From: Maritimibacter sp. | GTDB taxonomy: Bacteria > Pseudomonadota > Alphaproteobacteria > Rhodobacterales > Rhodobacteraceae | Reading direction: 5' to 3' | DNA: 64,000 nt | NCBI GenBank assembly: GCA_017792445.1 | Contig: CP051232.1 | Coordinates: forward strand, 3,384,001-3,448,000 | Part shown: positions 1-64,000 of the stretch, piece after piece | Layout: each line of letters begins with the position of its first letter | Position numbering within the stretch: position 1 is the stretch's first letter | Translations under genes and position numbers: made by a program | Notes under the pieces: model-generated | Databases searched by the model: none | Told to the model about the DNA's origin: nothing | What the model saw: only the letters and a program-made list of their open reading frames with translations

Positions 1-804
1 GGCGAAGACCGCCTGCTGACCGGCCCCGAGGCCGGGATCACCCGCGACGCGATCTCGCTGAAGATCGACTGGGACGGCACCCCCGTTCGCATCTTCGACA
101 CCGCCGGCATGCGCAAGAAGGCGAAGGTGCAGGAGAAGGTCGAGAAGCTGTCGGTCGCCGACGGTCTGCGCGCGGTCAAGTTCGCCGAGGTCGTGATCGT
201 GCTGCTGGACGCCGCCATCCCGTTCGAACAGCAGGACCTGCGCATCGCCGACCTTGCCGAACGCGAGGGCCGGGCGGTCGTGGTCGCCGTGAACAAGTGG
301 GACGCCGAGGACAACAAGGGCGAGAAGCTGAAAGAGCTGAAAGAGGCGTTCGAGCGCCTGTTGCCCCAGCTTCGGGGCGCGCCGCTGATCACCGTTTCGG
401 CCCTGACCGGGCGCGGGCTGGATCGGCTGCATGCCGCCGTCCTGAAGGCGCACGAGGTCTGGAACCGCCGGGTTTCGACCGCGCGGCTGAACCGCTGGCT
501 GGAAGGCATGATCTCGGCGCACCCGCCCCCCGCGCCGGGCGGCCGCCGCATCCGTCTGCGTTACATGACGCAGGCCAAGACCCGGCCGCCGGGGTTCGTG
601 GTGATGTGCTCTCATCCCGACAAGCTGCCCGAAAGCTATTCGCGCTACCTTGTGAACGGTCTGCGCGACGATTTCGATATGCCGGGTACGCCGATCCGTC
701 TGTACATGCGCAGCCGGGCGGACCAGAACCCCTACAAAGATCGCAAGAAGTCGACGCCATCGCGCCTGCGCAAGCACCTCGGAAAGAAGATTCCGGGTAA
801 ATAA
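1..804 (+). CDS. der: Ribosome biogenesis GTPase Der (EngA), C-terminal part; 5' end outside the window
   Basis: Der is a double-G-domain GTPase needed for 50S subunit maturation. The reading frame is open from base 1, so the gene starts upstream. What remains is most of the second G domain, with the G3 motif DTAGMRKK (bases about 97-123), the G4 motif NKWD (about 292-303) and the G5-like SALTGRG, followed by the KH-like C-terminal domain that ends in a basic tail ([10 protein letters not shown]). The switch region [11 protein letters not shown] is characteristic of Der rather than Era or TrmE. A hairpin at 867-906 may end the transcript. The identification is firm; only the missing N-terminus cannot be assessed. 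Confidence 0.96.
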
Positions 805-866
805 AACGCGTTCGGTAAGTTATTCCAGACCTTTACCGAAGTCTTCCTGTCGTAAACACTTCCCCG

Positions 867-906
867 AACCCGCGCCCTGATGCAATTATCGCCTCAGGCG
901 CGGGTT
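867..906 (+). terminator. Candidate terminator hairpin after der
   Basis: AACCCGCGCC at 867-876 pairs perfectly with GGCGCGGGTT at 897-906. A further TGA/TCA pairing (878-880 with 894-896) lies inside after a one-base bulge. Only a short T run (905-907) follows, so intrinsic termination is plausible but not strong. A second, weaker inverted repeat (TTCGGTAA/TTACCGAA) lies between the der stop and this hairpin. Confidence 0.45.
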
Positions 907-956
907 TCACGCGTTCGCGTATTGAATTTATGGGGGCCGGGTATTCCGGCGATGCG

Positions 957-1964
957 ATGACGACTTTGAGACAGAGGACCCGCGCCTACACGACGCGGAA
1001 CAACCGGATTGCGGGCGTAAGCATCGGTGTGACGGTGGCGATTTACCTTGGCGCGCTGGTTTCCGCACTGGAACTGTCGCAGGCGGGGAATTGGCTGGCG
1101 GCGGTGCCGATGATGGTCGTGATCGGCGTCACCGGCGTCCGGCTGTACATGCTGCAGCACGATTGCGGCCACGGATCCTTTTTCACGCGGCGCAAGGTGA
1201 ACGACATCGCCGGGACGCTTCTGTCGCCCTTCACCCTGACGCCGTACAAGGCGATCCGCTACAATCACAACCAGCACCACGCGCATATCGGCAACCTGGA
1301 CCGCCGCGACAGCACCGAGATCTACGTGATGACGGTCGAGGAATATCTTGCCGCGCCGTGGTGGCAGAAGGCCGGCTACCGGCTTTACCGCAGTTTCACC
1401 GTTCTTTTCCTGATCGGGCCGACCTTCCTGTATGTCCTGCGCTATCGCTGGCCGCGCAACGTGATGAAGTCCGGCTTAAGCAACCTGTTGATCCACAACG
1501 CCCTTCTCGCGCTGCTGCTGTGGGCGATCTGGTCAACCTACGGGACCACCGGCCTGCTGGTCTGGCTTGGGTCCGTCGTCTTGGGGGCGTCGACCGGGGT
1601 GCTGATCCCCTACGTGCAGCACAATTTCGAGGACGTGTTCTGGAGCCGCCCCGATGACATGACCTTCGATCAGGCGGCAGTCGAGGGCTCGGCGGTGCTG
1701 GACTTCGGCGCGTTCTTCGACCTGTGTACTGCGAATATTGCATATCACGACCTGCACCACCTGAATTCCAACATCCCGTGCTACAACTTGAAGCGGTGTT
1801 ACCGCGAACTCGAAGGCACCTTCCGCTCGCGCAAGATCGGCTTTCGCGAGGCGATTGGCTGCCTGCGCTGGAAGCTGTGGGATGAGGACGCGGGCCGAAT
1901 GACGCCGTTTCCGCGGCGCGGCGCCGTGGCATCTAGACAAATTGAAGCGAATTCTACTATCTGA
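957..1964 (+). CDS. Membrane fatty acid desaturase (first of a tandem pair)
   Basis: This is an integral-membrane di-iron acyl-lipid desaturase that would introduce a double bond into membrane fatty acyl chains. The three histidine boxes that ligate the iron centre are visible: HDCGH (about residues 62-66), HNQHH (about 103-107) and YHDLHH near residue 264. Hydrophobic segments lie before box 1 and between boxes 2 and 3. The frame stays open to an ATG at 930. I prefer 957 because from there the N-terminus aligns with the downstream paralogue (LRQRTRAYTTRNN against LRKHLLKYTKKND); neither start has a good ribosome site. The closest type is the DesA/delta-12 group, but regiospecificity cannot be read from sequence. 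Confidence 0.88.
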   Translation: MTTLRQRTRAYTTRNNRIAGVSIGVTVAIYLGALVSALELSQAGNWLAAVPMMVVIGVTGVRLYMLQHDCGHGSFFTRRKVNDIAGTLLSPFTLTPYKAIRYNHNQHHAHIGNLDRRDSTEIYVMTVEEYLAAPWWQKAGYRLYRSFTVLFLIGPTFLYVLRYRWPRNVMKSGLSNLLIHNALLALLLWAIWSTYGTTGLLVWLGSVVLGASTGVLIPYVQHNFEDVFWSRPDDMTFDQAAVEGSAVLDFGAFFDLCTANIAYHDLHHLNSNIPCYNLKRCYRELEGTFRSRKIGFREAIGCLRWKLWDEDAGRMTPFPRRGAVASRQIEANSTI

Positions 1965-2024
1965 CTCATGTGGGGCCATCGCCTGTCCGGGCGAAAGCTG
2001 AGACCGTCTCGAATGGGGTTGGAC

Positions 2025-3029
2025 ATGAGCGACGCAGCAACACCGGAACTTAGGAAACACCTTTTAAAATATACGAAAAAGAACGATTGGCTGGCCGCCG
2101 CCAGCTATTTCGGCACCTTTGCCGTGTTCTTTCCGTCCTTGTGGCTGGCGCTGTCACTGTTCGACCGAAGCGTCTGGCTATCCTTGCCGTTCATCGTGGT
2201 CAGCGCCTTCGCCGGGGTCCGGCTTTACGTGCTGATGCACGACTGCGGGCACCATTCGCTGTTCTCGACCAAGCGCGCGAACGATGTCGCGGGCTACGTG
2301 CTGTCGCCCTTCGCGATGACGCCGTACCGGTCGATGCAGTACAACCACAACATGCACCACGCCTATCTCGGAAACCTCGACCACCGCGAAACGACCGAGA
2401 TCTACACCATGACCCTGCGCGAGTGGAACGAGGCGGGGTTCTGGAAGCGGCTGTATTACCGGCTGTACCGCAATCCCTTCGTCCTGATCCCGGTGGGGGC
2501 GATCTGGACGTATTTCTTCGCCTATCGCTGGCCGGTCAACACCACGAAGATCGGCGTGGTCAGCGTGTTGGTCCACAACGTGCTGTTCGCCGCCTGGATT
2601 TTCGCGATCTGGTCCGTGTTCGGCTGGCAGGGCTTCTGGCTGTTCCTCGGCATCTCGGCGCTGGCGGGGATGATCGGGGTGTTTCTTGTCTACCTGCAGC
2701 ACAATTTCGAGGACACCTATTGGGACCGGAAGCCGGAACTCGACTTCCGCCGGGCGACGTTGCAGGGCTCGTCCTGCCTGAACCTCGGCCATTGGTGGGA
2801 TATCGGGACGGGCAACATCGCCTATCACGACATCCACCACTTCATGCCGTCGATCCCGTCCTACCGGCTGCGCAAATGCCACTTCGACCTGCCGCCCGAA
2901 CTGGAGATGCCGCGCATCGAATGGCCGGAAGCGATCCGGTCGTTCAGGCTGAAGCTGTGGGACGAAGAGCACGAGCGGCTGGTCCCGTTCCCGAAAGAAC
3001 GCTCGGCGGCGGCGGTTCCGGCGGAGTAG
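2025..3029 (+). CDS. Membrane fatty acid desaturase (second of a tandem pair)
   Basis: This protein is a paralogue of the preceding gene with the same three histidine boxes: HDCGH, HNMHH and YHDIHH. The local contexts are closely matched (YNHNxHHAxxGNLD and TEIYxMTxxEW/Y), so the pair arose by duplication. The chosen ATG at 2025 (MSDAATPELRK) follows a GGGG at 2016-2019; in-frame ATGs also exist at 2013 and 1968. About 60 bp separate it from the first desaturase stop, so the two are probably co-transcribed. The C-terminus carries an Ala/Pro-rich tail after the conserved LKLWDEE motif that both proteins share. The intergenic repeat begins within a few bases of the stop. Confidence 0.88.
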   Translation: MSDAATPELRKHLLKYTKKNDWLAAASYFGTFAVFFPSLWLALSLFDRSVWLSLPFIVVSAFAGVRLYVLMHDCGHHSLFSTKRANDVAGYVLSPFAMTPYRSMQYNHNMHHAYLGNLDHRETTEIYTMTLREWNEAGFWKRLYYRLYRNPFVLIPVGAIWTYFFAYRWPVNTTKIGVVSVLVHNVLFAAWIFAIWSVFGWQGFWLFLGISALAGMIGVFLVYLQHNFEDTYWDRKPELDFRRATLQGSSCLNLGHWWDIGTGNIAYHDIHHFMPSIPSYRLRKCHFDLPPELEMPRIEWPEAIRSFRLKLWDEEHERLVPFPKERSAAAVPAE

Positions 3030-3082
3030 GGTGAGGGGGCTTTGCCCCCGTCGCCTCGGAGGGGCGCAGGTGAAAGGCTCGA

Positions 3083-3147
3083 GGGGGCTTTGCCCCCTCT
3101 GCGGCTTTGCCGCATTCACCCCCAGGATATTTCCGGACCAAAGAAGC
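3083..3147 (+). repeat. Dispersed structured intergenic element, copy A (variant), with an extra half copy at 3035-3049
   Basis: Hairpin 1 is GGGGGCTTTGCCCCC at 3083-3097. Hairpin 2 is TGCGGC-TTT-GCCGCA at 3100-3114. A conserved-type tail (CACCCCCAGGATATTTCC...AAAGAAGC) runs to 3147. The first hairpin also occurs alone at 3035-3049. The element lies between the desaturase stop and the end of the convergent TspO-like gene. The tail is diverged from copies B-D, which read CCCCCGAGGTATTT. Confidence 0.8.
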
Positions 3148-3181
3148 TTATAGGGCCGCGCGGGTCTCTCCGCGCGGCGCT

Positions 3182-3916
3182 TCAGTTTCGGGCGAGCAGG
3201 GACAGCGCGAGGATGCCTGCCGCGCCGAGCAGCGCGGCCATGGCCAAAAGGGTCTGGCTGCCGAAATTCGCGACCGCGATCCCCACGGCGGCCCACGCGA
3301 CGGCGGCGGCGTATTCCGGCGCGCGGCCTGCGCGGGTAAGGACGGCGGCGGCGAACAGAAGCGCGAGAACCAGCACGATCCACGCCCATGCCAGCGCGCC
3401 GGGGCCGATGCCCCAGCCGGCGCCGACCAGCGCGACCGAGACCCAGGACGCCGCCGTCAGCCAGCCCGCATACAGGCCCAGCGGCACCTTCGCCCACCAG
3501 TAGTCGCGCGGCGGCGCGGCTAGGAAGGCCCAGACCGCGGTGCCCAGCATCAGCCAGATCAGCACGGTCGCCACCAGAACGGATTGCAGCGCGGTCGGAA
3601 TCCACGCGGCCCCCAGCACCAGCGAGATCGCCAGCGGCCAGCGGGTCGCGTCCCAGTCCTTCGCATCGGCGCGTTTCACGAGGCCAAAGACCGCGTGGAC
3701 GATCAGCCAGCCGTAGATCAGCGACCAGATCCCGAAGGCATAGCCCGCGGGCTGCGCCGGGGGGTGATCCTGCGGGATGGGGAATTGCTCGGGCTCGAAG
3801 CCGCCGAAGCTTTGCGACACGACGGGGGACATCACGAAGGCGATGGCCGCCGTCAAGACCAGGATGGCTTTCAGTCGATTGCTGTCTTCAAATCCACTGT
3901 TCTTCGGCGTCATCAT
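3182..3916 (-). CDS. TspO/MBR-like tryptophan-rich membrane protein
   Basis: This is a small polytopic membrane protein of about 244 residues, rich in Trp, Ala and Leu, with roughly five to seven hydrophobic helices. The segment [16 protein letters not shown] (around residue 60-75) resembles the YAFxIWxxIY signature of TspO/MBR-like proteins, which in phototrophic and related alphaproteobacteria bind porphyrins or modulate tetrapyrrole metabolism. The first hydrophobic helix starts near residue 15 if translation begins at the ATG at 3916. The frame extends upstream to 3958, deeper into serS. The start overlaps the serS 3' end by 29 bp on the same strand, so translation may be coupled. Family assignment is by motif and topology only. 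Confidence 0.62.
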
Positions 3917-5237
3917 TATCTTTGGTCGCGCTAGTAGGGGATTGGGCGTAGTTTCCAAACTCGCCGTTTGCCGTTATCCGGGTCTTGCCCCCAAGATAGG
4001 GCGCAAGCACCGGCGGCAAGTCCACCGAGCCGTCTTGCTGCTGGCCGTTTTCGAGCACGGCGATCAGGCAGCGGCCCACCGCGACGCCCGAGCCGTTCAG
4101 CGTGTGAACGTAGTCCGGCTTGCCGCCCTCGGGGCGGAAGCGGGCGTTCATGCGCCGCGCCTGGAAGTCGCCGCAGACCGAGACCGAGCTGATCTCGCGA
4201 AAGGTGTCCTGTCCGGGCAGCCAGACCTCGATGTCGTGGGTCTTCTTCGCGCCGAAGCCCATGTCGCCGGTGCACAGCACGATGGTGCGGTAGGGCAGGC
4301 CAAGCTTTTGCAGGATCGCCTCGGCGCAGCAGGTCATCCGCTCGTGCTCGTGCAGCGAGGTGTCGGGATGGGTGATGGATACCATCTCGACCTTCTCGAA
4401 CTGGTGCTGGCGCAGCATGCCCGCGGTGTCCTTGCCCGCGCTGCCCGCTTCGGAACGGAAGCACAGCGAATGGGCGGTCAAGCGGATCGGCAGGTCTTTC
4501 TCGTCAAGGATCTGCTCGCGCACGGTGTTGGTCAGCGTGACCTCGGACGTCGGGATCAGCCACCAACCCTCGCGGGTCTGATAGCTGTCCTCGGCGAACT
4601 TCGGCAGCTGGTTGGTGCCGTACATCGCTTCCTCGCGGACCAGCACCGGGGTGTTGGTTTCCGCCAGCCCGTGCTCGGTCACGTGGGTGTCCAGCATGAA
4701 CTGCGCCAGCGCCCGGTGCAGCCGCGCCATCGCGCCGCGCAGGACCACGAAGCGAGAGCCGGAAAGCTTCGCGGCGGTCTCGAAGTCGAGGCCCTTCGCG
4801 CAGGCAAGCTCGTAGTGTTCCTTCGGCGCGAAGTCGAAGCTGCGCGGGGTGCCCCAGCGGCGGATCTCGACGTTGTCGTCCTCGGAACTGCCGTCGGGCA
4901 CGTCGTCGAACGGCATGTTCGGCAGGCCCAGCAGCATGTCGCGCAGGCGTTCGTCACCGGCCTTGGCCTCTTCGTCCAAAGCGGCGATTTCGTCCTTCTT
5001 GGCGGCGACCAGAGCGCGCAGGCGCTCGAACTCGGCCTCGTCGCCCTTGGCCTTGGCGGCGCCGACCTGCTTGGAGGCGGCGTTGCGGTCCGCCAGCGCG
5101 GCCTCGGCCTTGCTGATCGCGTCGCGGCGCGCGGCGTCGAGGGCGAGGATCTCGGCCGACACCGGCGACACGCCCAGCCGCCCCAGAGCGGCGTCGAAGA
5201 CGTCGGGGTTTTCGCGGATGAAACGTATGTCGTGCAT
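3888..5237 (-). CDS. serS: Seryl-tRNA synthetase
   Basis: This is a class II aminoacyl-tRNA synthetase that charges tRNA-Ser in the cytoplasm. The 449-residue protein begins [18 protein letters not shown], the usual start of the N-terminal coiled-coil arm, whose heptad-rich Lys/Glu/Ala region spans about residues 30-100. Motif 2 ([15 protein letters not shown]...HQFEKVE) and motif 3 ([16 protein letters not shown]) are present, with the ending [15 protein letters not shown]. After that point there is an unusual short tail ([17 protein letters not shown]) that runs into the start of the TspO-like gene. The start at 5237 is preferred over an upstream in-frame ATG at 5375 because it matches the family N-terminus. 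Confidence 0.97.
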
Positions 5238-5293
5238 GGGATCGGCCCTTTGCTTGTGATGCGCGGGCGTCAAAGCATCAAACGGGGGGCCGG

Positions 5294-7150
5294 TCAATGT
5301 GTCTGGGCCGGCGGCGTGGGCTGATAGCCTTGTTCCGCCTGCCAGTCGCGCCAGCGGATCTCGAACTGGCCCCATGGGATCTCTTCCGCGGGCCAGTGCG
5401 CCGGGCGCTTCACATAGGGCGGCAGCCGCACCGTCGCGTCGCCATAGGCGCTGTCGATCTGGTCCTGCGAGATGCGCACCGTGCGAAGGTCAAGGTTGGT
5501 GAGCCCCGCGAAGGACAGGTCGGCCCCGTCCAGTTCGGTGGTGGCGTTGAGGAAAGCGCCGTCGATTCGGGCGCCGGTCAGCCTGGCCATAGCAAGGTTG
5601 GCGCCCTCGAAATCCGACAGGGTGATCGTCGCGTCCGCCAGCGAGGTCACCTGCATCACCGCGCCGCGCAGGATCGTGTTGCTGAGCCGACCGTGGTCCA
5701 GCGCGGCAAAGCTGAGCTCGGCGTCGGTCAGCCGGGCAAAGGACAGATCGGCGCGGGTCAGATTGGCGTTCTGCATCTGCGCGCCCTCCAGCCGGGCGCC
5801 GGTCAGGTCCGCGCGCTCCAGCCGGGTCTCTTGCAGCCGCGCGCCTTCCAGCGAGGTTTCTTCGAGCAGGCTGTCCTGCATCCGCGCGGCGCTGAGGTCG
5901 ACCCCTTCCAGACGCATGCCGCTGAGATCGGCGCGGCGCAGGTCGCGCCCGGCAAGGCTGCGGCGGGCCAGCGCGCGGATCTGCGCCGCGCGGTAGATCT
6001 GCCACGCCTCGGTCTGGCTGGCCTCGGCGCGCTCGAAATAGGCGGCGCAGTCAGCGATCGACCCCAGCGCGCCGAACAGCACGTCGCGGCACCACTTGCG
6101 CCGCTGAGCGGTGACGAACTCGTGCTCGGCTTCGAAATTGTCCTGCTGCCCGAACAGCGTGCGCTCGGGCAGGACGCAGGCGGGCATCGGGATGCCCTCG
6201 CTGACGCACCAGTTGCGGCGGAAGGCGACCTCGGCGGGTTCGCGCGCGGTCCAGTCGGGCGGGATGCCGACAAGATCGACGCCCGCGAGATTGGCGCGGA
6301 CCAGGGGCAGGGGCGACACGTTGAGGCTGGCCCAGTTCAGGAAACCGCTGTTGTTGAGCCGGGCGTCGCTCATGCCCAGCCCGGTCAGGTAGCCGTCCAG
6401 CGTCTGCTCGGTGGCGCACCAGCCGACATAGCTGACCGCCAGCCAGATCGGCGCCCAGACCCGCAGGTTCCACCGCATCGGGCGGCGCGAGCGCCATGTC
6501 AGGCGGCGCAGGCGGGTCCAGCTTTTGAACGACACGAAGATCGAGGCGAGCATCGGCAAGCCGCACCAGAAGACGGTCAGAACCTCGTCGTGGGCGGGCA
6601 TCGAGCGGACCCAGAAGAAGAATAGGATTACCGGCGTGGCAAGGAACACGAGACACAGCGCGACCACGTGCGCGGCCTTGCGCAGCGGGCGCGGGCGCAG
6701 GGCGCCGTCTAGCCGGTTGCCAAGCGCGAAATCGCTGACAAGCCAGGGGGTTATCAGATCGGACAGGTGCTTGCCGCCGATCCGGGCCGGGGTCGGCGGA
6801 TGGGCCAGCACCTCCCACAGTTTCAGCAGGTGGAACTGGTGGTAGGCGAACAGCGCCGCGCCGAGGACCGGGGCGAGGGTGAAGAACAACCGTGTCGGTA
6901 TCGAGACGCCGACAAGGGGCAGGGCGGTCTGCTGGTCGGGGTTGAAGAAATCCGCGTCCGACACCGCCAGCAGGGTGACGCCCACGAAGGCGAGGTAGGA
7001 CAACAGCGCGAACCAGCTTGCCCGCGCGGTGTGGGTCAGGGTATCGATCCGGACCGTGTCGGCGGTCGGCGGCGGGTCGGCCATGACCTGCATGGCCTGC
7101 CTGCGGGCGCGGGCCTGCGCCGCGCGGCGGTTGGCAATACGCTGTGACAT
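5294..7150 (-). CDS. Membrane-anchored pentapeptide-repeat protein (paralogue 1)
   Basis: This protein of about 618 residues has an N-terminal half with several hydrophobic helices, including one near residues 45-70 and pairs before residue 270. A C-terminal run of pentapeptide repeats of the A(D/N)LxX type follows over about residues 385-560 (for example [30 protein letters not shown]). Such repeats fold into a right-handed quadrilateral beta-helix. After the repeats comes a conserved tail, YGDATVRLP then [17 protein letters not shown], which is shared with the next gene. The ATG at 7150 (MSQRIANRR) is preferred over an upstream in-frame ATG at 7207. No enzymatic motif is visible and the function is unknown; DNA-mimic, scaffold or sensor roles are all possible. 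Confidence 0.85.
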
Positions 7151-7252
7151 AACGGCTTTGGCGTTGCAAATAAGGGGGAGTGTGCCCGAAAACGGGCCAG
7201 AAACCAAGCCATGGGCGAGTATGGAATACCTGACGCACGTTGGGCGTGTGGG

Positions 7253-9295
7253 TTATTGGCGGTAGCCGATTTCAACCTGCCAGGCGCGCCAGCGTTCGCG
7301 GAACTCATGCCAGTCGAGTTCCTCGTCGACAGGGGAATCCGGATGCAGTTGGACGCCTTCGGGAAGCAGGACGGTGGCATCGCCGAAGACCTCCCGGAGA
7401 AGGTCCGGGTCAACCGGAACATCGGTTAAATCGACGTCCTTCAACCCGGCTGCCCGAAGGGCCACCGGGTTGAAGGACGTCGTAGCATCCATCCGCGCCC
7501 CGCTGAGGTCCGCCCCCTCCATTGACACCGCGAAAAGGTTCGCTCCTTCCATCCGCGTTTTACGAAAGTTCGCCCCTTTCATCGACGCCCCTCTGAGGTT
7601 TGCCCCCAGCATCGACGCCCCGCTGAGGTTCGCCCCCTCCATCCTCGCCTGGAAGAGGTTCGCCCCCTCCATCCTCGCCTGGAAGAGGTTCGCCCCCTCC
7701 ATCCGCGCCCCGCTGAGGTCCGCCCCCTCCATCTGTGCCCCTCTTAAATTCGCCCCCTCCATCCGCGCCCCGAAGAGGTTCGCGCCATCCATCCGTGCCC
7801 CGCTGAGGTCCGCCCCCTCCATCCGCGCCCCGCTGAGGTCTACTCCCTCCATCGACGCTCCAATGAGGTCCGCCCCCTTCATCCACGCCCCGCTGAGGTC
7901 CGCCCCTTTTGTCGACGCGCCTATCAGGTCCGCCCCCTCCATCCACGCCCCGCTGAGGTCCGCCTCCTCCATCCGCGCCTGGAAGAGGGTCGCCCCTTCC
8001 ATCTGTGCCCCTTTGAGGTTTGCCCTCCGCATCCGCGCCCCGCTGTGGTTCGCCCCCTCCATCGACGCCGCGAAGAGGTTCGCCCCTTCCATCCGCGCCT
8101 CGATCAGGTCCGCCCCTTTCATCCACGCCCCGCTGAGGTCCGCTCCCTCCATCCGCGCCCCGTTGAGGTCCGCCCCCTCCATCCGCGCTCCGCTTAAACC
8201 GGCATGCCTAAGGTCACGTTGCGAAAGGTCCACGCCCCTAAGGTTAACGTCCCGCAAATCCAATCGGTACCCGTGCCCTCCTTGCCGCTTCTCGCCGCGT
8301 TCCCGCGCAAATTGTGCTTCGTCTCGGCGTCCTATCACGTCGAACGCTATTTGCACGTCGGTACGAGGATTCAGGCTTTGAGCCCTCCGCCATGCCTTGG
8401 AGGCAACACGATGCACCACAAATCGCTGCCCTCCGGCGCCTTCAATAGCGGCACCTTTTAACGGTTCATCCGTCTCAGATTTCGGATCCCAGGGCGCTTC
8501 GGGAAGCGCTTGCGTTTTGTCTGCCGGCGCGTTCTCGTGAATGTAGGCGCAGAGGATTTCCATGATCTGGATATGGTCTCGCGGGCTATCCTGCGAAATG
8601 CGTTCCAGCGCGTAGATCGCGCCGATGCGAACCTCAAGGTTTGGCACCGTTTCGGTGAAGACCTTCCAATCGCCGCGGTTCGTGACCTTCTCATCAGCCT
8701 TCCGTGGCGCGTGTTCGCTTTGCCACTCGATGACGGTACGGGTCTGTTCTTCGTGCATCAGTGCACTTGCGATCTTATCCTTGGTGGTCCGCTCGAATGT
8801 CAAAGCCCGTCCGATCCGGCTTACCTCTTTTTCGGCTCCCAGCCCGGCAACTGCCTTGTTTATCCGGTCCGTCGTCAGACCTTCTTCCGTTGCGGTGGTG
8901 GTGCGTTCCGTCGTCCAGACGCGAACCAATTGAAAGATGAGGGTCGCCGACGCCGCCAATGCTGCCAGCAACAGCGCCACCGCTTGCGCCGTATTCCGCG
9001 CGTCTTCGGCATCGAAATCCTCGGCGTTCGCCAATATCTCGAGCTGCGAGACTAAGGAGCGCACGGAAAGGCCGACGTCGACCAGGTAGAAGCAGATCGC
9101 AGCGACGCCAAGTCCGAGGCCGCCGATCACCATGACACGCCAATAATGTCGACGGATCAGGGTACCGAACTCTGTGCTGTTTGAGTAATTGCCCGCTGGC
9201 GGCTTGATCGAGCTCAATACAATCAGCACCGCGAGCAGCAATGCTCCGATCCAGAGAAATGGAGAATATACAATACTGAAATAAAGGTCCGTCAT
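7253..9295 (-). CDS. Membrane-anchored pentapeptide-repeat protein (paralogue 2) with about 23 regular decapeptides
   Basis: This is a 680-residue protein. Three hydrophobic helices (around residues 12-32, 53-76 and 103-130) are followed by a soluble region with the motif RIGAIYALERISQDS near residue 225, often seen in membrane pentapeptide proteins. From about residue 355 comes a long, very regular array in which RMEGA alternates with (D/N)LxGA. The C-terminus (FGDATVLLP and FRERWRAWQVEIGY) matches that of the neighbouring paralogue, so the two derive from a common ancestor. The N-terminal coding region is visibly less GC-rich than its surroundings. No catalytic motif is seen; a structural or sensing role at the membrane is inference. 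Confidence 0.86.
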   Translation of the reverse strand: MTDLYFSIVYSPFLWIGALLLAVLIVLSSIKPPAGNYSNSTEFGTLIRRHYWRVMVIGGLGLGVAAICFYLVDVGLSVRSLVSQLEILANAEDFDAEDARNTAQAVALLLAALAASATLIFQLVRVWTTERTTTATEEGLTTDRINKAVAGLGAEKEVSRIGRALTFERTTKDKIASALMHEEQTRTVIEWQSEHAPRKADEKVTNRGDWKVFTETVPNLEVRIGAIYALERISQDSPRDHIQIMEILCAYIHENAPADKTQALPEAPWDPKSETDEPLKGAAIEGAGGQRFVVHRVASKAWRRAQSLNPRTDVQIAFDVIGRRDEAQFARERGEKRQGGHGYRLDLRDVNLRGVDLSQRDLRHAGLSGARMEGADLNGARMEGADLSGAWMKGADLIEARMEGANLFAASMEGANHSGARMRRANLKGAQMEGATLFQARMEEADLSGAWMEGADLIGASTKGADLSGAWMKGADLIGASMEGVDLSGARMEGADLSGARMDGANLFGARMEGANLRGAQMEGADLSGARMEGANLFQARMEGANLFQARMEGANLSGASMLGANLRGASMKGANFRKTRMEGANLFAVSMEGADLSGARMDATTSFNPVALRAAGLKDVDLTDVPVDPDLLREVFGDATVLLPEGVQLHPDSPVDEELDWHEFRERWRAWQVEIGYRQ
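7475..8190 (-). repeat. 30-bp coding tandem repeat (decapeptide array) inside pentapeptide paralogue 2
   Basis: About 23-24 consecutive 30-bp units encode the decapeptide x-M-E-G-A-(D/N)-L-x-G-A. The units are similar enough at DNA level that all frames remain unusually open here, which produces spurious reading frames on both strands. Unit variants include WMKGADLIGA, SMEGANHSGA and RMEGANLFQA. The near-identity of units suggests recent expansion or continued homogenisation by recombination. Confidence 0.85.
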
Positions 9296-9510
9296 CGAAT
9301 TCCCTTCACACCAGCGTCAGATTGCCCGACGTCGTCGCCCTTGCCAAGAAATCCCACCCCTCCCGCCTTGTCACCCCACGCCAAATGCGTATGTAGCGCA
9401 GGGCGTACCGGCAGGGCCGTCCGGGTTGAGTCCCGAAGCCGCCGCGATTAGGGTGCGCGCCAAATCAGAGAAGGGGGCGGGAAAGCCCTCGCCACGCAAG
9501 GGAAGACCTC

Positions 9511-9840
9511 ATGTTCGTCACGCCTGCCTTCGCGCAAGCCACCGGAGGCGGAGCCGCCGGAGCCTTCGGTTCCTTCATTCCGCTCATCCTGATCTTCGCC
9601 ATCATGTACTTCCTGCTGATCCGTCCGCAGCAGAAGAAGGTGAAGGAACACCAGAAGATGGTCGAGGCGTTGCGCCGGGGCGATCAGGTCATCACGCAGG
9701 GCGGCATCGTCGGCAAGGTGACCAAGGTCAAGGAAGACGGCGAGATCGAGGTCGAGATCGCCACGGGCGTCAAGGTGCGCGTGATCAAGAGCACCGTGGC
9801 CCAGGTCATCTCGAAGACCGAACCCGCCGCCGAAGAGTGA
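9511..9840 (+). CDS. yajC: Sec translocon accessory protein YajC
   Basis: YajC is a single-pass inner membrane protein that associates with SecDF and supports protein translocation and membrane insertion. This 109-residue product has an N-terminal helix (about residues 20-40, FIPLILIFAIMYFLLIRPQ) followed by the family hallmark RPQQKKVKEHQKM and a small cytoplasmic beta domain (GDQVITQGGIVGKV). It lies 25 bp upstream of secD in the classical yajC-secD-secF order. A GGGAAG at about 9499 provides a ribosome site. The 215 bp upstream (9296-9510) contain no gene and probably hold the operon promoter. Confidence 0.95.
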   Translation: MFVTPAFAQATGGGAAGAFGSFIPLILIFAIMYFLLIRPQQKKVKEHQKMVEALRRGDQVITQGGIVGKVTKVKEDGEIEVEIATGVKVRVIKSTVAQVISKTEPAAEE

Positions 9841-9865
9841 TCGACTAGCCTCGGAAGGGCGTTTC

Positions 9866-11527
9866 ATGCTGCAGATCCCTCTGTGGAAACGGGTCGTCAT
9901 CCTCGGCCTCGTGGTGTTCGGGCTTCTTTTCGCGATGCCGAACCTGTTCTATCCCCGCGTCGAGTCCCATAACGACGCGGTCGCCGAGATCGAGCGCATG
10001 GGCGCTACGCCCGAGCGCGAGGCGGCGGCGGCGGGGTGGCCCTCGTGGCTGCCCGCGACGCTGGTGAACCTCGGGCTCGACCTTCGCGGCGGGGCGCATC
10101 TGCTGGCCGAGGTTCAGGTCGAGGATGTCTATGTCGATCGGATGAACGGCTACTGGCCCGAGATCCGCGACGCCCTGCGCAGCGAGCGCGACACGGTGGG
10201 CACGATCCGCCGCGTCGACGCGCCCGCGGGCGAATTGCACATCCGCATCAGTCAGGCCGACGGCATGGCCCGCGCGCTGGAGGTCGTCCGCGGCCTTGCG
10301 CGGCCGGTGGTCAGCCTGAGCGGTGCGGGCTCTTCCGACATCGAGGTGGCGGGCGACGGCGACACGATCATCGTGCAGCTGACCGACGCCGAGAAGGAAG
10401 CCACCGACAACCGGACGATCCAGCAGTCGCTGGAGATCATCCGCCGCCGCGTCGACGAGGTCGGCACCCGCGAGCCGACGATCCAGCGGCAAGGCACCGA
10501 CCGCATCCTGATCCAGGTGCCGGGCATCGGCTCGGCCGAGGAACTGAAGGCGCTGATCGGCACCACCGCGAAACTGACCTTCCAGCCCGTCGTCCGCCGC
10601 ACCACCAATGGCGACGAAGAGCCGGGCGCGCGCAACGTGATCCTGCCGTCGATGGACGAAGAGGGCGTGTTCTACGTGCTCGAGGACACCGCCGTCGTCA
10701 CCGGCGAGGAACTCAACGACAGCCAGCCGGCCTTCGACCAGAACGGCCAGCCTGCCGTCACCTTCCGCTTCAACCCGTCGGGTGCGCGGAAGTTCGGCCA
10801 GTACACCGCCGAGAACGTCGGCTCGCTGTTCGCCATCGTGCTGGACAACGAGGTGATCTCGGCGCCGCAGATCCGCGAGGCGATCCCCTCGGGGTCGGGC
10901 CAGATCACCGGCAACTTCACCGTCGAGGAATCGACGCAGCTTTCGGTCCTGCTGCGCGCGGGCGCGCTGCCGGCCGAGATGACCTTCCTCGAGGAACGGA
11001 CCATCGGCCCGGAGCTTGGCGCAGACTCGATCGCCGCCGGCCGGATCGCCTGTATCGTGGCCTTCGTCGCGGTGCTGGTGTTCATGGGGCTGAGCTATGG
11101 CTGGTTCGGCCTTCTCGCCAACGTCGCGCTGCTGATGAACGTGGGGCTGATCTTCGGCCTGCTGTCGATGATCGGCGCCACGCTGACGCTGCCGGGCATC
11201 GCGGGCATCGTTCTGACCATCGGTATGGCGGTGGACGCCAACGTGCTGGTGTTCGAGCGGATCCGCGAGGAACTGAAGACCGCGCGGGGACCGTCGCGCG
11301 CGATCGAGCTTGGCTACGAGAAGGCCCTGTCGGCCATCCTCGACGCCAACATCACCACTTTCATCACCGCCGTGATCCTGTTCGTCATGGGGTCCGGCCC
11401 GGTGCGCGGCTTTGCCGTCACGCTGGGGCTGGGCATCGTGACCTCGGTCTTCACCGCCATCTTCGTGACGCGCCTGCTTATCGTGATCTGGTTCGAGCGC
11501 CGCCGTCCGAAAACCATCGAGGTGTAA
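9866..11527 (+). CDS. secD: Protein translocase subunit SecD
   Basis: SecD is an inner-membrane RND-fold subunit that uses the proton motive force to complete protein export through SecYEG. The 553-residue protein has an N-terminal helix (about 10-30), a large periplasmic P1 region starting with the D1 motif LGLDLRGGAHLL, the IQRQGTDRILIQVPG segment, and five C-terminal helices with IGMAVDANVLVFERIREE. It is followed after 1 bp by secF, and the two act as a complex. Length and motifs are normal for alphaproteobacterial SecD. Confidence 0.97.
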   Translation: MLQIPLWKRVVILGLVVFGLLFAMPNLFYPRVESHNDAVAEIERMGATPEREAAAAGWPSWLPATLVNLGLDLRGGAHLLAEVQVEDVYVDRMNGYWPEIRDALRSERDTVGTIRRVDAPAGELHIRISQADGMARALEVVRGLARPVVSLSGAGSSDIEVAGDGDTIIVQLTDAEKEATDNRTIQQSLEIIRRRVDEVGTREPTIQRQGTDRILIQVPGIGSAEELKALIGTTAKLTFQPVVRRTTNGDEEPGARNVILPSMDEEGVFYVLEDTAVVTGEELNDSQPAFDQNGQPAVTFRFNPSGARKFGQYTAENVGSLFAIVLDNEVISAPQIREAIPSGSGQITGNFTVEESTQLSVLLRAGALPAEMTFLEERTIGPELGADSIAAGRIACIVAFVAVLVFMGLSYGWFGLLANVALLMNVGLIFGLLSMIGATLTLPGIAGIVLTIGMAVDANVLVFERIREELKTARGPSRAIELGYEKALSAILDANITTFITAVILFVMGSGPVRGFAVTLGLGIVTSVFTAIFVTRLLIVIWFERRRPKTIEV

Positions 11528-11528
11528 G

Positions 11529-12497
11529 ATGCGACTGAGACTCGTTCCGCAGGAAACCAACATCGACTTCTTCAAGGCGCGGAAGATCACCTTCGGCGCG
11601 TCGATGATCCTCATGGTCCTTTCGCTGGTCGCATGGTTCGCGATGGGGCTGAACTTCGGCATCGACTTCCGGGGCGGCACCACGCTGCGGACCGAGTCGG
11701 TGAACGCGGTCGACGTGGGCGCCTACCGCGACGCGATGCAGCCGCTGCAACTGGGCGACGTGGCGATTTCCGAGGTGTTCGATCCGACCTTCGCGGACGA
11801 CGAGAACGTCGCGATGATCCGCATCCAGGCGCAGGACGAACAGGAAAGCGTCACCGCCGAGACCGTGGCGCAGGTCGAGGCCGCGTTGCAGGGGGTCGAC
11901 CCCGACATCCGCTTCACCTCGGTCGAAAGCGTCGGGCCGAAGGTGTCGGGCGAGCTGATCCAGACCGCGTTCCTTGCGGTCGGGCTCTCGCTGGCTGCGA
12001 TCATGATCTACATCTGGCTGCGGTTCGAATGGCAGTTCTCGCTGGGCGCCGTGGTGGCGTTGTTCCACGACGTGCTGCTGACGATCGGGATCTTCTCGGT
12101 CACGCAGATGCGGTTCGACCTTGCCACCATCGCGGCGCTGCTGACCATCGTCGGCTACTCGATCAACGACACCGTGGTCATCTTCGACCGGGTGCGGGAA
12201 AACCTGATCAAGTACAAGAAACTGCCGCTTCAGGACGTGATGAACCTGTCGGTGAACGAAACGCTGTCGCGGACCGTGATGACCTCGGGCACCACGCTGA
12301 TCGCGCTGATCGCGCTTTTGGTGTTGGGCGGCGACGTGATCCGGGGCTTTGTCTTCGCGATCACCTGGGGCGTCGTGGTCGGGACCTATTCGTCGGTCTA
12401 CGTGGCCAAGAACATCGTGCTGATGCTGGGCACCAAGCGCGACTGGTCGAAGCCGGACAAGACCGAGGGCAACCAGTTCGCGAATATCGACTCGTGA
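11529..12497 (+). CDS. secF: Protein translocase subunit SecF
   Basis: SecF is the partner of SecD in the proton-driven export motor. The 322-residue product has six helices, the N-terminal motif FGIDFRGGTTLR, a short periplasmic loop, and the C-terminal half-channel signature VGYSINDTVVIFDRVREN. Start and stop are tightly packed with secD (1-bp gap), implying a shared transcript and translational coupling. The Mth938-like gene further downstream belongs to a commonly seen alphaproteobacterial neighbourhood of secDF. Confidence 0.97.
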   Translation: MRLRLVPQETNIDFFKARKITFGASMILMVLSLVAWFAMGLNFGIDFRGGTTLRTESVNAVDVGAYRDAMQPLQLGDVAISEVFDPTFADDENVAMIRIQAQDEQESVTAETVAQVEAALQGVDPDIRFTSVESVGPKVSGELIQTAFLAVGLSLAAIMIYIWLRFEWQFSLGAVVALFHDVLLTIGIFSVTQMRFDLATIAALLTIVGYSINDTVVIFDRVRENLIKYKKLPLQDVMNLSVNETLSRTVMTSGTTLIALIALLVLGGDVIRGFVFAITWGVVVGTYSSVYVAKNIVLMLGTKRDWSKPDKTEGNQFANIDS

Positions 12498-12645
12498 CGG
12501 CGCCAGCCTTGACGGAAGACAAAAGCGCGCTGCCCGCAGGGGTGGCGCGTTTGTTTTGCGGCGCCTCGCACCCCGACATCAAAGCGAGGCCCCGCCCGGC
12601 GCTGCCGCCGGCGCGGGCTACACCGCTTGCAAGCGCGGCAATCCG

Positions 12646-13398
12646 GTGCTGACCGCCATCCAGTCCGCCGTGGCCACCGATGGCTTCGCGTGGCTTGCCG
12701 CCGCCGCGATCCTTGCGGGGCTTGTGCGGGGGTTCACCGGCTTTGGCACCGCGATGGTCTACCTGCCCATCGCCGGGCAGATCCTGCCGCCGGTGCAGGC
12801 GCTGGTCACGCTGATCCTGATGGACTTCATCGGCCCGATGCCCGCTGTCCCCCGCGCCATCCGCGAGGGGCATACCCGCGACGTGCTGCGGCTGGTGACC
12901 GGCGTGCTTGTCGGCGCGCCCATCGGGGTGGGCATCCTGCTGCTGTTGCCGCCCGACGTGTTCCGGACCGGCGTATCGCTGATCAGCCTTGCGCTGCTGG
13001 CGGCGCTGGTCTCGGGCATCCGCTACCGGGGAACGGTCAGCCGCCCGATGATCTATGGCATCGGCGGCATTTCGGGCATCCTGCACGGCGCGGCGGGGCT
13101 GCCGGGGCCGCCGGTCATCCTGCTGTACATGGCCCGCCCGCTGCCGGTGGAGGTAATCCGCGCGTCGGTGCTGTTGTTCCTGTTCCTTGCCGACATCCTC
13201 GTGATGGCAATCTTCGGGCTTCGGGGGCTGCTGGACGGGCCGTCGCTGATGCTTGGCCTTTGCCTTGTCCCGGCCTATCTTCTTGCGGTGATGCTGGGCG
13301 CGCGGCTGTTCGATCCGCGCCACGCGACCCTGTACCGCTGGGCCGCCTACACCATCATCGCGGCCTCCGCGCTGAGTGGACTGCCTTTCTGGGGCTGA
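12646..13398 (+). CDS. TauE/SafE family sulfite/anion exporter-like permease
   Basis: This hydrophobic protein has about eight transmembrane helices and the internal duplication typical of TauE/SafE (DUF81) permeases. The half-motifs GFTGFGTAMVYLP and GISGILHGAAGLPGPPVILLY are diagnostic. Members export sulfite, sulfoacetate or other organosulfur anions, and the substrate here is not predictable. I place the start at a GTG at 12646, giving 250 residues that begin in a short leader before helix 1. An in-frame ATG at 12556 would add 30 residues of charged, low-complexity sequence and looks wrong. The gene sits between secF and the Mth938-like gene. Confidence 0.83.
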   Translation: MLTAIQSAVATDGFAWLAAAAILAGLVRGFTGFGTAMVYLPIAGQILPPVQALVTLILMDFIGPMPAVPRAIREGHTRDVLRLVTGVLVGAPIGVGILLLLPPDVFRTGVSLISLALLAALVSGIRYRGTVSRPMIYGIGGISGILHGAAGLPGPPVILLYMARPLPVEVIRASVLLFLFLADILVMAIFGLRGLLDGPSLMLGLCLVPAYLLAVMLGARLFDPRHATLYRWAAYTIIAASALSGLPFWG

Positions 13399-13407
13399 CC
13401 CCGAACC

Positions 13408-13432
13408 CGAAGCGAACCGAACCGAACCGAAC
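13408..13432 (+). repeat. CGAAC pentanucleotide tandem repeat before an SD sequence
   Basis: One degenerate unit (CGAAG, 13408-13412) is followed by four perfect CGAAC units (13413-13432). The array abuts the Shine-Dalgarno GGAGG at 13433-13437 that serves the ATG at 13442. Copy-number change here would alter the 5' context of the Mth938-like mRNA but not a protein. Confidence 0.85.
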
Positions 13433-13441
13433 GGAGGCACC

Positions 13442-13795
13442 ATGCGCCTGAACGAGATCCGCAGCTTCGACGGCCCGCCGATCGACGGCTACGGCCCCGG
13501 CTTCTTTCGCGTCGGCGGCGAGGTCTGGCAGGGTGCGGTGCTGGTGACGCCCCATGGCGCGCGCAGCTGGTCCGGGCTGGAGGACACCGCCTCGCTTCTG
13601 GAGGTTGCCGGCGACATCGACGTGCTGTTCATCGGCACCGGCGCCGAGCCCGAGCATCTGCCCGCAGCCTTCCGCACAACGCTGGAAGAGGCGGGCGTGG
13701 GCGTCGAGCCGATGGCGTCGCCCCCCGCCGCGCGGACGTACAACGTGCTGCTGTCCGAGGGCCGCTGCGTCGGAGTGGCGCTGTTGCCGGTGTAA
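13442..13795 (+). CDS. Mth938-like domain protein (DUF498/NDUFAF3-like)
   Basis: This is a 117-residue protein of the Mth938/DUF498 family. The visible family features are the N-terminal INEIRSFDG-like start, YGPGFFRVGG, a central VLFIGTGAEPEHLP strand-loop, and VGVEPMASPPAARTYNVLLSEGR. Bacterial members frequently sit beside secDF, and the eukaryotic relative NDUFAF3 is a complex I assembly factor, so an inner-membrane assembly role is inferred. The ATG at 13442 has a strong GGAGG five bases upstream, with the CGAAC repeat just before it. Confidence 0.85.
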   Translation: MRLNEIRSFDGPPIDGYGPGFFRVGGEVWQGAVLVTPHGARSWSGLEDTASLLEVAGDIDVLFIGTGAEPEHLPAAFRTTLEEAGVGVEPMASPPAARTYNVLLSEGRCVGVALLPV

Positions 13796-13832
13796 GCTTC
13801 CCCGTGCGCGCCGGATCGGCTAAGCCTGCGGC

Positions 13833-14471
13833 ATGGTTCTGAAAACCCACGATCTCGCCTGCACGCGCGGCGGCATTCCGGTGCTGGCGGGCGTCAGCTT
13901 TGCCCTCGCGCCGGGCGAAGTGCTGCTGCTGCGCGGTCCGAACGGCATCGGCAAGACCACGCTGCTGCGCACCATCGCGGGGCTGCAGCCGCCGCTGGCG
14001 GGCTCGGTCGACTGCGCGCCGGACGCCATCGCTTACGGCGCCCATGCGGACGGGCTGAAGGCGACGCTGAGCGTGGCCGAGAACCTGAGCTTCTGGGCCG
14101 GGATCTACGGCGGCACCGGCATCGCGCCCGCGCTGGCCGCCTTCAACCTCGAGAAGCTGCGCGACCGCGCGGCGCAGAACCTGTCGGCGGGGCAGAAGCG
14201 GCGGCTGGGGCTGGCGCGGCTGCTGGTGACCGGGCGGCCGGTCTGGGCGCTGGACGAACCCACCGTGTCGCTGGACGTGGCCAGCGTGGCGTTGTTCGCC
14301 GACGCGGTCCGGGCGCATTGCGAGGCCGGCGGCGCGGCGCTGATCGCCACGCATATCGACCTTGGCTTCAAGGCGCGCGAACTGGACGTCGCGCAATTCC
14401 GCGCGTCCGAGACCGCGGCGGGCGGGTTCGATGGCGGTTTCGACAGCGGTTTCGACGAGGCCTTCCTGTGA
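13833..14471 (+). CDS. ccmA: Heme exporter ATP-binding protein CcmA
   Basis: CcmA is the ATPase of the CcmABCD system that delivers heme to CcmE for c-type cytochrome maturation. The protein shows Walker [10 protein letters not shown] (residues 35-43), the ABC signature NLSAGQKRR, and Walker B ending in WALDEPT. It is short (212 residues), as is typical of CcmA. The stop overlaps the ccmB start (GTGA), so they are translationally coupled. The C-terminus has a repetitive [13 protein letters not shown] tail not seen in most family members. Confidence 0.93.
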
Positions 14472-15121
14472 TCCGGCTGTTCCTGCGAGACCTTACGCTG
14501 GCGATCCGGGCCGGGGGAGGCTTCGGCCTTGGCCTTGCGTTCTTCCTGATCGTGGTGGTGCTGGTGCCCTTTGGCGTCGGCCCCGAGTCGCAGACGCTTC
14601 GCACCATCGCGCCCGGCGTGCTGTGGATCGGCGCTTTGCTGGCGTGCCTGCTGTCGCTGGACCGGATTTTCCAACTGGATTTCGAGGACGGCTCGCTGGA
14701 CCTGCTGGCCACCGCACCGATCCCTCTGGAGGCGGTGGCGGGAATGAAAGCGGCGGCGCACTGGATGACCACGGGCCTGCCGCTGACGCTGGCGGCCCCG
14801 GCGCTGGGGATCTTGCTGAACATGGAGCAGGGCTTTGGCTGGCTGACCCTGTCGCTGGCGGTGGGCACGCCCGCGCTGTCGATGATCGGCGCTTTCGGTG
14901 CGGCGTTGACGGTTGGGCTGAAGCGGGGCGGGTTGCTGTTGTCGCTGCTGGTGCTGCCGCTGTACGTGCCGACGCTGATCTTCGGCGCCGAGGTGGTGCG
15001 GCGCGGGGCCGAGGGGCTGGCGGTGGGCACGCCGCTGGCGCTGCTGGCGGGGATCACGCTGGGCACGCTGGCGCTGTTGCCTTTCGCTGCGGCTGCGGCG
15101 CTGCGGGTCAACCTGCGCTGA
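14468..15121 (+). CDS. ccmB: Heme exporter permease CcmB
   Basis: CcmB is the six-helix membrane subunit that pairs with CcmA. The start is a GTG at 14468 overlapping the ccmA stop by 4 bp, giving 217 residues starting [17 protein letters not shown], the usual CcmB opening. The motif FEDGSLDLL after the second helix and [13 protein letters not shown] further on are family-typical. In many Rhodobacterales ccmC, ccmD and ccmG follow directly. Here the next features are a dispersed repeat and tRNA-Pro, so the rest of the maturation genes must lie elsewhere. Confidence 0.93.
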
Positions 15122-15179
15122 GGGCTGGCCAGGGAGGGGACGCAGCCCCGTCGCACCGCAGGTGCGCATGGAAAGGAAA

Positions 15180-15242
15180 GGGGGCTCAGCCCCCGTCACC
15201 TTCGGTGACTCCCCCGAGGTATTTGGAAAGAGAAGAAGCAGG
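15180..15242 (+). repeat. Dispersed structured intergenic element, copy B
   Basis: Hairpin 1 is GGGGGCTCAGCCCCC at 15180-15194. Hairpin 2 is GTCACC-TTC-GGTGAC at 15195-15209. The tail TCCCCCGAGGTATTTGGAAA...GAAGCAGG occupies 15210-15242. The copy lies between ccmB and tRNA-Pro, exactly where the expected ccm gene order breaks. Confidence 0.9.
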
Positions 15243-15282
15243 ACTTTCCACCGGGAGGCGGTTGCGCTAAGAGCCACTCCGT

Positions 15283-15359
15283 CGGGGCGTAGCGCAGCCT
15301 GGTAGCGCGTCTGTTTTGGGTACAGAAGGTCGTGAGTTCGAATCTCGCCGCCCCGACCA
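15283..15359 (+). tRNA. tRNA-Pro (anticodon UGG)
   Basis: A complete cloverleaf can be drawn. The acceptor stem is CGGGGCG/CGCCCCG (15283-15289 with 15349-15355). The anticodon stem TCTGT/ACAGA encloses the loop TTTGGGT, giving anticodon TGG. The T arm GTGAG-TTCGAAT-CTCGC includes one G-T pair. Discriminator A and an encoded CCA end at 15359. The gene is monocistronic and no integrase or att-like duplication is seen nearby. Confidence 0.96.
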
Positions 15360-15735
15360 CTCCATAAATCGTCGCAAGGTTGTCCGCCGGGGCGCGAATC
15401 TGCCTGGGCGCGATCTGCTGATCCGACTACATCTGGTGGGCTGTGAGCCGGATCCGACACCAGATGATGCGGTTTCGGGAATCATCAAGCGCCCAAAATT
15501 GGCGCAAATCCCAGAACGGAATCCCTTGGCGTTGTAGACCTGCAACGTTGCGTCATCGGCGTGGAAACAGCGCGCGGCGCGGGGCGCGGTCGTCCCTCGC
15601 GGGTGAACCCGTTTACCAAAAACTCACGCTAAACCTCTTGTTCGCGTGGGGAAATCGATATCGTGGCCCGGCGCGGTCCGCATCCCGCTCGATCCGGGGA
15701 ATCGGGGGGCCGTCCCGGGCGGCGTTTCGCCGTGA

Positions 15736-15761
15736 TCCACAGAAAGCAAAATTTCTGTGGA
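15736..15761. promoter_or_regulatory. Perfect 10-bp inverted repeat upstream of nrdJ (possible operator)
   Basis: TCCACAGAAA (15736-15745) and TTTCTGTGGA (15752-15761) are exact inverted complements separated by GCAAAA. The left arm with its flank (TGATCCACA) is one base from a DnaA-box consensus. It could be an operator for a dimeric regulator or an RNA hairpin; the sequence alone does not decide. Confidence 0.45.
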
Positions 15762-15827
15762 CAGCATTCCATTTCGAGTTGACCCAAAGCCCCCGATCAC
15801 GCCAGTTTGTACGAGCCGAGTGACAGA

Positions 15828-15843
15828 CCACAAAATCTAGTGG
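15828..15843. promoter_or_regulatory. Candidate NrdR box
   Basis: CCACAAAATCTAGTGG is a 16-bp near-palindrome (CCAC...GTGG) resembling the NrdR operators found upstream of ribonucleotide reductase genes. It lies about 200 bp before the nrdJ start. NrdR boxes usually come in pairs; no equally good partner was found at the usual spacing, so this is a moderate call. Confidence 0.5.
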
Positions 15844-16045
15844 CCAAGGGCACGGCGAGGGACACAATCGCAAACAGGGCCCGCGAGCATTCATCGCGGC
15901 GATCCGGCGGAAGGCGACTTCCGTCAACGGGTGCGGTTTGTTTTCTCGTCAGACCTGAAACACCCGGCGTGACGATCGTGCCGGTCATTTCGCGTCAGAC
16001 GGAAGGCCGGTGGCAACAACAAGACACCACGGGGCATCTTCCAAG

Positions 16046-19000
16046 ATGAAAATCGAACGCAAGTTTACCAAGGCAGGTTTCGACGCGTACGCCGATATCG
16101 ACTTCACGACGACGGTCTCCGAGATCCGGAATCCGGACGGCACGATCGTGTTCCGCAATGACAAGGTCGAGGTTCCGGCCAGCTGGAGCCAGGTCGCAAG
16201 CGACGTCATTGCGCAGAAATATTTCCGCAAGGCCGGCGTGCCCGCGCGCCTGAAGAAGGTCCGCGAGAAGGACGTGCCCGAGTTCCTGTGGCGCTCGGTT
16301 CCCGATGACGCCGCGATGGCGGATCTTGCCGAGGACGACCGCAAGACCGGCGAGCATTCGGCCAAGCAGGTGTTCGACCGCCTTGCCGGCGCATGGGCCT
16401 ACTGGGGCTGGAAGGGTGGCTATTTCACCACCGAGGCCGACGCGCAGGCCTATTTCGACGAGATGCGCTTCATGCTGGCTACCCAGAAGGCGGCGCCGAA
16501 CAGCCCGCAGTGGTTCAACACCGGCCTGCACTGGGCCTACGGCATCGATGGCCCGGCGCAGGGCCACTATTACGTGGACTACAAGACCGGCAAGCTGACC
16601 AAGTCGAAGTCTTCCTACGAGCACCCGCAGCCCCACGCCTGCTTCATCCAGTCGGTGAAGGACGATCTCGTGTCGGACGGCGGTATCATGGACCTGTGGG
16701 TGCGCGAAGCGCGGCTGTTCAAGTACGGCTCGGGCACCGGCACCAACTTCTCGTCGCTTCGTGCGGAAGGCGAGCGTCTGTCGGGCGGCGGCAAGTCGTC
16801 GGGCCTGATGGGTTTTCTCAAGATCGGCGACCGTGCGGCGGGCGCCATCAAGTCGGGCGGCACCACGCGCCGCGCCGCCAAGATGGTGATCGTCGATGCC
16901 GACCATCCGGATATCGAGGAGTTCATCAACTGGAAGGTGAAGGAAGAGCAGAAGGTGGCGTCGATCGTCGCCGGCTCGAAGATGCACGAGAAGATGTTGA
17001 ACGGCATCTTCGCGGCGATCCGGTCGTGGGACGGCAAGGAAGAAGACGCCTATGACACCGCCGTAAACGAGGGGCTGAAGAAGGCCGTCCGCGAGGCGAA
17101 GAAGGTCGCCATCCCCGAGACCTACATCAAGCGGGTGCTGGACTATGCGCGGCAGGGCTACGACTCGATCGAGTTCCCGACCTACGACACCGACTGGGAC
17201 AGCGAGGCCTATGCCAGCGTTTCCGGCCAGAACTCGAACAACTCGATCCGGGTCACCGATGCCTTCCTCGACGCGGTGCGCAACGATGAAATGTGGCCGC
17301 TTATCAACCGGGTGGACGGCAAGGTTTCCAACGAGGTCAACGCCCGCGAGCTGTGGGAAAAGATCGGTCACGCGGCATGGGCCTGCGCCGACCCGGGCAT
17401 CCAGTTCCACGACACCGTGAACGCGTGGCACACCTGCCCGGAAGACGGCGAGATCCGTGGCTCGAACCCGTGCTCCGAGTACATGTTCCTTGACGACACT
17501 GCCTGTAACCTTGCCTCGATGAACCTGCTGACCTTCTGGAAGGACGGCAAGTTCCAGGCGCAGGACTATGTGCATGCCACCCGTCTGTGGACGCTGACGC
17601 TGGAAGTGTCGGTGATGATGGCGCAGTTCCCGTCCAAGGAGATCGCGCAGCTGTCCTACGACTTCCGGACGCTGGGTCTGGGCTACGCCAACATCGGCGG
17701 CCTCCTGATGAACATGGGCCTTGGTTATGACAGCGATGAGGGCCGGGCGATGGGCGGTGCGCTGACCGCGATCATGACCGGCGTGGCCTACGCCACCTCG
17801 GCCGAGATCGCCGGTGAACTGGGCGCGTTCCCAAGCTACGAGCGCAACGCGGCCCACATGCTGCGTGTCATCCGCAACCACCGCAACGCCGCCTATGGCA
17901 AGGACGACGGTTACGAGACCCTTGCCGTCAAGCCGGTGCCGCTGGATCACGCCAACTGCCCCGACAGCGAACTGGTCGCGCTGGCTGAGGCCGCGTGGGA
18001 CGAGGCGCTGGAGCTGGGCGAGAAGAACGGCTACCGCAACGCGCAGACCTCGGTCATCGCGCCGACCGGCACCATCGGTCTTGTGATGGACTGCGACACC
18101 ACCGGGATCGAGCCCGACTTCGCCTTGGTGAAGTTCAAGAAACTGGCAGGTGGCGGGTACTTCAAGATCATCAACCGCTCGGTTCCCGCCGCGCTGGAAG
18201 GGCTTGGGTATTCCTCGGCCCAGATCGAAGAAATCGTGTCCTACGCCGTGGGCCACGGCACGCTGGGCAACGCGCCGGGCATCAACCACACCGCGCTGAT
18301 CGGGCATGGTTTCGGCGAGGCGCAGATCGAGAAGATCGAGGCGGCGCTGCCGTCGGCCTTCGACATCCGCTTCGTGTTCAACCAGTGGACGCTGGGCGAA
18401 GAGTTCCTGACCGGCCCGCTGGGCATTCCGGCCGAGAAGCTGTCGGATCCGAACTTCAGCCTGCTGGCGCATCTCGGCTTCACCAAGCGTGACATCGAGG
18501 CCGCCAACGACCACGTCTGCGGGACGATGACGCTGGAAGGGGCGCCGCATCTCGATCCGGCCCACTATCACGTGTTCGACTGCGCCAACCCCTGCGGCAA
18601 GAAGGGCAAGCGGTTCCTGTCGGTGGAAAGCCACATCACGATGATGGCCGCCGCCCAGTCGTTCATCTCGGGTGCGATCTCGAAGACGATCAACATGCCC
18701 AACGACGCGACGATCGAGGACTGCCAGAAGGCCTATGAGCTGTCGTGGTCGCTGGGGGTGAAAGCCAACGCGCTGTACCGTGACGGGTCCAAGCTGTCGC
18801 AGCCGCTGGCCGCCGCGCTGATCGAGGATGACGACGAGGCCGCCGAGGTGCTGGAAACCGGCACCCCGACCGAGAAGGCGCAGGTGCTAGCCGAGAAGAT
18901 CGTCGAGAAGGTGATCGTCAAGGAGATCATCAGCCGCAATCGCGACAAGCTTCCCGAACGCCGCCGGGGCTATACCCAAAAGGCGGTCGTGGGCGGCCAC

Positions 19001-19741
19001 AAGGTCTATCTCCGCACCGGCGAGTACAACGACGGCAAGCTGGGCGAGATCTTCATCGACATGCACAAGGAAGGCGCTGGCTTCCGGGCGATGATGAACA
19101 ACTTCGCCATCGCGGTGTCGGTCGGTCTGCAGTACGGCGTGCCGCTGGAAGAGTTCGTCGACGCCTTCACCTTCACCCGGTTCGAGCCGGCGGGCATGGT
19201 GCAGGGCAACGAGACGATCAAGAACGCGACGTCGATCCTCGACTACATCTTCCGCGAACTGGCCGTGTCCTATCTCGACCGCACCGACCTTGCGCATGTG
19301 AAGCCTGCGGGCGTCACCTTCGACGAGCTTGGCCGTGGCGAGGAAGAGGGCAAGCGCAACTTCACCGAAGTGCCGGAAAGCGCCGGCGCCTCGCCCTTCG
19401 AGGTGCTGAAGCAGGTGGCCTCCGCCGGCTTCACCCGCAAGCGTCTGCCGCAGGAACTGGTCGTGCTCCAGGGCGGTCAGTCGGGTGCGGTGGCGCTTGA
19501 CGGGGCGGGCGATCCGGTCGCGACGTTGCAGACGCTTGTGCCCGAGGTCGGCGACAGCTTTGCCAGCGGCGCGTCGGCGACGGCGGTGGCCAGCGGTTCG
19601 ATGTCGATGGACGCGCGGACCAAGGCGAAGATGCAGGGCTACGAGGGTGACCCCTGTGGCGACTGCGGCAACTATACGCTGGTGCGCAACGGCACCTGCA
19701 TGAAGTGCAACACCTGCGGCGCGACGTCGGGCTGCAGCTGA
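16046..19741 (+). CDS. nrdJ: Adenosylcobalamin-dependent (class II) ribonucleoside-diphosphate reductase
   Basis: This enzyme makes deoxyribonucleotides using an adenosylcobalamin-generated thiyl radical, independent of oxygen. The 1231-residue protein belongs to the long alphaproteobacterial NrdJ type. It shows the active-site region [20 protein letters not shown] (Cys near residue 476), [22 protein letters not shown], a C-terminal TSCPD-type domain (about residues 995-1085) and a terminal zinc/redox tail with CGDCG and CMKCNTCG. The ATG at 16046 ([13 protein letters not shown]) is the family start; a 12-codon upstream extension is possible. The gene is alone, preceded by a long leader with a candidate NrdR box. 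Its presence implies B12 synthesis or uptake in the organism. Confidence 0.96.
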
Positions 19742-19753
19742 GAAATTGAGGGT

Positions 19754-19784
19754 TGGGGCGCAGAAGTACCAGTTCCGCGCCCCA
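19754..19784 (+). terminator. Candidate terminator hairpin after nrdJ
   Basis: TGGGGCGC (19754-19761) pairs with GCGCCCCA (19777-19784) around a 15-base loop, 13 bp after the nrdJ stop. The T-rich stretch that follows is weak (GCTCTTCCCGC), so termination efficiency is uncertain. Confidence 0.45.
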
Positions 19785-19959
19785 GCTCTTCCCGCAATCG
19801 ATCAGTGCGCTGCGGGGAAAGCGTGTTCGGCCCAAAGGGTCGACGATCACCTAGGGAGCATGCTCGGACATTGGGATCAATAGCGCACTAACTTATTCAC
19901 CGGCTTGTCCAAGGGGTTATCCCGAGGTTTCTCGCCGGTTTGCAAAAAGGGGGGATGAT

Positions 19960-20100
19960 ATGTCCCGTCGTAAGAACTCTGAGGTGACGAGCGCAAAGGC
20001 TGCATCTGCTGCGGCTAAGGTGCTCGCCAATCCGAAGTCTTCTAAGGCTGCCAAATCGGCGGCAGCGTCGGCGCTCACTCAGCGACCGAACAAGAAGTAA
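19960..20100 (+). CDS. Small Ala/Ser/Lys-rich protein, 46 residues
   Basis: A short open frame reads MSRRKNSEVTSAKAASAAAK then VLANPKSSKAAKSAAASALT and QRPNKK. It has a purine-rich GGGGGG just upstream of the ATG at 19960 and sits in its own intergenic island. The composition is basic and alanine-rich, with a degenerate internal duplication (SAKAASAAAKVL against SKAAKSAAASAL). I have seen the pattern of alternating KAAKSAA with a terminal SALTQR in small uncharacterised bacterial proteins, so I regard it as a real gene. Its function is unknown; a helical nucleic-acid-binding or chaperone-like peptide is conceivable. The surrounding bases (19860-19950) are clearly AT-richer than neighbouring genes, which suggests acquisition. 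An 11-bp hairpin follows the stop. Confidence 0.7.
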   Translation: MSRRKNSEVTSAKAASAAAKVLANPKSSKAAKSAAASALTQRPNKK

Positions 20101-20110
20101 AACTCGGACC

Positions 20111-20152
20111 GGGGCGTCGCGCTTTTCCCCAACCAACAACCCGCGACGCCCC
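20111..20152. terminator. Perfect 11-bp hairpin downstream of the 46-residue gene
   Basis: GGGGCGTCGCG (20111-20121) is exactly complementary to CGCGACGCCCC (20142-20152) across a 20-base, C/A-rich loop. There is no T tract after it. It may stabilise or end the small-gene mRNA. Confidence 0.5.
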
Positions 20153-20311
20153 CGTCCACCCGCTGGCCCGGCGGTAAATGGGCACGAACAGGGAGGGACG
20201 GGCTATTGTCCTTGCCCACCTTGACCCGGGGTGAGTGCGCTTGCCCTGAATGCAGGTCGGGCCGCAGGCAGAAACCGGGCGGTACGAACGATGAGTCCGA
20301 TCGGCAAAACT

Positions 20312-20341
20312 GGGGCGCCTCCGGGCGCCCCCATTTCTTTT
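20312..20341 (+). terminator. Intrinsic terminator
   Basis: GGGGCGCC (20312-20319) pairs with GGCGCCCC (20324-20331) around a 4-base loop and is followed by CATTTCTTTT. It is a canonical Rho-independent terminator that ends a transcript for which no protein gene is apparent immediately upstream. Confidence 0.75.
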
Positions 20342-20503
20342 GCGGTTTCGATATTTGAAAAAGATATCAGCGCGCTGCTGCTTGTTCTTGATGTATCGCG
20401 CGAAGGCGGGTGGAGATTATTTACCTTGGGTAAGGTTTTCCGGAGTCGGCGCTGTCATCAAACCGTCATATCCTGAGGGTCTCGGAACTGGAGGAGCAAT
20501 CCG

Positions 20504-20932
20504 ATGATCAAGCGTTCCATTCCCGACCTTCTCGAAGGTCGTCCCCTTGTGTCCGTGTCGCCTGACCAGAGTGTCAGGGATGCCTGCACCGTCCTGGCCG
20601 CGCACGACACCGGTGCCGTCGCCGTTATGCAAGGCGGGAAACTGGCCGGGATTCTCAGCGAGCGGGACGTGATCCGCAAATGCATCTGCGCCGGGCGTCC
20701 GACGGCCCAGACCGCCGTGTCCGAGATCATGACCGCGAACCCGGTGACCATCCGGCTGAACGCCTCGGTGGCGGATGCCTTGCAGGCGATGCTTGACGGC
20801 GGGTTCCGGCATTTGCCGGTGATGAACGGCCCGGACGAGGTGGCCGGGGTGCTGGCGATGCGCGATATCCCGACCGAGAACCGGCTGCTGGTGGAACGCT
20901 ACCGCGAGTACACGGGGCCCTCGGCCGCGTGA
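20504..20932 (+). CDS. Two-CBS-domain protein
   Basis: This is a 142-residue soluble protein consisting of a tandem CBS pair, a Bateman module that usually binds adenine nucleotides. CBS1 spans about residues 5-65 (VSVSPDQSVRDACTVL, GKLAGILSERDVIRK) and CBS2 about 75-130 (MTANPVTIRLNASVADALQAM, EVAGVLAMRDI). GGAGGAG lies 8 bases before the ATG. There is no fused catalytic domain, so it probably acts as an energy-sensing regulator of a partner that cannot be named. It is transcribed alone, with terminators on its upstream side. Confidence 0.88.
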   Translation: MIKRSIPDLLEGRPLVSVSPDQSVRDACTVLAAHDTGAVAVMQGGKLAGILSERDVIRKCICAGRPTAQTAVSEIMTANPVTIRLNASVADALQAMLDGGFRHLPVMNGPDEVAGVLAMRDIPTENRLLVERYREYTGPSAA

Positions 20933-21097
20933 CGCGCTTAGCCCGGACATGGCCCGAGGCAAGGCCTGACCTTCTGACAATCAGTTGATCGCGTCGGACG
21001 GAACGATTTGAAACCGTCCCGCTGCGGCGTCCGTAGCTTGTTGTAACCGGAGACGATGTGTTTCCGGCGTTAACTGGTAAACGGGAGGTACCCCCCA

Positions 21098-21652
21098 ATG
21101 TTCAAGACACTCGCTTCTGCCGCCGCCATCCTGACCGCGACCGCAGGCTTTGCCGCCGCTCAGGGCAACCCCACCGTCGGCGGCGCGCCGATGATGGCCG
21201 ACATGACCATTGCCGAGAACGCGTCTGCCGCGCCGAACCTGACCACTCTGGTCGCCGCCGTGACCGAGGCGGAAATGGTCGAAACGCTGATGGGCGCCGG
21301 TCCGTTCACCGTGTTCGCGCCGACCAACTCGGCCTTCGCGCAGATCAACGCCGCCTCGCTTGAGAAACTGCTGGCCAACAAGCCTCAGCTTCAGCAGGTG
21401 CTGGGCTGCCATGTCGTCGCGGCCGAGGCGTTTTCGCAGGACATCGCCGGGATGATCGCCGCTGACGGCGGCATGCACCCGGTCGAGACCGTCGGCGGCT
21501 GCACGCTGACCGCCTACATGGAAGGCGGCATGCTGAAGCTGAAGGACGAGAATGGCCGCGTGGCGACCGTGACCGTGGCCGACGTCGACCAGTCGAACGG
21601 CGTGGTTCACGTGATCGACACCGTCCTGATCCCGGCGGGTCAGGTTCAGTAA
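21098..21652 (+). CDS. Secreted fasciclin (FAS1) domain protein
   Basis: This 184-residue protein has a cleavable signal peptide (MFKTLASAAAILTATAGFAAAQ, cut near residue 22). One FAS1 domain follows, including the H1 box GPFTVFAPTNSAF and the H2 region VVHVIDTVLIP. FAS1 domains mediate adhesion or protein binding, and bacterial single-domain forms are periplasmic or surface proteins. GGGAGG precedes the ATG. A strong bidirectional hairpin at 21674-21700 separates it from the convergent Hint gene. Confidence 0.92.
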   Translation: MFKTLASAAAILTATAGFAAAQGNPTVGGAPMMADMTIAENASAAPNLTTLVAAVTEAEMVETLMGAGPFTVFAPTNSAFAQINAASLEKLLANKPQLQQVLGCHVVAAEAFSQDIAGMIAADGGMHPVETVGGCTLTAYMEGGMLKLKDENGRVATVTVADVDQSNGVVHVIDTVLIPAGQVQ

Positions 21653-21673
21653 ATTCCCGACATTACTGAATGC

Positions 21674-21700
21674 GAAAGGGCGGCCTTGTGCCGCCCTTTC
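21674..21700. terminator. Bidirectional terminator between the fasciclin and Hint genes
   Basis: GAAAGGGCGGC (21674-21684) pairs perfectly with GCCGCCCTTTC (21690-21700), with a 5-base loop. A-rich and T-rich ends on either side suit termination of both converging genes. Confidence 0.75.
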
Positions 21701-21727
21701 CTGTCTTGCGGGTGCCGTGTGCGGCGT

Positions 21728-22678
21728 TCAGACCGCGACGGCCACGTCCCACGCCTGACCCACGGGGGCGGCGTCCTTCAGGCCCAGCCGGGCGCGCAGC
21801 GCGGCGGGCAGAAGGCGGGCGCTGGCCACGCGGGGCATCGACATCTCGGCGATCGCGCGATCCTCGCCGAAGCGGGCAAGGTATTCGGCGTGGTTGTCAT
21901 AGGCCGCGCGTCCGCTCGCCTCGACGAAGCTTTCGGTTGCCGCACCGTTGGCCAGCAGAACCTCGTGGCGGGCGGTCTCGACGTGGTAGACGGTGACCTC
22001 GGCATTGCGTTGCTCGGCCAGTTCCAGACGGATCGTCTTGCCGTTCACCAGCGCGGCGGCGTTGACCAGCATGCCGTCCAGCACCATCGCGTGCTCGGCG
22101 GTCACGGTCAGTTCGCGATGCGGCAGGCCGTTCCCCAGCGCGCCGGCCGAGATCTTCACCAGATCGCCCTGCGGGTACAGGCCGTGGATCATGCGGAAGG
22201 TCTGCTTGCCGACCCACAGCACCTCTTCGTCGCGACCATCGGCGGTCAGGACACGGTCACCGGCGGCCAGCGTGTCGATCCGGACCTCGCCCGACGGGGT
22301 CGCGATCAGGGTGTCGCCCGCAAAGCAGTTGGCAACGGCGACGTCCGAGTTTTCCGCGGCGGCCATGCCCGACACGAAGTCGGCCGGGTCAAGTTCGCCC
22401 GCGTGCGGGATGAAGATCGAGGTCGGGGTGTGGGTGTACGAATACAGCGCATAGGTCTCGCCGTCGATCTCGACGGTATAGCCAAGGTACTCGTTGCCGG
22501 CGTCGGGGTAGAAGATGTAGTCGCCGGTCGACGCGGTGTCAGAGTCGTCGGCGTCATAGACGGTGCCGCCGCTGCCGTACTCGTAGGCGCCGCTGAAGGT
22601 CAGCGTGTAGCCAGAGCCGGTGTCCGTCAGAACGTAGTCCGAGATAATGATCGTGTTGGAAAACGTGGCGTCTGCCAT
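21728..22678 (-). CDS. Hint-domain (Hedgehog/intein-like) protein
   Basis: This 316-residue protein has an acidic, Gly/Thr/Tyr-rich N-terminal half (about 1-115) followed by a Hint domain. The Hint domain starts at CFAGDTLIATPSG (Cys near residue 118), contains the block-B-like TAEHAMVLDG with its conserved His, and continues through VYHVE. This is the Hint_2 type widespread in Rhodobacterales, usually with secreted repeat-rich or calcium-binding N-termini. No C-terminal splicing Asn is evident, so self-cleavage rather than splicing would be expected. The start at 22678 has GGAAAGGA about 7 bases upstream (reverse strand); an in-frame ATG at 22741 is less likely. Autoprocessing is inference. 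Confidence 0.82.
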   Translation of the reverse strand: MADATFSNTIIISDYVLTDTGSGYTLTFSGAYEYGSGGTVYDADDSDTASTGDYIFYPDAGNEYLGYTVEIDGETYALYSYTHTPTSIFIPHAGELDPADFVSGMAAAENSDVAVANCFAGDTLIATPSGEVRIDTLAAGDRVLTADGRDEEVLWVGKQTFRMIHGLYPQGDLVKISAGALGNGLPHRELTVTAEHAMVLDGMLVNAAALVNGKTIRLELAEQRNAEVTVYHVETARHEVLLANGAATESFVEASGRAAYDNHAEYLARFGEDRAIAEMSMPRVASARLLPAALRARLGLKDAAPVGQAWDVAVAV

Positions 22679-22888
22679 GTTCGGTCCTTTCCGTGAGATT
22701 GTGCGAGAAAGCCAGACTGTGGCGGCTGGCTGCGCGCACACTCCCGGAATGGAGCATCGTCACGTGGCTTAAGCTAAAGGCCCGGTCCGACAGGGCGATT
22801 CCCCCGTCGTCGACGAAAAAGTTAACATGCGTTTAACGGTTCGGGAAGAATGTCCGATGGAAAGAGTCGGGTAGTTTACTTCACGTTT

Positions 22889-24262
22889 TCAACAATTCGG
22901 CACGTTTACCGCGAGTCCGCCCAGAGAAGTCTCTTTATACTTGTGGCTCATGTCGTTGCCGGTCTGCCGCATCGTTTCGATGGCGGCGTCCAGAGGCACA
23001 AGGTGCGTGCCATCCCCGCGCAGGGCCAGCGACGCGGCGGACACCGCCTTGATCGCGCCCAGCCCGTTGCGCTCGATGCAGGGGACCTGCACCAGCCCGC
23101 GCACGGGATCGCAGGTCATGCCAAGGTGATGCTCCAGCGCGATCTCGGCTGCGTTCTCGACCTGCTCGGGGGTGCCGCCCATGACGGCGCACAGGCCCGC
23201 CGCCGCCATCGCCGCGGCGCTGCCGACCTCGGCCTGACAGCCGCACTCGGCGCCAGAGATCGAGGCGTTGTGCTTGACCAGTCCGCCGATCGCGGCGGCG
23301 GTCAGCAGGAAGTCCGGCATCTTCGACGGCCCGGCGCCCGGCACGTGATCCAGCCAGTAGCGGATCACGGCGGGCACCACGCCCGCGGCGCCGTTGGTGG
23401 GTGCGGTGACGACCTGACCGCCGGCGGCGTTCTCTTCGTTCACCGCCATGGCATAGACCGACATCCAGTCGTTGATGACATGCGGTGCGGCAAGGTTGGT
23501 GCCGCGCTCGGCCTCCAGCCGGTCCCGGATCGCGGCGGCGCGTCGCTTCACGCCCAGCCCGCCCGGCAGGATGCCATGCGCCTCCAGCCCCCGGTCCATG
23601 CAGTCCCTCATCACCTGCCACACCCGCGCGATACCGTCGTCCAGCGCGGCGCGGCCGATGCGGCTAAGTTCGTTGGCGCGTTTCAGATCGGCGACGGACT
23701 TGCCCTCGCGGGCGCACATTTCCAGCATCTCGGCGGCGGACTTGAACGGGTAGGGGACGGGCGGGCCGTCGTCGGTGTCCTTGCCGCGCGCCAGTTCCGC
23801 CTCGGTCAGAACAAAGCCGCCGCCCACCGAGTAGTAGGTCTCTTGCAGGATCACGTCGCCCTGCCGGTCTGTTGCGGCGACGGTCATGCCGTTGGCGTGG
23901 CCGGGCAGGGGGTCGCCGTAGTCCAGCACCACGTCCGTCTCCGGGTCCAGCGCCAACGGCGACAACCCCTCGGGCGTCACGGTCCGGGTCTCGGCGATCT
24001 GTTTCAGCACGCGTTCGGCGGCCTCGTGGTCATAGTCCTGCGGCGTGAACCCGGCGAGGCCAAGGATCACGGCGCGGTCGCTTGCGTGGCCGATCCCGGT
24101 GAAGGCCAGCGAGCCATAAAGCCGCGCCTTCAGGCCGTGCGCGGTGAAGGCCGAGCCGCGCAGCGTGTCGAGAAACCGCGCCGCCGCCACCATCGGCCCC
24201 ATCGTATGCGAGGACGAGGGGCCGACGCCCACCTTGAACATGTCGAAAACGGAGATGAACAT
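22889..24262 (-). CDS. sdaA: L-serine ammonia-lyase (L-serine dehydratase)
   Basis: This enzyme deaminates L-serine to pyruvate and ammonia using a [4Fe-4S] cluster. The 457-residue single-chain form begins [20 protein letters not shown], the invariant substrate-binding SSSHTMGPM segment. It contains [20 protein letters not shown] and a third cysteine in the [16 protein letters not shown] region for the iron-sulfur cluster. The start at 24262 matches the family N-terminus, with AAGG upstream. The DUF454 gene lies upstream on the same strand. Confidence 0.95.
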
Positions 24263-24402
24263 CGCACGCCTTTCCCTGTTCCTTCCGTGGTGCCAAAGCC
24301 GGGCCGCCAATGCCACGCGAAAAGCGACCGGTTGGCGAGGGCGGGCGGCAAGGGCAGGGGAATTGGCTCGTTGGCAGGCGCTATGCCTGCGGTGCCGTCA
24401 CC

Positions 24403-24759
24403 TCACCCGTCGGGACGGGTCCAAACGAAGATCCCCGCCGGGATCATGCAGGCGGCCTGTATCGCGATCAGGTACAACTCCAGCCCCATCAGCACAGACA
24501 GCATAAGCACCGCGCCCATGGTCGACACCGCCATGATCTTGGCGCGCCGTGAGATGGCGCCGGTCTCTTCCCAGCGGCGGATGTGGGGGCCGAAATGCGC
24601 GTGCTCGATCAGCCATGCGCGGGCGCGGGGCGAGCCCTTGCCGAACAGGAACGCGGCGAGGATCATGAAGGGCACCGTCGGCAGGACGGGCAGCACTACG
24701 CCGACCATGCCAAGCGCGACCGCGATCCATCCCAGCGCCAGAAAGACATGCCTGCCCAT
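24403..24759 (-). CDS. DUF454 (YbaN-type) small inner membrane protein
   Basis: This 118-residue protein has three to four hydrophobic helices. It carries the family signature GxVGVVLPVLPTVPFMILAAF near the N-terminus, followed by FGKGSPRARAWLIEH and the cytoplasmic RAKIMAVSTM motif. The YbaN/DUF454 function is unknown. It is divergent from rpiA, with 170 bp between them. Confidence 0.88.
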   Translation of the reverse strand: MGRHVFLALGWIAVALGMVGVVLPVLPTVPFMILAAFLFGKGSPRARAWLIEHAHFGPHIRRWEETGAISRRAKIMAVSTMGAVLMLSVLMGLELYLIAIQAACMIPAGIFVWTRPDG

Positions 24760-24929
24760 CGTCTTCGTCCCTTGCCTTCTGAAACCCCATCATAGCCCGC
24801 TTGTGCGGCAGGGCGAACCGGCCATGCGCGAGGCGCGACCCGGCGCTGCGTCAAAGCGGGAAATCCGCACTCGCACCCCGGCGTCTTCTTGCCTATAACG
24901 CCGGGGACTTTCAGGGGAGCTGCCAAAGA

Positions 24930-25718
24930 ATGAACGGAGACCTTTCGCCCATCGACACCGCAAAGTTCGTCGCCGCCAAACGCGCGGTGGAGTTCGTCGA
25001 GGACGGGATGCGCGTGGGGCTGGGCACCGGCTCGACCGCCGCGTGGATGGTCCGCTGCCTGGGCGAACTCGTGCGCGAGGACGGGCTGCGCGTGAAGGGC
25101 GTGCCGACCTCGACCCGCACCGCGGAACTGGCCCGCAAGGTGGGGATCGACGTGATCTCGCTGGACGAGGCGAAGTGGCTAGACCTTACCATCGACGGCG
25201 CTGACGAGTTCGACCCGGATCTGAACCTGATCAAGGGCGGCGGCGGCGCACATCTGATGGAGAAGATCGTGGCGACCGCCTCGGACCGGATGATCGTGAT
25301 CACCGACGCGACCAAGAAGGTCGAGACGCTGGGCAACTTCCCCCTGCCGGTCGAGGTCATTCCCTTCGGCTGGCAGACCACCAAAGCACTTGTGGAGGAG
25401 ACACTGGCCGGGCTCGACGTGCTTGGCCAGACCACGACGCTTCGCCTGAACGGCGAGGCGCCCTTCCTGACCGACGAAGGGAACTACATCGTCGATCTGC
25501 ACCTCGAACGCATCGCCAATCCCCGGCAGCTTTCGCTGGTGCTCAATCAAATTCCGGGCGTGGTCGAGAATGGCCTGTTCATCGACATCTGCGACGTGGT
25601 GGTCATCGGCCATGGCGACGGGCGGGTGGAAGTGAACGACATCAACGCGGGTACGCACGAGGAGGACCGGATCGAATTCGCCGAGAGCGACAATATGTTC
25701 TCGGACCTATCGGAGTAG
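24930..25718 (+). CDS. rpiA: Ribose-5-phosphate isomerase A
   Basis: RpiA interconverts ribulose-5-phosphate and ribose-5-phosphate in the pentose phosphate pathway. The 262-residue protein shows the substrate loop GLGTGSTAAWMV, DGADEFDPDLNLIKGGGGAHLMEK (catalytic Asp and Glu/Lys region) and a C-terminal NGLFIDICDVVVIG. The ATG at 24930 has AGGGGAG at about 24913. It lies 10 bp upstream of gor; supplying NADPH-linked pentose flux next to glutathione reductase makes biological sense. Confidence 0.96.
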   Translation: MNGDLSPIDTAKFVAAKRAVEFVEDGMRVGLGTGSTAAWMVRCLGELVREDGLRVKGVPTSTRTAELARKVGIDVISLDEAKWLDLTIDGADEFDPDLNLIKGGGGAHLMEKIVATASDRMIVITDATKKVETLGNFPLPVEVIPFGWQTTKALVEETLAGLDVLGQTTTLRLNGEAPFLTDEGNYIVDLHLERIANPRQLSLVLNQIPGVVENGLFIDICDVVVIGHGDGRVEVNDINAGTHEEDRIEFAESDNMFSDLSE

Positions 25719-25728
25719 AATCAGAACC

Positions 25729-27201
25729 ATGTCCTTCGACTACGACCTATTCGTCATCGGTGGCGGGTCCGGCGGCGTTCGCGCCGCACGGACGGCCGCG
25801 CAGGAAGGCGCCAAGGTGGCGCTTGCCGAGGAATACCGCCTTGGCGGCACCTGCGTCATCCGGGGCTGTGTGCCCAAGAAGCTGATGGTCTTCGCCTCGT
25901 CCTACGCCCAGCGGATGAAGGATGCGCAGGCCTACGGCTGGGACGTGACGCCCGGCGAATTCTCGTGGCCGGATTTCCGCAAGAAGCTGCACGCCGAACT
26001 GGACCGGCTGGAAGGCGTCTACGGACGCCTGCTGGAAGGCTCGGACGTCGAGGTTCATGCGCAGCGCGCGAAGGTCAAGGACGCCCACACGGTCGAACTG
26101 GCGGACGGCTCGACCTTTTCGGCCAAGCACATCCTCGTGGCCGTGGGCGGCCACCCGGTGCGCCCCGACATCCCGAATGCCGAACTGGGGATCGTGTCCA
26201 ACGACATCTTCCTGATGGAAGAGATGCCGAAGTCGGTGCTGATCATCGGCGGCGGCTATATCGCCTGCGAATTCGCCTGCATTCTCAACGGGCTGGGCGT
26301 GAAGGTCACGCAATTCTACCGCGGCGCCCAGATCCTGCGCGGCTTCGATGACGAGGCCCGCGGCCTGATCGCCGAGCAGATGCGCGCACAGGGCATCGAC
26401 CTGCACTGCGGCACCAACATCGTCGAGATGGCGCCCGCCGATCACCATGACGAGACCGCCGACACCGAGGCGGTGATGGAAGAGCCCGTCGGGCTGACCA
26501 ACATCGGCGACAAAACTTTGGGCAACAACCCGGAAAGCGCCACCTCCGAGGACGCGGGCAAACCGGTCTGGGTCAAGGCGACCAACGGCTCGGAAGGCGT
26601 GTTCGATCACGTGTTCTTCGCCACCGGCCGCGCGCCGTCGGTCGAGGGGCTGGGGCTGGAAGAGCTTGGCGTGAAGATCGGCCGCCGGGGCGAGATCGTG
26701 GTCGACGACTATTCGCAGACCTCGGTGCCGTCGATCTACGCCATCGGCGACGTGACGGGCCGCATCGAACTGACGCCCGTGGCGATCCGCGAGGGGATGG
26801 CCTTCACCGAGACCGTGTTCAAGGGCAACCCGACGAAGCCGGACCACGACCTTGTGCCGTCCGCGATCTTCACCCAGCCGGAATACGGCGCGGTCGGTCT
26901 GACCGAGGAACAGGCGCGCGATCAAGAGCCGATCGAGGTCTATGCCACCTCGTTCAAACCGATGAACCACGCCTTTGCAGGGCGCGATGACCGGGTGCTG
27001 ATGAAGCTGATCGTCAGCCAGGAAACCCGGAAGGTTCTGGGATGTCATATCGTCGCGGACGACGCGGGCGAGATGATCCAGCTGGCGGGTATCGCCGTAA
27101 AGATGGGTGCCACGAAGGAAGACTTCGACCGCGTTTGTGCGGTACACCCGACCATGGCGGAGGAACTCGTCACGATGAAGTCACCGACGAGAACCAGCTG
27201 A
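25729..27201 (+). CDS. gor: Glutathione-disulfide reductase with an acidic insertion
   Basis: This FAD- and NADPH-dependent flavoprotein keeps glutathione reduced. Visible elements are the N-terminal FAD motif GGGSGGVRAARTAA, the redox pair in GGTCVIRGCVPKKL (Cys42, Cys47), the NADPH site GGGYIACEFA with downstream Arg residues, ATGRAPSVEGLGLEELGV, and the C-terminal AVHPTMAEE carrying the catalytic His. At 490 residues it is longer than the usual 450 or so. The excess is an acidic, low-complexity insertion at about residues 237-277 in the NADPH domain. The gene is 10 bp from rpiA, so they are probably co-transcribed. Confidence 0.92.
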   Translation: MSFDYDLFVIGGGSGGVRAARTAAQEGAKVALAEEYRLGGTCVIRGCVPKKLMVFASSYAQRMKDAQAYGWDVTPGEFSWPDFRKKLHAELDRLEGVYGRLLEGSDVEVHAQRAKVKDAHTVELADGSTFSAKHILVAVGGHPVRPDIPNAELGIVSNDIFLMEEMPKSVLIIGGGYIACEFACILNGLGVKVTQFYRGAQILRGFDDEARGLIAEQMRAQGIDLHCGTNIVEMAPADHHDETADTEAVMEEPVGLTNIGDKTLGNNPESATSEDAGKPVWVKATNGSEGVFDHVFFATGRAPSVEGLGLEELGVKIGRRGEIVVDDYSQTSVPSIYAIGDVTGRIELTPVAIREGMAFTETVFKGNPTKPDHDLVPSAIFTQPEYGAVGLTEEQARDQEPIEVYATSFKPMNHAFAGRDDRVLMKLIVSQETRKVLGCHIVADDAGEMIQLAGIAVKMGATKEDFDRVCAVHPTMAEELVTMKSPTRTS

Positions 27202-27279
27202 GCTTCGGCTTGATTTCGGGCGGTCCTGCGCACAGGTAGCTAGGAACGCTGATACGGCAAGGGAAGGAAAAAGACGTAG

Positions 27280-28452
27280 ATGGCCAATAATTCAGGCGGC
27301 CCCTGGGGCGGAGGAGGCGGTAATCGCGGGGGTGGTGACGACGACCGCCGTCCCGCAGGCGGGCAGGGCCCGCGCCGTCCGGGCGAAAGCTCGCAGATCC
27401 CCGAGATCGACCAGATCATGAAAAAAGGCCAGGAACGTCTTCGCGTTCTCATGGGCGGGCGCGGCGGCGGCCGTCCGAACGGGCCTAACGGCACCGGCGG
27501 CGGTGGCGGCTTCCAGTTCACCCGCGGCACGCTGGGCATCGGCGCGCTGGTGCTGGTGGCGCTGTGGCTGTTCAGCTCGCTGTACACGGTGAAACCGGAA
27601 GAACAGTCTGTCGAACTGTTCCTTGGCCGCTATTCGGCAATCGGCAATCCCGGCCTGAACTTCGCGCCGTGGCCCTTCGTCACCGCCGAAGTGCTGCCGG
27701 TCACGCGCGAGCAGACCGAGAACATCGGCACCGACAATTCGCGCTCTGGCGACGCCGGCCTGATGCTGACCACCGACGAGAACATCGTCGACCTCGATTT
27801 CCAGGTGGTGTGGAACATCAACGACCCGGCCAAGTTCCTGTTCAACCTGCGCGACCCGTCCGAAACGATCCGCGCGGTGTCGGAATCGGCCATGCGCGAG
27901 ATCATCGCGGCCTCGCAACTGGCGCCGATCCTGAACCGTGACCGGGGCATCATCGCCGACAACGCGCAGGCGCTGATCCAGGCGACGCTCGACAGCTACG
28001 ACGCCGGGGTGAACATCATCCGCGTCAACCTCGACAAGGCGGACCCGCCCGCCGAGGTGATCGACTCGTTCCGCGAAGTGCAGGCCGCCGAGCAGGAGGC
28101 CGACCGCCTTCGCCGTCAGGCCGACGCCTACGCCAACCGCGTCCTCGCCGGCGCCCGCGGTGAAGCCGCCCAGATCCTCGAAGAGGCCGAAGCCTACCGC
28201 GCTCAGGTCGTCAACGAGGCCGAAGGTGACGCCAGCCGCTTCCTCGCCGTCCTGACCGAGTACCGCAACGCGCCCGACGTGACGCGCAAGCGCCTGTACC
28301 TCGAGACGATGGAGTCGGTGTTCGGCGACGTTGAGAAGATCATTCTCGACGACAACGTCTCTGGCAGCGGCGGCAACGGGCAGGGGGTCGTTCCCTACCT
28401 TCCGCTGAACGAACTGCGCCGCGGCGCGGACACCTCGTCGGCATCGCAGTAA
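27280..28452 (+). CDS. hflK: FtsH protease modulator HflK
   Basis: HflK and HflC form a large membrane-anchored SPFH/prohibitin complex that encloses the FtsH protease and restrains it. The 390-residue product has a Gly/Arg/Asn-rich cytoplasmic N-terminus (about 1-85), one transmembrane helix (about 88-105, GIGALVLVALWLFSSLY), the SPFH/Band-7 domain (VKPEEQSVELFLGRY onward) and a coiled-coil region AEQEADRLRRQADAYANRV. hflC follows after 18 bp. The upstream GGAAGG supplies a ribosome site. Confidence 0.95.
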   Translation: MANNSGGPWGGGGGNRGGGDDDRRPAGGQGPRRPGESSQIPEIDQIMKKGQERLRVLMGGRGGGRPNGPNGTGGGGGFQFTRGTLGIGALVLVALWLFSSLYTVKPEEQSVELFLGRYSAIGNPGLNFAPWPFVTAEVLPVTREQTENIGTDNSRSGDAGLMLTTDENIVDLDFQVVWNINDPAKFLFNLRDPSETIRAVSESAMREIIAASQLAPILNRDRGIIADNAQALIQATLDSYDAGVNIIRVNLDKADPPAEVIDSFREVQAAEQEADRLRRQADAYANRVLAGARGEAAQILEEAEAYRAQVVNEAEGDASRFLAVLTEYRNAPDVTRKRLYLETMESVFGDVEKIILDDNVSGSGGNGQGVVPYLPLNELRRGADTSSASQ

Positions 28453-28470
28453 GGCAGGGAGGACAAGACC

Positions 28471-29514
28471 ATGCGTAAGACAACCTTCATCCTTCCCGCC
28501 ATCGTGGTGCTTCTGGCGCTTGTCGGCTCGTCGATCTTCATCGTCGACGAACGCGAAAAGGCGCTGGTGCTGCAATTCGGCCAGATCAAGCGGGTCAAAG
28601 AGGACCCGGGCCTGTCGTTCAAGATCCCCTTCATTCAGGAGGTGGTCACCTACGACGCCCGTATCCTCAGCCTCGACACCCAGCAGACCGAGGTGACGCC
28701 GTCGGACGACCGCCGCCTGGTGGTCGACGCCTTCGCCCGTTACCGCATCTCGGACGTGGTGCAGTTCCGGCAGGCCGTCGGCGTGGGCGGCATCCGCTCG
28801 GCCGAGGACCGGCTGGAATCGATCCTGAACGCGCAGATCCGCGCGGTTCTGGGTTCCGAGGGCGTGACATCGAACACCATCCTGTCGGCCGACCGCTCCG
28901 AGCTGATGACCGAGATCACCGAACAGGCCCGCATCCGTGCGCGCTCGCTTGGGATCGAGGTGATCGACGTGCGTCTGAAGCAGACCAACCTGCCGTCGCA
29001 GAACCTCGACGCCACCTTCGCCCGGATGCGGGCGGAACGTGAACGCGAGGCCGCGGACGAGATCGCCCGCGGTGAAGAGCTTGCGCAGATCACCCGCGCG
29101 CAGGCCGACCGTACCGTGGTCGAGCAGGTGTCGAACGCCCGCCGCGACGGCGAGATCATCCGCGGTGAGGCCGATGCCGAGCGGAACCGCATCTTCGCCG
29201 AGGCCTTCACGCAGGATCAGGACTTCTTCGAGTTCTACCGCTCGCTGACGGCCTACACGCGGTCGATCAACGGCGACAACTCGACGCTGGTGATCTCTCC
29301 GGACAGCGAGTTCTTCGACTTCCTCGAAAGCTCGACAGGCCGCAACGGCACCGTCACGCCGCCGCCCGCCGCCGCGCCCGAAGGGGCCGGCGCCGAGGAG
29401 GAGGCCGCGACGGACGAGGCTGCGCCGGACGCGCCCGCGGCACCGGATGAGGCGGACGCCGAGCCCGAAGCCGACGCCGAGGATCCGGCCGTGGACGCCG
29501 AGCAGAACGGCTGA
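28471..29514 (+). CDS. hflC: FtsH protease modulator HflC
   Basis: HflC is the partner of HflK. An N-terminal helix (about 5-22) is followed by an SPFH domain (VDEREKALVLQFGQIKRVKE) and a helical region rich in ARxRAERERExADE, ending the folded part at YTRSINGDNSTLVISPDSEFF. A 55-residue Ala/Glu/Asp/Pro-rich tail follows (about 293-347), longer and more acidic than in most HflC proteins. The stop and the next gene's start share one base (TGATG), so translation is coupled. Confidence 0.95.
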   Translation: MRKTTFILPAIVVLLALVGSSIFIVDEREKALVLQFGQIKRVKEDPGLSFKIPFIQEVVTYDARILSLDTQQTEVTPSDDRRLVVDAFARYRISDVVQFRQAVGVGGIRSAEDRLESILNAQIRAVLGSEGVTSNTILSADRSELMTEITEQARIRARSLGIEVIDVRLKQTNLPSQNLDATFARMRAEREREAADEIARGEELAQITRAQADRTVVEQVSNARRDGEIIRGEADAERNRIFAEAFTQDQDFFEFYRSLTAYTRSINGDNSTLVISPDSEFFDFLESSTGRNGTVTPPPAAAPEGAGAEEEAATDEAAPDAPAAPDEADAEPEADAEDPAVDAEQNG

Positions 29515-29708
29515 TGTCCACGCTCGTCCTGGCCCTGGGCCTGGTACTTTGCATCGAGGGGCTGGTGTTCGCACTGGCCCCTTCGCGTATCGAGGACCTG
29601 TTGCGCTCGCTGGCCGAACTCCCGGTCGAAACCCGCCGCGCCATCGGCCTCGCCGCACTGGCGGCCGGCGTCCTGCTGGTCTGGCTGGCACGGCAACTGG
29701 GGGCGTAG
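29514..29708 (+). CDS. DUF2065 small membrane protein
   Basis: This is a 64-residue protein with two hydrophobic helices (about 2-20 and 43-60) separated by a short charged loop, PSRIEDLLRSLAELPVE. The segment GLVLCIEGLVFALAP is typical of DUF2065/YjeT-like proteins found directly after hflKC in Proteobacteria. The start overlaps the hflC stop by one base. A role in the HflKC-FtsH assembly is inferred from conserved neighbourhood only. Confidence 0.85.
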   Translation: MSTLVLALGLVLCIEGLVFALAPSRIEDLLRSLAELPVETRRAIGLAALAAGVLLVWLARQLGA

Positions 29709-29722
29709 GGGCGGGGGGCGCG

Positions 29723-30310
29723 TCAGATCACAAGATCGGCGGCATAGACCTGCAATACCCACGCAGGCAGCACCGGTTCAGCCTGCGTCAGCCGACCTGA
29801 CGCGAAGACCAGCATGCGCCGCGGCGGCGCGTTGAGACGTGAATTGTCGAAGACCATCCCCCGGTCGGCGGCCAGTACCGCCTCGCGGATCAAAGGCTGG
29901 TTCCGGTCATAGCGGGCGCGGATCTTGTCCTCGGGCACATCGTGGCCGCCTTCTTCCCGGCGGTCCCGGACCCGCGAGACGGACAGCGCCGCACCCTCCA
30001 CACCCACATGCATCACCACCACAAGATACCCGCGTGACTTGGCTATGCGGATGATCTCCAGCTTTGAGGGGTGCGAAAAGACCGTCTCGGTGGCAAAGCT
30101 CTGCCCGGCGTTCAGCAATTCGGCGCGCCGCGCGTCGGCGATCCGGGCAGCCGCGTAGGACGCCTCCATCGAGGCATCGCGCAGTTCCTCGCGCTGGATC
30201 AGGCCGGCATTGACGAAAGGACCCGCGAAGCTCGGGGCGACGCGGGTCTCGTAAAGGATGGATTTGCCTGCTCCGTTCGGCCCGGCCAGCAGAACGAGGC
30301 CCGGCCTCAT
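29723..30310 (-). CDS. Zeta-toxin-family P-loop kinase (TA module toxin)
   Basis: This 195-residue protein carries an N-terminal Walker A GPNGAGKS (residues 10-17). FVNAGLIQREELRDAS and FATETVFSHPSKLEII follow, where zeta toxins bind UDP-N-acetylglucosamine. A dense Arg region DKIRARYDRN follows. Zeta kinases phosphorylate the peptidoglycan precursor UDP-GlcNAc and poison wall synthesis; whether this short variant has that substrate is inference. The start overlaps the upstream antitoxin-like stop by 4 bp, the usual toxin-antitoxin coupling. Genes on both sides run the other way, consistent with insertion into the hflKC-degP neighbourhood. Confidence 0.82.
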   Translation of the reverse strand: MRPGLVLLAGPNGAGKSILYETRVAPSFAGPFVNAGLIQREELRDASMEASYAAARIADARRAELLNAGQSFATETVFSHPSKLEIIRIAKSRGYLVVVMHVGVEGAALSVSRVRDRREEGGHDVPEDKIRARYDRNQPLIREAVLAADRGMVFDNSRLNAPPRRMLVFASGRLTQAEPVLPAWVLQVYAADLVI

Positions 30311-30663
30311 GCCGCGCTGTCATCCTTCGCTCGCACGATGTTGCCGGCAGCATCCAGACCGACACCCCGGCCAAGTCTCACGCGCCGGGCGAAAAACGCG
30401 GCTTCGTCTTCTGCCGCTTCACCCATCTTCTCGGTAAAGGCGTCGAGCCAGGCGTCCTCTTCTTCCGGACGCAGTTCCGCGACGTCGAGCCGTCCCTCGA
30501 GTGCTGCAGTTATCCGCGCGTGATCGAATGCGCCCGAAGACTCGATGGCGCGTCCAATCCGAACCCAATGCGTGATCTGCCCCGCAACGGACCTGCTTTG
30601 CAGCTCTGCTTCGCGGCGGATCAGGGCCATGACGTCATCGGCAAGTTTCACGGATTGCGCCAT
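30307..30663 (-). CDS. ParD-like antitoxin partner of the zeta-type toxin
   Basis: This 118-residue protein begins MAQSVKLADDVMALIRREAE and continues QSRSVAGQITHWVRIGRAIE. It reads as a ribbon-helix-helix type ParD-like antitoxin: a beta strand plus two helices that bind DNA. The rest is an acidic, helical segment (AELRPEEEDAWLDAFTEKMG) suited to wrap or block the toxin. The start at 30663 has AGGAGG at optimal spacing on the reverse strand. It is translationally coupled to the downstream toxin, and autoregulation at its promoter is expected but no operator was identified. Confidence 0.78.
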   Translation of the reverse strand: MAQSVKLADDVMALIRREAELQSRSVAGQITHWVRIGRAIESSGAFDHARITAALEGRLDVAELRPEEEDAWLDAFTEKMGEAAEDEAAFFARRVRLGRGVGLDAAGNIVRAKDDSAA

Positions 30664-30769
30664 TCGGGCCTCCTGCTCTTGTTGAAAGGTAGCAAAATGC
30701 CACCTCTTTTTCAAGCGCGGGCGATCAGCGCCGCTTGCCGCCCCACCTGCGTCCTGACACTGTGCGCGC

Positions 30770-31240
30770 ATGAAGACCCCCGCGCTGGAAATCCGCCCCG
30801 CCGAAACGCCCGATCTTCCGGCGGTGCTGGACCTGTACCGGCACCTCAATTCCGACACCGACCGTCCGTCGGTCGCCGAGGCGGAAGCCGTGTTCGAGCG
30901 TTTCCTCGCCTACGCGGGCAGCGCGATCCTGCTTGGGCTGATCGACGGCGTGCCGGTGGCGTCCTGCACGCTGGTCATCGTGCCGAACCTGACCCGCGGC
31001 GCGCGGCCCTATGCGCTGGTCGAGAACGTAGTAACCCACGCTGACCATCGCCGCAGGGGATTTGGCCGAAAGGTGCTAGACGCCGCGAGCGATGCGGCGT
31101 GGGCGGCGGGGTGCTACAAGGTCATGCTGATGACCGGCTCCACCCGCCCCGAAACGCTGGCCTTCTACGCCCGCGCGGGATTCGAGCAATCGAAGACCGG
31201 CTTCCAGAAACGACGCGGTTCGGGGCTGTTGCCCGGCTGA
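30770..31240 (+). CDS. GNAT-family N-acetyltransferase
   Basis: This is a 156-residue single-domain acetyltransferase. The acetyl-CoA pyrophosphate loop (motif A) is VVTHADHRRRGFGRKVLDAA around residues 86-105, preceded by strand beta-4 (VASCTLVIVPNL) and followed by KVMLMTGSTRPETLAFYARAGF, which covers motif B. The substrate is unknown. The gene is divergent from the toxin-antitoxin pair, with about 105 bp between them. It may belong to the same inserted segment. Confidence 0.88.
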   Translation: MKTPALEIRPAETPDLPAVLDLYRHLNSDTDRPSVAEAEAVFERFLAYAGSAILLGLIDGVPVASCTLVIVPNLTRGARPYALVENVVTHADHRRRGFGRKVLDAASDAAWAAGCYKVMLMTGSTRPETLAFYARAGFEQSKTGFQKRRGSGLLPG

Positions 31241-31570
31241 CGGGCCAATCGGCCCGCAATCACCGCCCGTTTGCCGATCCGCCCGCGTCGGCGCACAGGC
31301 TGGGCGCGGCCAATCCACCCAAGTGTTGCGCCCCCGGCCTGAAAAGCTCGGATAATTAACGAATTGGAAGCAATTCTTCGCCTTCCTTCCAGACGGGGCT
31401 GGCGCGGCGTCCCGCGGCGTGCGACAGTTTCCGTTACATGATCCTCACGTGGTCTTGAGACTTTGCGACGGGGGTTTGTGTTGTGCATTTTCGCACCTAG
31501 GTGAATGTTCCGACGCACAGGACGTCCCGGCCGTATTCCCCGCCGGGAAGACAAGCAAACGGAGAGACGT
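31241..31570. other. 330-bp intergenic region upstream of the degP-type gene
   Basis: No gene is seen here. The region is AT-richer than average around 31340-31500 and probably holds the protease promoter. It contains a perfect 10-bp palindrome CACCTAGGTG (31494-31503) and a small GTGC/GCAC hairpin just before it. No recognisable RpoE-type or EcfG-type promoter was found. Confidence 0.45.
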
Positions 31571-33043
<1,473 letters not shown>

Positions 33044-33064
33044 CCGCGACTGCATCGTGACACG

Positions 33065-33090
33065 AAAGGGCGCCCCCGGGCGCCCTTTTT
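33065..33090 (+). terminator. Intrinsic terminator of the degP-type gene
   Basis: AAAGGGCGCC (33065-33074) pairs with GGCGCCCTTT (33079-33088), with a 4-base loop and a T run 33086-33090. It lies 22 bp after the stop. Confidence 0.85.
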
Positions 33091-33139
33091 CGTCTCCGAT
33101 ACCTCGCCGCCGCCGGGGGGTGGGCGCCATTCCCGCCCC

Positions 33140-33203
33140 CTGCTTCTTCTCTTCCAAAATACCTCGGGGGAGCCGCGCAAGGCGCGGCGGGGGCAGAGCC
33201 CCC
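33140..33203 (-). repeat. Dispersed structured intergenic element, copy C (reverse orientation)
   Basis: Read on the minus strand: hairpin 1 is GGGGGCTCTGCCCCC (33189-33203), hairpin 2 is GCCGCGC-CTT-GCGCGGC (33172-33188), and the tail TCCCCCGAGGTATTTTGGAA...GAAGCAG runs to 33140. It lies between the degP terminator and the K+ channel gene. Confidence 0.9.
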
Positions 33204-33277
33204 GATTACCCGTGAAAGACACTAAGGCCCATCGCCGTCTGGCCAAACCCCGTTCGATGGGGCAACCCTTGGCGGTG

Positions 33278-34039
33278 ATGATGGGAAAACTCCGACACCT
33301 CTACGAAGGCCACAGTCCCGGCGCCTACCGGTTCCGCTATGGCCTGCTGGCCTTCGACCTGCTGACCGTGATCTTCGTCGTGGTCACCTCGTTCTTCCCC
33401 CGGTCCCGCGGGGTCGAGATCGCGGACGGGCTGTTCGGGGTGGTGATCCTCGCCGACTTCATTGCCCGTCTGGCGATCGAGAAGCAAAAGCTCCGCTGGT
33501 TCCTGCGCCCGCCGGTCTGGGCCGATATCATCGCGCTGGTGTCCTTCCTCGCGCCCATCGCGGGCGAAGGGTTCGGCTTCCTGCGCATCCTGCGCACCTT
33601 GCGGCTGCTGCACACCTACCAGATCCTGTCGCGGCTGCGGCAGGACTTCCCGAAGTTCCGCGAGTTCGAAGAGGTCACGCTGGCGGCGATCAACCTCGTG
33701 GTCTTCCTGTTCGTGACCACCGGGCTGATCTACGCGCTGCAGGTGGACGACAACCCCGACATCCGCAACTACGCCGACGCGCTGTATTTCACCGTCACCA
33801 CCCTGACCACGACCGGCTTCGGCGACATCACCCTGACCGGAACGACGGGGCGGATGCTGTCGGTGGGGGTGATGATCTTCGGCGTGACGCTGTTTCTGCG
33901 GCTGGCGCAGGTGCTGTTCCGTCCGACCAAGGTTCGGGTGGAATGCGAGACCTGCGGTCTGGCGCTGCACGACGCGGATGCGGTGCATTGCAAGCACTGC
34001 GGCGCGACGATCCACATCGACACGGAAGGCGAGCTGTGA
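33278..34039 (+). CDS. Voltage-gated-type K+ channel with C-terminal zinc ribbon
   Basis: This six-helix ion channel subunit has an S4-like positively charged helix (FLRILRTLRLLHTYQILSRL, Arg every third residue), a pore loop TLTTTGFGDI with the K+ selectivity core GFGD, and S6. After S6 there is a short cytoplasmic tail containing two CxxC pairs (CETCG and CKHCG, 17 residues apart), a zinc-ribbon arrangement unusual for bacterial K+ channels. The start is uncertain: ATG 33278 has GGCGG nearby and matches the expected N-terminus; an ATG at 33257 and a GTG at 33212 are also in frame. The role is probably potassium homeostasis or membrane potential, with the tail as a possible metal or redox sensor. 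Confidence 0.85.
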   Translation: MMGKLRHLYEGHSPGAYRFRYGLLAFDLLTVIFVVVTSFFPRSRGVEIADGLFGVVILADFIARLAIEKQKLRWFLRPPVWADIIALVSFLAPIAGEGFGFLRILRTLRLLHTYQILSRLRQDFPKFREFEEVTLAAINLVVFLFVTTGLIYALQVDDNPDIRNYADALYFTVTTLTTTGFGDITLTGTTGRMLSVGVMIFGVTLFLRLAQVLFRPTKVRVECETCGLALHDADAVHCKHCGATIHIDTEGEL

Positions 34040-34075
34040 CGGCCTGACGGTCCATCCGTTCGGCCCGAGACCGCT

Positions 34076-34618
34076 TTACCGGGTGATCCGTTCCACCTCG
34101 ATCAGCCCCAACTGCCGCGCCGCGGCCAGCGACAGGACCGAGCTGTTCAGCCCCTGCGGCTTTTGGAACGCGCGGATCGCGGCGCGGGTGCCGGTGTTCA
34201 TCACACCCTCCGCCGCGCCGTCATACAGCCCGCGCGCCGCCAGCGCCCGCTGGACCGAGGCGACGAACTCGGGCGTCATCTGGTCGGGGCAAAGGCTTTC
34301 GAACCACAGCGCCTCGCGCTCTTCGACGATCTCCTGCACCACTTCGGTGCGCACCGAGGCCGGCGAGACGACGTTGCCGTCCGCGTCCAGCACCTCGGGC
34401 ACCTCGACGTGATGGGTCACGGTCTCGATCACGGCGGGGGTCTCGTCCTTGCCGTGGCAGGTCTCCGGGTTGCTGCCCGGAGGTCCCTCGCCGCGCAGGC
34501 GGATGGGGGCGGGCTCGTCGATACGGGTAACTTCGGGCAGGCCGTCGCCGCTGCCGCAGGCCGTCAGCAGGCCAAGCGCTATCGCAAGCGTCACCGCTGC
34601 GTGTCTGTTTCCGATCAC
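34076..34618 (-). CDS. Lipoprotein with peptidoglycan-binding-like domain
   Basis: This 180-residue protein has a lipoprotein signal peptide; the lipobox LLTAC places the lipidated Cys at residue 21. A Pro/Glu-rich linker is followed by a C-terminal segment, MTPEFVASVQRALAARGLYDG through TRAAIRAFQKPQGL, that matches the helical peptidoglycan_binding_1 fold. It is probably an outer-membrane lipoprotein tethered to the wall. A central segment has charged, possibly coiled-coil sequence (VRTEVVQEIVEEREALWFE). It has no close operon partner. Confidence 0.8.
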   Translation of the reverse strand: MIGNRHAAVTLAIALGLLTACGSGDGLPEVTRIDEPAPIRLRGEGPPGSNPETCHGKDETPAVIETVTHHVEVPEVLDADGNVVSPASVRTEVVQEIVEEREALWFESLCPDQMTPEFVASVQRALAARGLYDGAAEGVMNTGTRAAIRAFQKPQGLNSSVLSLAAARQLGLIEVERITR

Positions 34619-34684
34619 TGCTCGCGCCTCTCCGGGCTGTTCTTCGGGACAGAGAATAGCCCGTTTGTGGCAAAGGCGAAAGCC

Positions 34685-35065
34685 TCAGGGCGCGCCGTCG
34701 TTGCGGGCGGGCTCGTGCTGCAACAGGCTGTCGAGCATATGGGACAGGTCTTCGATCTCTTCGGCCACGATATGCACCACGCCCGCCTCGCGCTGGACCC
34801 GGCCGGTGACCTTCAGCAGCCGCCCCGCGATCACCGCGCGGCGGAAGCGTTCGTAGATCTTCTTCCAGACCACCACGTTGGATACGCCGGTTTCGTCCTC
34901 CAGCGTGACGAAGATCACCCCCTTCGCGGTGCCCGGCCGCTGCCGCACCAACACCAGCCCCGCCACCGCCACCCGCGCGCCGCCGGGCACGCGGTCCAGC
35001 CACCCGTGCGGGCAGCACGAGGGCGGGCGGGGCCAGTCGTCGGGTACGGCATGCGAGTCGGTCAT
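34685..35065 (-). CDS. Stand-alone DnaE2 C-terminal OB-fold protein, LexA-box controlled
   Basis: This 126-residue protein has a core (about 33-111) that matches the extreme C-terminal OB domain of error-prone polymerase DnaE2. Visible matches are [38 protein letters not shown], and [20 protein letters not shown]. Full DnaE2 is above 1000 residues; the polymerase, PHP and HhH regions are absent here and not adjacent. It has its own ATG at 35065, preceded at two bases by a perfect LexA box. Either it is a functional stand-alone SOS-induced ssDNA-binding factor, or it is the relic of an imuA-imuB-dnaE2 deletion that joined the SOS promoter to the dnaE2 end. The intact frame and lack of stops favour selection, but this is inference. 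Confidence 0.8.
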
Positions 35066-35067
35066 GA

Positions 35068-35082
35068 GAACAAATATAGAAC
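35068..35082 (-). promoter_or_regulatory. LexA (SOS) box overlapping a likely promoter
   Basis: The minus strand reads GTTCTATATTTGTTC, an exact GTTC-N7-GTTC alphaproteobacterial LexA operator. Inside it TATATT (35073-35078) makes a good -10 element, and TTGCCC (35095-35100) gives a -35 with a 16-bp spacer. The predicted transcription start falls on or next to the A of the ATG at 35065, implying a leaderless mRNA. Confidence 0.82.
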
Positions 35083-35115
35083 AAACGCCGTGCCGGGCAA
35101 AGCGTCTCTGCCGGT

Positions 35116-36561
<1,446 letters not shown>

Positions 36562-36562
<1 letters not shown>

Positions 36563-37353
36563 TGCGCCGGGCCGCGCTGGCTCTGGTCCTTGCGCTTGCG
36601 GCTGTCGGAGCTTCCGAAGCCGCCGCCTGCGATCAGCCTGCGTGGCTGGACAGCGACTTTCCCGGCAGCATGACCGAGGACCTCGATACACGCGGTCCCG
36701 TTCGCCGCGCGTGGTTCGCCGATGCGGTGGGCCGCTATGGTCACGGCATCCTTGGCCGCACCCGCGAGCCCGAGACGCTGTGGGTCGATGCGGACGGCAA
36801 CCATGGCCTTTGCGGCCATGCCGTGACGCTCGACGCCGCACATGTGTTCGAGGACATCGCACCCCGTCTGGCGGATCTCGACGGCGACGGCGTGAACGAG
36901 GTGATCGTGGTCCGGACCCACGTGGGGCAGGGCGCGCAGCTTGCGGTCTACCGCTGGACCGGCAGCGACCTCGTGCTGGACGCGGCCACCCCTTACATCG
37001 GCCAGACGCACCGCTGGCTGGCGCCGTTGGGCGCGGCGGATCTCGACGGCGACGGGGCGATGGAACTGGCCTATGTCGACCGCCCGCATCTGGCGAAGAT
37101 CCTGCGAGTCTGGCGTTATGCGCCGGGCAAACTGACCGAGGTGGCGGCGGTGTCCGGCCTGTCGAACCACCGGATTGGCGAGGATCACATCTCGGGCGGC
37201 ATCCGCGACTGCGGCGACGGTCCCGAGATGATCACGGCCAGCGGCGACTGGGCCACGCTGGTGGCGACACGGCTGGAGGGCGGCGCGCTGACCGCCCGGA
37301 CCCTTGGGCGCTATGCACCCGACGCCATGGCGGCGGCGATGGCCTGCCGCTAA
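36562..37353 (+). CDS. Secreted FG-GAP/VCBS-type repeat protein
   Basis: This 263-residue protein has an N-terminal signal peptide (ALALVLALAAVGASEAAA). It contains at least two calcium-binding-type repeats, LADLDGDGVNEVIVV and AADLDGDGAMELAYV, as in FG-GAP/VCBS beta-propeller blades. The central and C-terminal parts fit a partial propeller. No enzymatic motif is seen; periplasmic or extracellular ligand binding is likely. The start overlaps the ferredoxin stop by one base. Confidence 0.78.
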
Positions 37354-37360
37354 GGCGGCG

Positions 37361-38626
37361 TCAGTCCAGCGCGCGCCAGCCGATATCGCGGCGGCAGAAC
37401 CCGTCCGGCCAGTCGATCTTGTCGACCATCGCATAGGCACGGTCCCGTGCCTCGGCCAGCGTCGCGCCGCGCGCGGTAACGTTCAGCACCCGCCCGCCGG
37501 TGGCGACGATCCCGCCGTCTTTCTCGGCGGTGCCGGCATGGAACACCATGTTGAAGCTGTCCTCGGGCAGCGCGTCCAGCCCCTTGATCGACGTGCCTTT
37601 TTCGTAACTGCCGGGGTAGCCGTTCGCGGCCATCACCACCGTCATCGCATGGTCGTCGGCCCAGTTTGCCTGCGCTTCGCCCAGCCGTCCCTCGGCGCAG
37701 GCGTGCATCAGGTCCAGCGCCTGCGCGCCCAGCCGCAGCATCAGCACCTGACATTCCGGGTCGCCGAAGCGCACGTTGTATTCCACCAGCCGGGGCGCGC
37801 CGTCCTTGATCATCAGGCCCACGTACAGCACGCCCTGATACGGGGTGCCGCGCCGGGCCATCTCGGCCACGGTGGGCTTCACGATCTCGTCCAGCGCGCG
37901 CTGCGCCACCGCGTCCGACAGCACCGGTGCGGGAGAATAGGCGCCCATGCCGCCGGTGTTCGGGCCGGTGTCGCCGTCGCCCACGCGCTTGTGGTCCTGC
38001 GCGGTGCCGACGGGCAGGACGTTCTCGCCGTCGCACAGCACGAAATAGGACGCTTCCTCGCCGTCCATGAATTCCTCGATCACCACCTCGGCGCCGGCCG
38101 CGCCGAAAGCGCCGCCGAACATCTCGTCGATGGCGTCCAGCGCCTCGGCCTCGGTCATCGCGACGATGACGCCCTTGCCGGCGGCCAGCCCGTCGGCCTT
38201 GACGACGATGGGCGCGCCCTGTTCGCGGATATAGGCCTTGGCGGGTTCGGCTTCGGTGAACCGGGCCCAGCCGGCGGTCGGCGCACCGCAGGCGTCGCAG
38301 ATTTCCTTGGTGAACCGCTTCGAGGCTTCCAGTTCGGCCGCCGCCTTCGACGGGCCGAACACAAGGTAGCCCGCCGCGCGCAGGTCGTCCGCCACCCCGG
38401 CGGCCAGCGGCGCCTCGGGGCCGACGATCACGAAGTCGATAGAGTTGGCCTGCGCGAAGTCCACCACCGCGCCGCCGTCGAGGATGTCGAGCGCGGCGCA
38501 TTCCGCGATGTCGGCGATCCCGGCATTGCCCGGCGCGACGATCAGCCGGTCGCATTTCGGGTTCTGCATCGCTGCCCAGGCAAGGCTGTGCTCGCGCCCG
38601 CCGCCACCGAGAATGAGGATGTTCAT
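37361..38626 (-). CDS. purD: Phosphoribosylamine-glycine ligase
   Basis: PurD is the ATP-grasp enzyme of purine synthesis that joins glycine to phosphoribosylamine. The 421-residue protein begins MNILILGGGGREHSLAWA and contains KADGLAAGKGVIVAMT (nucleotide-binding loop), GPNTGGMGAYSPAPVL and VEYNVRFGDPECQ (metal-binding region). Length and N-terminus are canonical. It converges with the FG-GAP gene and is divergent from the PfpI-type gene. Confidence 0.96.
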   Translation of the reverse strand: MNILILGGGGREHSLAWAAMQNPKCDRLIVAPGNAGIADIAECAALDILDGGAVVDFAQANSIDFVIVGPEAPLAAGVADDLRAAGYLVFGPSKAAAELEASKRFTKEICDACGAPTAGWARFTEAEPAKAYIREQGAPIVVKADGLAAGKGVIVAMTEAEALDAIDEMFGGAFGAAGAEVVIEEFMDGEEASYFVLCDGENVLPVGTAQDHKRVGDGDTGPNTGGMGAYSPAPVLSDAVAQRALDEIVKPTVAEMARRGTPYQGVLYVGLMIKDGAPRLVEYNVRFGDPECQVLMLRLGAQALDLMHACAEGRLGEAQANWADDHAMTVVMAANGYPGSYEKGTSIKGLDALPEDSFNMVFHAGTAEKDGGIVATGGRVLNVTARGATLAEARDRAYAMVDKIDWPDGFCRRDIGWRALD

Positions 38627-38760
38627 ACTGCCGCCCCTTGCTGCCGCCCATGCTGCCGTGGCGGCTCAATAGGCGGACCGGCGCTTGGTGACAAGGTGAT
38701 GGAACAACGCCCCGGGGCGTCTCGTTGGGATGGCAACACAGCAAGACAGGAGGATAGATC

Positions 38761-39321
38761 ATGTCCACGCTGACCGGAAAGAAGATCGCCATTCTGGCAA
38801 CCGACGGCTTCGAGCAGTCGGAACTTGAAGTGCCTCACGCCAAGCTGCGCGAGGAAGGGGCCGAAATCGACATCATCTCGCTGAAACCGGGCGAGATCAC
38901 CGGCTGGGATACCGACAACTGGGGCCGCGCCGTCAAGGTCGACCGTACGCTGTCGGAAACGCTTGCCGCCAACTACGACGCGCTGGTGCTGCCCGGCGGT
39001 CAGATCAACCCCGACCTGCTGCGGGTCGAGGAAAGCGCACTGAACTTCATCCGCGCCTTCCACGACGACGGCAAGGTCATCGCCGCGATCTGCCACGCGC
39101 CGTGGCTGCTGATCGAGGCGGGCATCGCGCGGGGCCGCGAAATGACCTCGTACCCCTCGGTGCGCACCGACGTCGAGAACGCGGGCGCCCGCTGGACAGA
39201 TGCCGAGGTCGTGACCGACAACGGTATCGTCACCAGCCGCAACCCCGGCGACCTTGACGCGTTCTGCGCCAAGATCGTCGAAGAGGTGACCGAGGGTCGG
39301 CACATCCGCGAGGCGGCCTGA
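38761..39321 (+). CDS. DJ-1/PfpI family protein (YhbO-like, type 1 glutamine amidotransferase fold)
   Basis: This 186-residue protein has the DJ-1/PfpI fold. The nucleophilic elbow is AAICHAPWLLIEAG with the conserved Cys near residue 104, plus the PfpI subfamily motif DGFEQSELEVPHAKL and the RxHGAxWxD-like AGARWTDAEVVTDNGIVTSR. Members act as protein deglycases, chaperones or peptidases. The start has CAGGAGGA 7-8 bases before the ATG. It is 37 bp upstream of xseA. Confidence 0.9.
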   Translation: MSTLTGKKIAILATDGFEQSELEVPHAKLREEGAEIDIISLKPGEITGWDTDNWGRAVKVDRTLSETLAANYDALVLPGGQINPDLLRVEESALNFIRAFHDDGKVIAAICHAPWLLIEAGIARGREMTSYPSVRTDVENAGARWTDAEVVTDNGIVTSRNPGDLDAFCAKIVEEVTEGRHIREAA

Positions 39322-39358
39322 CCTTCCCCTTCGCCATCGGATCGGGCATGGTCCGCCC

Positions 39359-40909
39359 ATGTCCGATCTGATCGACGATCCCGTCCCGGGCGAGAACGCC
39401 CACGAATACACCGTCTCGGAAATCTCCGGGGCGGTGAAACGTGTTCTGGAAGGCGAATTCGGCCGCGTCCGGGTCAAGGGCGAGGTGGGCCGCGTCTTCG
39501 TCGCCCGCTCGGGGCACCTGTATTTCGACATCAAGGACGACCGCAGCGTGCTGGCCTCGGTTGCATGGAAAGGGCAGGTCGCGCGCCTGACCGTGAAGCC
39601 CGAGGAAGGCATGGAAGTGGTCGCGACCGGCCGGCTGACCACCTTCGGGTCGCAGTCCAAGTACCAGCTGACAGTGGAAGAAATCCGCCCGGCGGGCGTC
39701 GGCGCGCTGATGGCGATGCTGGAAAAGCGCAAGAAGGCGCTGGCCGCCGAGGGGCTGTTCGACGACGCGCGCAAGCGTCCGCTGCCGTACCTGCCCGAAG
39801 TGATCGGCGTGGTGACCTCGCCTTCGGGCGCGGTGATCCGCGACATCCTGCACCGCCTGCGTGACCGCTTTCCGCGCAAGGTGCTGATCTGGCCCGTCGC
39901 CGTGCAGGGCGACCGCTGCGCCCCCGAGGTCGCGCGCGCCATCGAAGGCTTCAACCGCCTGACCCCCGGCGGCGCGCTGCCGCGTCCCGACCTGCTGATC
40001 GTCGCGCGGGGCGGCGGCTCGATCGAGGACCTGTGGGGCTTCAACGAGGAAATCGTCGCCCGCGCCGCCGCCGCGTCCGAGATCCCGCTGATCTCGGCGG
40101 TGGGGCACGAGACCGACACGACGCTGATCGACTATGTCTCGGACCGCCGTGCGCCGACGCCGACCGCCGCCGCCGAGATCGCGGTGCCGGTGCGGATGGA
40201 ATTGCAGGCGTGGCTGTCTCAGCAGGAGGCGCGTCTGGACCGGGCCATGGCCGAGGCCGTCGCCCGCCGCCGCCAGCGTCTGGCCGACGTCAGCCGCGCG
40301 CTGCCGCGGCCCGAGGCGCTGGTGGGGCAGGCGCGGCAGCGGCTGGACTATGCCACCGCCGGGCTGCCCCGCGCGCTGACCGCGCTGGTCGAGCGCCGCC
40401 GGGGCCGCCTGAACGAGGCGGCGGTGCACCTGCGCCCCGCCGTGCTGCGCCGCTCGGTCGCGCAACGGAAGGCCGACACCGACCGGCTTGCCGCGCGGCT
40501 GGGCCCCGCGCTGGACCGGCTGCGGCGTGACAAGGACCGCGGCTATCGCACTGTCGCGGCGCGACTGCGTGGTTCGGTGCTGGACCGCGACCTTGCCCGC
40601 CAAAACGACCTGTTCACCCGCACCGTGCGGCGCCTGTCAGCGGCAGGCAGCGCACAGGTGGCGGGCTGGGCCGCCCGGTTGGAGGCGCTGGAACGGCTGC
40701 GGCAAAGCCTTGGCTACCGCGAGACCTTGAAACGCGGCTACGCGGTGGTGCGCGGCGAGGCGGGCGTGGTCACTCGCAAGGCCGAGGCCGAGGCGGCGTC
40801 GGGTCTCGAGATCGAGTTCGCCGACGGACGTCTGGCGATCGGCGGCGGAGGGAAGCCGGCGAAGCGCAAAGGGCCCGAGGAGAAGCCGGAACAGGGGTCG
40901 CTGTTCTGA
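39359..40909 (+). CDS. xseA: Exodeoxyribonuclease VII large subunit
   Basis: ExoVII degrades single-stranded DNA in repair. The 516-residue protein has an N-terminal OB domain (about 20-110, VRVKGEVGRVFVARSGHLYF), a catalytic core with GVVTSPSGAVIRDILHRL and ARGGGSIEDLWGFNEE then VGHETDTTLIDYVSDRRAPT, and a long Arg/Ala coiled coil (about 285-440). A C-terminal barrel YAVVRGE and a Lys/Gln-rich tail complete it. The small subunit xseB is not in the window. Confidence 0.96.
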   Translation: MSDLIDDPVPGENAHEYTVSEISGAVKRVLEGEFGRVRVKGEVGRVFVARSGHLYFDIKDDRSVLASVAWKGQVARLTVKPEEGMEVVATGRLTTFGSQSKYQLTVEEIRPAGVGALMAMLEKRKKALAAEGLFDDARKRPLPYLPEVIGVVTSPSGAVIRDILHRLRDRFPRKVLIWPVAVQGDRCAPEVARAIEGFNRLTPGGALPRPDLLIVARGGGSIEDLWGFNEEIVARAAAASEIPLISAVGHETDTTLIDYVSDRRAPTPTAAAEIAVPVRMELQAWLSQQEARLDRAMAEAVARRRQRLADVSRALPRPEALVGQARQRLDYATAGLPRALTALVERRRGRLNEAAVHLRPAVLRRSVAQRKADTDRLAARLGPALDRLRRDKDRGYRTVAARLRGSVLDRDLARQNDLFTRTVRRLSAAGSAQVAGWAARLEALERLRQSLGYRETLKRGYAVVRGEAGVVTRKAEAEAASGLEIEFADGRLAIGGGGKPAKRKGPEEKPEQGSLF

Positions 40910-40978
40910 TCGGGCGGCTTGAATAGGGGTCCGCCCGCTGTGGGGCGGGCAGCACTGGTATCACCGACGTCACGAAGA

Positions 40979-41039
40979 GGGGGCTCTGCCCCCGTCGCTG
41001 CGCGACTCCCCCGAGGTATTGGGAAAGAGAAGAAGCAGG
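40979..41039 (+). repeat. Dispersed structured intergenic element, copy D
   Basis: Hairpin 1 is GGGGGCTCTGCCCCC at 40979-40993. Hairpin 2 is GTCGC-TGC-GCGAC at 40994-41006. The tail TCCCCCGAGGTATTGGGAAA...GAAGCAGG runs 41007-41039. It lies between the convergent ends of xseA and gcdH, where it may serve as a transcript end. Confidence 0.9.
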
Positions 41040-41056
41040 CGGGGGCGTCGAGACCT

Positions 41057-42277
41057 TCAGAAGAACGCCTGCAGCCCGGTCTGTGCGCGGCCGAGGATCA
41101 GGGCGTGGACGTCGTGAGTGCCTTCGTAGGTGTTCACCGTTTCCAGGTTCACCATGTGGCGCATCACCTGGAATTCCTCCGAGATGCCGTTGCCGCCGTG
41201 CATGTCCCGCGCCATCCGCGCGATGTCGAGCGCCTTGCCGCAGTTGTTGCGTTTCATCAGCGAGATCATCTCGGGCGCGGCGCGGCCTTCTTCCATCAGG
41301 CGGCCCACCCGCAGCGAGCCCTGCAGGCCCAGCGTGATCTCTGTCTGCATGTCGGCGAGCTTTTTCTGGAACAGCTGCGTCTGCGCGATCGGGCGGTCGA
41401 ACTGCTTGCGGTCGAGGCCGTATTGCCGCGCCGCGTGCCAGCAGAACTCGGCGGCGCCCAGAACGCCCCACGAGATGCCGTAGCGCGCGCGGTTCAGACA
41501 GCCGAACGGGCCTTTCAGCCCTTCGACGTTGGGCAGCAGCGCGTCCTCGGAGACCGCGACGTCCTTCATCACGATCTCGCCGGTGACGCTGGCCCGCAGC
41601 GACAGCTTGCCGCCGATCTTCGGAGCGGACAGGCCGTCCATGCCCTTCTCCAGCACGAAGCCGCGGATCTTGCCGCCATGCGCCTCGGACTTGGCCCAGA
41701 CCACGAAGACATCGGCGACCGGTGCGTTCGAGATCCACATCTTCGCGCCGTTCAGCACGTAGCCGTCGGCGGTCTTCTTCGCGACGGTCTTCATCCCGGC
41801 GGGGTCTGACCCGGCATCGGGCTCGGTCAGGCCGAAGCAGCCGATCAGCGCGCCGCTGGCGAGGCCGGGGAGGTATTTCTGCCGCTGCTCCTCGGAGCCG
41901 TAGGCATAGATCGGGTACATCACGAGGCTGGACTGCACCGACATCATCGAGCGATAGCCGCTGTCGACCCGCTCGATCTCGCGCCCGATCAGACCGTAGG
42001 TCACGTAGCCGGCGCCAAGCCCGCCGTATTCCTCGGGGATGGTGACGCCCAGCAGACCGGCCTCGCCCATCAGGCGGAAGATCCGGGGCTCTACCGTTTC
42101 CTCGCGGTAGGCGTCGACGACGCGGGGCTGAAGTTCGGACTGGGCGAAGGCGCGGGCAGCGTCGCGCAGCATGCGCTCGTCCTCGGTCAGCTGGTCTTCC
42201 AGCAGGAAGGGATCCTCCCAGTCGAAGCGGCTCATGTCCGGGGCGTCCTTGGCGGAAATCGGCGCGGCGACGTTCAT
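41057..42277 (-). CDS. gcdH: Glutaryl-CoA dehydrogenase
   Basis: This FAD enzyme oxidatively decarboxylates glutaryl-CoA to crotonyl-CoA in lysine and tryptophan catabolism. The 406-residue acyl-CoA dehydrogenase has [19 protein letters not shown] (FAD/substrate loop), [16 protein letters not shown], and the catalytic base Glu385 in [16 protein letters not shown]. The segment [23 protein letters not shown] N-terminus ([16 protein letters not shown]) separates GcdH from other acyl-CoA dehydrogenases. The start at 42277 is preferred over an in-frame ATG at 42334. Confidence 0.92.
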
Positions 42278-42343
42278 GTCTCTCTCCCTTGCGTGCTTGG
42301 CTATGGTGATACGCCAGCGGCGGGGCGGGGGCAATCGCAGCCG

Positions 42344-43372
42344 CTAGCGGCCAAGCCAGCGCGCGGCAAGCGGCGCAAGCGTCACCACCACGGCGACCCG
42401 CGTCAGGTGATGGGTGATCACAAAGGCGAGGTCGGCGCCCGAGACAAGCGCGACCACGACCATTTCGCCCTGACCGCCGGGCAGGAAGGACAGCATCACG
42501 TCCAGCGCGGGGGCGTCGGTGACCCACAGCACGGCCTCGATGAACACAAGGCTGATCACCGCCAGCATCAGCGAGAACGCAAGCCCCGCGCCCACGTCCA
42601 CCCGGATCTCGCGCCCGGTGATCCCGGTGTAGTTCGCGCCGACGCTGAGGCCGATGAAGAACTGCGCCGCCCAGATCAGTTCGGCGGGCGGGCGGTGCTG
42701 GATCACGCCGCTCAGCGACAGCGCGGCGGTCAGCAGCATCGGGCCGATGATCGAGGCGCCGAACAGCTTGATGCGCTCGGCGATCTTCCACCCGGCCAGA
42801 CCGGCGGCGATCATCAGCACGATTTCGTAGGCGGGCAGTTCATTCGCGTGGATGCCCGGCGGCGCGGTGAGGTCCAGATCGTACCACAGGGTCAGCAGGA
42901 ACGGCGCGACGGTGACGATCACCAGCACCCGCGTCGCATGCACCAGCGACATGGCGCGCACGTCGCCGCCCGCCTCCTGCCCGAAGATCAGCATGTCCTG
43001 CAGCCCGCCCGGCATCGCCGAGTAGAAGGCGGTCGGGTGGTCGAACTTCATCACCTTGCGGAAGAACGGATAGCCGATGCCGCCGATCACGAGGATGAAC
43101 ACCGGGATCATCGCCAGCGTTGGCGCATAGCCCGGCAGCTCTCGTACCAGTTCCGGGGTGATCGAAGCGCCGATGGCCACGCCCAGAAGCGTCCGCATCG
43201 CAACGCCCAGCGTGCCCATGCCCTGAAGCTGCAAGCCCCCCAGCGCCGCCAGCAGGCAGCCCAGCATCGGGCCCAGCAGAAGCGGCAGCGGCAGGCCCAG
43301 CACCACGAAGACCACCGCGCCGAGGGCGGCGATGACCAGAGTGCGGAGACGGGCGGGGGTAAGCGCGGACAT
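42344..43372 (-). CDS. AbrB-family (AmoA-like) membrane protein
   Basis: This 342-residue protein has about ten helices in two homologous halves. The first half has LLLGPMLGCLLAALGG and the second SIIGPMLLTAALSLSG. Other AbrB_dom features are FYSAMPGGLQDML and MLSFLPGGQGEMVVVALV. These proteins, often mislabelled ammonia monooxygenase, are putative transporters or permeases of unknown substrate. The start at 43372 follows the family N-terminus. It is divergent from the CoxD-like gene, 111 bp away. Confidence 0.87.
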   Translation of the reverse strand: MSALTPARLRTLVIAALGAVVFVVLGLPLPLLLGPMLGCLLAALGGLQLQGMGTLGVAMRTLLGVAIGASITPELVRELPGYAPTLAMIPVFILVIGGIGYPFFRKVMKFDHPTAFYSAMPGGLQDMLIFGQEAGGDVRAMSLVHATRVLVIVTVAPFLLTLWYDLDLTAPPGIHANELPAYEIVLMIAAGLAGWKIAERIKLFGASIIGPMLLTAALSLSGVIQHRPPAELIWAAQFFIGLSVGANYTGITGREIRVDVGAGLAFSLMLAVISLVFIEAVLWVTDAPALDVMLSFLPGGQGEMVVVALVSGADLAFVITHHLTRVAVVVTLAPLAARWLGR

Positions 43373-43483
43373 GGCCCCTCGTAAGCCACGGATTTCGCGC
43401 GGGGACAAGACGCCCTTGACCCTTGCCCGCCCGCGTGTCCCCATGGGGCTCCGCGAGGACTTCACGGGCGAGAGGAGGCGCAT

Positions 43484-44395
43484 GTGACGGATCAGGTGGA
43501 GGGGATCGAAGCGGTCCAGGCGCTGCTGGCCGGACAGGGCTATGTCTGCGGGCGGCCGCTGGCCACGGTGGTGTTCCTTGCGCTGCGGCTGGGGCGTCCC
43601 CTGTTTCTCGAGGGCGAGGCGGGCGTCGGCAAGACCGAGATCGCCAAGGCGCTGGCCGCGGCGCTGGGGCGGCGGCTGATCCGGCTGCAATGCTACGAGG
43701 GGCTGGATGCGTCCTCGGCCGTCTACGAATGGAACTTCGCGGCGCAGATGGTGGCGATCCGGGCGGCAGAGGCGGGCGGCGGCATGGACCGCGACATGCT
43801 GCAGGACGAGCTGTTTTCCGACGAATTCCTGATCGAACGCCCGCTGTTGCAGGCGATGCGGCCACAGGCGGGCGGGGCTCCGGTGCTGCTGATCGACGAG
43901 TTGGACCGGACCGACGAACCCTTCGAGGCCTTCCTGCTGGAAGCGCTGTCCGACTTTCAGGTGACGATCCCGGAACTTGGCACCGTGAAGGCTCCGGAGC
44001 CGCCGATTGTCGTGTTGACCTCGAACCGCACGCGCGAGGTACATGACGCGCTGAAGCGGCGCTGCCTGTATCACTGGGTCGACTATCCCACCTTCGACCG
44101 CGAGATCGAGATCCTGAACGCCCGCGCCCCCGAGGCCGCCGAGGCGCTAAGCCGCGAGGTGGTGGCCTTCGTGCAGCGGCTGCGCACCGAGGACCTGTTC
44201 AAGAAGCCCGGCGTGGCAGAGACGATCGACTGGGCGAAATGCCTGCTGGCGCTGGACGTGATCGCTCTGTCGCCCGAGGTGATCGCGGATACCATCGGCG
44301 CGATCCTGAAGTATCAGGACGACATCCAGCGCATTCAGGGCGGCGAGGCGAAGCGGCTGCTGGACGAGGTGCGCGCGGGGCTGGCGCCGGCCTGA
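43484..44395 (+). CDS. CoxD-like MoxR-type AAA+ ATPase
   Basis: This AAA+ ATPase of 303 residues starts at a GTG with GAGAGGAGG upstream. Walker A is GEAGVGKT (44-51), Walker B is VLLIDELDR, and sensor 1 is VVLTSNRTRE. YEGLDASSAVYEWNF immediately after the P-loop and DALKRRCLYHWVDYPTFDRE mark the CoxD-type subgroup. CoxD partners with the VWA protein CoxE in maturing the [CuSMoO2] site of aerobic CO dehydrogenase or related molybdo-hydroxylases. The downstream VWA gene fits that pairing, but no structural subunit genes are in the window. Confidence 0.88.
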   Translation: MTDQVEGIEAVQALLAGQGYVCGRPLATVVFLALRLGRPLFLEGEAGVGKTEIAKALAAALGRRLIRLQCYEGLDASSAVYEWNFAAQMVAIRAAEAGGGMDRDMLQDELFSDEFLIERPLLQAMRPQAGGAPVLLIDELDRTDEPFEAFLLEALSDFQVTIPELGTVKAPEPPIVVLTSNRTREVHDALKRRCLYHWVDYPTFDREIEILNARAPEAAEALSREVVAFVQRLRTEDLFKKPGVAETIDWAKCLLALDVIALSPEVIADTIGAILKYQDDIQRIQGGEAKRLLDEVRAGLAPA

Positions 44396-44430
44396 TGACC
44401 TGTCTGGTCCGATCCGGTCAGGGGGGCTGA

Positions 44431-45693
44431 ATGGCGGAACAGATCCCCCTCGACATCCCCGAAGACGGCAAGCTGACGCACAACATCGTCTGGTTCGCCC
44501 GCGCGCTGCGCAAGGCGGGGCTACCGGTGGGGCCGGGGCGGACGCTCGACGCGATCCGCGCGGTCGAGGCGGCGGGGTTCACCGAGCGCGCCGATTTCTT
44601 CTGGACGCTGCACGCCTGTTTCGTGTCGCGCCCCGAGCATCGGGCGGTGTTCGCGCAGGTGTTCCGGCTGTACTGGCGCGATCCGCGCTACATGGAACAC
44701 ATGATGGCGATGATGCTTCCGGCGATCCGCGGGGTGCAGGAAGACCGGGGCGCCAAGGCCGCCGAACGCCGCGCGGCAGAGGCGCTGCTGGACGGGGTCG
44801 ACCGCGGTCTGCCGGACCAGCCCGAGGGCGAGGGCGGCGACGACGAGATCCGGATCGACGCTTCGCAGACGGCCTCTGGCGAGGAACGGCTGCGGACGCT
44901 GGATTTCGAGCAGATGACCACCGCCGAGATGGCCGAGGCGAAGCGGATGCTGGCGCGGATGACGCTGCCGGTGAACCCGATCCGGTCCCGCCGCACCGTG
45001 GCCGATCCGCGCGGCACCCGCGCCGACTGGCGCGCAACGATGCGCGCGGCTTTGAAGAACGGCGGAGAGGTGCATGACTTTGCACGGAAAAACCGTCGCC
45101 TGCGCTGGCCGAACCTTGTCGTGCTTTGCGACATCTCCGGGTCGATGTCGCAATATTCCCGCGCCGCGCTGCACTTTCTGCACGCGGTGTCGAACCACAA
45201 GGGCGCGGGCTGGGCCAGGGTTCACGCCTTCACCTTCGGCACGCGCCTGACGAACATCACCCGCCACCTTGCCACCCGAGACGTCGACGCCGCGCTCGCC
45301 GCCGCCGGGGCCGAGGCACAGGACTGGGAAGGGGGCACGCGGATCGGCGACTGCCTGCACGACTTCAACCGCGACTGGGGCCGCCGTGTGCTGGGGCAGG
45401 GTGCGGTGGTGCTGGTCATCACCGACGGGCTGGAACGCGGCGACCCGGACCGCCTTTCGCGCGAGATGGAGCGGCTGCATCTGTCCGCCCGCCGCGTCAT
45501 CTGGCTGAACCCCTTGCTGCGCTGGGAGGGCTTCGCGCCCCGTGCGCAGGGGATACGGGCGATGCTGCCCCATGTGGATAGTTTCCGAGCTGGACACAAT
45601 ATTGCATCTTTGCAGGGACTTGCCACGGCATTGGCGGATTCTCGCGATACCGGAGAGAAAACACGCGCCATTTCGCTGCTCTCCGCAGGGTGA
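44431..45693 (+). CDS. CoxE-like VWA domain protein
   Basis: This 420-residue protein is the usual partner of the CoxD-type ATPase. A MIDAS metal site DISGSM (Asp234) begins a C-terminal von Willebrand A domain, with the second MIDAS Thr region GGTRIGDCLHDF and Asp in VITDGLERGD. The N-terminal part is helical and acidic (EGEGGDDEIRIDASQ), then RSRRTVADPRGTRADWRAT. In the CO-dehydrogenase system CoxD and CoxE assemble the active-site cluster. A short C-terminal extension (DSRDTGEKTRAISLLSAG) goes beyond the usual end. GGGGGG precedes the ATG. Confidence 0.88.
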   Translation: MAEQIPLDIPEDGKLTHNIVWFARALRKAGLPVGPGRTLDAIRAVEAAGFTERADFFWTLHACFVSRPEHRAVFAQVFRLYWRDPRYMEHMMAMMLPAIRGVQEDRGAKAAERRAAEALLDGVDRGLPDQPEGEGGDDEIRIDASQTASGEERLRTLDFEQMTTAEMAEAKRMLARMTLPVNPIRSRRTVADPRGTRADWRATMRAALKNGGEVHDFARKNRRLRWPNLVVLCDISGSMSQYSRAALHFLHAVSNHKGAGWARVHAFTFGTRLTNITRHLATRDVDAALAAAGAEAQDWEGGTRIGDCLHDFNRDWGRRVLGQGAVVLVITDGLERGDPDRLSREMERLHLSARRVIWLNPLLRWEGFAPRAQGIRAMLPHVDSFRAGHNIASLQGLATALADSRDTGEKTRAISLLSAG

Positions 45694-45807
45694 TCGCTGT
45701 TTTTGGAACCGTTCCGATCAGCGCCGCGTTGGGGCGCCAACGGGGCGGAGTACCTTAACAGGACCCCGCAATGCGCCGTCCCCGTCTCAAACGGAGAAAG
45801 GCAAAAG

Positions 45808-47685
45808 ATGACGCATCCACTCAAGAAACTCGGCGCTTCCACGGCGCTGATCACCCTTTTTGCTGCGGGCCCGCAACTGGCCGCAGCGCAAACGATCCCC
45901 GCCTGTAAAGGCGATGGCGCGGGCATTGCCCTGTCCGAAGTCACGCCCGATCTGCTGGGCGGCAATGTCGCCATTGGCGACGTGCCCGAGCTTGTGGCGA
46001 ACGGGCAGGTCTGCCTGCGCGCGAACGGCAAGCTGCGTGTGACCGAGGGCGACCCGGACGCCGCCGCAGAGGCACCCGAACAGGCCGAGGCCGCGCCGGA
46101 AGAACCGGTCGACGAGAACGCGGCCGCCGCCGAAGAACAACCGGCGCCGACCGAGGAACCTGCGGAAGAGGTCGTCGAGGAAGCCCCGGCAGAGCAGCCT
46201 GCCGAGCCGGAAGTGGCGGAAACGCCCGAGACGGAAGCAGCGCCTGAAGAGGTGACGCCGGAATCGCTGGCAGAGGATCTTGGAGGAGACGCCGAGGTCG
46301 AGGCCGAAGCGGAAGCGGAAGCTGAAGTGACCGAAGCGCCCGCCGAACCGGAGGCCGCGCAGGAAGAGGTTGCCGAGGAAGAGACCCCGGCGCCGGAAGC
46401 TGCCCCCGAAGCCCTCGAGGCAGAGGTTGCGGAAACGCCCGAGGAAGTGACGCCGGAGACGCTGGCCGAGGACCTTGGTGGCGACGCCGAGGTTGAAGCT
46501 GAGACCGAGGCCGAGGCCGAGGTGACCGAAGCGCCGGCTGAACCGGAAGCCGCCGAGGAAGAGGTCGCCGAAGAGACGCCCGCTGACGCCGACCAGGCCG
46601 AGGAAGATGTCATCGTCGATGGCAACAACGGTCGCCCGGCGGCTGCCGCGGCTGCGTCGGAAGAGGACTCGGAAGCTGTCGAGACCACCGAAACCACGGT
46701 TACCGAGGAAGACGCGCGGTCCAGCGACGAGGACTTTGCCGAGGCCCCCGAAGCGGCGCCTGCAGCGTCGAACGACGATGACGACGACCGTGGCGGTCTG
46801 TCGAACTTCGAGAAGTTCGCGCTGGGCGCGGCTGGCCTCGTGGTGCTCGACCAGCTGATCGGCCAGAACGACGAGGTTGTCGAAAACACCGGCGACCGCG
46901 TGGTCGTGCAGCGTCAGGACGGTAGCTATTACGTCCTGAAGGACGATGACGAACTGTTGCGCCGCCCCGGTGCCGACGTTCGCACCGAGACCTTCCGCGA
47001 CGGCTCGACCCGCACCACGGTCACGCGTCAGAATGGCGTGCAGGTGGTAACGGTCTCGGCCGCCGATGGTACCGTGCTGCGCCGGACGCGCCTGCTGCCG
47101 GATGGCCGTGAGGTGATCCTGTTCGATGACACGGTCGAAAGCCAGCCGGTGCGCCTGAGCGACCTTCCGCAGCCCGCGCCGCGGCAGGAAGTCTCTGTCG
47201 ACAACGACGCCGCGCTGCGGGCGGCTTTGGAAGCGGAACGCCGGGCCGATCTGGACCGGACCTTCACGCTGGGTCAGGTGCGTAACATCGAGCAGGTGCG
47301 CGAACTGATGCCCGAGATCAACGTCGACGCCATCAACTTCGAAAGCGGCTCGGCGGCGATCCGTCCGGAAGAGGCGGAAAGCCTTTACGAGCTGGGCAAG
47401 GCGATGGCCGAGTTCATCTCTGAAAACCCGGACGAGCTGTTCCTGATCGAAGGCCACACCGACGCGGTCGGCAATGACGCGATGAACCTCGCGCTGTCCG
47501 ACCGTCGCGCGGAAAGCGTGGCGCTGGCCCTGTCGGAATATTTCGACGTGCCGCCGGAAAACATGGTGGTTCAGGGCTATGGCGAAGAGTTCCTGCTGGT
47601 CCCGACCGGCGACGCGGAACGCGCCAACCGCCGCGCTGCGGTTCGCCGGATCACGCCGCTGCTGCAGGCTGCCGCGGTGCGCTGA
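45808..47685 (+). CDS. OmpA-family protein with acidic repeat region
   Basis: This 625-residue secreted protein has a signal peptide ending near AAAQ (about residue 28). An N-terminal small domain (about 30-80) is followed by a 230-residue Ala/Glu/Pro region (about 85-320) that includes two long near-identical repeats beginning EEVTPE(S/T)LAEDLGGDAE. A hydrophobic helix, a beta-rich segment with QDGSYYVLKDDDELLRR, and a C-terminal OmpA peptidoglycan-binding domain follow (about 505-620, with INFESGSAAIRPEEAESLYE and the peptidoglycan-ligand region EGHTDAVGNDAMNLALSDRR). It probably anchors outer membrane or surface structures to peptidoglycan. GGAGAAAGG lies just before the ATG. A strong terminator follows. 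Confidence 0.87.
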   Translation: MTHPLKKLGASTALITLFAAGPQLAAAQTIPACKGDGAGIALSEVTPDLLGGNVAIGDVPELVANGQVCLRANGKLRVTEGDPDAAAEAPEQAEAAPEEPVDENAAAAEEQPAPTEEPAEEVVEEAPAEQPAEPEVAETPETEAAPEEVTPESLAEDLGGDAEVEAEAEAEAEVTEAPAEPEAAQEEVAEEETPAPEAAPEALEAEVAETPEEVTPETLAEDLGGDAEVEAETEAEAEVTEAPAEPEAAEEEVAEETPADADQAEEDVIVDGNNGRPAAAAAASEEDSEAVETTETTVTEEDARSSDEDFAEAPEAAPAASNDDDDDRGGLSNFEKFALGAAGLVVLDQLIGQNDEVVENTGDRVVVQRQDGSYYVLKDDDELLRRPGADVRTETFRDGSTRTTVTRQNGVQVVTVSAADGTVLRRTRLLPDGREVILFDDTVESQPVRLSDLPQPAPRQEVSVDNDAALRAALEAERRADLDRTFTLGQVRNIEQVRELMPEINVDAINFESGSAAIRPEEAESLYELGKAMAEFISENPDELFLIEGHTDAVGNDAMNLALSDRRAESVALALSEYFDVPPENMVVQGYGEEFLLVPTGDAERANRRAAVRRITPLLQAAAVR

Positions 47686-47721
47686 TCGGCCTGACCGGCT
47701 GAGGCATACTTAGAAGACCAT

Positions 47722-47750
47722 GGGCGCGCCCTTCGCGGGGCGCGCCCTTT
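47722..47750 (+). terminator. Intrinsic terminator after the OmpA-family gene
   Basis: GGGCGCGCC (47722-47730) pairs with GGCGCGCCC (47739-47747) around an 8-base loop and is followed by TTTG. It isolates the OmpA-family gene from the XdhC gene. Confidence 0.7.
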
Positions 47751-47852
47751 GTCGTTGCCGGGCCGCACCGGCCACTCTGCGCAGGCGCACCGGTTTTCCT
47801 GTGGCGAAGCCCCGCCGCCGGCCCCATATTGCCCCCGACAGGAGGTGGTCCC

Positions 47853-48833
47853 ATGCAAAAGGGTTTCGACGATATCCCCGAGATCGCGCTGGACTGGCAC
47901 CGCGCCGGCAAGGGTGCGGTGATTGCGACCGTCGTGCAGACCTGGGGTTCGGCTCCGCGTCCGGTGGGCGCGATGCTGGCCGTGTCGGGCGAGGGCGAGC
48001 TGATGGGCTCGGTCTCGGGCGGCTGTGTCGAAGGCGCGGTGGTGGCCGAGGCGTTCGATGCGCTGGACAGCGGCGCCTCGAAGATCCTCGAATTCGGCGT
48101 CAGCGACGACGAAGCCTTCGCCGTGGGCCTTGCCTGCGGCGGGCAGATCCGGGTGATGGTGCAGCCGGTGGGGTCGGACAAGGGCCTGCCCGAGGGCGTG
48201 CTGGCCGATCTCGTCGCCGCCCGCGCCAAGCGTAGGCCAATCGCGCATGTGGTCGATACCTCGGACTGGTCGCGCCGCACCGCGACGCCGTCCGAGTTTC
48301 CCGACCGCTTCCGCATGGACCGCTCGGGGTTCGAGGAAGACGGCGCCACCTTCGTCGCGATCCACAATCCGCCGCTGCGGATGGCCGTGGTGGGTGCGGT
48401 CCACATCTCGCAGCCGCTGCTTCAAATGGCGCGGCTGGCCGGATACGACCCGTTTCTCGTCGACCCGCGCGAGGCCTTCGCCTCGGAAAGCCGCTTCCCC
48501 GAGGAGACCATCAGCCACGACTGGCCCGACGAAGCGCTGGCCGCCTATGGCCTTGACGCGCGGACGGCGGTGGTGACGCTGACGCATGATCCGAAAATCG
48601 ACGACCCGGCCATCATCGCCGCGCTGAAGTCGGATGTGTTCTACCTCGGCAGCCTCGGCTCGAAGCGGACCCACGCCAAGCGCGTGGCGCGGCTGGAAGA
48701 AGCCGGGTTCACCGCCGACGAGATCGGGAAGATCCACGCGCCGGTGGGTCTGGATATCGGGGCGATGTCGCCCGCCGAGATCGCGATTTCCGTGATGGCC
48801 CAGATCACTCAGGTGCTGCGGAAGGGCGCATGA
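47853..48833 (+). CDS. XdhC/CoxI-family protein
   Basis: This 326-residue protein of the XdhC/CoxI family helps insert the sulfurated molybdenum cofactor into xanthine/CO dehydrogenase-type enzymes. The N-terminal XdhC/CoxI domain has VVQTWGSAPRPVGAMLAV and GSVSGGCVEGAVVAEA. The C-terminal Rossmann part has MAVVGAVHISQPLLQMARLAGYDPF and DVFYLGSLGSKRTHAKRV. AGGAGGTGG lies at ideal spacing before ATG 47853. The downstream gene overlaps by 4 bp (ATGA) and is a molybdopterin-binding protein, which supports the molybdenum-enzyme context. Confidence 0.92.
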   Translation: MQKGFDDIPEIALDWHRAGKGAVIATVVQTWGSAPRPVGAMLAVSGEGELMGSVSGGCVEGAVVAEAFDALDSGASKILEFGVSDDEAFAVGLACGGQIRVMVQPVGSDKGLPEGVLADLVAARAKRRPIAHVVDTSDWSRRTATPSEFPDRFRMDRSGFEEDGATFVAIHNPPLRMAVVGAVHISQPLLQMARLAGYDPFLVDPREAFASESRFPEETISHDWPDEALAAYGLDARTAVVTLTHDPKIDDPAIIAALKSDVFYLGSLGSKRTHAKRVARLEEAGFTADEIGKIHAPVGLDIGAMSPAEIAISVMAQITQVLRKGA

Positions 48834-49825
48834 GGTTCGGACCCGTCAGCCTTGATGACGCGGGCGGCGCGGTGCTGGCGCACTCGTTGCAGCTGGGCAA
48901 GCGCAAGCTGCGCAAGGGCCGGGTGCTGGAAGACGCCGACATCGGCGCGATGCGCGAAGCCGGGCTGACCGAGGTCATTGTCGCGCGGCTCGATGCCGGG
49001 GATCTGGCCGAGGATCCGGCGGCGCAACGGATCGCCGACGCCATGGTGCCCGACCCGAAGGCGGTCCACCTGCGGATGACGAAGGCCAGCACTGGGCGGG
49101 TGAACCTGTATGCCACCGTGCCGGGCGTGCTGGAGCTGGACGTCGCGCGGCTGGAGGCCGCAAACCGTGTCGACCCGCTGATCACCGTGGCGACTCTGCC
49201 GCCCTTCGCCCGTTGCGGCGACCGCACAATGGTGGCGACGGTGAAGATCATCGCCTACGGCGTGGCCGAGACCTCGGTCGCTGCGGCGGAAGAGGCGATC
49301 CGCGACGCGATGCGCCTGCGGCCGGTGACGCTGAAGACCGCGACGCTGATCCAGACCGACATCGGGGCAGGGGCCGGCAAGGGCGAGGACGCCATGCGCG
49401 CCCGGCTCGAGGCGCTGGGCATGGACCTGATCGCGACCCGCACCGTGCCGCACCGCACCGCGCCTCTGGCCGAAGCGGTGGCGGCGGCAGAGGGCGATCT
49501 GGTGATGATCCTTACGGCCTCGGCCACTTCGGACCCGCATGATGTCGCCCCCGAAGCGGTGCGCGCGGCGGGAGGAGAGGTCACGCGCTTCGGAATGCCG
49601 GTCGATCCCGGCAACCTGCTGTTCCTCGGCGCGCAGGGCGGTCGGCCCGTGATCGGCCTGCCGGGCTGCGCCCGGTCTCCGGCGCTGAACGGGGCCGACT
49701 GGGTGCTGGAACGGGTGGCCTGCGGGCTGGAGGTCAGCGACGGCGACATCGCAGCGATGGGCGTGGGCGGTCTGCTGAAGGAAAGCCCGGCACGTCCGCA
49801 TCCGCGCGAACGCAAGCCGGGCTGA
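48830..49825 (+). CDS. Molybdopterin-binding (MoCF_biosynth-domain) protein
   Basis: This 331-residue protein is translationally coupled to the XdhC gene. The C-terminal two thirds carry a MoeA/MogA-type molybdopterin-binding fold with TASATSDPHDVAPEAV, GMPVDPGNLLFLGAQGG and VIGLPGCARSPALNG. These motifs also occur in MobA-like proteins fused to an NTP-transferase. That transferase domain is absent here, so this is the stand-alone form. The N-terminal segment (VLAHSLQLGKRKLRKGRVLE) resembles the domain II start of MoeA-like proteins. A role in cofactor transfer to a CoxL- or XdhB-type enzyme is inferred. Confidence 0.85.
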   Translation: MRFGPVSLDDAGGAVLAHSLQLGKRKLRKGRVLEDADIGAMREAGLTEVIVARLDAGDLAEDPAAQRIADAMVPDPKAVHLRMTKASTGRVNLYATVPGVLELDVARLEAANRVDPLITVATLPPFARCGDRTMVATVKIIAYGVAETSVAAAEEAIRDAMRLRPVTLKTATLIQTDIGAGAGKGEDAMRARLEALGMDLIATRTVPHRTAPLAEAVAAAEGDLVMILTASATSDPHDVAPEAVRAAGGEVTRFGMPVDPGNLLFLGAQGGRPVIGLPGCARSPALNGADWVLERVACGLEVSDGDIAAMGVGGLLKESPARPHPRERKPG

Positions 49826-49832
49826 AATGCCA

Positions 49833-49856
49833 CGGCCCCCGCTTTCGAAGGGGCCG
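49833..49856. terminator. Hairpin between the molybdopterin-binding gene and a convergent gene
   Basis: CGGCCCC (49833-49839) pairs with GGGGCCG (49850-49856) across a 10-base loop. It sits between the two converging stop codons (49825 and 49889). No T run longer than three follows. Confidence 0.5.
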
Positions 49857-49888
49857 CGCTGTTTACATGAACGAACCTTAAGTCCGGC

Positions 49889-51748
49889 TTACGGCCAGCA
49901 GCTGACCAGCACGGTGACCTTGGCCGCGTAGGCCGCAAGGTCTTCGCCCGACAGCGGAACGCCGTCCGTCGAGGCCGCGGGCGACACGCCGTTGTTCGAC
50001 AGGAACTCTGCCAGCGTGGTGCCTGCGGCGGTGAAGGTCACATCCTCGGGCAGGCGCTTTCCTTCCGGGTTCGACGCGGGCAGCAGCATCCCCACGACCG
50101 AGCCGGTGTTGTCCAGCACCGGACCGCCCGCGTCACCGGCGCTTGCGTCCAGTGAAAGGCGGTTGCGGTCGGGCTCGCCATTCAGCCCCTGCGCATCGGC
50201 GAAGGTGCCATAGGTCAGGGTCGGCGCGCTCAGCAGGCCTTCGTAGCTGTAGCCCGACACCGCGATCTCGGACTGAAGCCGGACCGGCGAGGACTGGAAC
50301 TTGGCGAAGTCCTGCGGCGCCAGCCGGTCCGCGGGTTTCAGCAGCGCGATGCCCAGCCCGGAATCCTCGGCCACGACGTCGGCGGTATAGACCTCGTCCA
50401 GCGTGATCCGGCCGCAGCCCGCCACCGCCTCGGTGGTGGTCAGGACCATGCCGTTGCGGTCAACGTAGAAGCCCGACCGCGAGCTGGTGGGGCGGCGGAT
50501 CTTCAGGCCCGAGATCAGGTCGACCGACTGTTCCAGCGCGGCGTCGCCGATGGCGTCGGGCAGCACCGCGCCCGGCACCGAGCGGAAGCTGTCGCGCATC
50601 GCGCGCAGCGCCACGTCAAAGCGGCGGTCTTCGCCCGCGGGCCAGATCAGCGTGAAGCCTTTCACCGTGCCGCCGGTCAGCACCGCGTAGGTGTAGGACT
50701 TGATGCGGTTGTTCTCGCCCGTCAGCGTGAAGCTGTTGGCGGTGCGGTTGCGCTCGCCCTCGACCGGGACGATCTCTAGCGTCTGCATGATGTCATACAG
50801 GCCCAGCAGCGTGGATTCGGTGCCGGTCTGGCTGATCAGCAGGATGCGGACGCCGCTGTCGTTGATCGAGTCGTAATGCGCGAAGGGCGGCTCGTAGCGG
50901 TCGAACCGCACCATCGCCAGCGGCATGGTCATCTCGATGCCGGCGGTCTCGTCCATGCGCAGGCCAAGGCCCAGCGACGACAGGATCGACTGGTAGCTGC
51001 CCACGAGTTCCTCGCGCTGCATGGTGGTCAGCACGCCGGTCGGGGTCAGGCCCTCGGACTCTTGCCACGCGGCCATCGAGCGGCGGGTGCCGGGGCCGAA
51101 GGCGGCGTCGATTGCGCCAGCGTAAAAGCCGTACCACTGAAGCGCGCGCTGCAGTTCCATCTTTTCGTCGACGCTCAGCGCGGCCTCGTTGCGATAGGCT
51201 TCCTGCTGGGTCTCGGTGTCGACGACCTCTTCGGGCTCCGGCGCCGGTTCCGGCGCGGGCTCGGGCTCGGGGGCCGCGACGATTTCCGGTTCGGGCTCGG
51301 GTTCCGGTTCGGCCACAAGTTCGGGCTCGGTCGCGGTCGCGGGCGGGGTGTCGTCCGCCTGCGTCTGGCCCTGCGCCTGCGTCTGGGTGGCGTCGTCAGC
51401 GTCCTCGACCGGCGCCAGCGCGTTGGCGCCGACGGGGTAGAACTGCTGCGTGTAGGCGTCGGCCTGCGTCAGGAAGCTGTCGGGCGGAATGGCGCCCTGC
51501 GCGCGCAGCTGCGCCAGCGCCTGAATCGCCTGTTCGGCGGTGTAGGGTCCAAGCGCGATGCCGTACCAGCCGCTTGCCATGCGGAAGCCGTTCACCTCGG
51601 TCAGGTTCGCCGCATAGGTGCGTGCGGCCTGCGTGGCCGAGTTCAGATCGGGCCGCGCCTCGAGCTGGATAAAGGTCCCCTGAGCGGAAGCAAGTCCGGC
51701 CCAAAGAATGAAAACTAGTGAATAAAGCGCGGAAAAGGCCTTTGGCAT
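49889..51748 (-). CDS. SPOR/peptidoglycan-binding protein with a degenerate trypsin-like domain
   Basis: This 619-residue secreted protein has a signal peptide ending LASAQG. A SPOR-like region follows (about 25-110, SGWYGIALGPYTAEQAIQAL), then a Pro/Glu-rich linker (about 120-175) and a peptidoglycan_binding_1 domain (about 190-250, ALQWYGFYAGAIDAAFGPGT). After a middle domain comes a trypsin-like fold from about residue 420. At the three catalytic positions the residues are not functional: TTTEAVAGCG where His is expected, LGIALLK where Asp is expected, and SAGDAGGPVL where Ser is expected (GDSGGP would be normal). It is therefore a pseudoprotease by sequence. The start at 51748 has AAGGAAA upstream; an ATG at 51781 is also in frame. 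Confidence 0.86.
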   Translation of the reverse strand: MPKAFSALYSLVFILWAGLASAQGTFIQLEARPDLNSATQAARTYAANLTEVNGFRMASGWYGIALGPYTAEQAIQALAQLRAQGAIPPDSFLTQADAYTQQFYPVGANALAPVEDADDATQTQAQGQTQADDTPPATATEPELVAEPEPEPEPEIVAAPEPEPAPEPAPEPEEVVDTETQQEAYRNEAALSVDEKMELQRALQWYGFYAGAIDAAFGPGTRRSMAAWQESEGLTPTGVLTTMQREELVGSYQSILSSLGLGLRMDETAGIEMTMPLAMVRFDRYEPPFAHYDSINDSGVRILLISQTGTESTLLGLYDIMQTLEIVPVEGERNRTANSFTLTGENNRIKSYTYAVLTGGTVKGFTLIWPAGEDRRFDVALRAMRDSFRSVPGAVLPDAIGDAALEQSVDLISGLKIRRPTSSRSGFYVDRNGMVLTTTEAVAGCGRITLDEVYTADVVAEDSGLGIALLKPADRLAPQDFAKFQSSPVRLQSEIAVSGYSYEGLLSAPTLTYGTFADAQGLNGEPDRNRLSLDASAGDAGGPVLDNTGSVVGMLLPASNPEGKRLPEDVTFTAAGTTLAEFLSNNGVSPAASTDGVPLSGEDLAAYAAKVTVLVSCWP

Positions 51749-51909
51749 CGGTACGATTTCCTTGGGTTTCTGGCACGGCACGTTGATCGCACCCTTTCAA
51801 AGCGTGAACTGTACGAAGGTCAATATCGCGGTAGCGAAGGTTGATTGACCCTGTCCATGCTGTTGCCTATTGAGAACGCGATTTTTCACGAACATGTCAG
51901 GACGGACCG

Positions 51910-52842
51910 ATGGGCGACGCGCCGAAGAGTTTCCAGGAGATCATCCTGCGGCTCCAGAGCTACTGGGCCAAGGCCGGCTGCGCCGTGCTGCAGCCCTACG
52001 ACATGGAAGTGGGCGCGGGCACCTTCCACCCGGCCACCACGCTGCGCAGCCTCGGCACCCGTCCGTGGGCGGCGGCCTATGTCCAGCCCTCGCGCCGTCC
52101 GACCGACGGGCGCTATGGCGAGAACCCGAACCGGCTGCAGCACTACTACCAGTATCAGGTGATCATCAAACCGTCGCCGCCCGATCTGCAGGCGCTGTAT
52201 CTCGGCTCGCTGGAAGCGATCGGCATCGACATGGCGCTGCACGACATCCGCTTCGTCGAGGACGACTGGGAAAGCCCGACGCTGGGTGCGTGGGGGCTTG
52301 GCTGGGAAGTCTGGTGCGACGGCATGGAAGTGTCGCAGTTCACTTATTTCCAGCAGGTCGGGGGCCACGACTGCCACCCCGTTTCGGGCGAGCTGACCTA
52401 TGGGCTGGAGCGTCTGGCGATGTACGTTCTGGGCATCGATCACGTGATGGAAATGCCGTTCAACGACCCGCAGACGCCCATCGCGCTGACCTATGGCGAC
52501 GTGTTCAAGCAGACCGAGGAAGAGTATTCGCGCTTCAACTTCGACGCGGCGAACACCGACATCCTGCTGAAACAGTTCGAAGAGGCCGAGGCCGAATGCG
52601 CCCGCATCCTGAACGAGCCCGCCGAGGACCCGAAGACCGGCAAGCGCATCATCATGGTGCACCCGGCCTATGACTTCTGCATCAAGGCCTCGCACCTGTT
52701 CAACCTGCTGGACGCGCGTGGCGTGATCTCGGTCACCGAACGGCAGGCCTACATCGGCCGCGTGCGCGCGCTGGCCAAGCAATGCGCCGACGCCTTCGTG
52801 CAGACGACCGCCGGCGGATACGTGGCCGACGATGCTGCGTGA
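51910..52842 (+). CDS. glyQ: Glycine-tRNA ligase alpha subunit
   Basis: This is the alpha subunit of the bacterial two-subunit glycyl-tRNA synthetase. The 310-residue product contains [40 protein letters not shown] and [20 protein letters not shown] with [20 protein letters not shown]. These are all diagnostic. In Rhodobacterales glyS normally lies close downstream; here three genes and about 1.9 kb intervene. Confidence 0.97.
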
Positions 52843-53299
52843 GGACAGTATCGAGTACCTGACCCGCTCGGCGCCGCAATACGGCGTCGGGTTTCCGGGC
52901 CAGCCGAACCTGCAAGGCACCGACACGGCGATCTTCGCCGCCCGCTGCACCGGCGTGTCCGAGGGGTTCTTCGCCGGGGGCGACGACAGGCTGTCGGGGC
53001 TGACGACCCATGTCGTTCTGTTCGACCGTTCGACGCTGCCCGGCCGGCACGCGGGGCTTGGGCCTTTCGCCAAGCTTTACCTCGAAGAAGACCGCGCCGA
53101 ATGGGTGGTGCTGTTCCTGCCGGTTTCGGGCGGGTTCATCGACCGGGTGATGGGCCACGCGCTGAAGATCCAGCTTGTGTTCGACAAGGGCTGGAAGGCG
53201 TTCGGCGGACCGGCGCAGACCGACGAGCAGGGCGACCGCTTTCAGTTCGCCGAGGCGCTGCGCTACGTCGTGGCGGTGGACACGCCCCGCGAAAGCTGA
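52832..53299 (+). CDS. Uncharacterised 155-residue protein coupled to glyQ
   Basis: I do not recognise this family. The start (ATG at 52832) lies 11 bp inside the end of glyQ in another frame, so it is coupled to it. The protein is compact and soluble, with mixed polarity and no signal peptide or helix bundle. Visible features are [36 protein letters not shown] and [19 protein letters not shown]. The central [17 protein letters not shown] could be a membrane-associated or binding segment. Operon position suggests a link to glycyl-tRNA synthetase or to DNA/RNA metabolism, but this is weak inference. Confidence 0.7.
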
Positions 53300-53303
53300 C
53301 CGC

Positions 53304-54137
53304 TCAGGCGGGTTTCGGGCCGGGGGAAATGCCGTGCTCGGTCCACGTCTTGCCGCTGCTGCGGGCGTTGCCGATCATCTCGCGCTGCCGCCGGATCGCC
53401 TCGGCGTCGCGATAGCCGCGCGGGTGATCCAGATGCACGGCGGGCGCGGTGAACCGCAGCCGGCGTCCCTTCACGCCGCTGTTCGACAGGCGGATGCCGA
53501 ATTCCTTGTCGCCGCCGCCATAGGCCATCGTCTCGTCAAAGCCGTTCACCGACAGGATCGAGCTGCGGAAGGCCGAGGCGTTCGAGCCCATCCACGTGAT
53601 CCGGATCGGATACACAGCGTCCAGCGCCGACTGAACGGGCAGGGGAAACGGCATCGTTTTCAGCCACGTGGTCGTGCGGTCAAAGGTGCCGCGCGCCTTC
53701 AGCCAGTCCTGCCGGAACACCCGGCCGGTGGCCACGTCGCCCTCGGTCACCTCTTTCGTCGCCGCGTCGGTCAGCCGGATCAGGCTGCCGCCGCAGAACC
53801 GGTCGGGCCGCACGCGGTCGCGGTGCCGTGCCACGAAGCCCGGGGCCAGCAGGCAATCGCCATCGGTGTAGATCAGGTGATCGGCGTCCGAACTTTCGGT
53901 CGCGCGGTTCAGGATCACGTTCTTCCGGAACCCGTCGTCCGCGTGCCAGACGTGGCGCACCGGAAGCTCGGGATGCGCCGTGCGGAACGCCTCGATCACC
54001 TGCGCCGTCTCGGGGCCGGACCCGTCGTCCGCGATGGCGATGCTGTCGGGCCGCACATCCTGCCCGAGGATGCCCGTCAGCGTCAGGTGCAGAAACCTTG
54101 GCGCGTTGTAGGTAGAGATGATGATCTCGGTCCGCAT
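53304..54137 (-). CDS. Family 2 glycosyltransferase
   Basis: This 277-residue GT-A glycosyltransferase has an N-terminal IIISTYNAPRFLHLTLTGIL, a nucleotide-binding ADDGSGPETA, a DxD-like metal site YTDGDCLLAPGF, and a C-terminal RITWMGSNASAFRSSILSVN then GFDETMAYGGGDKEFGIRLS, typical of the chondroitin/capsule-type subgroup with the Glyco_transf_7C end. The donor and acceptor are unknown. It lies antisense between glyQ and glyS, which looks like an insertion into a normally compact locus. Confidence 0.85.
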   Translation of the reverse strand: MRTEIIISTYNAPRFLHLTLTGILGQDVRPDSIAIADDGSGPETAQVIEAFRTAHPELPVRHVWHADDGFRKNVILNRATESSDADHLIYTDGDCLLAPGFVARHRDRVRPDRFCGGSLIRLTDAATKEVTEGDVATGRVFRQDWLKARGTFDRTTTWLKTMPFPLPVQSALDAVYPIRITWMGSNASAFRSSILSVNGFDETMAYGGGDKEFGIRLSNSGVKGRRLRFTAPAVHLDHPRGYRDAEAIRRQREMIGNARSSGKTWTEHGISPGPKPA

Positions 54138-54282
54138 GGGCCGGAAATGGCACGTTTGCGGGCGGGCGACAATCGGGAATGGACGGGGCCGGGAACCGGC
54201 AGGACGCCCGCGTTTGTTGCCGAAGTCCCTTGCACCCCACGGCCTTTCGTTCTACCCGACAACCCCGTCCGGAGGCCTATTC

Positions 54283-54753
54283 ATGAACGGAAAACTGGTA
54301 GGAGGCGTGATCGTGCTGGCGGCTCTCATCACCGGCATCTCGATCTATTACCTGCAGGTCTATGCCTTTTACGTGCAGCTTGACCCGGCAGAGGTCGACA
54401 TCCGCCTGACCGGCATCGTCAGCCAGGAGCCGGAACCGATCCTGACCGACGCGCTGCAGGCGATCGACAGCGACAGCTCTCCGATCCGGTTCCGCGCCTG
54501 TTTCGAGACCGGGCGCTCGATCGCCGGGTTGACCGAACAGTTCGTGGTCTACGACGCCGCCGACCCGCTGAACGCGCCCGATTGGTTCGACTGCTTCGAC
54601 GCGGCCGAGGTGGGCGAGGCGCTGATTGCCGGGGACGCCATCGCCTTTCTGGGCGAGAAGAACATACATGACGGGGTTGACCGCGTGGTCGCCGTCTTCG
54701 ATGACGGGCGCGCCTTCGCCTGGCACCAGCTGAACGAGACATACCAGGACTGA
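54283..54753 (+). CDS. Small membrane-anchored protein upstream of glyS (Rhodobacterales family, probably DUF6446)
   Basis: This 156-residue protein begins with an N-terminal hydrophobic helix (about 5-25, VGGVIVLAALITGISIYYLQ) that could act as an uncleaved anchor. A soluble domain follows with IRFRACFETGRSIAGLTEQF, DPLNAPDWFDCFDAAEVGEAL and a C-terminal HQLNETYQD. I believe it matches the Rhodobacterales DUF6446 family found next to glyS, but could not verify that. The start at 54283 has GGAGGC at 54271. glyS begins 1 bp after the stop. Confidence 0.78.
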   Translation: MNGKLVGGVIVLAALITGISIYYLQVYAFYVQLDPAEVDIRLTGIVSQEPEPILTDALQAIDSDSSPIRFRACFETGRSIAGLTEQFVVYDAADPLNAPDWFDCFDAAEVGEALIAGDAIAFLGEKNIHDGVDRVVAVFDDGRAFAWHQLNETYQD

Positions 54754-54754
54754 C

Positions 54755-56815
54755 ATGCCCGACCTTCTGATAGAGCTCTTCTCGGAGGAAATCCCCGCCC
54801 GCATGCAGACCCGCGCGGCGGACGATCTCAAGCGCCTGGTCACCGACGGGCTGGTCGAGGCCGGTCTGACCTATGCCCACGCGGGCGCGTTCTCGACCCC
54901 GCGTCGGCTGGTGCTGACGCTCGAGGGTCTGCTGGCCGAAAGCCCCACCACGCGCGAGGAACGCAAGGGCCCGCGCACCGACGCGCCCGAGAAGGCGCTG
55001 GAAGGCTTCCTGCGTTCGACCGGGCTGACCAAGGACCAGCTTGAGGCGCGCGACGACAAGAAGGGGCAGGTCTATTTCGCCGTGATCGAACGCCCCGGCC
55101 GTCCCGCGGCCGAGATCGTGGCCGAGGTGCTGGAAAACGCGATCCGCAACTTCCCGTGGCCCAAGTCGATGCGCTGGGGCGCGGGCAGCCTGCGCTGGGT
55201 GCGTCCGCTGCATTCGATCCTGTGCCTGATGACCGACGAGGCCGGCGCTCGCGTGGTGCCGATGGAGGTTGACGGCATCAAGGCGGGCGACACCACCGCC
55301 GGTCACCGGTTCATGGGGCCGGAACGCTTTTCCGTAACTTCTTTCGAGGATTACGAGGTAAAGCTAAAGCGCGCCAAGGTGATCCTGCGCGCCGAGGAAC
55401 GCGCCGACCACATCTGGACCGACGCCCACAACGCGGCCTTCGCGCTGGGGCTGGAAGTCGTCGAGGACAAGGGTCTGCTGGCCGAGGTCGCGGGGCTGGT
55501 CGAATGGCCGGTCGTGCTGATGGGCGACATCGGCGAGGCCTTCCTTGGCCTGCCGCCCGAGGTGCTGCAAACCTCGATGAAAGAGCACCAGAAATTCTTC
55601 TCGGTCCGCAATCCCAAGACGGGCCGGATCGAGAAATTCGTCACCGTGGCAAACATCGAGACCGCCGACGAGGGCGCGACGATCCTTGCGGGCAACCAGA
55701 AGGTTCTGGCCGCCCGCCTGTCGGACGCTAAGTTCTTCTGGGAAAACGACCTGCGCACGGTCGAACGCCAGGGCATGACCGGGCTGGCCGAGGGGCTGTC
55801 GTCGGTCACCTTCCACGCCAAGCTGGGGACCGTGGGCGACAAGGTGGCCCGCGTCGCGGCGCTCGCCTCCGAGATCGCGCCGATGGTCGGCGCCTCGCCG
55901 GACCTCGCGGACGAGGCCGCGCGGATCTGCAAGGCCGACCTCGTGTCCGAGATGGTCTACGAGTTCCCCGAGCTTCAGGGCATCATGGGCCGTTACTACG
56001 CCGCCCACGCGGGGCTGCCCGAACCCGTCGCCGAGGCGTGCGAGATGCACTACAAGCCGCTCGGCCCCTCGGACGAGGTGCCCACGGGCCCGGTGTCCAT
56101 CGCCGTTGCGCTGGCCGACAAGATCGACACGCTGACAGGCTTCTGGGCCATCGACGAAAAGCCCACGGGGTCCAAGGACCCCTATGCCCTCCGCCGCGCC
56201 GCGCTGGGCGTGATCCGGCTGGTGCTGAACAACGATTTGCGCCTGAAACTGACCGAGGTGATCGCCAAGGGCTATCCGGGTGCGGATGCGGGCGACCTCC
56301 TGTCCTTCTTCCACGACCGCCTGAAGGTCTACCTGCGTGACGAGGGTATCCCGCACGACGTCATCGACGCCTGCCTGTCGATGGACGGCAACGACGACCT
56401 CGCGCTGCTGGTCAACCGCGCCACCGCGCTGGCGGGGTTCCTGAAGACCGACGATGGGGCGAACCTTGTCGCGGGCTTCAAGCGGGCCAACAACATCCTC
56501 ACGCAGGCCGAGGAAAAGGACGGGGTCGAGTACAGCTTCGGCGCCGACGTGAAATTCGCCGACGACCCGGCCGAGAAGGCCTTGTTCGCGGCGCTGGACG
56601 ATGCCGACACGCGGATCAAGCCCGCGATGCAGGCCGAGGATTTCGAGACCGCGATGGCCGCGATGGCCCAGCTGCGCGCGCCGATCGACGCCTTCTTCGA
56701 GGCGGTGCAGATCAACACCGACAACGAGGTCGTGCGCCGCAACCGCCTGAATCTGCTCAGCCGCATCCGCCAGACCTGTCTTGGCGTCGCGGACCTGACC
56801 CGGCTGGACGGCTGA
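54755..56815 (+). CDS. glyS: Glycine-tRNA ligase beta subunit
   Basis: This is the beta subunit of the two-subunit glycyl-tRNA synthetase. The 686-residue protein begins MPDLLIELFSEEIPARMQT, as in all GlyS. It contains DAKFFWENDLRTVERQGM, ELQGIMGRYYAAHAGLPEPV and a C-terminal HD-like/tRNA-binding region (NDDLALLVNRATALAGFL). It lies 1 bp after the DUF6446-type gene. A candidate terminator hairpin follows at 56828-56849. Confidence 0.97.
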   Translation: MPDLLIELFSEEIPARMQTRAADDLKRLVTDGLVEAGLTYAHAGAFSTPRRLVLTLEGLLAESPTTREERKGPRTDAPEKALEGFLRSTGLTKDQLEARDDKKGQVYFAVIERPGRPAAEIVAEVLENAIRNFPWPKSMRWGAGSLRWVRPLHSILCLMTDEAGARVVPMEVDGIKAGDTTAGHRFMGPERFSVTSFEDYEVKLKRAKVILRAEERADHIWTDAHNAAFALGLEVVEDKGLLAEVAGLVEWPVVLMGDIGEAFLGLPPEVLQTSMKEHQKFFSVRNPKTGRIEKFVTVANIETADEGATILAGNQKVLAARLSDAKFFWENDLRTVERQGMTGLAEGLSSVTFHAKLGTVGDKVARVAALASEIAPMVGASPDLADEAARICKADLVSEMVYEFPELQGIMGRYYAAHAGLPEPVAEACEMHYKPLGPSDEVPTGPVSIAVALADKIDTLTGFWAIDEKPTGSKDPYALRRAALGVIRLVLNNDLRLKLTEVIAKGYPGADAGDLLSFFHDRLKVYLRDEGIPHDVIDACLSMDGNDDLALLVNRATALAGFLKTDDGANLVAGFKRANNILTQAEEKDGVEYSFGADVKFADDPAEKALFAALDDADTRIKPAMQAEDFETAMAAMAQLRAPIDAFFEAVQINTDNEVVRRNRLNLLSRIRQTCLGVADLTRLDG

Positions 56816-56827
56816 CACGAACGTCTT

Positions 56828-56849
56828 CCCCGGCCCGCCAAGGCCGGGG
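56828..56849 (+). terminator. Hairpin after glyS
   Basis: CCCCGGCC (56828-56835) pairs with GGCCGGGG (56842-56849) around a 6-base loop, 13 bp after the glyS stop. No T tract follows, so it may be a weak terminator or an mRNA 3' structure. Confidence 0.4.
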
Positions 56850-56944
56850 TGGCGACATGCCACGCGTCCGTCGCGATTATATGCTTTAATGTTGCTCGAA
56901 AGGGCGCGGACGCTATCATGCCGCGACCTAGCGGAGATACCGCA

Positions 56945-59491
56945 GTGCAGAAGATCGTCACCCTCAAGCCTTTCGTCCACATCACCGCGACCGCGCCGAT
57001 CAGCGTGCACACCCACGGTGGCCGGGCGAAATGCCTGCAACGCCTGATCCGTCTGAACCTTCCGGTTCCGACGACGGTCGCGCTTAGCTTCGAGACGGTG
57101 ACGCGCATCGCCACTGGGCATCTGCCCTCGATGACCTCGATCCTGTCCGAGTTCGGCCCCGACCCGCTGTTGTCGGTGCGGCCCTCCAGCGAGGATCCCG
57201 ACTGGGGCGGCCCCGGCGCGATCCTGAACATCGGCATGAACTGGGACCGCCACGCGATACTGTCCGAGGCGCTGGGCGAACCGGCGGCGACGGCGCTGTA
57301 CCTGCGCTTCGTGCAGGCCTACTCGGTCCACGTCGCGCGGTTGGACCCGGATATGTTCGAGCCGCCCGAGAAGGTGAACCGCAAGGCGCTGGAACGCGCG
57401 CTCGACAACTATCAGGACGAGACCGACGATCCCTTCCCGCAGGACCCGGCGACGCAACTGGGCGAGGTGCTGCGCTCGATGGCGCGGGCATGGGGCGGCA
57501 CCACGGCGCGGCTGTTGCGTCAGGCCAAGGGCGCGCCCGCCGACGCGGGGCTGGGGCTTGTGGTGCAGCGCATGGCGCTGGGCGTCGGGCCGGGCGAGTC
57601 CGGGGCAGGGGTGATCCAGTTCGTCGACCCCGCCACCGGCGAGCCGCAGATCACCGGCCGCTATCGCTGTCAAAGCCAAAGCCGCGACGCGCTGAAGCCC
57701 GGCAAGGGGCAGGTCTATCTTACCCGTGACGACCGCGGCCCCTCGCTGGAAGAGATCGCGCCCGAGGTGTTTCAGGATCTTTGCACCTATGGCGCGCTGT
57801 GCCGCGAGAAGCTGCGCGAAGAGATGCAGCTGGAGTTCACCATCGAGGACGGCAAGCTGCGTATCCTCGACGCCCTACGCGTGCAGCGGTCCAGCCGCGC
57901 CGCCGTGCGGATCGCGGTGGCGCTGGCCGATGACGGCATCATCCCGCAGTCCGATGCCCTGCTGCGGATCGCGCCGCGCGCGCTGACCGAAGTGCTGCAC
58001 CCGCAGATCGACCCCACCGCCAAGCGCGTGCTGGCCGCCCGTGGCATCGGCGCCAGCCCCGGCGCGGCGCGTGGCAAGATCGTGTTCAGCTCCAGCGCCG
58101 CGCAGGCCTCGGCGGCGCGGGACGAGCCCTGCATCCTTATCCGGCGCGAGACCGCGCCCGAGGATATCCGCGGCATGCACGCCGCCCACGGCATCCTGAC
58201 AGAGCGCGGCGGCATGACCAGCCACGCCGCGGTGATCGCCCGCGGTCTGGGTTTGCCCTGCGTGGTGGGCGCGTCCTCGGTGACGATCAGCCACCGCTCG
58301 AAGACGCTGACCAACGCCGAGGGCAAGGTGTTCTCGGAAGGGGATGAGATCACCATCGACGGCGGCACGGGCGAGGTGCTGGCCGGCGCCGTCCCGATGC
58401 TGGAACCGGCGTTGGACGACAGCTTCCGCTCGTTGCTTAGCTGGGCCGACGAGGTGCGCGACATCGGCATCCGCGCCAACGCCGACACGCCGTCCGACGC
58501 GCGGCTGGCCCGCAGTTTCGCGGCGCAGGGGATCGGCCTGTGCCGGACCGAGCATATGTTCTTCGAGCAGGACCGCCTGACGGTGATGCGCGAGATGATC
58601 TTCGCTAAGTCCGCCAAGGACCGCGAGGCGGCGCTGGTGCAGCTTTTGCCGATGCAGCGCGCCGACTTCGTCGAACTGTTCGAAATCATGCACGGCCTGC
58701 CGGTCTGCATCCGCCTGTTCGACCCGCCGCTGCACGAATTCCTGCCCACCGACCGCAGCTCGATGCGGGGGCTGGCAGAGTCGCTGGACCTGCCGATTGC
58801 CGAGATCACCCGGCGGGTGGAGCAGCTGACAGAGTTCAACCCGATGCTGGGGATGCGCGGCGTGCGGCTGGGCATCGCGATGCCCGAGATCTACGAGATG
58901 CAGGCCCGCGCCATTTTCGAGGCCACGATCGAGGCCAGCCGCAACGGCGACCCGATCGTGCCCGAGATCATGATCCCGCTGGTGTCCGCGAACCGCGAGG
59001 TCGAACTGGTCAAGACCCGCATCGACGCCGTCGCCGCCGCCGTCCGGAACGAGCAGGGCAAGGGGTTCGACTATCGCCTTGGCGTTATGGGCGAGACGCC
59101 GCGCGCCTGCCTGCGCGCCGACGAGATCGCCCAGCACGCGGCGTTCATGTCCTTCGGCACCAACGACCTTACGCAGATGACCTACGGCCTGTCGCGCGAC
59201 GACGCGGGGCGGTTCATGTCGGACTATGTCAATCAGGGCGTGTTCCGCGAGGATCCGTTCCACATGCTCGATACCGACGGGGTGGGGGAACTCTTGCAAC
59301 TCGGGGCCCAGAGGGCCCGCGCGACGGACCCGAACATCGTGCTGTCGATCTGTGGCGAACACGCGGGCAACGCCGAATCAATCGCGTTCTGCCGGGACGT
59401 GGGATTCGATTATGTGTCCTGTTCGCCGTTCCGGGTGCCTGTCGTAAGGCTGGCGGCGGCGCATCTGGCGCTGCTGCACCCCAAGGCCTAG
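56945..59491 (+). CDS. Divergent pyruvate-phosphate-dikinase-like PEP-utilising protein
   Basis: This protein of about 848 residues follows the PPDK domain order: N-terminal ATP-grasp (GGRAKCLQRLIRLNLPVP, LLSVRPSSEDPDWGGPGAIL), a swivelling phosphohistidine domain with GGMTSHAAVIARGLGLPCVVG, and a C-terminal PEP/pyruvate TIM barrel with VCIRLFDPPLHEFLP and LSICGEHAG. The phosphocarrier His and the barrel Cys are present. The glycine-rich nucleotide loop GGKGA-type Lys is replaced by Arg, and several ATP-grasp motifs are loosened, so true PPDK activity is unsure. I choose GTG 56945 (GGAG at good spacing); ATG 56918 is an alternative. ppdK commonly neighbours glyS in Rhodobacterales, which supports this family. 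Confidence 0.83.
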   Translation: MQKIVTLKPFVHITATAPISVHTHGGRAKCLQRLIRLNLPVPTTVALSFETVTRIATGHLPSMTSILSEFGPDPLLSVRPSSEDPDWGGPGAILNIGMNWDRHAILSEALGEPAATALYLRFVQAYSVHVARLDPDMFEPPEKVNRKALERALDNYQDETDDPFPQDPATQLGEVLRSMARAWGGTTARLLRQAKGAPADAGLGLVVQRMALGVGPGESGAGVIQFVDPATGEPQITGRYRCQSQSRDALKPGKGQVYLTRDDRGPSLEEIAPEVFQDLCTYGALCREKLREEMQLEFTIEDGKLRILDALRVQRSSRAAVRIAVALADDGIIPQSDALLRIAPRALTEVLHPQIDPTAKRVLAARGIGASPGAARGKIVFSSSAAQASAARDEPCILIRRETAPEDIRGMHAAHGILTERGGMTSHAAVIARGLGLPCVVGASSVTISHRSKTLTNAEGKVFSEGDEITIDGGTGEVLAGAVPMLEPALDDSFRSLLSWADEVRDIGIRANADTPSDARLARSFAAQGIGLCRTEHMFFEQDRLTVMREMIFAKSAKDREAALVQLLPMQRADFVELFEIMHGLPVCIRLFDPPLHEFLPTDRSSMRGLAESLDLPIAEITRRVEQLTEFNPMLGMRGVRLGIAMPEIYEMQARAIFEATIEASRNGDPIVPEIMIPLVSANREVELVKTRIDAVAAAVRNEQGKGFDYRLGVMGETPRACLRADEIAQHAAFMSFGTNDLTQMTYGLSRDDAGRFMSDYVNQGVFREDPFHMLDTDGVGELLQLGAQRARATDPNIVLSICGEHAGNAESIAFCRDVGFDYVSCSPFRVPVVRLAAAHLALLHPKA

Positions 59492-59687
59492 CGGATTCCG
59501 CTAACCTACTGAAATTCAATAACCCCTACGGTTCGCAAAAAACAATAACGTGAAATCTTTGCGCTTGCTTTTGGCGTGGTAGGTCAATCAGTCGCGTCGG
59601 CAAGACTCGACTCACCATTGTTTTTTAGACTATCCCTCGGCTCAGGTTGGATTGTGCCCGTTACGGGTACAGCTGGGGAAAAGTCTT

Positions 59688-60362
59688 ATGGGTATCTGGC
59701 GTCTGGTTCGGGCGGCATTTTTGCTTGCTGCCATCTCGACATCCGGCGCGGCAATCGCCGACGAAGTGCTGAGCGAGTCGAACGACCCCGGGGTCGTTCT
59801 GAACAGTCGGCTGACCGATCTTCTGTCCCGCGAAAAGACGGCGTTGGGCCGTATCGGCGCTGTCCGGCTCGAACGGCTGGCGAACCTGCCGCCGCGCGAA
59901 GACGGCCGCGACGCCCCGAACGGTATCGAATTCTCGACCGCCTTCCTCGATTCCCTGCCCAAGCCCGAGGGCGGCAACGCGTGGCGCTGCCTGACCGAGG
60001 CGCTGTATTTCGAGGCCCGTGGCGAAAGCGTGCGCGGCCAGTTCGCGGTGGCCGAGGTGATCCTGAACCGCGTCGACCGGGCCGAGTTTCCCGATAGCGT
60101 CTGCGGCGTCATCAAGCAGGGCACCGGGCGCCGCTTCCAGTGTCAGTTCACCTATACCTGCGACGGCGCGCCCGAGACGGTGAACGAACCCCTGTCCTTC
60201 GAACGCGCCGGCAAGATCGCCGCGCTGATGCTGGGCGGCGTGGACCGGATGCTGACACGCGGCGCGACGCACTATCACACCGTCGCCGTCGATCCCTACT
60301 GGGCCAGCCGCTTCCCGCGCACCGCGACCATCGGCGTCCACCACTTCTACAACATGCCGTAA
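59688..60362 (+). CDS. SleB-type cell wall hydrolase
   Basis: This 224-residue exported hydrolase has an N-terminal signal peptide ([20 protein letters not shown] then AAIADE). A Hydrolase_2/SleB domain follows with [20 protein letters not shown] (catalytic Glu in the YFEARGE motif), [14 protein letters not shown] and [15 protein letters not shown]. It should cleave peptidoglycan glycan strands. The ATG at 59688 with GGGGAAA upstream is preferred over an in-frame ATG at 59652 that would displace the signal peptide. The 196 bp upstream (59492-59687) are AT-rich and likely hold its promoter. Confidence 0.9.
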
Positions 60363-60451
60363 CACGGCGCGGTCCCTGTCGGGGCCGCTTTTTCCCCTCG
60401 CATCCCCGTGCGGCGGGCTGTAGTCAGGCGCCCTCATCAGGGGGAGGCTGC

Positions 60452-61360
60452 ATGACCACCGAGATCCAACAGGCTTTTGGGCATCCCGAGGCCCGCTCGG
60501 TCGCGACGGCGGATGCCGCGATGCCCGACCGAATCTCGCTTCGCGACCACGTGGTCGAGGCCGAGATCGGCGCCTTCCAGCAGGAGCGGGGCCGGACCCA
60601 GCGCCTGTGTTTCAACATTGTCGTCGAACTCACGCCACACGACGCTCCGGTCGAGGACGACGTGGACCGCATCCTGTCCTACGACAAGGTGACCGAGGCC
60701 ATCGCCGCCGAACTGGCGGCCGAGCGGCTGGACCTGCTGGAAACGCTGGCCGAGAACATCGCGGGCCGCATCCTGTGGGAGCCGCAGGCGCGGCGCGTCT
60801 TCGTGCGGATCGAGAAGCTGGACCGTGGCCCCGGCGCGCTGGGCGTCGAGATCGTGCGCACCCGCCGCGACGGCGCGGAAACAGGGAGCGGGTTAGAGGA
60901 TGCGCCGCATCCGGTGGTGATCTACCTGTCGAACGACGCCGTGGCCTCGGCAGATGTCTCTGCGATCATTCAGGAATTTCCCGAGACCCCGGTGATATTC
61001 TGCGTCGGCCTTCCCGACGCGGCCGCGCCTGTGACCGGTGCGGCACTGGCGCAGCGTCGGATCGACCTTCTGGCCATCGAGCAGAACGCGTGGGTTCTTG
61101 CCGGGCGCGACCGCCGCTGCGTTGTCGTCGCGACCCGGACCGAGCTCGACTGGGCCATGCGGCACGGGCAGGTCTGCGTCTGGGCGCCATCGAAGATCGT
61201 GCTGGACGCCGTCGAAAGCCCCGCCGCCGAGCCGCAAGACGGCGTGGCGCTTGCCCTGTGGTTCGCCCGCCTCGCCGGCGCCCGTGCGCTGGTGACCGTG
61301 GGAACCGATGCGCCGCTTTCTGCCGAACCGCCTGCGCACCGGCTGGTGCTGTCGCGCTGA
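60452..61360 (+). CDS. folB: FolB-type dihydroneopterin aldolase with a long C-terminal extension
   Basis: Residues about 25-140 are a FolB dihydroneopterin aldolase (ISLRDHVVEAEIGAFQQERG, ETLAENIAGRILWE, VRIEKLDRGPGALGVEIV) acting in folate synthesis. It keeps the catalytic-type Glu (QQERG) and Lys (IEKLDRG). The product is 302 residues, more than twice the usual 120. Residues about 150-302 form an unassigned Ala/Val-rich domain with DAPHPVVIYLSNDAVASADV and CVWAPSKIVLDAVES. folP follows 39 bp later. GGGGAGG precedes the ATG. Confidence 0.85.
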   Translation: MTTEIQQAFGHPEARSVATADAAMPDRISLRDHVVEAEIGAFQQERGRTQRLCFNIVVELTPHDAPVEDDVDRILSYDKVTEAIAAELAAERLDLLETLAENIAGRILWEPQARRVFVRIEKLDRGPGALGVEIVRTRRDGAETGSGLEDAPHPVVIYLSNDAVASADVSAIIQEFPETPVIFCVGLPDAAAPVTGAALAQRRIDLLAIEQNAWVLAGRDRRCVVVATRTELDWAMRHGQVCVWAPSKIVLDAVESPAAEPQDGVALALWFARLAGARALVTVGTDAPLSAEPPAHRLVLSR

Positions 61361-61399
61361 GCCTTGCGCACCCGCCATGGAAACGGAGACACCGCTGCC

Positions 61400-62407
61400 A
61401 TGACCACCTGCTACCGCCCCATCGCAATGACCGATCCCGCGCGCCCCTCGGACGCGCTGACGCTGGCCGGCGGCTGGTGCTGGTTCGACCGCGCCGAACG
61501 GATCGAGCGCGGCGGGAACCGCACGCTGATCCCGGCCTCCGAAATCCCGTCGGATGTGCTTGGCCGCCTGACCGCGCCCCGTGCGCCGCTTGCTGGCCTG
61601 ACATGGGACGCGCCGCGCCTGATGGGCATCGTGAACACCACGCCCGACAGTTTCTCGGACGGCGGCGATTTTCACGACCCGGACGCCGCGGTCGCGCACG
61701 CGCTTGCGATGGTGGACGAGGGCGCCGACCTGCTGGACATCGGCGGCGAGTCCACGCGCCCCGGTTCCGCCACCGTCCCGCCGCCGGAAGAGATCGCGCG
61801 CACCGTCCCGGTGATCGAGGCACTGGCGGGCCGCGCGGGCGTGCCGGTCTCGATCGACACGCGCAAGGCGGACGTGGGGCAAGCGGCATTGCAGGCCGGT
61901 GCCAACATCCTTAACGACGTGTCGGCGATGATCTACGATCCGGCGATGGCGGACCTTGCCGCCGCCACGGGTGCGCCGATCTGCCTGATGCACGCGCAGG
62001 GCAGCCCCGAGACGATGCAGAAGGACCCGCGCTATGAGGATGTGCTGCTGGACGTCTACGACCACCTCGAGGCGCGTCTCGCGGCGGCAGAGGCGGCGGG
62101 CATCCGGCGCGACCGGGTGATCCTCGACCCCGGCATCGGCTTCGGCAAGACGCAGGAGCATAACCTGACGCTGCTGCGCCACCTGTCGCTGTATCACGCG
62201 CTGGGATGCGTTCTGCTGCTGGGCGTGTCGCGGAAACGGTTCATCGGCACAATCGGAAACGCACCCGAGGCGAAGGACCGCGCGCCCGGCTCGGTCGCGG
62301 TGGCGATGGCGGGCGTCGCGCAGGGTGTGCAGATCCTGAGGGTCCATGATATGCTGGCCACAAGACAGGCGCTTAGCCTGCACTCGGCCGTTCACGGAAT
62401 GAGGTAA
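61400..62407 (+). CDS. folP: Dihydropteroate synthase
   Basis: FolP condenses p-aminobenzoate with hydroxymethyl-dihydropterin pyrophosphate in folate synthesis and is the sulfonamide target. The 335-residue protein contains [49 protein letters not shown] and [19 protein letters not shown]. Its N-terminal 70 residues ([20 protein letters not shown]) are a lineage-specific extension. glmM follows after 4 bp. Confidence 0.95.
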
Positions 62408-62411
62408 GAGC

Positions 62412-63761
62412 ATGACACGTAAGATATTCGGCACCGACGGTGTTCGCGGTCGCGCGAACAGCTACCCGATGACGGCGGACCTTGCCCTGCGCCTTGGCGC
62501 GGCGGCCGGTCGCTATTTCCGCAAGGACGGCACCAACGGTCACCGCGTGGTGATCGGCAAGGACACCCGGCTGTCCGGCTACATGATCGAGAACGCGTTG
62601 ACGGCGGGGCTGACCTCGACCGGGATGAACGTGCTGTTGCTGGGGCCGGTCCCGACCCCGGCTGTGGGGTTCCTGACCCATTCGATGCGCGCCGACGTGG
62701 GCATCATGATCTCGGCCAGCCACAACCCGCATCAGGACAACGGCATCAAGCTGTTCGGCCCCGATGGCTACAAGCTGTCGGACGAGGCCGAGGCCGAGAT
62801 CGAGGCGCTGCTGGAAGGCGAGATCGACTATGCCCGCCCCGAGAACATCGGCCGCGCCCGGCGGATCGACGACGGGCGGCGCGGCTATATGGAATTCGCC
62901 AAGACGACCTTCCCGACGGGCCGCCGCCTGAACGGGCTGAAGGTGGTGGTGGACTGCGCCAACGGCGCCGCCTACCGCGCCGCGCCCGAAGTGCTGTGGG
63001 AACTGGGGGCCGAGGTCATCTCGATCGGCACCTCGCCCAACGGCACCAACATCAACGCGGGCTGCGGCTCGACCGACACGGCCCTCGCCGCGCGCACCAT
63101 CCGCGAGACCGGGGCCGACGTGGGCATTTGCCTGGACGGCGACGCGGACCGGGTGATGATCCTTGACGAGAACGGCGAAGTCGCCGACGGCGATCAGATC
63201 ATGGCGCTGTTCGCCTCTCGCTGGGCCGAGGCGCAGCGCCTGAAGGGCAACACGCTGGTCGCGACGGTGATGTCGAACCTGGGGCTGGAACGCTATCTGG
63301 GCGGGCAGGGCATCACGCTGGAACGGACGCCGGTCGGCGACCGCTATGTTGTCGAGAGGATGCGCGCGGGCGGCTGGAACCTTGGCGGCGAACAGTCGGG
63401 CCACATCGTGATGACCGATTACGCGACCACCGGCGACGGCCTGATCGCGGGGCTTCAGTTCCTTTCGGCCATGGTCGAGGGCGACCGCCGTGCGTCGGAC
63501 CTGTCGGTCAGCTTCGCGCGGGTGCCGCAACTTCTGAAGAACGTCCGCTATGCCGCCGGCACCGAACCGCTGGCGCTGGCCAACGTGAAGAGCGCCATCG
63601 GTGACGCCGAGGCGCGCCTGAACGGCAGCGGCCGCCTGCTGATCCGCAAATCGGGCACCGAACCGCTGATCCGCGTCATGGCGGAATGCGAGGACGAGAC
63701 CCTGCTGACCCAGGTGGTCGACGGGATCGTGGCCGAGGTCGAGGCCGCCGGCGTCTCTTAA
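62412..63761 (+). CDS. glmM: Phosphoglucosamine mutase
   Basis: GlmM converts glucosamine-6-phosphate to glucosamine-1-phosphate for peptidoglycan and LPS. The 449-residue protein begins [16 protein letters not shown] and carries the phosphoserine loop [14 protein letters not shown] (Ser103). It also has metal-binding DGDADR and sugar-binding [19 protein letters not shown]. The final phosphate loop is [14 protein letters not shown]. It is in the folB-folP-glmM order common to Rhodobacterales. The stop overlaps the convergent gene's stop by a few bases. Confidence 0.97.
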
Positions 63762-64000
63762 CGGGACAGGCTCAGGGCGCGGTAGACCTCGGTGCGCATC
63801 TCGGCCTCCGGGGTCTTCTGCGGATCGTCCACATAAACCTCCCAGATCGGCATGGCGCCGTCGAGGTCCTCTTCGGTGATGCGGTCCCACATCGCCTGAT
63901 GGGTCTGGTTCAGGTTCGCGTAGGGGCCGACATGCACCGTTTTCATCGCCGGTCCTTCGGGCAGCGTGGCGCCGTAGACAAGCCGGTCCGCCTTGCCCAG
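63758..64000 (-). CDS. GyrI-like (AraC-effector-domain) protein, C-terminal part; 5' end outside the window
   Basis: The frame is open through the end of the window, so only the C-terminal 80 residues are seen. [17 protein letters not shown] and [25 protein letters not shown] are typical of the GyrI-like/SOUL-type small-molecule-binding fold, in which the final Glu-rich strand is conserved. The N-terminus lies beyond base 64000. The function is unknown, probably ligand binding. It converges with glmM. Confidence 0.75.

What the first reader, a model, noticed from the sequence alone, without database searches (positions are those of the whole stretch)
34685..35100. LexA-box-driven, probably leaderless, stand-alone DnaE2 C-terminal OB domain
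A 126-residue gene encodes only the terminal OB fold of error-prone polymerase DnaE2. Directly before its ATG (two bases) lies a perfect GTTC-N7-GTTC alphaproteobacterial LexA operator. The operator contains a -10-like TATATT, with TTGCCC 16 bp upstream, so transcription would start at the ATG itself (leaderless mRNA). Full DnaE2 is over 1000 residues and normally follows imuA-imuB. The frame is intact. It could be an SOS-induced ssDNA-binding mutagenesis accessory factor or a deletion relic that kept the SOS promoter. If conserved among relatives, it would be a new member of the SOS mutasome.
Basis: partly seen in the sequence, partly recalled or inferred. Interest (0 to 1): 0.8.

Follow-up and report, generated by a model that had tools for sequence, protein, structure and literature searches.

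The report
Error-prone DNA polymerase in two genes
The small gene is the missing end piece of an error-prone DNA polymerase: in this bacterium and many relatives that polymerase is encoded in two far-apart genes, each with its own DNA-damage (SOS) switch site, which suggests a polymerase assembled from separately made parts.

Summary
In detail: window 34685-35065 (-) encodes 126 residues, only the OB fold of DnaE2, and its ATG lies 2 bp after a perfect LexA box. It is not a relic.

The same genome encodes a 985-residue DnaE2 that ends where the OB domain would begin, 1.04 Mb away. Of 198 family genomes, 88 have such an OB-less DnaE2 and 82 of these also have a stand-alone OB gene; two others (G051, G061) have OB without a full core. 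In the rows listed of a class-wide search I saw no convincing stand-alone form outside the family.

Core and OB trees each give one clade (moderate support) with the same fused sister, so one fission explains them. On a host tree the halves tend to change together (on average 6.6 of 9 independent pairs, 0 opposed). A perfect LexA box precedes 68 of 72 stand-alone OB loci. In the own genome imuA, imuB and the core sit at three further loci, also with LexA-type boxes.

Best reading: a split DnaE2, the OB protein acting as a separately induced ssDNA-binding subunit of a dispersed mutasome. Binding and induction are inferred. G051 keeps OB, imuA and imuB without the core; six OB-less genomes show no OB gene.

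The parts
34685..35065 (-). stand-alone DnaE2 OB-domain gene, 126 aa, ATG at 35065, stop 34685-34687
   Evidence: AF2 OB fold, mean pLDDT 86.6
35068..35082 (-). LexA operator GTTC-N7-GTTC, ends 2 bp before the ATG
   Evidence: perfect box in 68 of 72 related loci
35073..35078 (-). -10-like TATATT inside the operator spacer
   Evidence: sequence; TATNTT is the majority sequence of 73 operators from named genomes, 62 to 69 of 73 at each fixed position
35095..35100 (-). -35-like TTGCCC, 16 bp upstream of the -10
   Evidence: sequence; TTG 15-17 bp upstream of the -10 place in 46 of 56 loci with a box-to-start gap of 5 or less, 5 of 12 with a longer gap

Best explanation
The gene is the C-terminal OB domain of DnaE2, separated from the rest of the polymerase by a gene fission in one lineage of Rhodobacteraceae. 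Shown here: the genome's DnaE2 ends where the OB domain would begin; the OB domain is kept as its own gene behind a LexA-type operator; across the family the two halves tend to be present or absent together; in this genome imuA-like, imuB, dnaE2 core and OB are four separate loci, three with perfect LexA boxes and the core with GAAC-N7-GAAT. Inferred: after DNA damage LexA cleavage releases all four; the OB protein is made from a leaderless mRNA that starts at its ATG, binds single-stranded template and docks in trans on the end of the DnaE2 core (or beside it through ImuB), restoring the template-binding arm that other DnaE2s carry covalently. The polymerase would then work fully only when both proteins are present.
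For: OB-less DnaE2 in the own genome, model 3-939 of 1047, and the OB gene 948-1040 elsewhere. 82 of 88 OB-less genomes have a stand-alone OB, among 198 searched (combined in 44). Independent pairs on a DnaE1 tree: on average 6.6 of 9 same way, 0.0 opposed, 2.3 no difference, median p 0.016, range 0.016-0.125. Core and OB trees each one clade with the same fused sister. G194, the deepest OB-less branch in those trees, has its OB gene about 1 kb behind the core, with the full DnaE2 tail ending SRDFH. LexA-type operators: OB 68 of 72; core 42 of 44 (11 perfect, 31 GAAC-N7-GAAT), imuA 12 of 12 (11 perfect), imuB 12 of 12 perfect; two overlapping perfect boxes before lexA. Purifying selection: against the nearest congener dN 0.022-0.024, dS 0.33 (NG86) or 0.91 (YN00). 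OB fold model.
Against: No binding, induction or activity was measured. G051 (completeness 100, 7 contigs) keeps OB with its LexA box, imuA and imuB, but no DnaE2 core was found. Six OB-less genomes have no OB hit (G044, G064, G098, G142, G162, G180), so the core may work without it; they are in about 100 to 490 contigs, but G044 is 99% complete. Support for the two clades is moderate (SH-aLRT 91 and 83; 84), and the OB tree has few columns. The published ImuA-ImuB-DnaE2 models (passages of PMC12926913) put the ImuB contacts on PHP and (HhH)2, not on OB, so nothing published that I saw points to an ImuB-OB contact.
Confidence: 0.75

Rival explanations
1. Neofunctionalised OB protein: after the fission the OB domain became an SOS-induced ssDNA-binding factor that serves ImuA-ImuB, the clamp or another polymerase, and the OB-less DnaE2 works without it.
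For: G051 keeps OB, imuA and imuB without DnaE2 core; six OB-less genomes have no OB hit.
Against: Co-occurrence and joint changes of the two unlinked halves; the OB protein stays DnaE2-like (56-79% identity to the own one in the listed stand-alone rows; 39-50% in three genomes).
Confidence: 0.17
2. Deletion relic that kept an SOS promoter, without function.
For: Short frame, part of a larger protein family.
Against: Frames kept across the family and perfect operator in 68 of 72 loci; dN/dS below 1 in all 7 of 25 close pairs that gave a value (NG86 0.06-0.34, YN00 0.02-0.13; 18 pairs gave none).
Confidence: 0.01
3. The two halves are rejoined after translation, by a split intein or other trans-splicing, giving ordinary full-length DnaE2.
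For: [quoted passage not shown]
Against: Little room: residues after the HPxxLLR motif in OB-less DnaE2 median 23 (6-85, n 44); residues before AGLV in the OB protein median 36 (24-58, n 66), part of it homologous linker. Pfam found only the OB fold in the OB protein. No dedicated intein search was run.
Confidence: 0.02
4. The OB gene was copied from a fused DnaE2 (for example a plasmid cassette) and is not the missing domain of the resident OB-less DnaE2.
For: Fused DnaE2s are common in the family and some lie on plasmids; clade support is moderate.
Against: OB and core trees agree on the same position; in G194 both halves are neighbours; one event explains all.
Confidence: 0.05

Closest known systems
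DnaE2 (ImuC, PRK05672) of ImuA-ImuB-DnaE2 mutasomes
   Same: OB domain homologous to model positions 948-1040; LexA-type box; imuB and an imuA-like gene in the same genome
   Different: OB domain is a separate gene 1.04 Mb from the core; in this genome four separate loci instead of a cassette
DnaE2 sequences lacking OB (PMC3919608, passages seen)
   Different: In the passages seen no stand-alone OB in trans, taxon or operator is reported for them
Stand-alone ImuB-C proteins (PMC3765255 and PMC6511836, passages seen)
   Same: A mutasome domain that exists both fused and as its own gene
   Different: Another domain of another protein; stand-alone ImuB-C is described in operons with polymerases, here the gene is unlinked
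Cyanobacterial DnaE split by an intein (passage of PMC3919608; details recalled)
   Same: A DnaE-family polymerase in two genes
   Different: Replicative DnaE rejoined by trans-splicing (recalled); here DnaE2, cut before the OB domain, little room for an intein
OB folds of AspRS, LysRS, RPA and Stn1-Ten1/CST (Foldseek)
   Same: OB fold
   Different: No PDB sequence match at E 0.001; no C-family polymerase among the 50 Foldseek rows shown

Membership tests
DnaE2 OB domain (part of PRK05672) | match to the DnaE2 model's C-terminus better than to DnaE1 models | tested here: met
   E 1.4e-32 to DnaE2 948-1040; best PolIII alpha model 8e-8
DnaE2 polymerase (full length) | polymerase core and OB domain in one chain | tested here: not met
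   core (model 3-939) and OB (948-1040) are separate genes in the own genome
Alphaproteobacterial LexA regulon | GTTC-N7-GTTC operator at the promoter | tested here: met
   68 of 72 loci; lexA present with two overlapping boxes of the same type
Alphaproteobacterial LexA regulon | damage-induced, LexA-dependent transcription | not testable with these tools
   needs RNA data
ImuA-ImuB-DnaE2 mutasome | imuA and imuB in the genome, with LexA-type boxes | tested here: met
   own imuB G000:C1:1934144-1935196 (48% over part, E 1.6e-87); imuA-like 347284-347700 (36%, E 7.6e-12); boxes
ImuA-ImuB-DnaE2 mutasome | contiguous or near-contiguous cassette | tested here: not met
   own genome: loci at about 0.35, 1.93, 2.37 and 3.42 Mb
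ImuA-ImuB-DnaE2 mutasome | physical complex and induced mutagenesis | not testable with these tools
   needs bench work
ssDNA-binding OB protein | OB fold | tested here: met
   AF2 model and Foldseek
ssDNA-binding OB protein | binds ssDNA | not testable with these tools
   inferred from the role of the OB domain in PolIII alpha (recalled)

The most novel reading that the evidence does not exclude
A DNA polymerase whose template-binding domain has become a separate SOS subunit with its own promoter, so that the cell can set polymerase activity by OB supply and can share the OB subunit with other partners (ImuB or another polymerase, as G051 hints): a regulated, exchangeable part rather than a passive split.
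Probability: 0.3. Interest if true: 0.85.

Novelty: new variant of a known kind. Interest (0 to 1): 0.72.

Why it matters
The OB domain's role in DnaE2 is hard to test while it is part of one chain. Here evolution has cut it off and kept it across a large bacterial family, so one clean gene removal, without touching the polymerase, asks what the OB domain does in translesion mutagenesis. If the reading holds, LexA-type boxes alone keep together a complex whose genes have scattered, and one operator holds nearly the whole promoter of a probably leaderless gene. For annotation: catalogues may treat such DnaE2s as truncated (the 2026 survey PMC12926913 says it discarded truncated sequences before its trees; passage; whether these were among them I do not know) and so miss a subunit.

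Tried and rejected
Relic: does not fit conservation and dN/dS. Trans-spliced intein: little room, no intein search run. A second copy of the OB gene or a full-length DnaE2 in the own genome: none found. Stand-alone forms outside the family: (385 genomes, 176 with a match at E 1e-15; not all matches are listed) 11 listed rows outside the family lie in frames under 700 aa; 8 of the 11 start within 1.5 kb of a contig's first base; only G499 was opened and is a DnaE2 C-terminal piece. G178 was counted as stand-alone; its place (L173) has no box and carries polymerase sequence upstream, so I read it as a DnaE2 remnant. PDB sequence search: nothing at E 0.001. Induction data for Dinoroseobacter shibae: the main text of PMC6473078 has no mention of OB-fold, dnaE, polymerase or imuB. 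First scan of LexA boxes at OB loci ignored strand and was replaced; first count at dnaE2 (34 of 41) used faulty start positions for some rows and was replaced. The pattern GAAC-N7-GAAT was seen in the data first and then counted; its background is 0 in 210,762 bp of flank.

How counts were made, and rows dropped: the 198-genome table rests on rows that I copied by hand, whose row lists are capped, completed; genomes whose single OB match was not listed but whose DnaE2 is fused were taken as having no stand-alone OB. Five of the 88 OB-less genomes (G068, G098, G118, G142, G158) and seven fused ones (G021, G022, G078, G091, G095, G119, G155) were assigned from contig-edge or broken pieces by judgement; G085 was called fused by its frame length; G009's plasmid copy was taken as fused. 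Several of the 20 'neither' genomes are incomplete. The Fisher value ignores kinship and is not used. Start codons were set by rule to the first in-frame ATG after the box (GTG in L149), so the gap is partly defined by the box. L170-L172 fell out of the OB tree because a motif cut failed. G059, G172 and G090 were left out of the contrast test as long branches. The 61-genome host tree was chosen, not drawn at random: it holds the discordant genomes except G098 and G142; 24 of its 58 inner branches are weak. Without the drafts G061, G064, G162, G180 the contrast is 7.0 of 8 pairs the same way. The 12 imuA and 12 imuB loci come from 12 genomes picked for good assemblies, 11 with the split form plus G051.

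Full report
Observation. On the minus strand the window holds an intact 126-codon gene (ATG 35065, stop 34685-34687). Pfam sees one OB fold; NCBIfam's best hit is error-prone DnaE2, but only its last stretch, positions 948-1040 of 1047. The LexA-type box GTTCTATATTTGTTC ends 2 bp before the ATG, with TATATT inside it and TTGCCC 16 bp further up. By itself the pattern is at chance level in the window (3 found, mean 2.09 expected).

The missing half. The own genome (one contig, 4.68 Mb) has one DnaE2, at C1:2372686-2375643 minus, 985 residues from its ATG, matching the model only from 3 to 939, followed by a short tail. So the domain missing there is the domain encoded in the window, 1.04 Mb away. 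The third match, over nearly the whole model at 578 bits, I read as the replicative DnaE1.

Distribution. In 198 genomes of the family I combined the OB search, the DnaE2 model search and two follow-ups; how rows were assigned is told under Tried and rejected. Result: OB-less DnaE2 with stand-alone OB 82 (one of them, G035, also has a fused DnaE2); OB-less DnaE2 without OB 6; fused DnaE2 only 87; neither 20; OB without OB-less DnaE2 3. Of these three, G178 is a DnaE2 remnant, G061 is a draft with an N-terminal DnaE2 piece at a contig edge, and G051 is a well-assembled genome with OB, imuA and imuB but no DnaE2 core. (80 loci kept of 585) adds names with the stand-alone form, such as Ruegeria, Roseovarius, Shimia, Rhodovulum, Gemmobacter, Salipiger and Tropicimonas; 78 of 80 loci are not fused by my test and 73 of these 78 have a perfect box (L300 and L311 are unclear). 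These may partly be the same genomes as above.

One fission. In DnaE2-core trees the OB-less genes form one clade next to the fused cassette type found in the same family (SH-aLRT 91 with 48 rows; 83 with 44 rows cut before the OB domain). In the OB tree the stand-alone genes form one clade with the same sister (84; 58 rows, few columns, 28 of 55 inner branches weak). The deepest OB-less gene in these trees, from G194, is followed about 1 kb later on the same strand by its OB gene, with an open frame on the other strand between; this OB protein still ends in the ancestral tail HPRDQAKRLFPSRDFH. This looks like an early stage, cut by an inserted gene and promoter and dispersed later (inference). 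On a DnaE1 tree of 61 chosen genomes the states are interspersed, no more clustered than shuffled labels (31 changes, shuffled mean 32.6), which suggests that both halves have been lost or replaced many times; the tree is weak in many forks and the sample was picked. With three long branches removed, changes of the two halves agree on average in 6.6 of 9 supported independent pairs, oppose in 0.0 and do not differ in 2.3 (median p 0.016, range 0.016-0.125). Because the halves are unlinked in the own genome and in most assembled ones whose places and one search list on different contigs or far apart, this points to joint function rather than to joint deletion.

Regulation. Perfect GTTC-N7-GTTC boxes lie within 200 bp upstream of the match start in 68 of 72 stand-alone OB loci; the flanks hold 5 perfect boxes in 153,745 bp. 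The four without are L173 (the G178 remnant), L184 (one mismatch), L190 and L202. The gap from box to start codon is 1-5 bp in 56 of 68, exactly 2 bp in 41, and 11-34 bp in 12. In 73 boxed loci of named genomes the spacer mostly reads TATNTT (62 to 69 of 73 at each fixed position), and TTG stands 15-17 bp upstream of it in 46 of 56 short-gap loci. With the -10 seven bases before the ATG and the operator in the place of a ribosome site, a leaderless message is the natural prediction for the own gene. The other genes match: imuA 12 of 12 (11 perfect, 1 GAAC-N7-GAAT), imuB 12 of 12 perfect, OB-less dnaE2 42 of 44 (11 perfect, 31 GAAC-N7-GAAT; none in L167 and L169); background perfect boxes 0 in 28,581, 3 in 51,568 and 4 in 210,762 bp. 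Own imuB is at C1:1934144-1935196, the imuA-like gene at 347284-347700, and lexA at 3295794-3296477 with two overlapping perfect boxes just upstream. Dispersal is not complete everywhere: in G194 imuA and imuB lie close together on one contig.

Selection and fold. Against the congener at 95% identity dN is 0.022-0.024 and dS 0.33 (NG86) or 0.91 (YN00); of 25 pairs at 80% identity or more 7 gave values, all ratios below 0.35, and 18 gave none. Invariant and near-invariant positions lie in the OB core and at the prolines of a WPRPP N-terminal motif. AlphaFold2 gives an OB fold (mean pLDDT 86.6, pTM 0.78); Foldseek finds OB folds of AspRS, LysRS, RPA and Stn1-Ten1, no C-family polymerase among the 50 rows shown.

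Mechanism. In C-family polymerases the OB domain is thought to hold the single-stranded template (recalled). The simplest mechanism is that the SOS-induced OB protein restores this arm in trans to the OB-less core inside the ImuA-ImuB-DnaE2 complex. Published modelling places ImuB on the PHP and (HhH)2 regions of DnaE2 (passage of PMC12926913), which by the model range 3-939 the OB-less core should keep (not scanned separately). Docking is inferred. The strongest counter-evidence is G051 and the six OB-less genomes without an OB hit.

Literature. A passage of PMC3919608 says several DnaE2 sequences lack the OB domain. A passage of PMC3323433 names imuA-imuB-dnaE2 as part of the conserved SOS core of alpha- and betaproteobacteria with multiple chromosomes. 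Passages of PMC12926913, PMC6511836 and PMC3765255 describe other mutasome variants, including stand-alone ImuB-C; none that I saw reports an OB domain in trans. PMC10421592 holds none of the four OB terms asked. PMC9426580 and PMC6473078 were seen in passages. In the ten paper searches no listed title or start of abstract describes it; searches list only 15 of 409, 12 of 77 and 10 of 28 papers. Subscription papers, preprints and supplements were not covered.

Noticed in passing
G000:C1:2372686-2375643 and L107-L146: The box of OB-less dnaE2 is conserved with one altered half site (GAAC-N7-GAAT in 31 of 44), while those of imuA (11 of 12), imuB and OB are mostly perfect; perhaps a weaker or earlier-released operator for the polymerase.
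   Followed up: partly
L064, L111, L118, L130 (C-termini of OB-less DnaE2): The own DnaE2 core and three relatives end in HPR-x-x-R-x-F-A/S, like the start of the post-OB tail of fused DnaE2; the tail seems kept although the OB domain is gone.
   Followed up: partly
G051 (L020, L223, L218): Well-assembled genome with OB, imuA and imuB, each with a perfect LexA box, but no DnaE2 core found.
   Followed up: partly
L110 / L175 (G194): OB-less dnaE2 and OB gene about 1 kb apart with an opposite-strand open frame between; OB protein with the full ancestral DnaE2 tail.
   Followed up: yes
L202 (G083): OB-containing frame with a long low-complexity stretch between a WPRPP motif and the OB core; no perfect LexA box found.
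   Followed up: no
window 1550-1620 and 15283-15359: Two tRNA-Pro genes with the same anticodon tgg within 14 kb.
   Followed up: no
window 13403-13417 and 59871-59885, minus: Two further perfect GTTC-N7-GTTC matches with GC-rich spacers; the number in the window is at chance level.
   Followed up: no
G035 (L095, L125, L032): Taken as Dinoroseobacter shibae because its ImuB is 100% identical to that of pDSHI03: fused DnaE2 cassette on that replicon beside the chromosomal split form, so both types coexist.
   Followed up: partly
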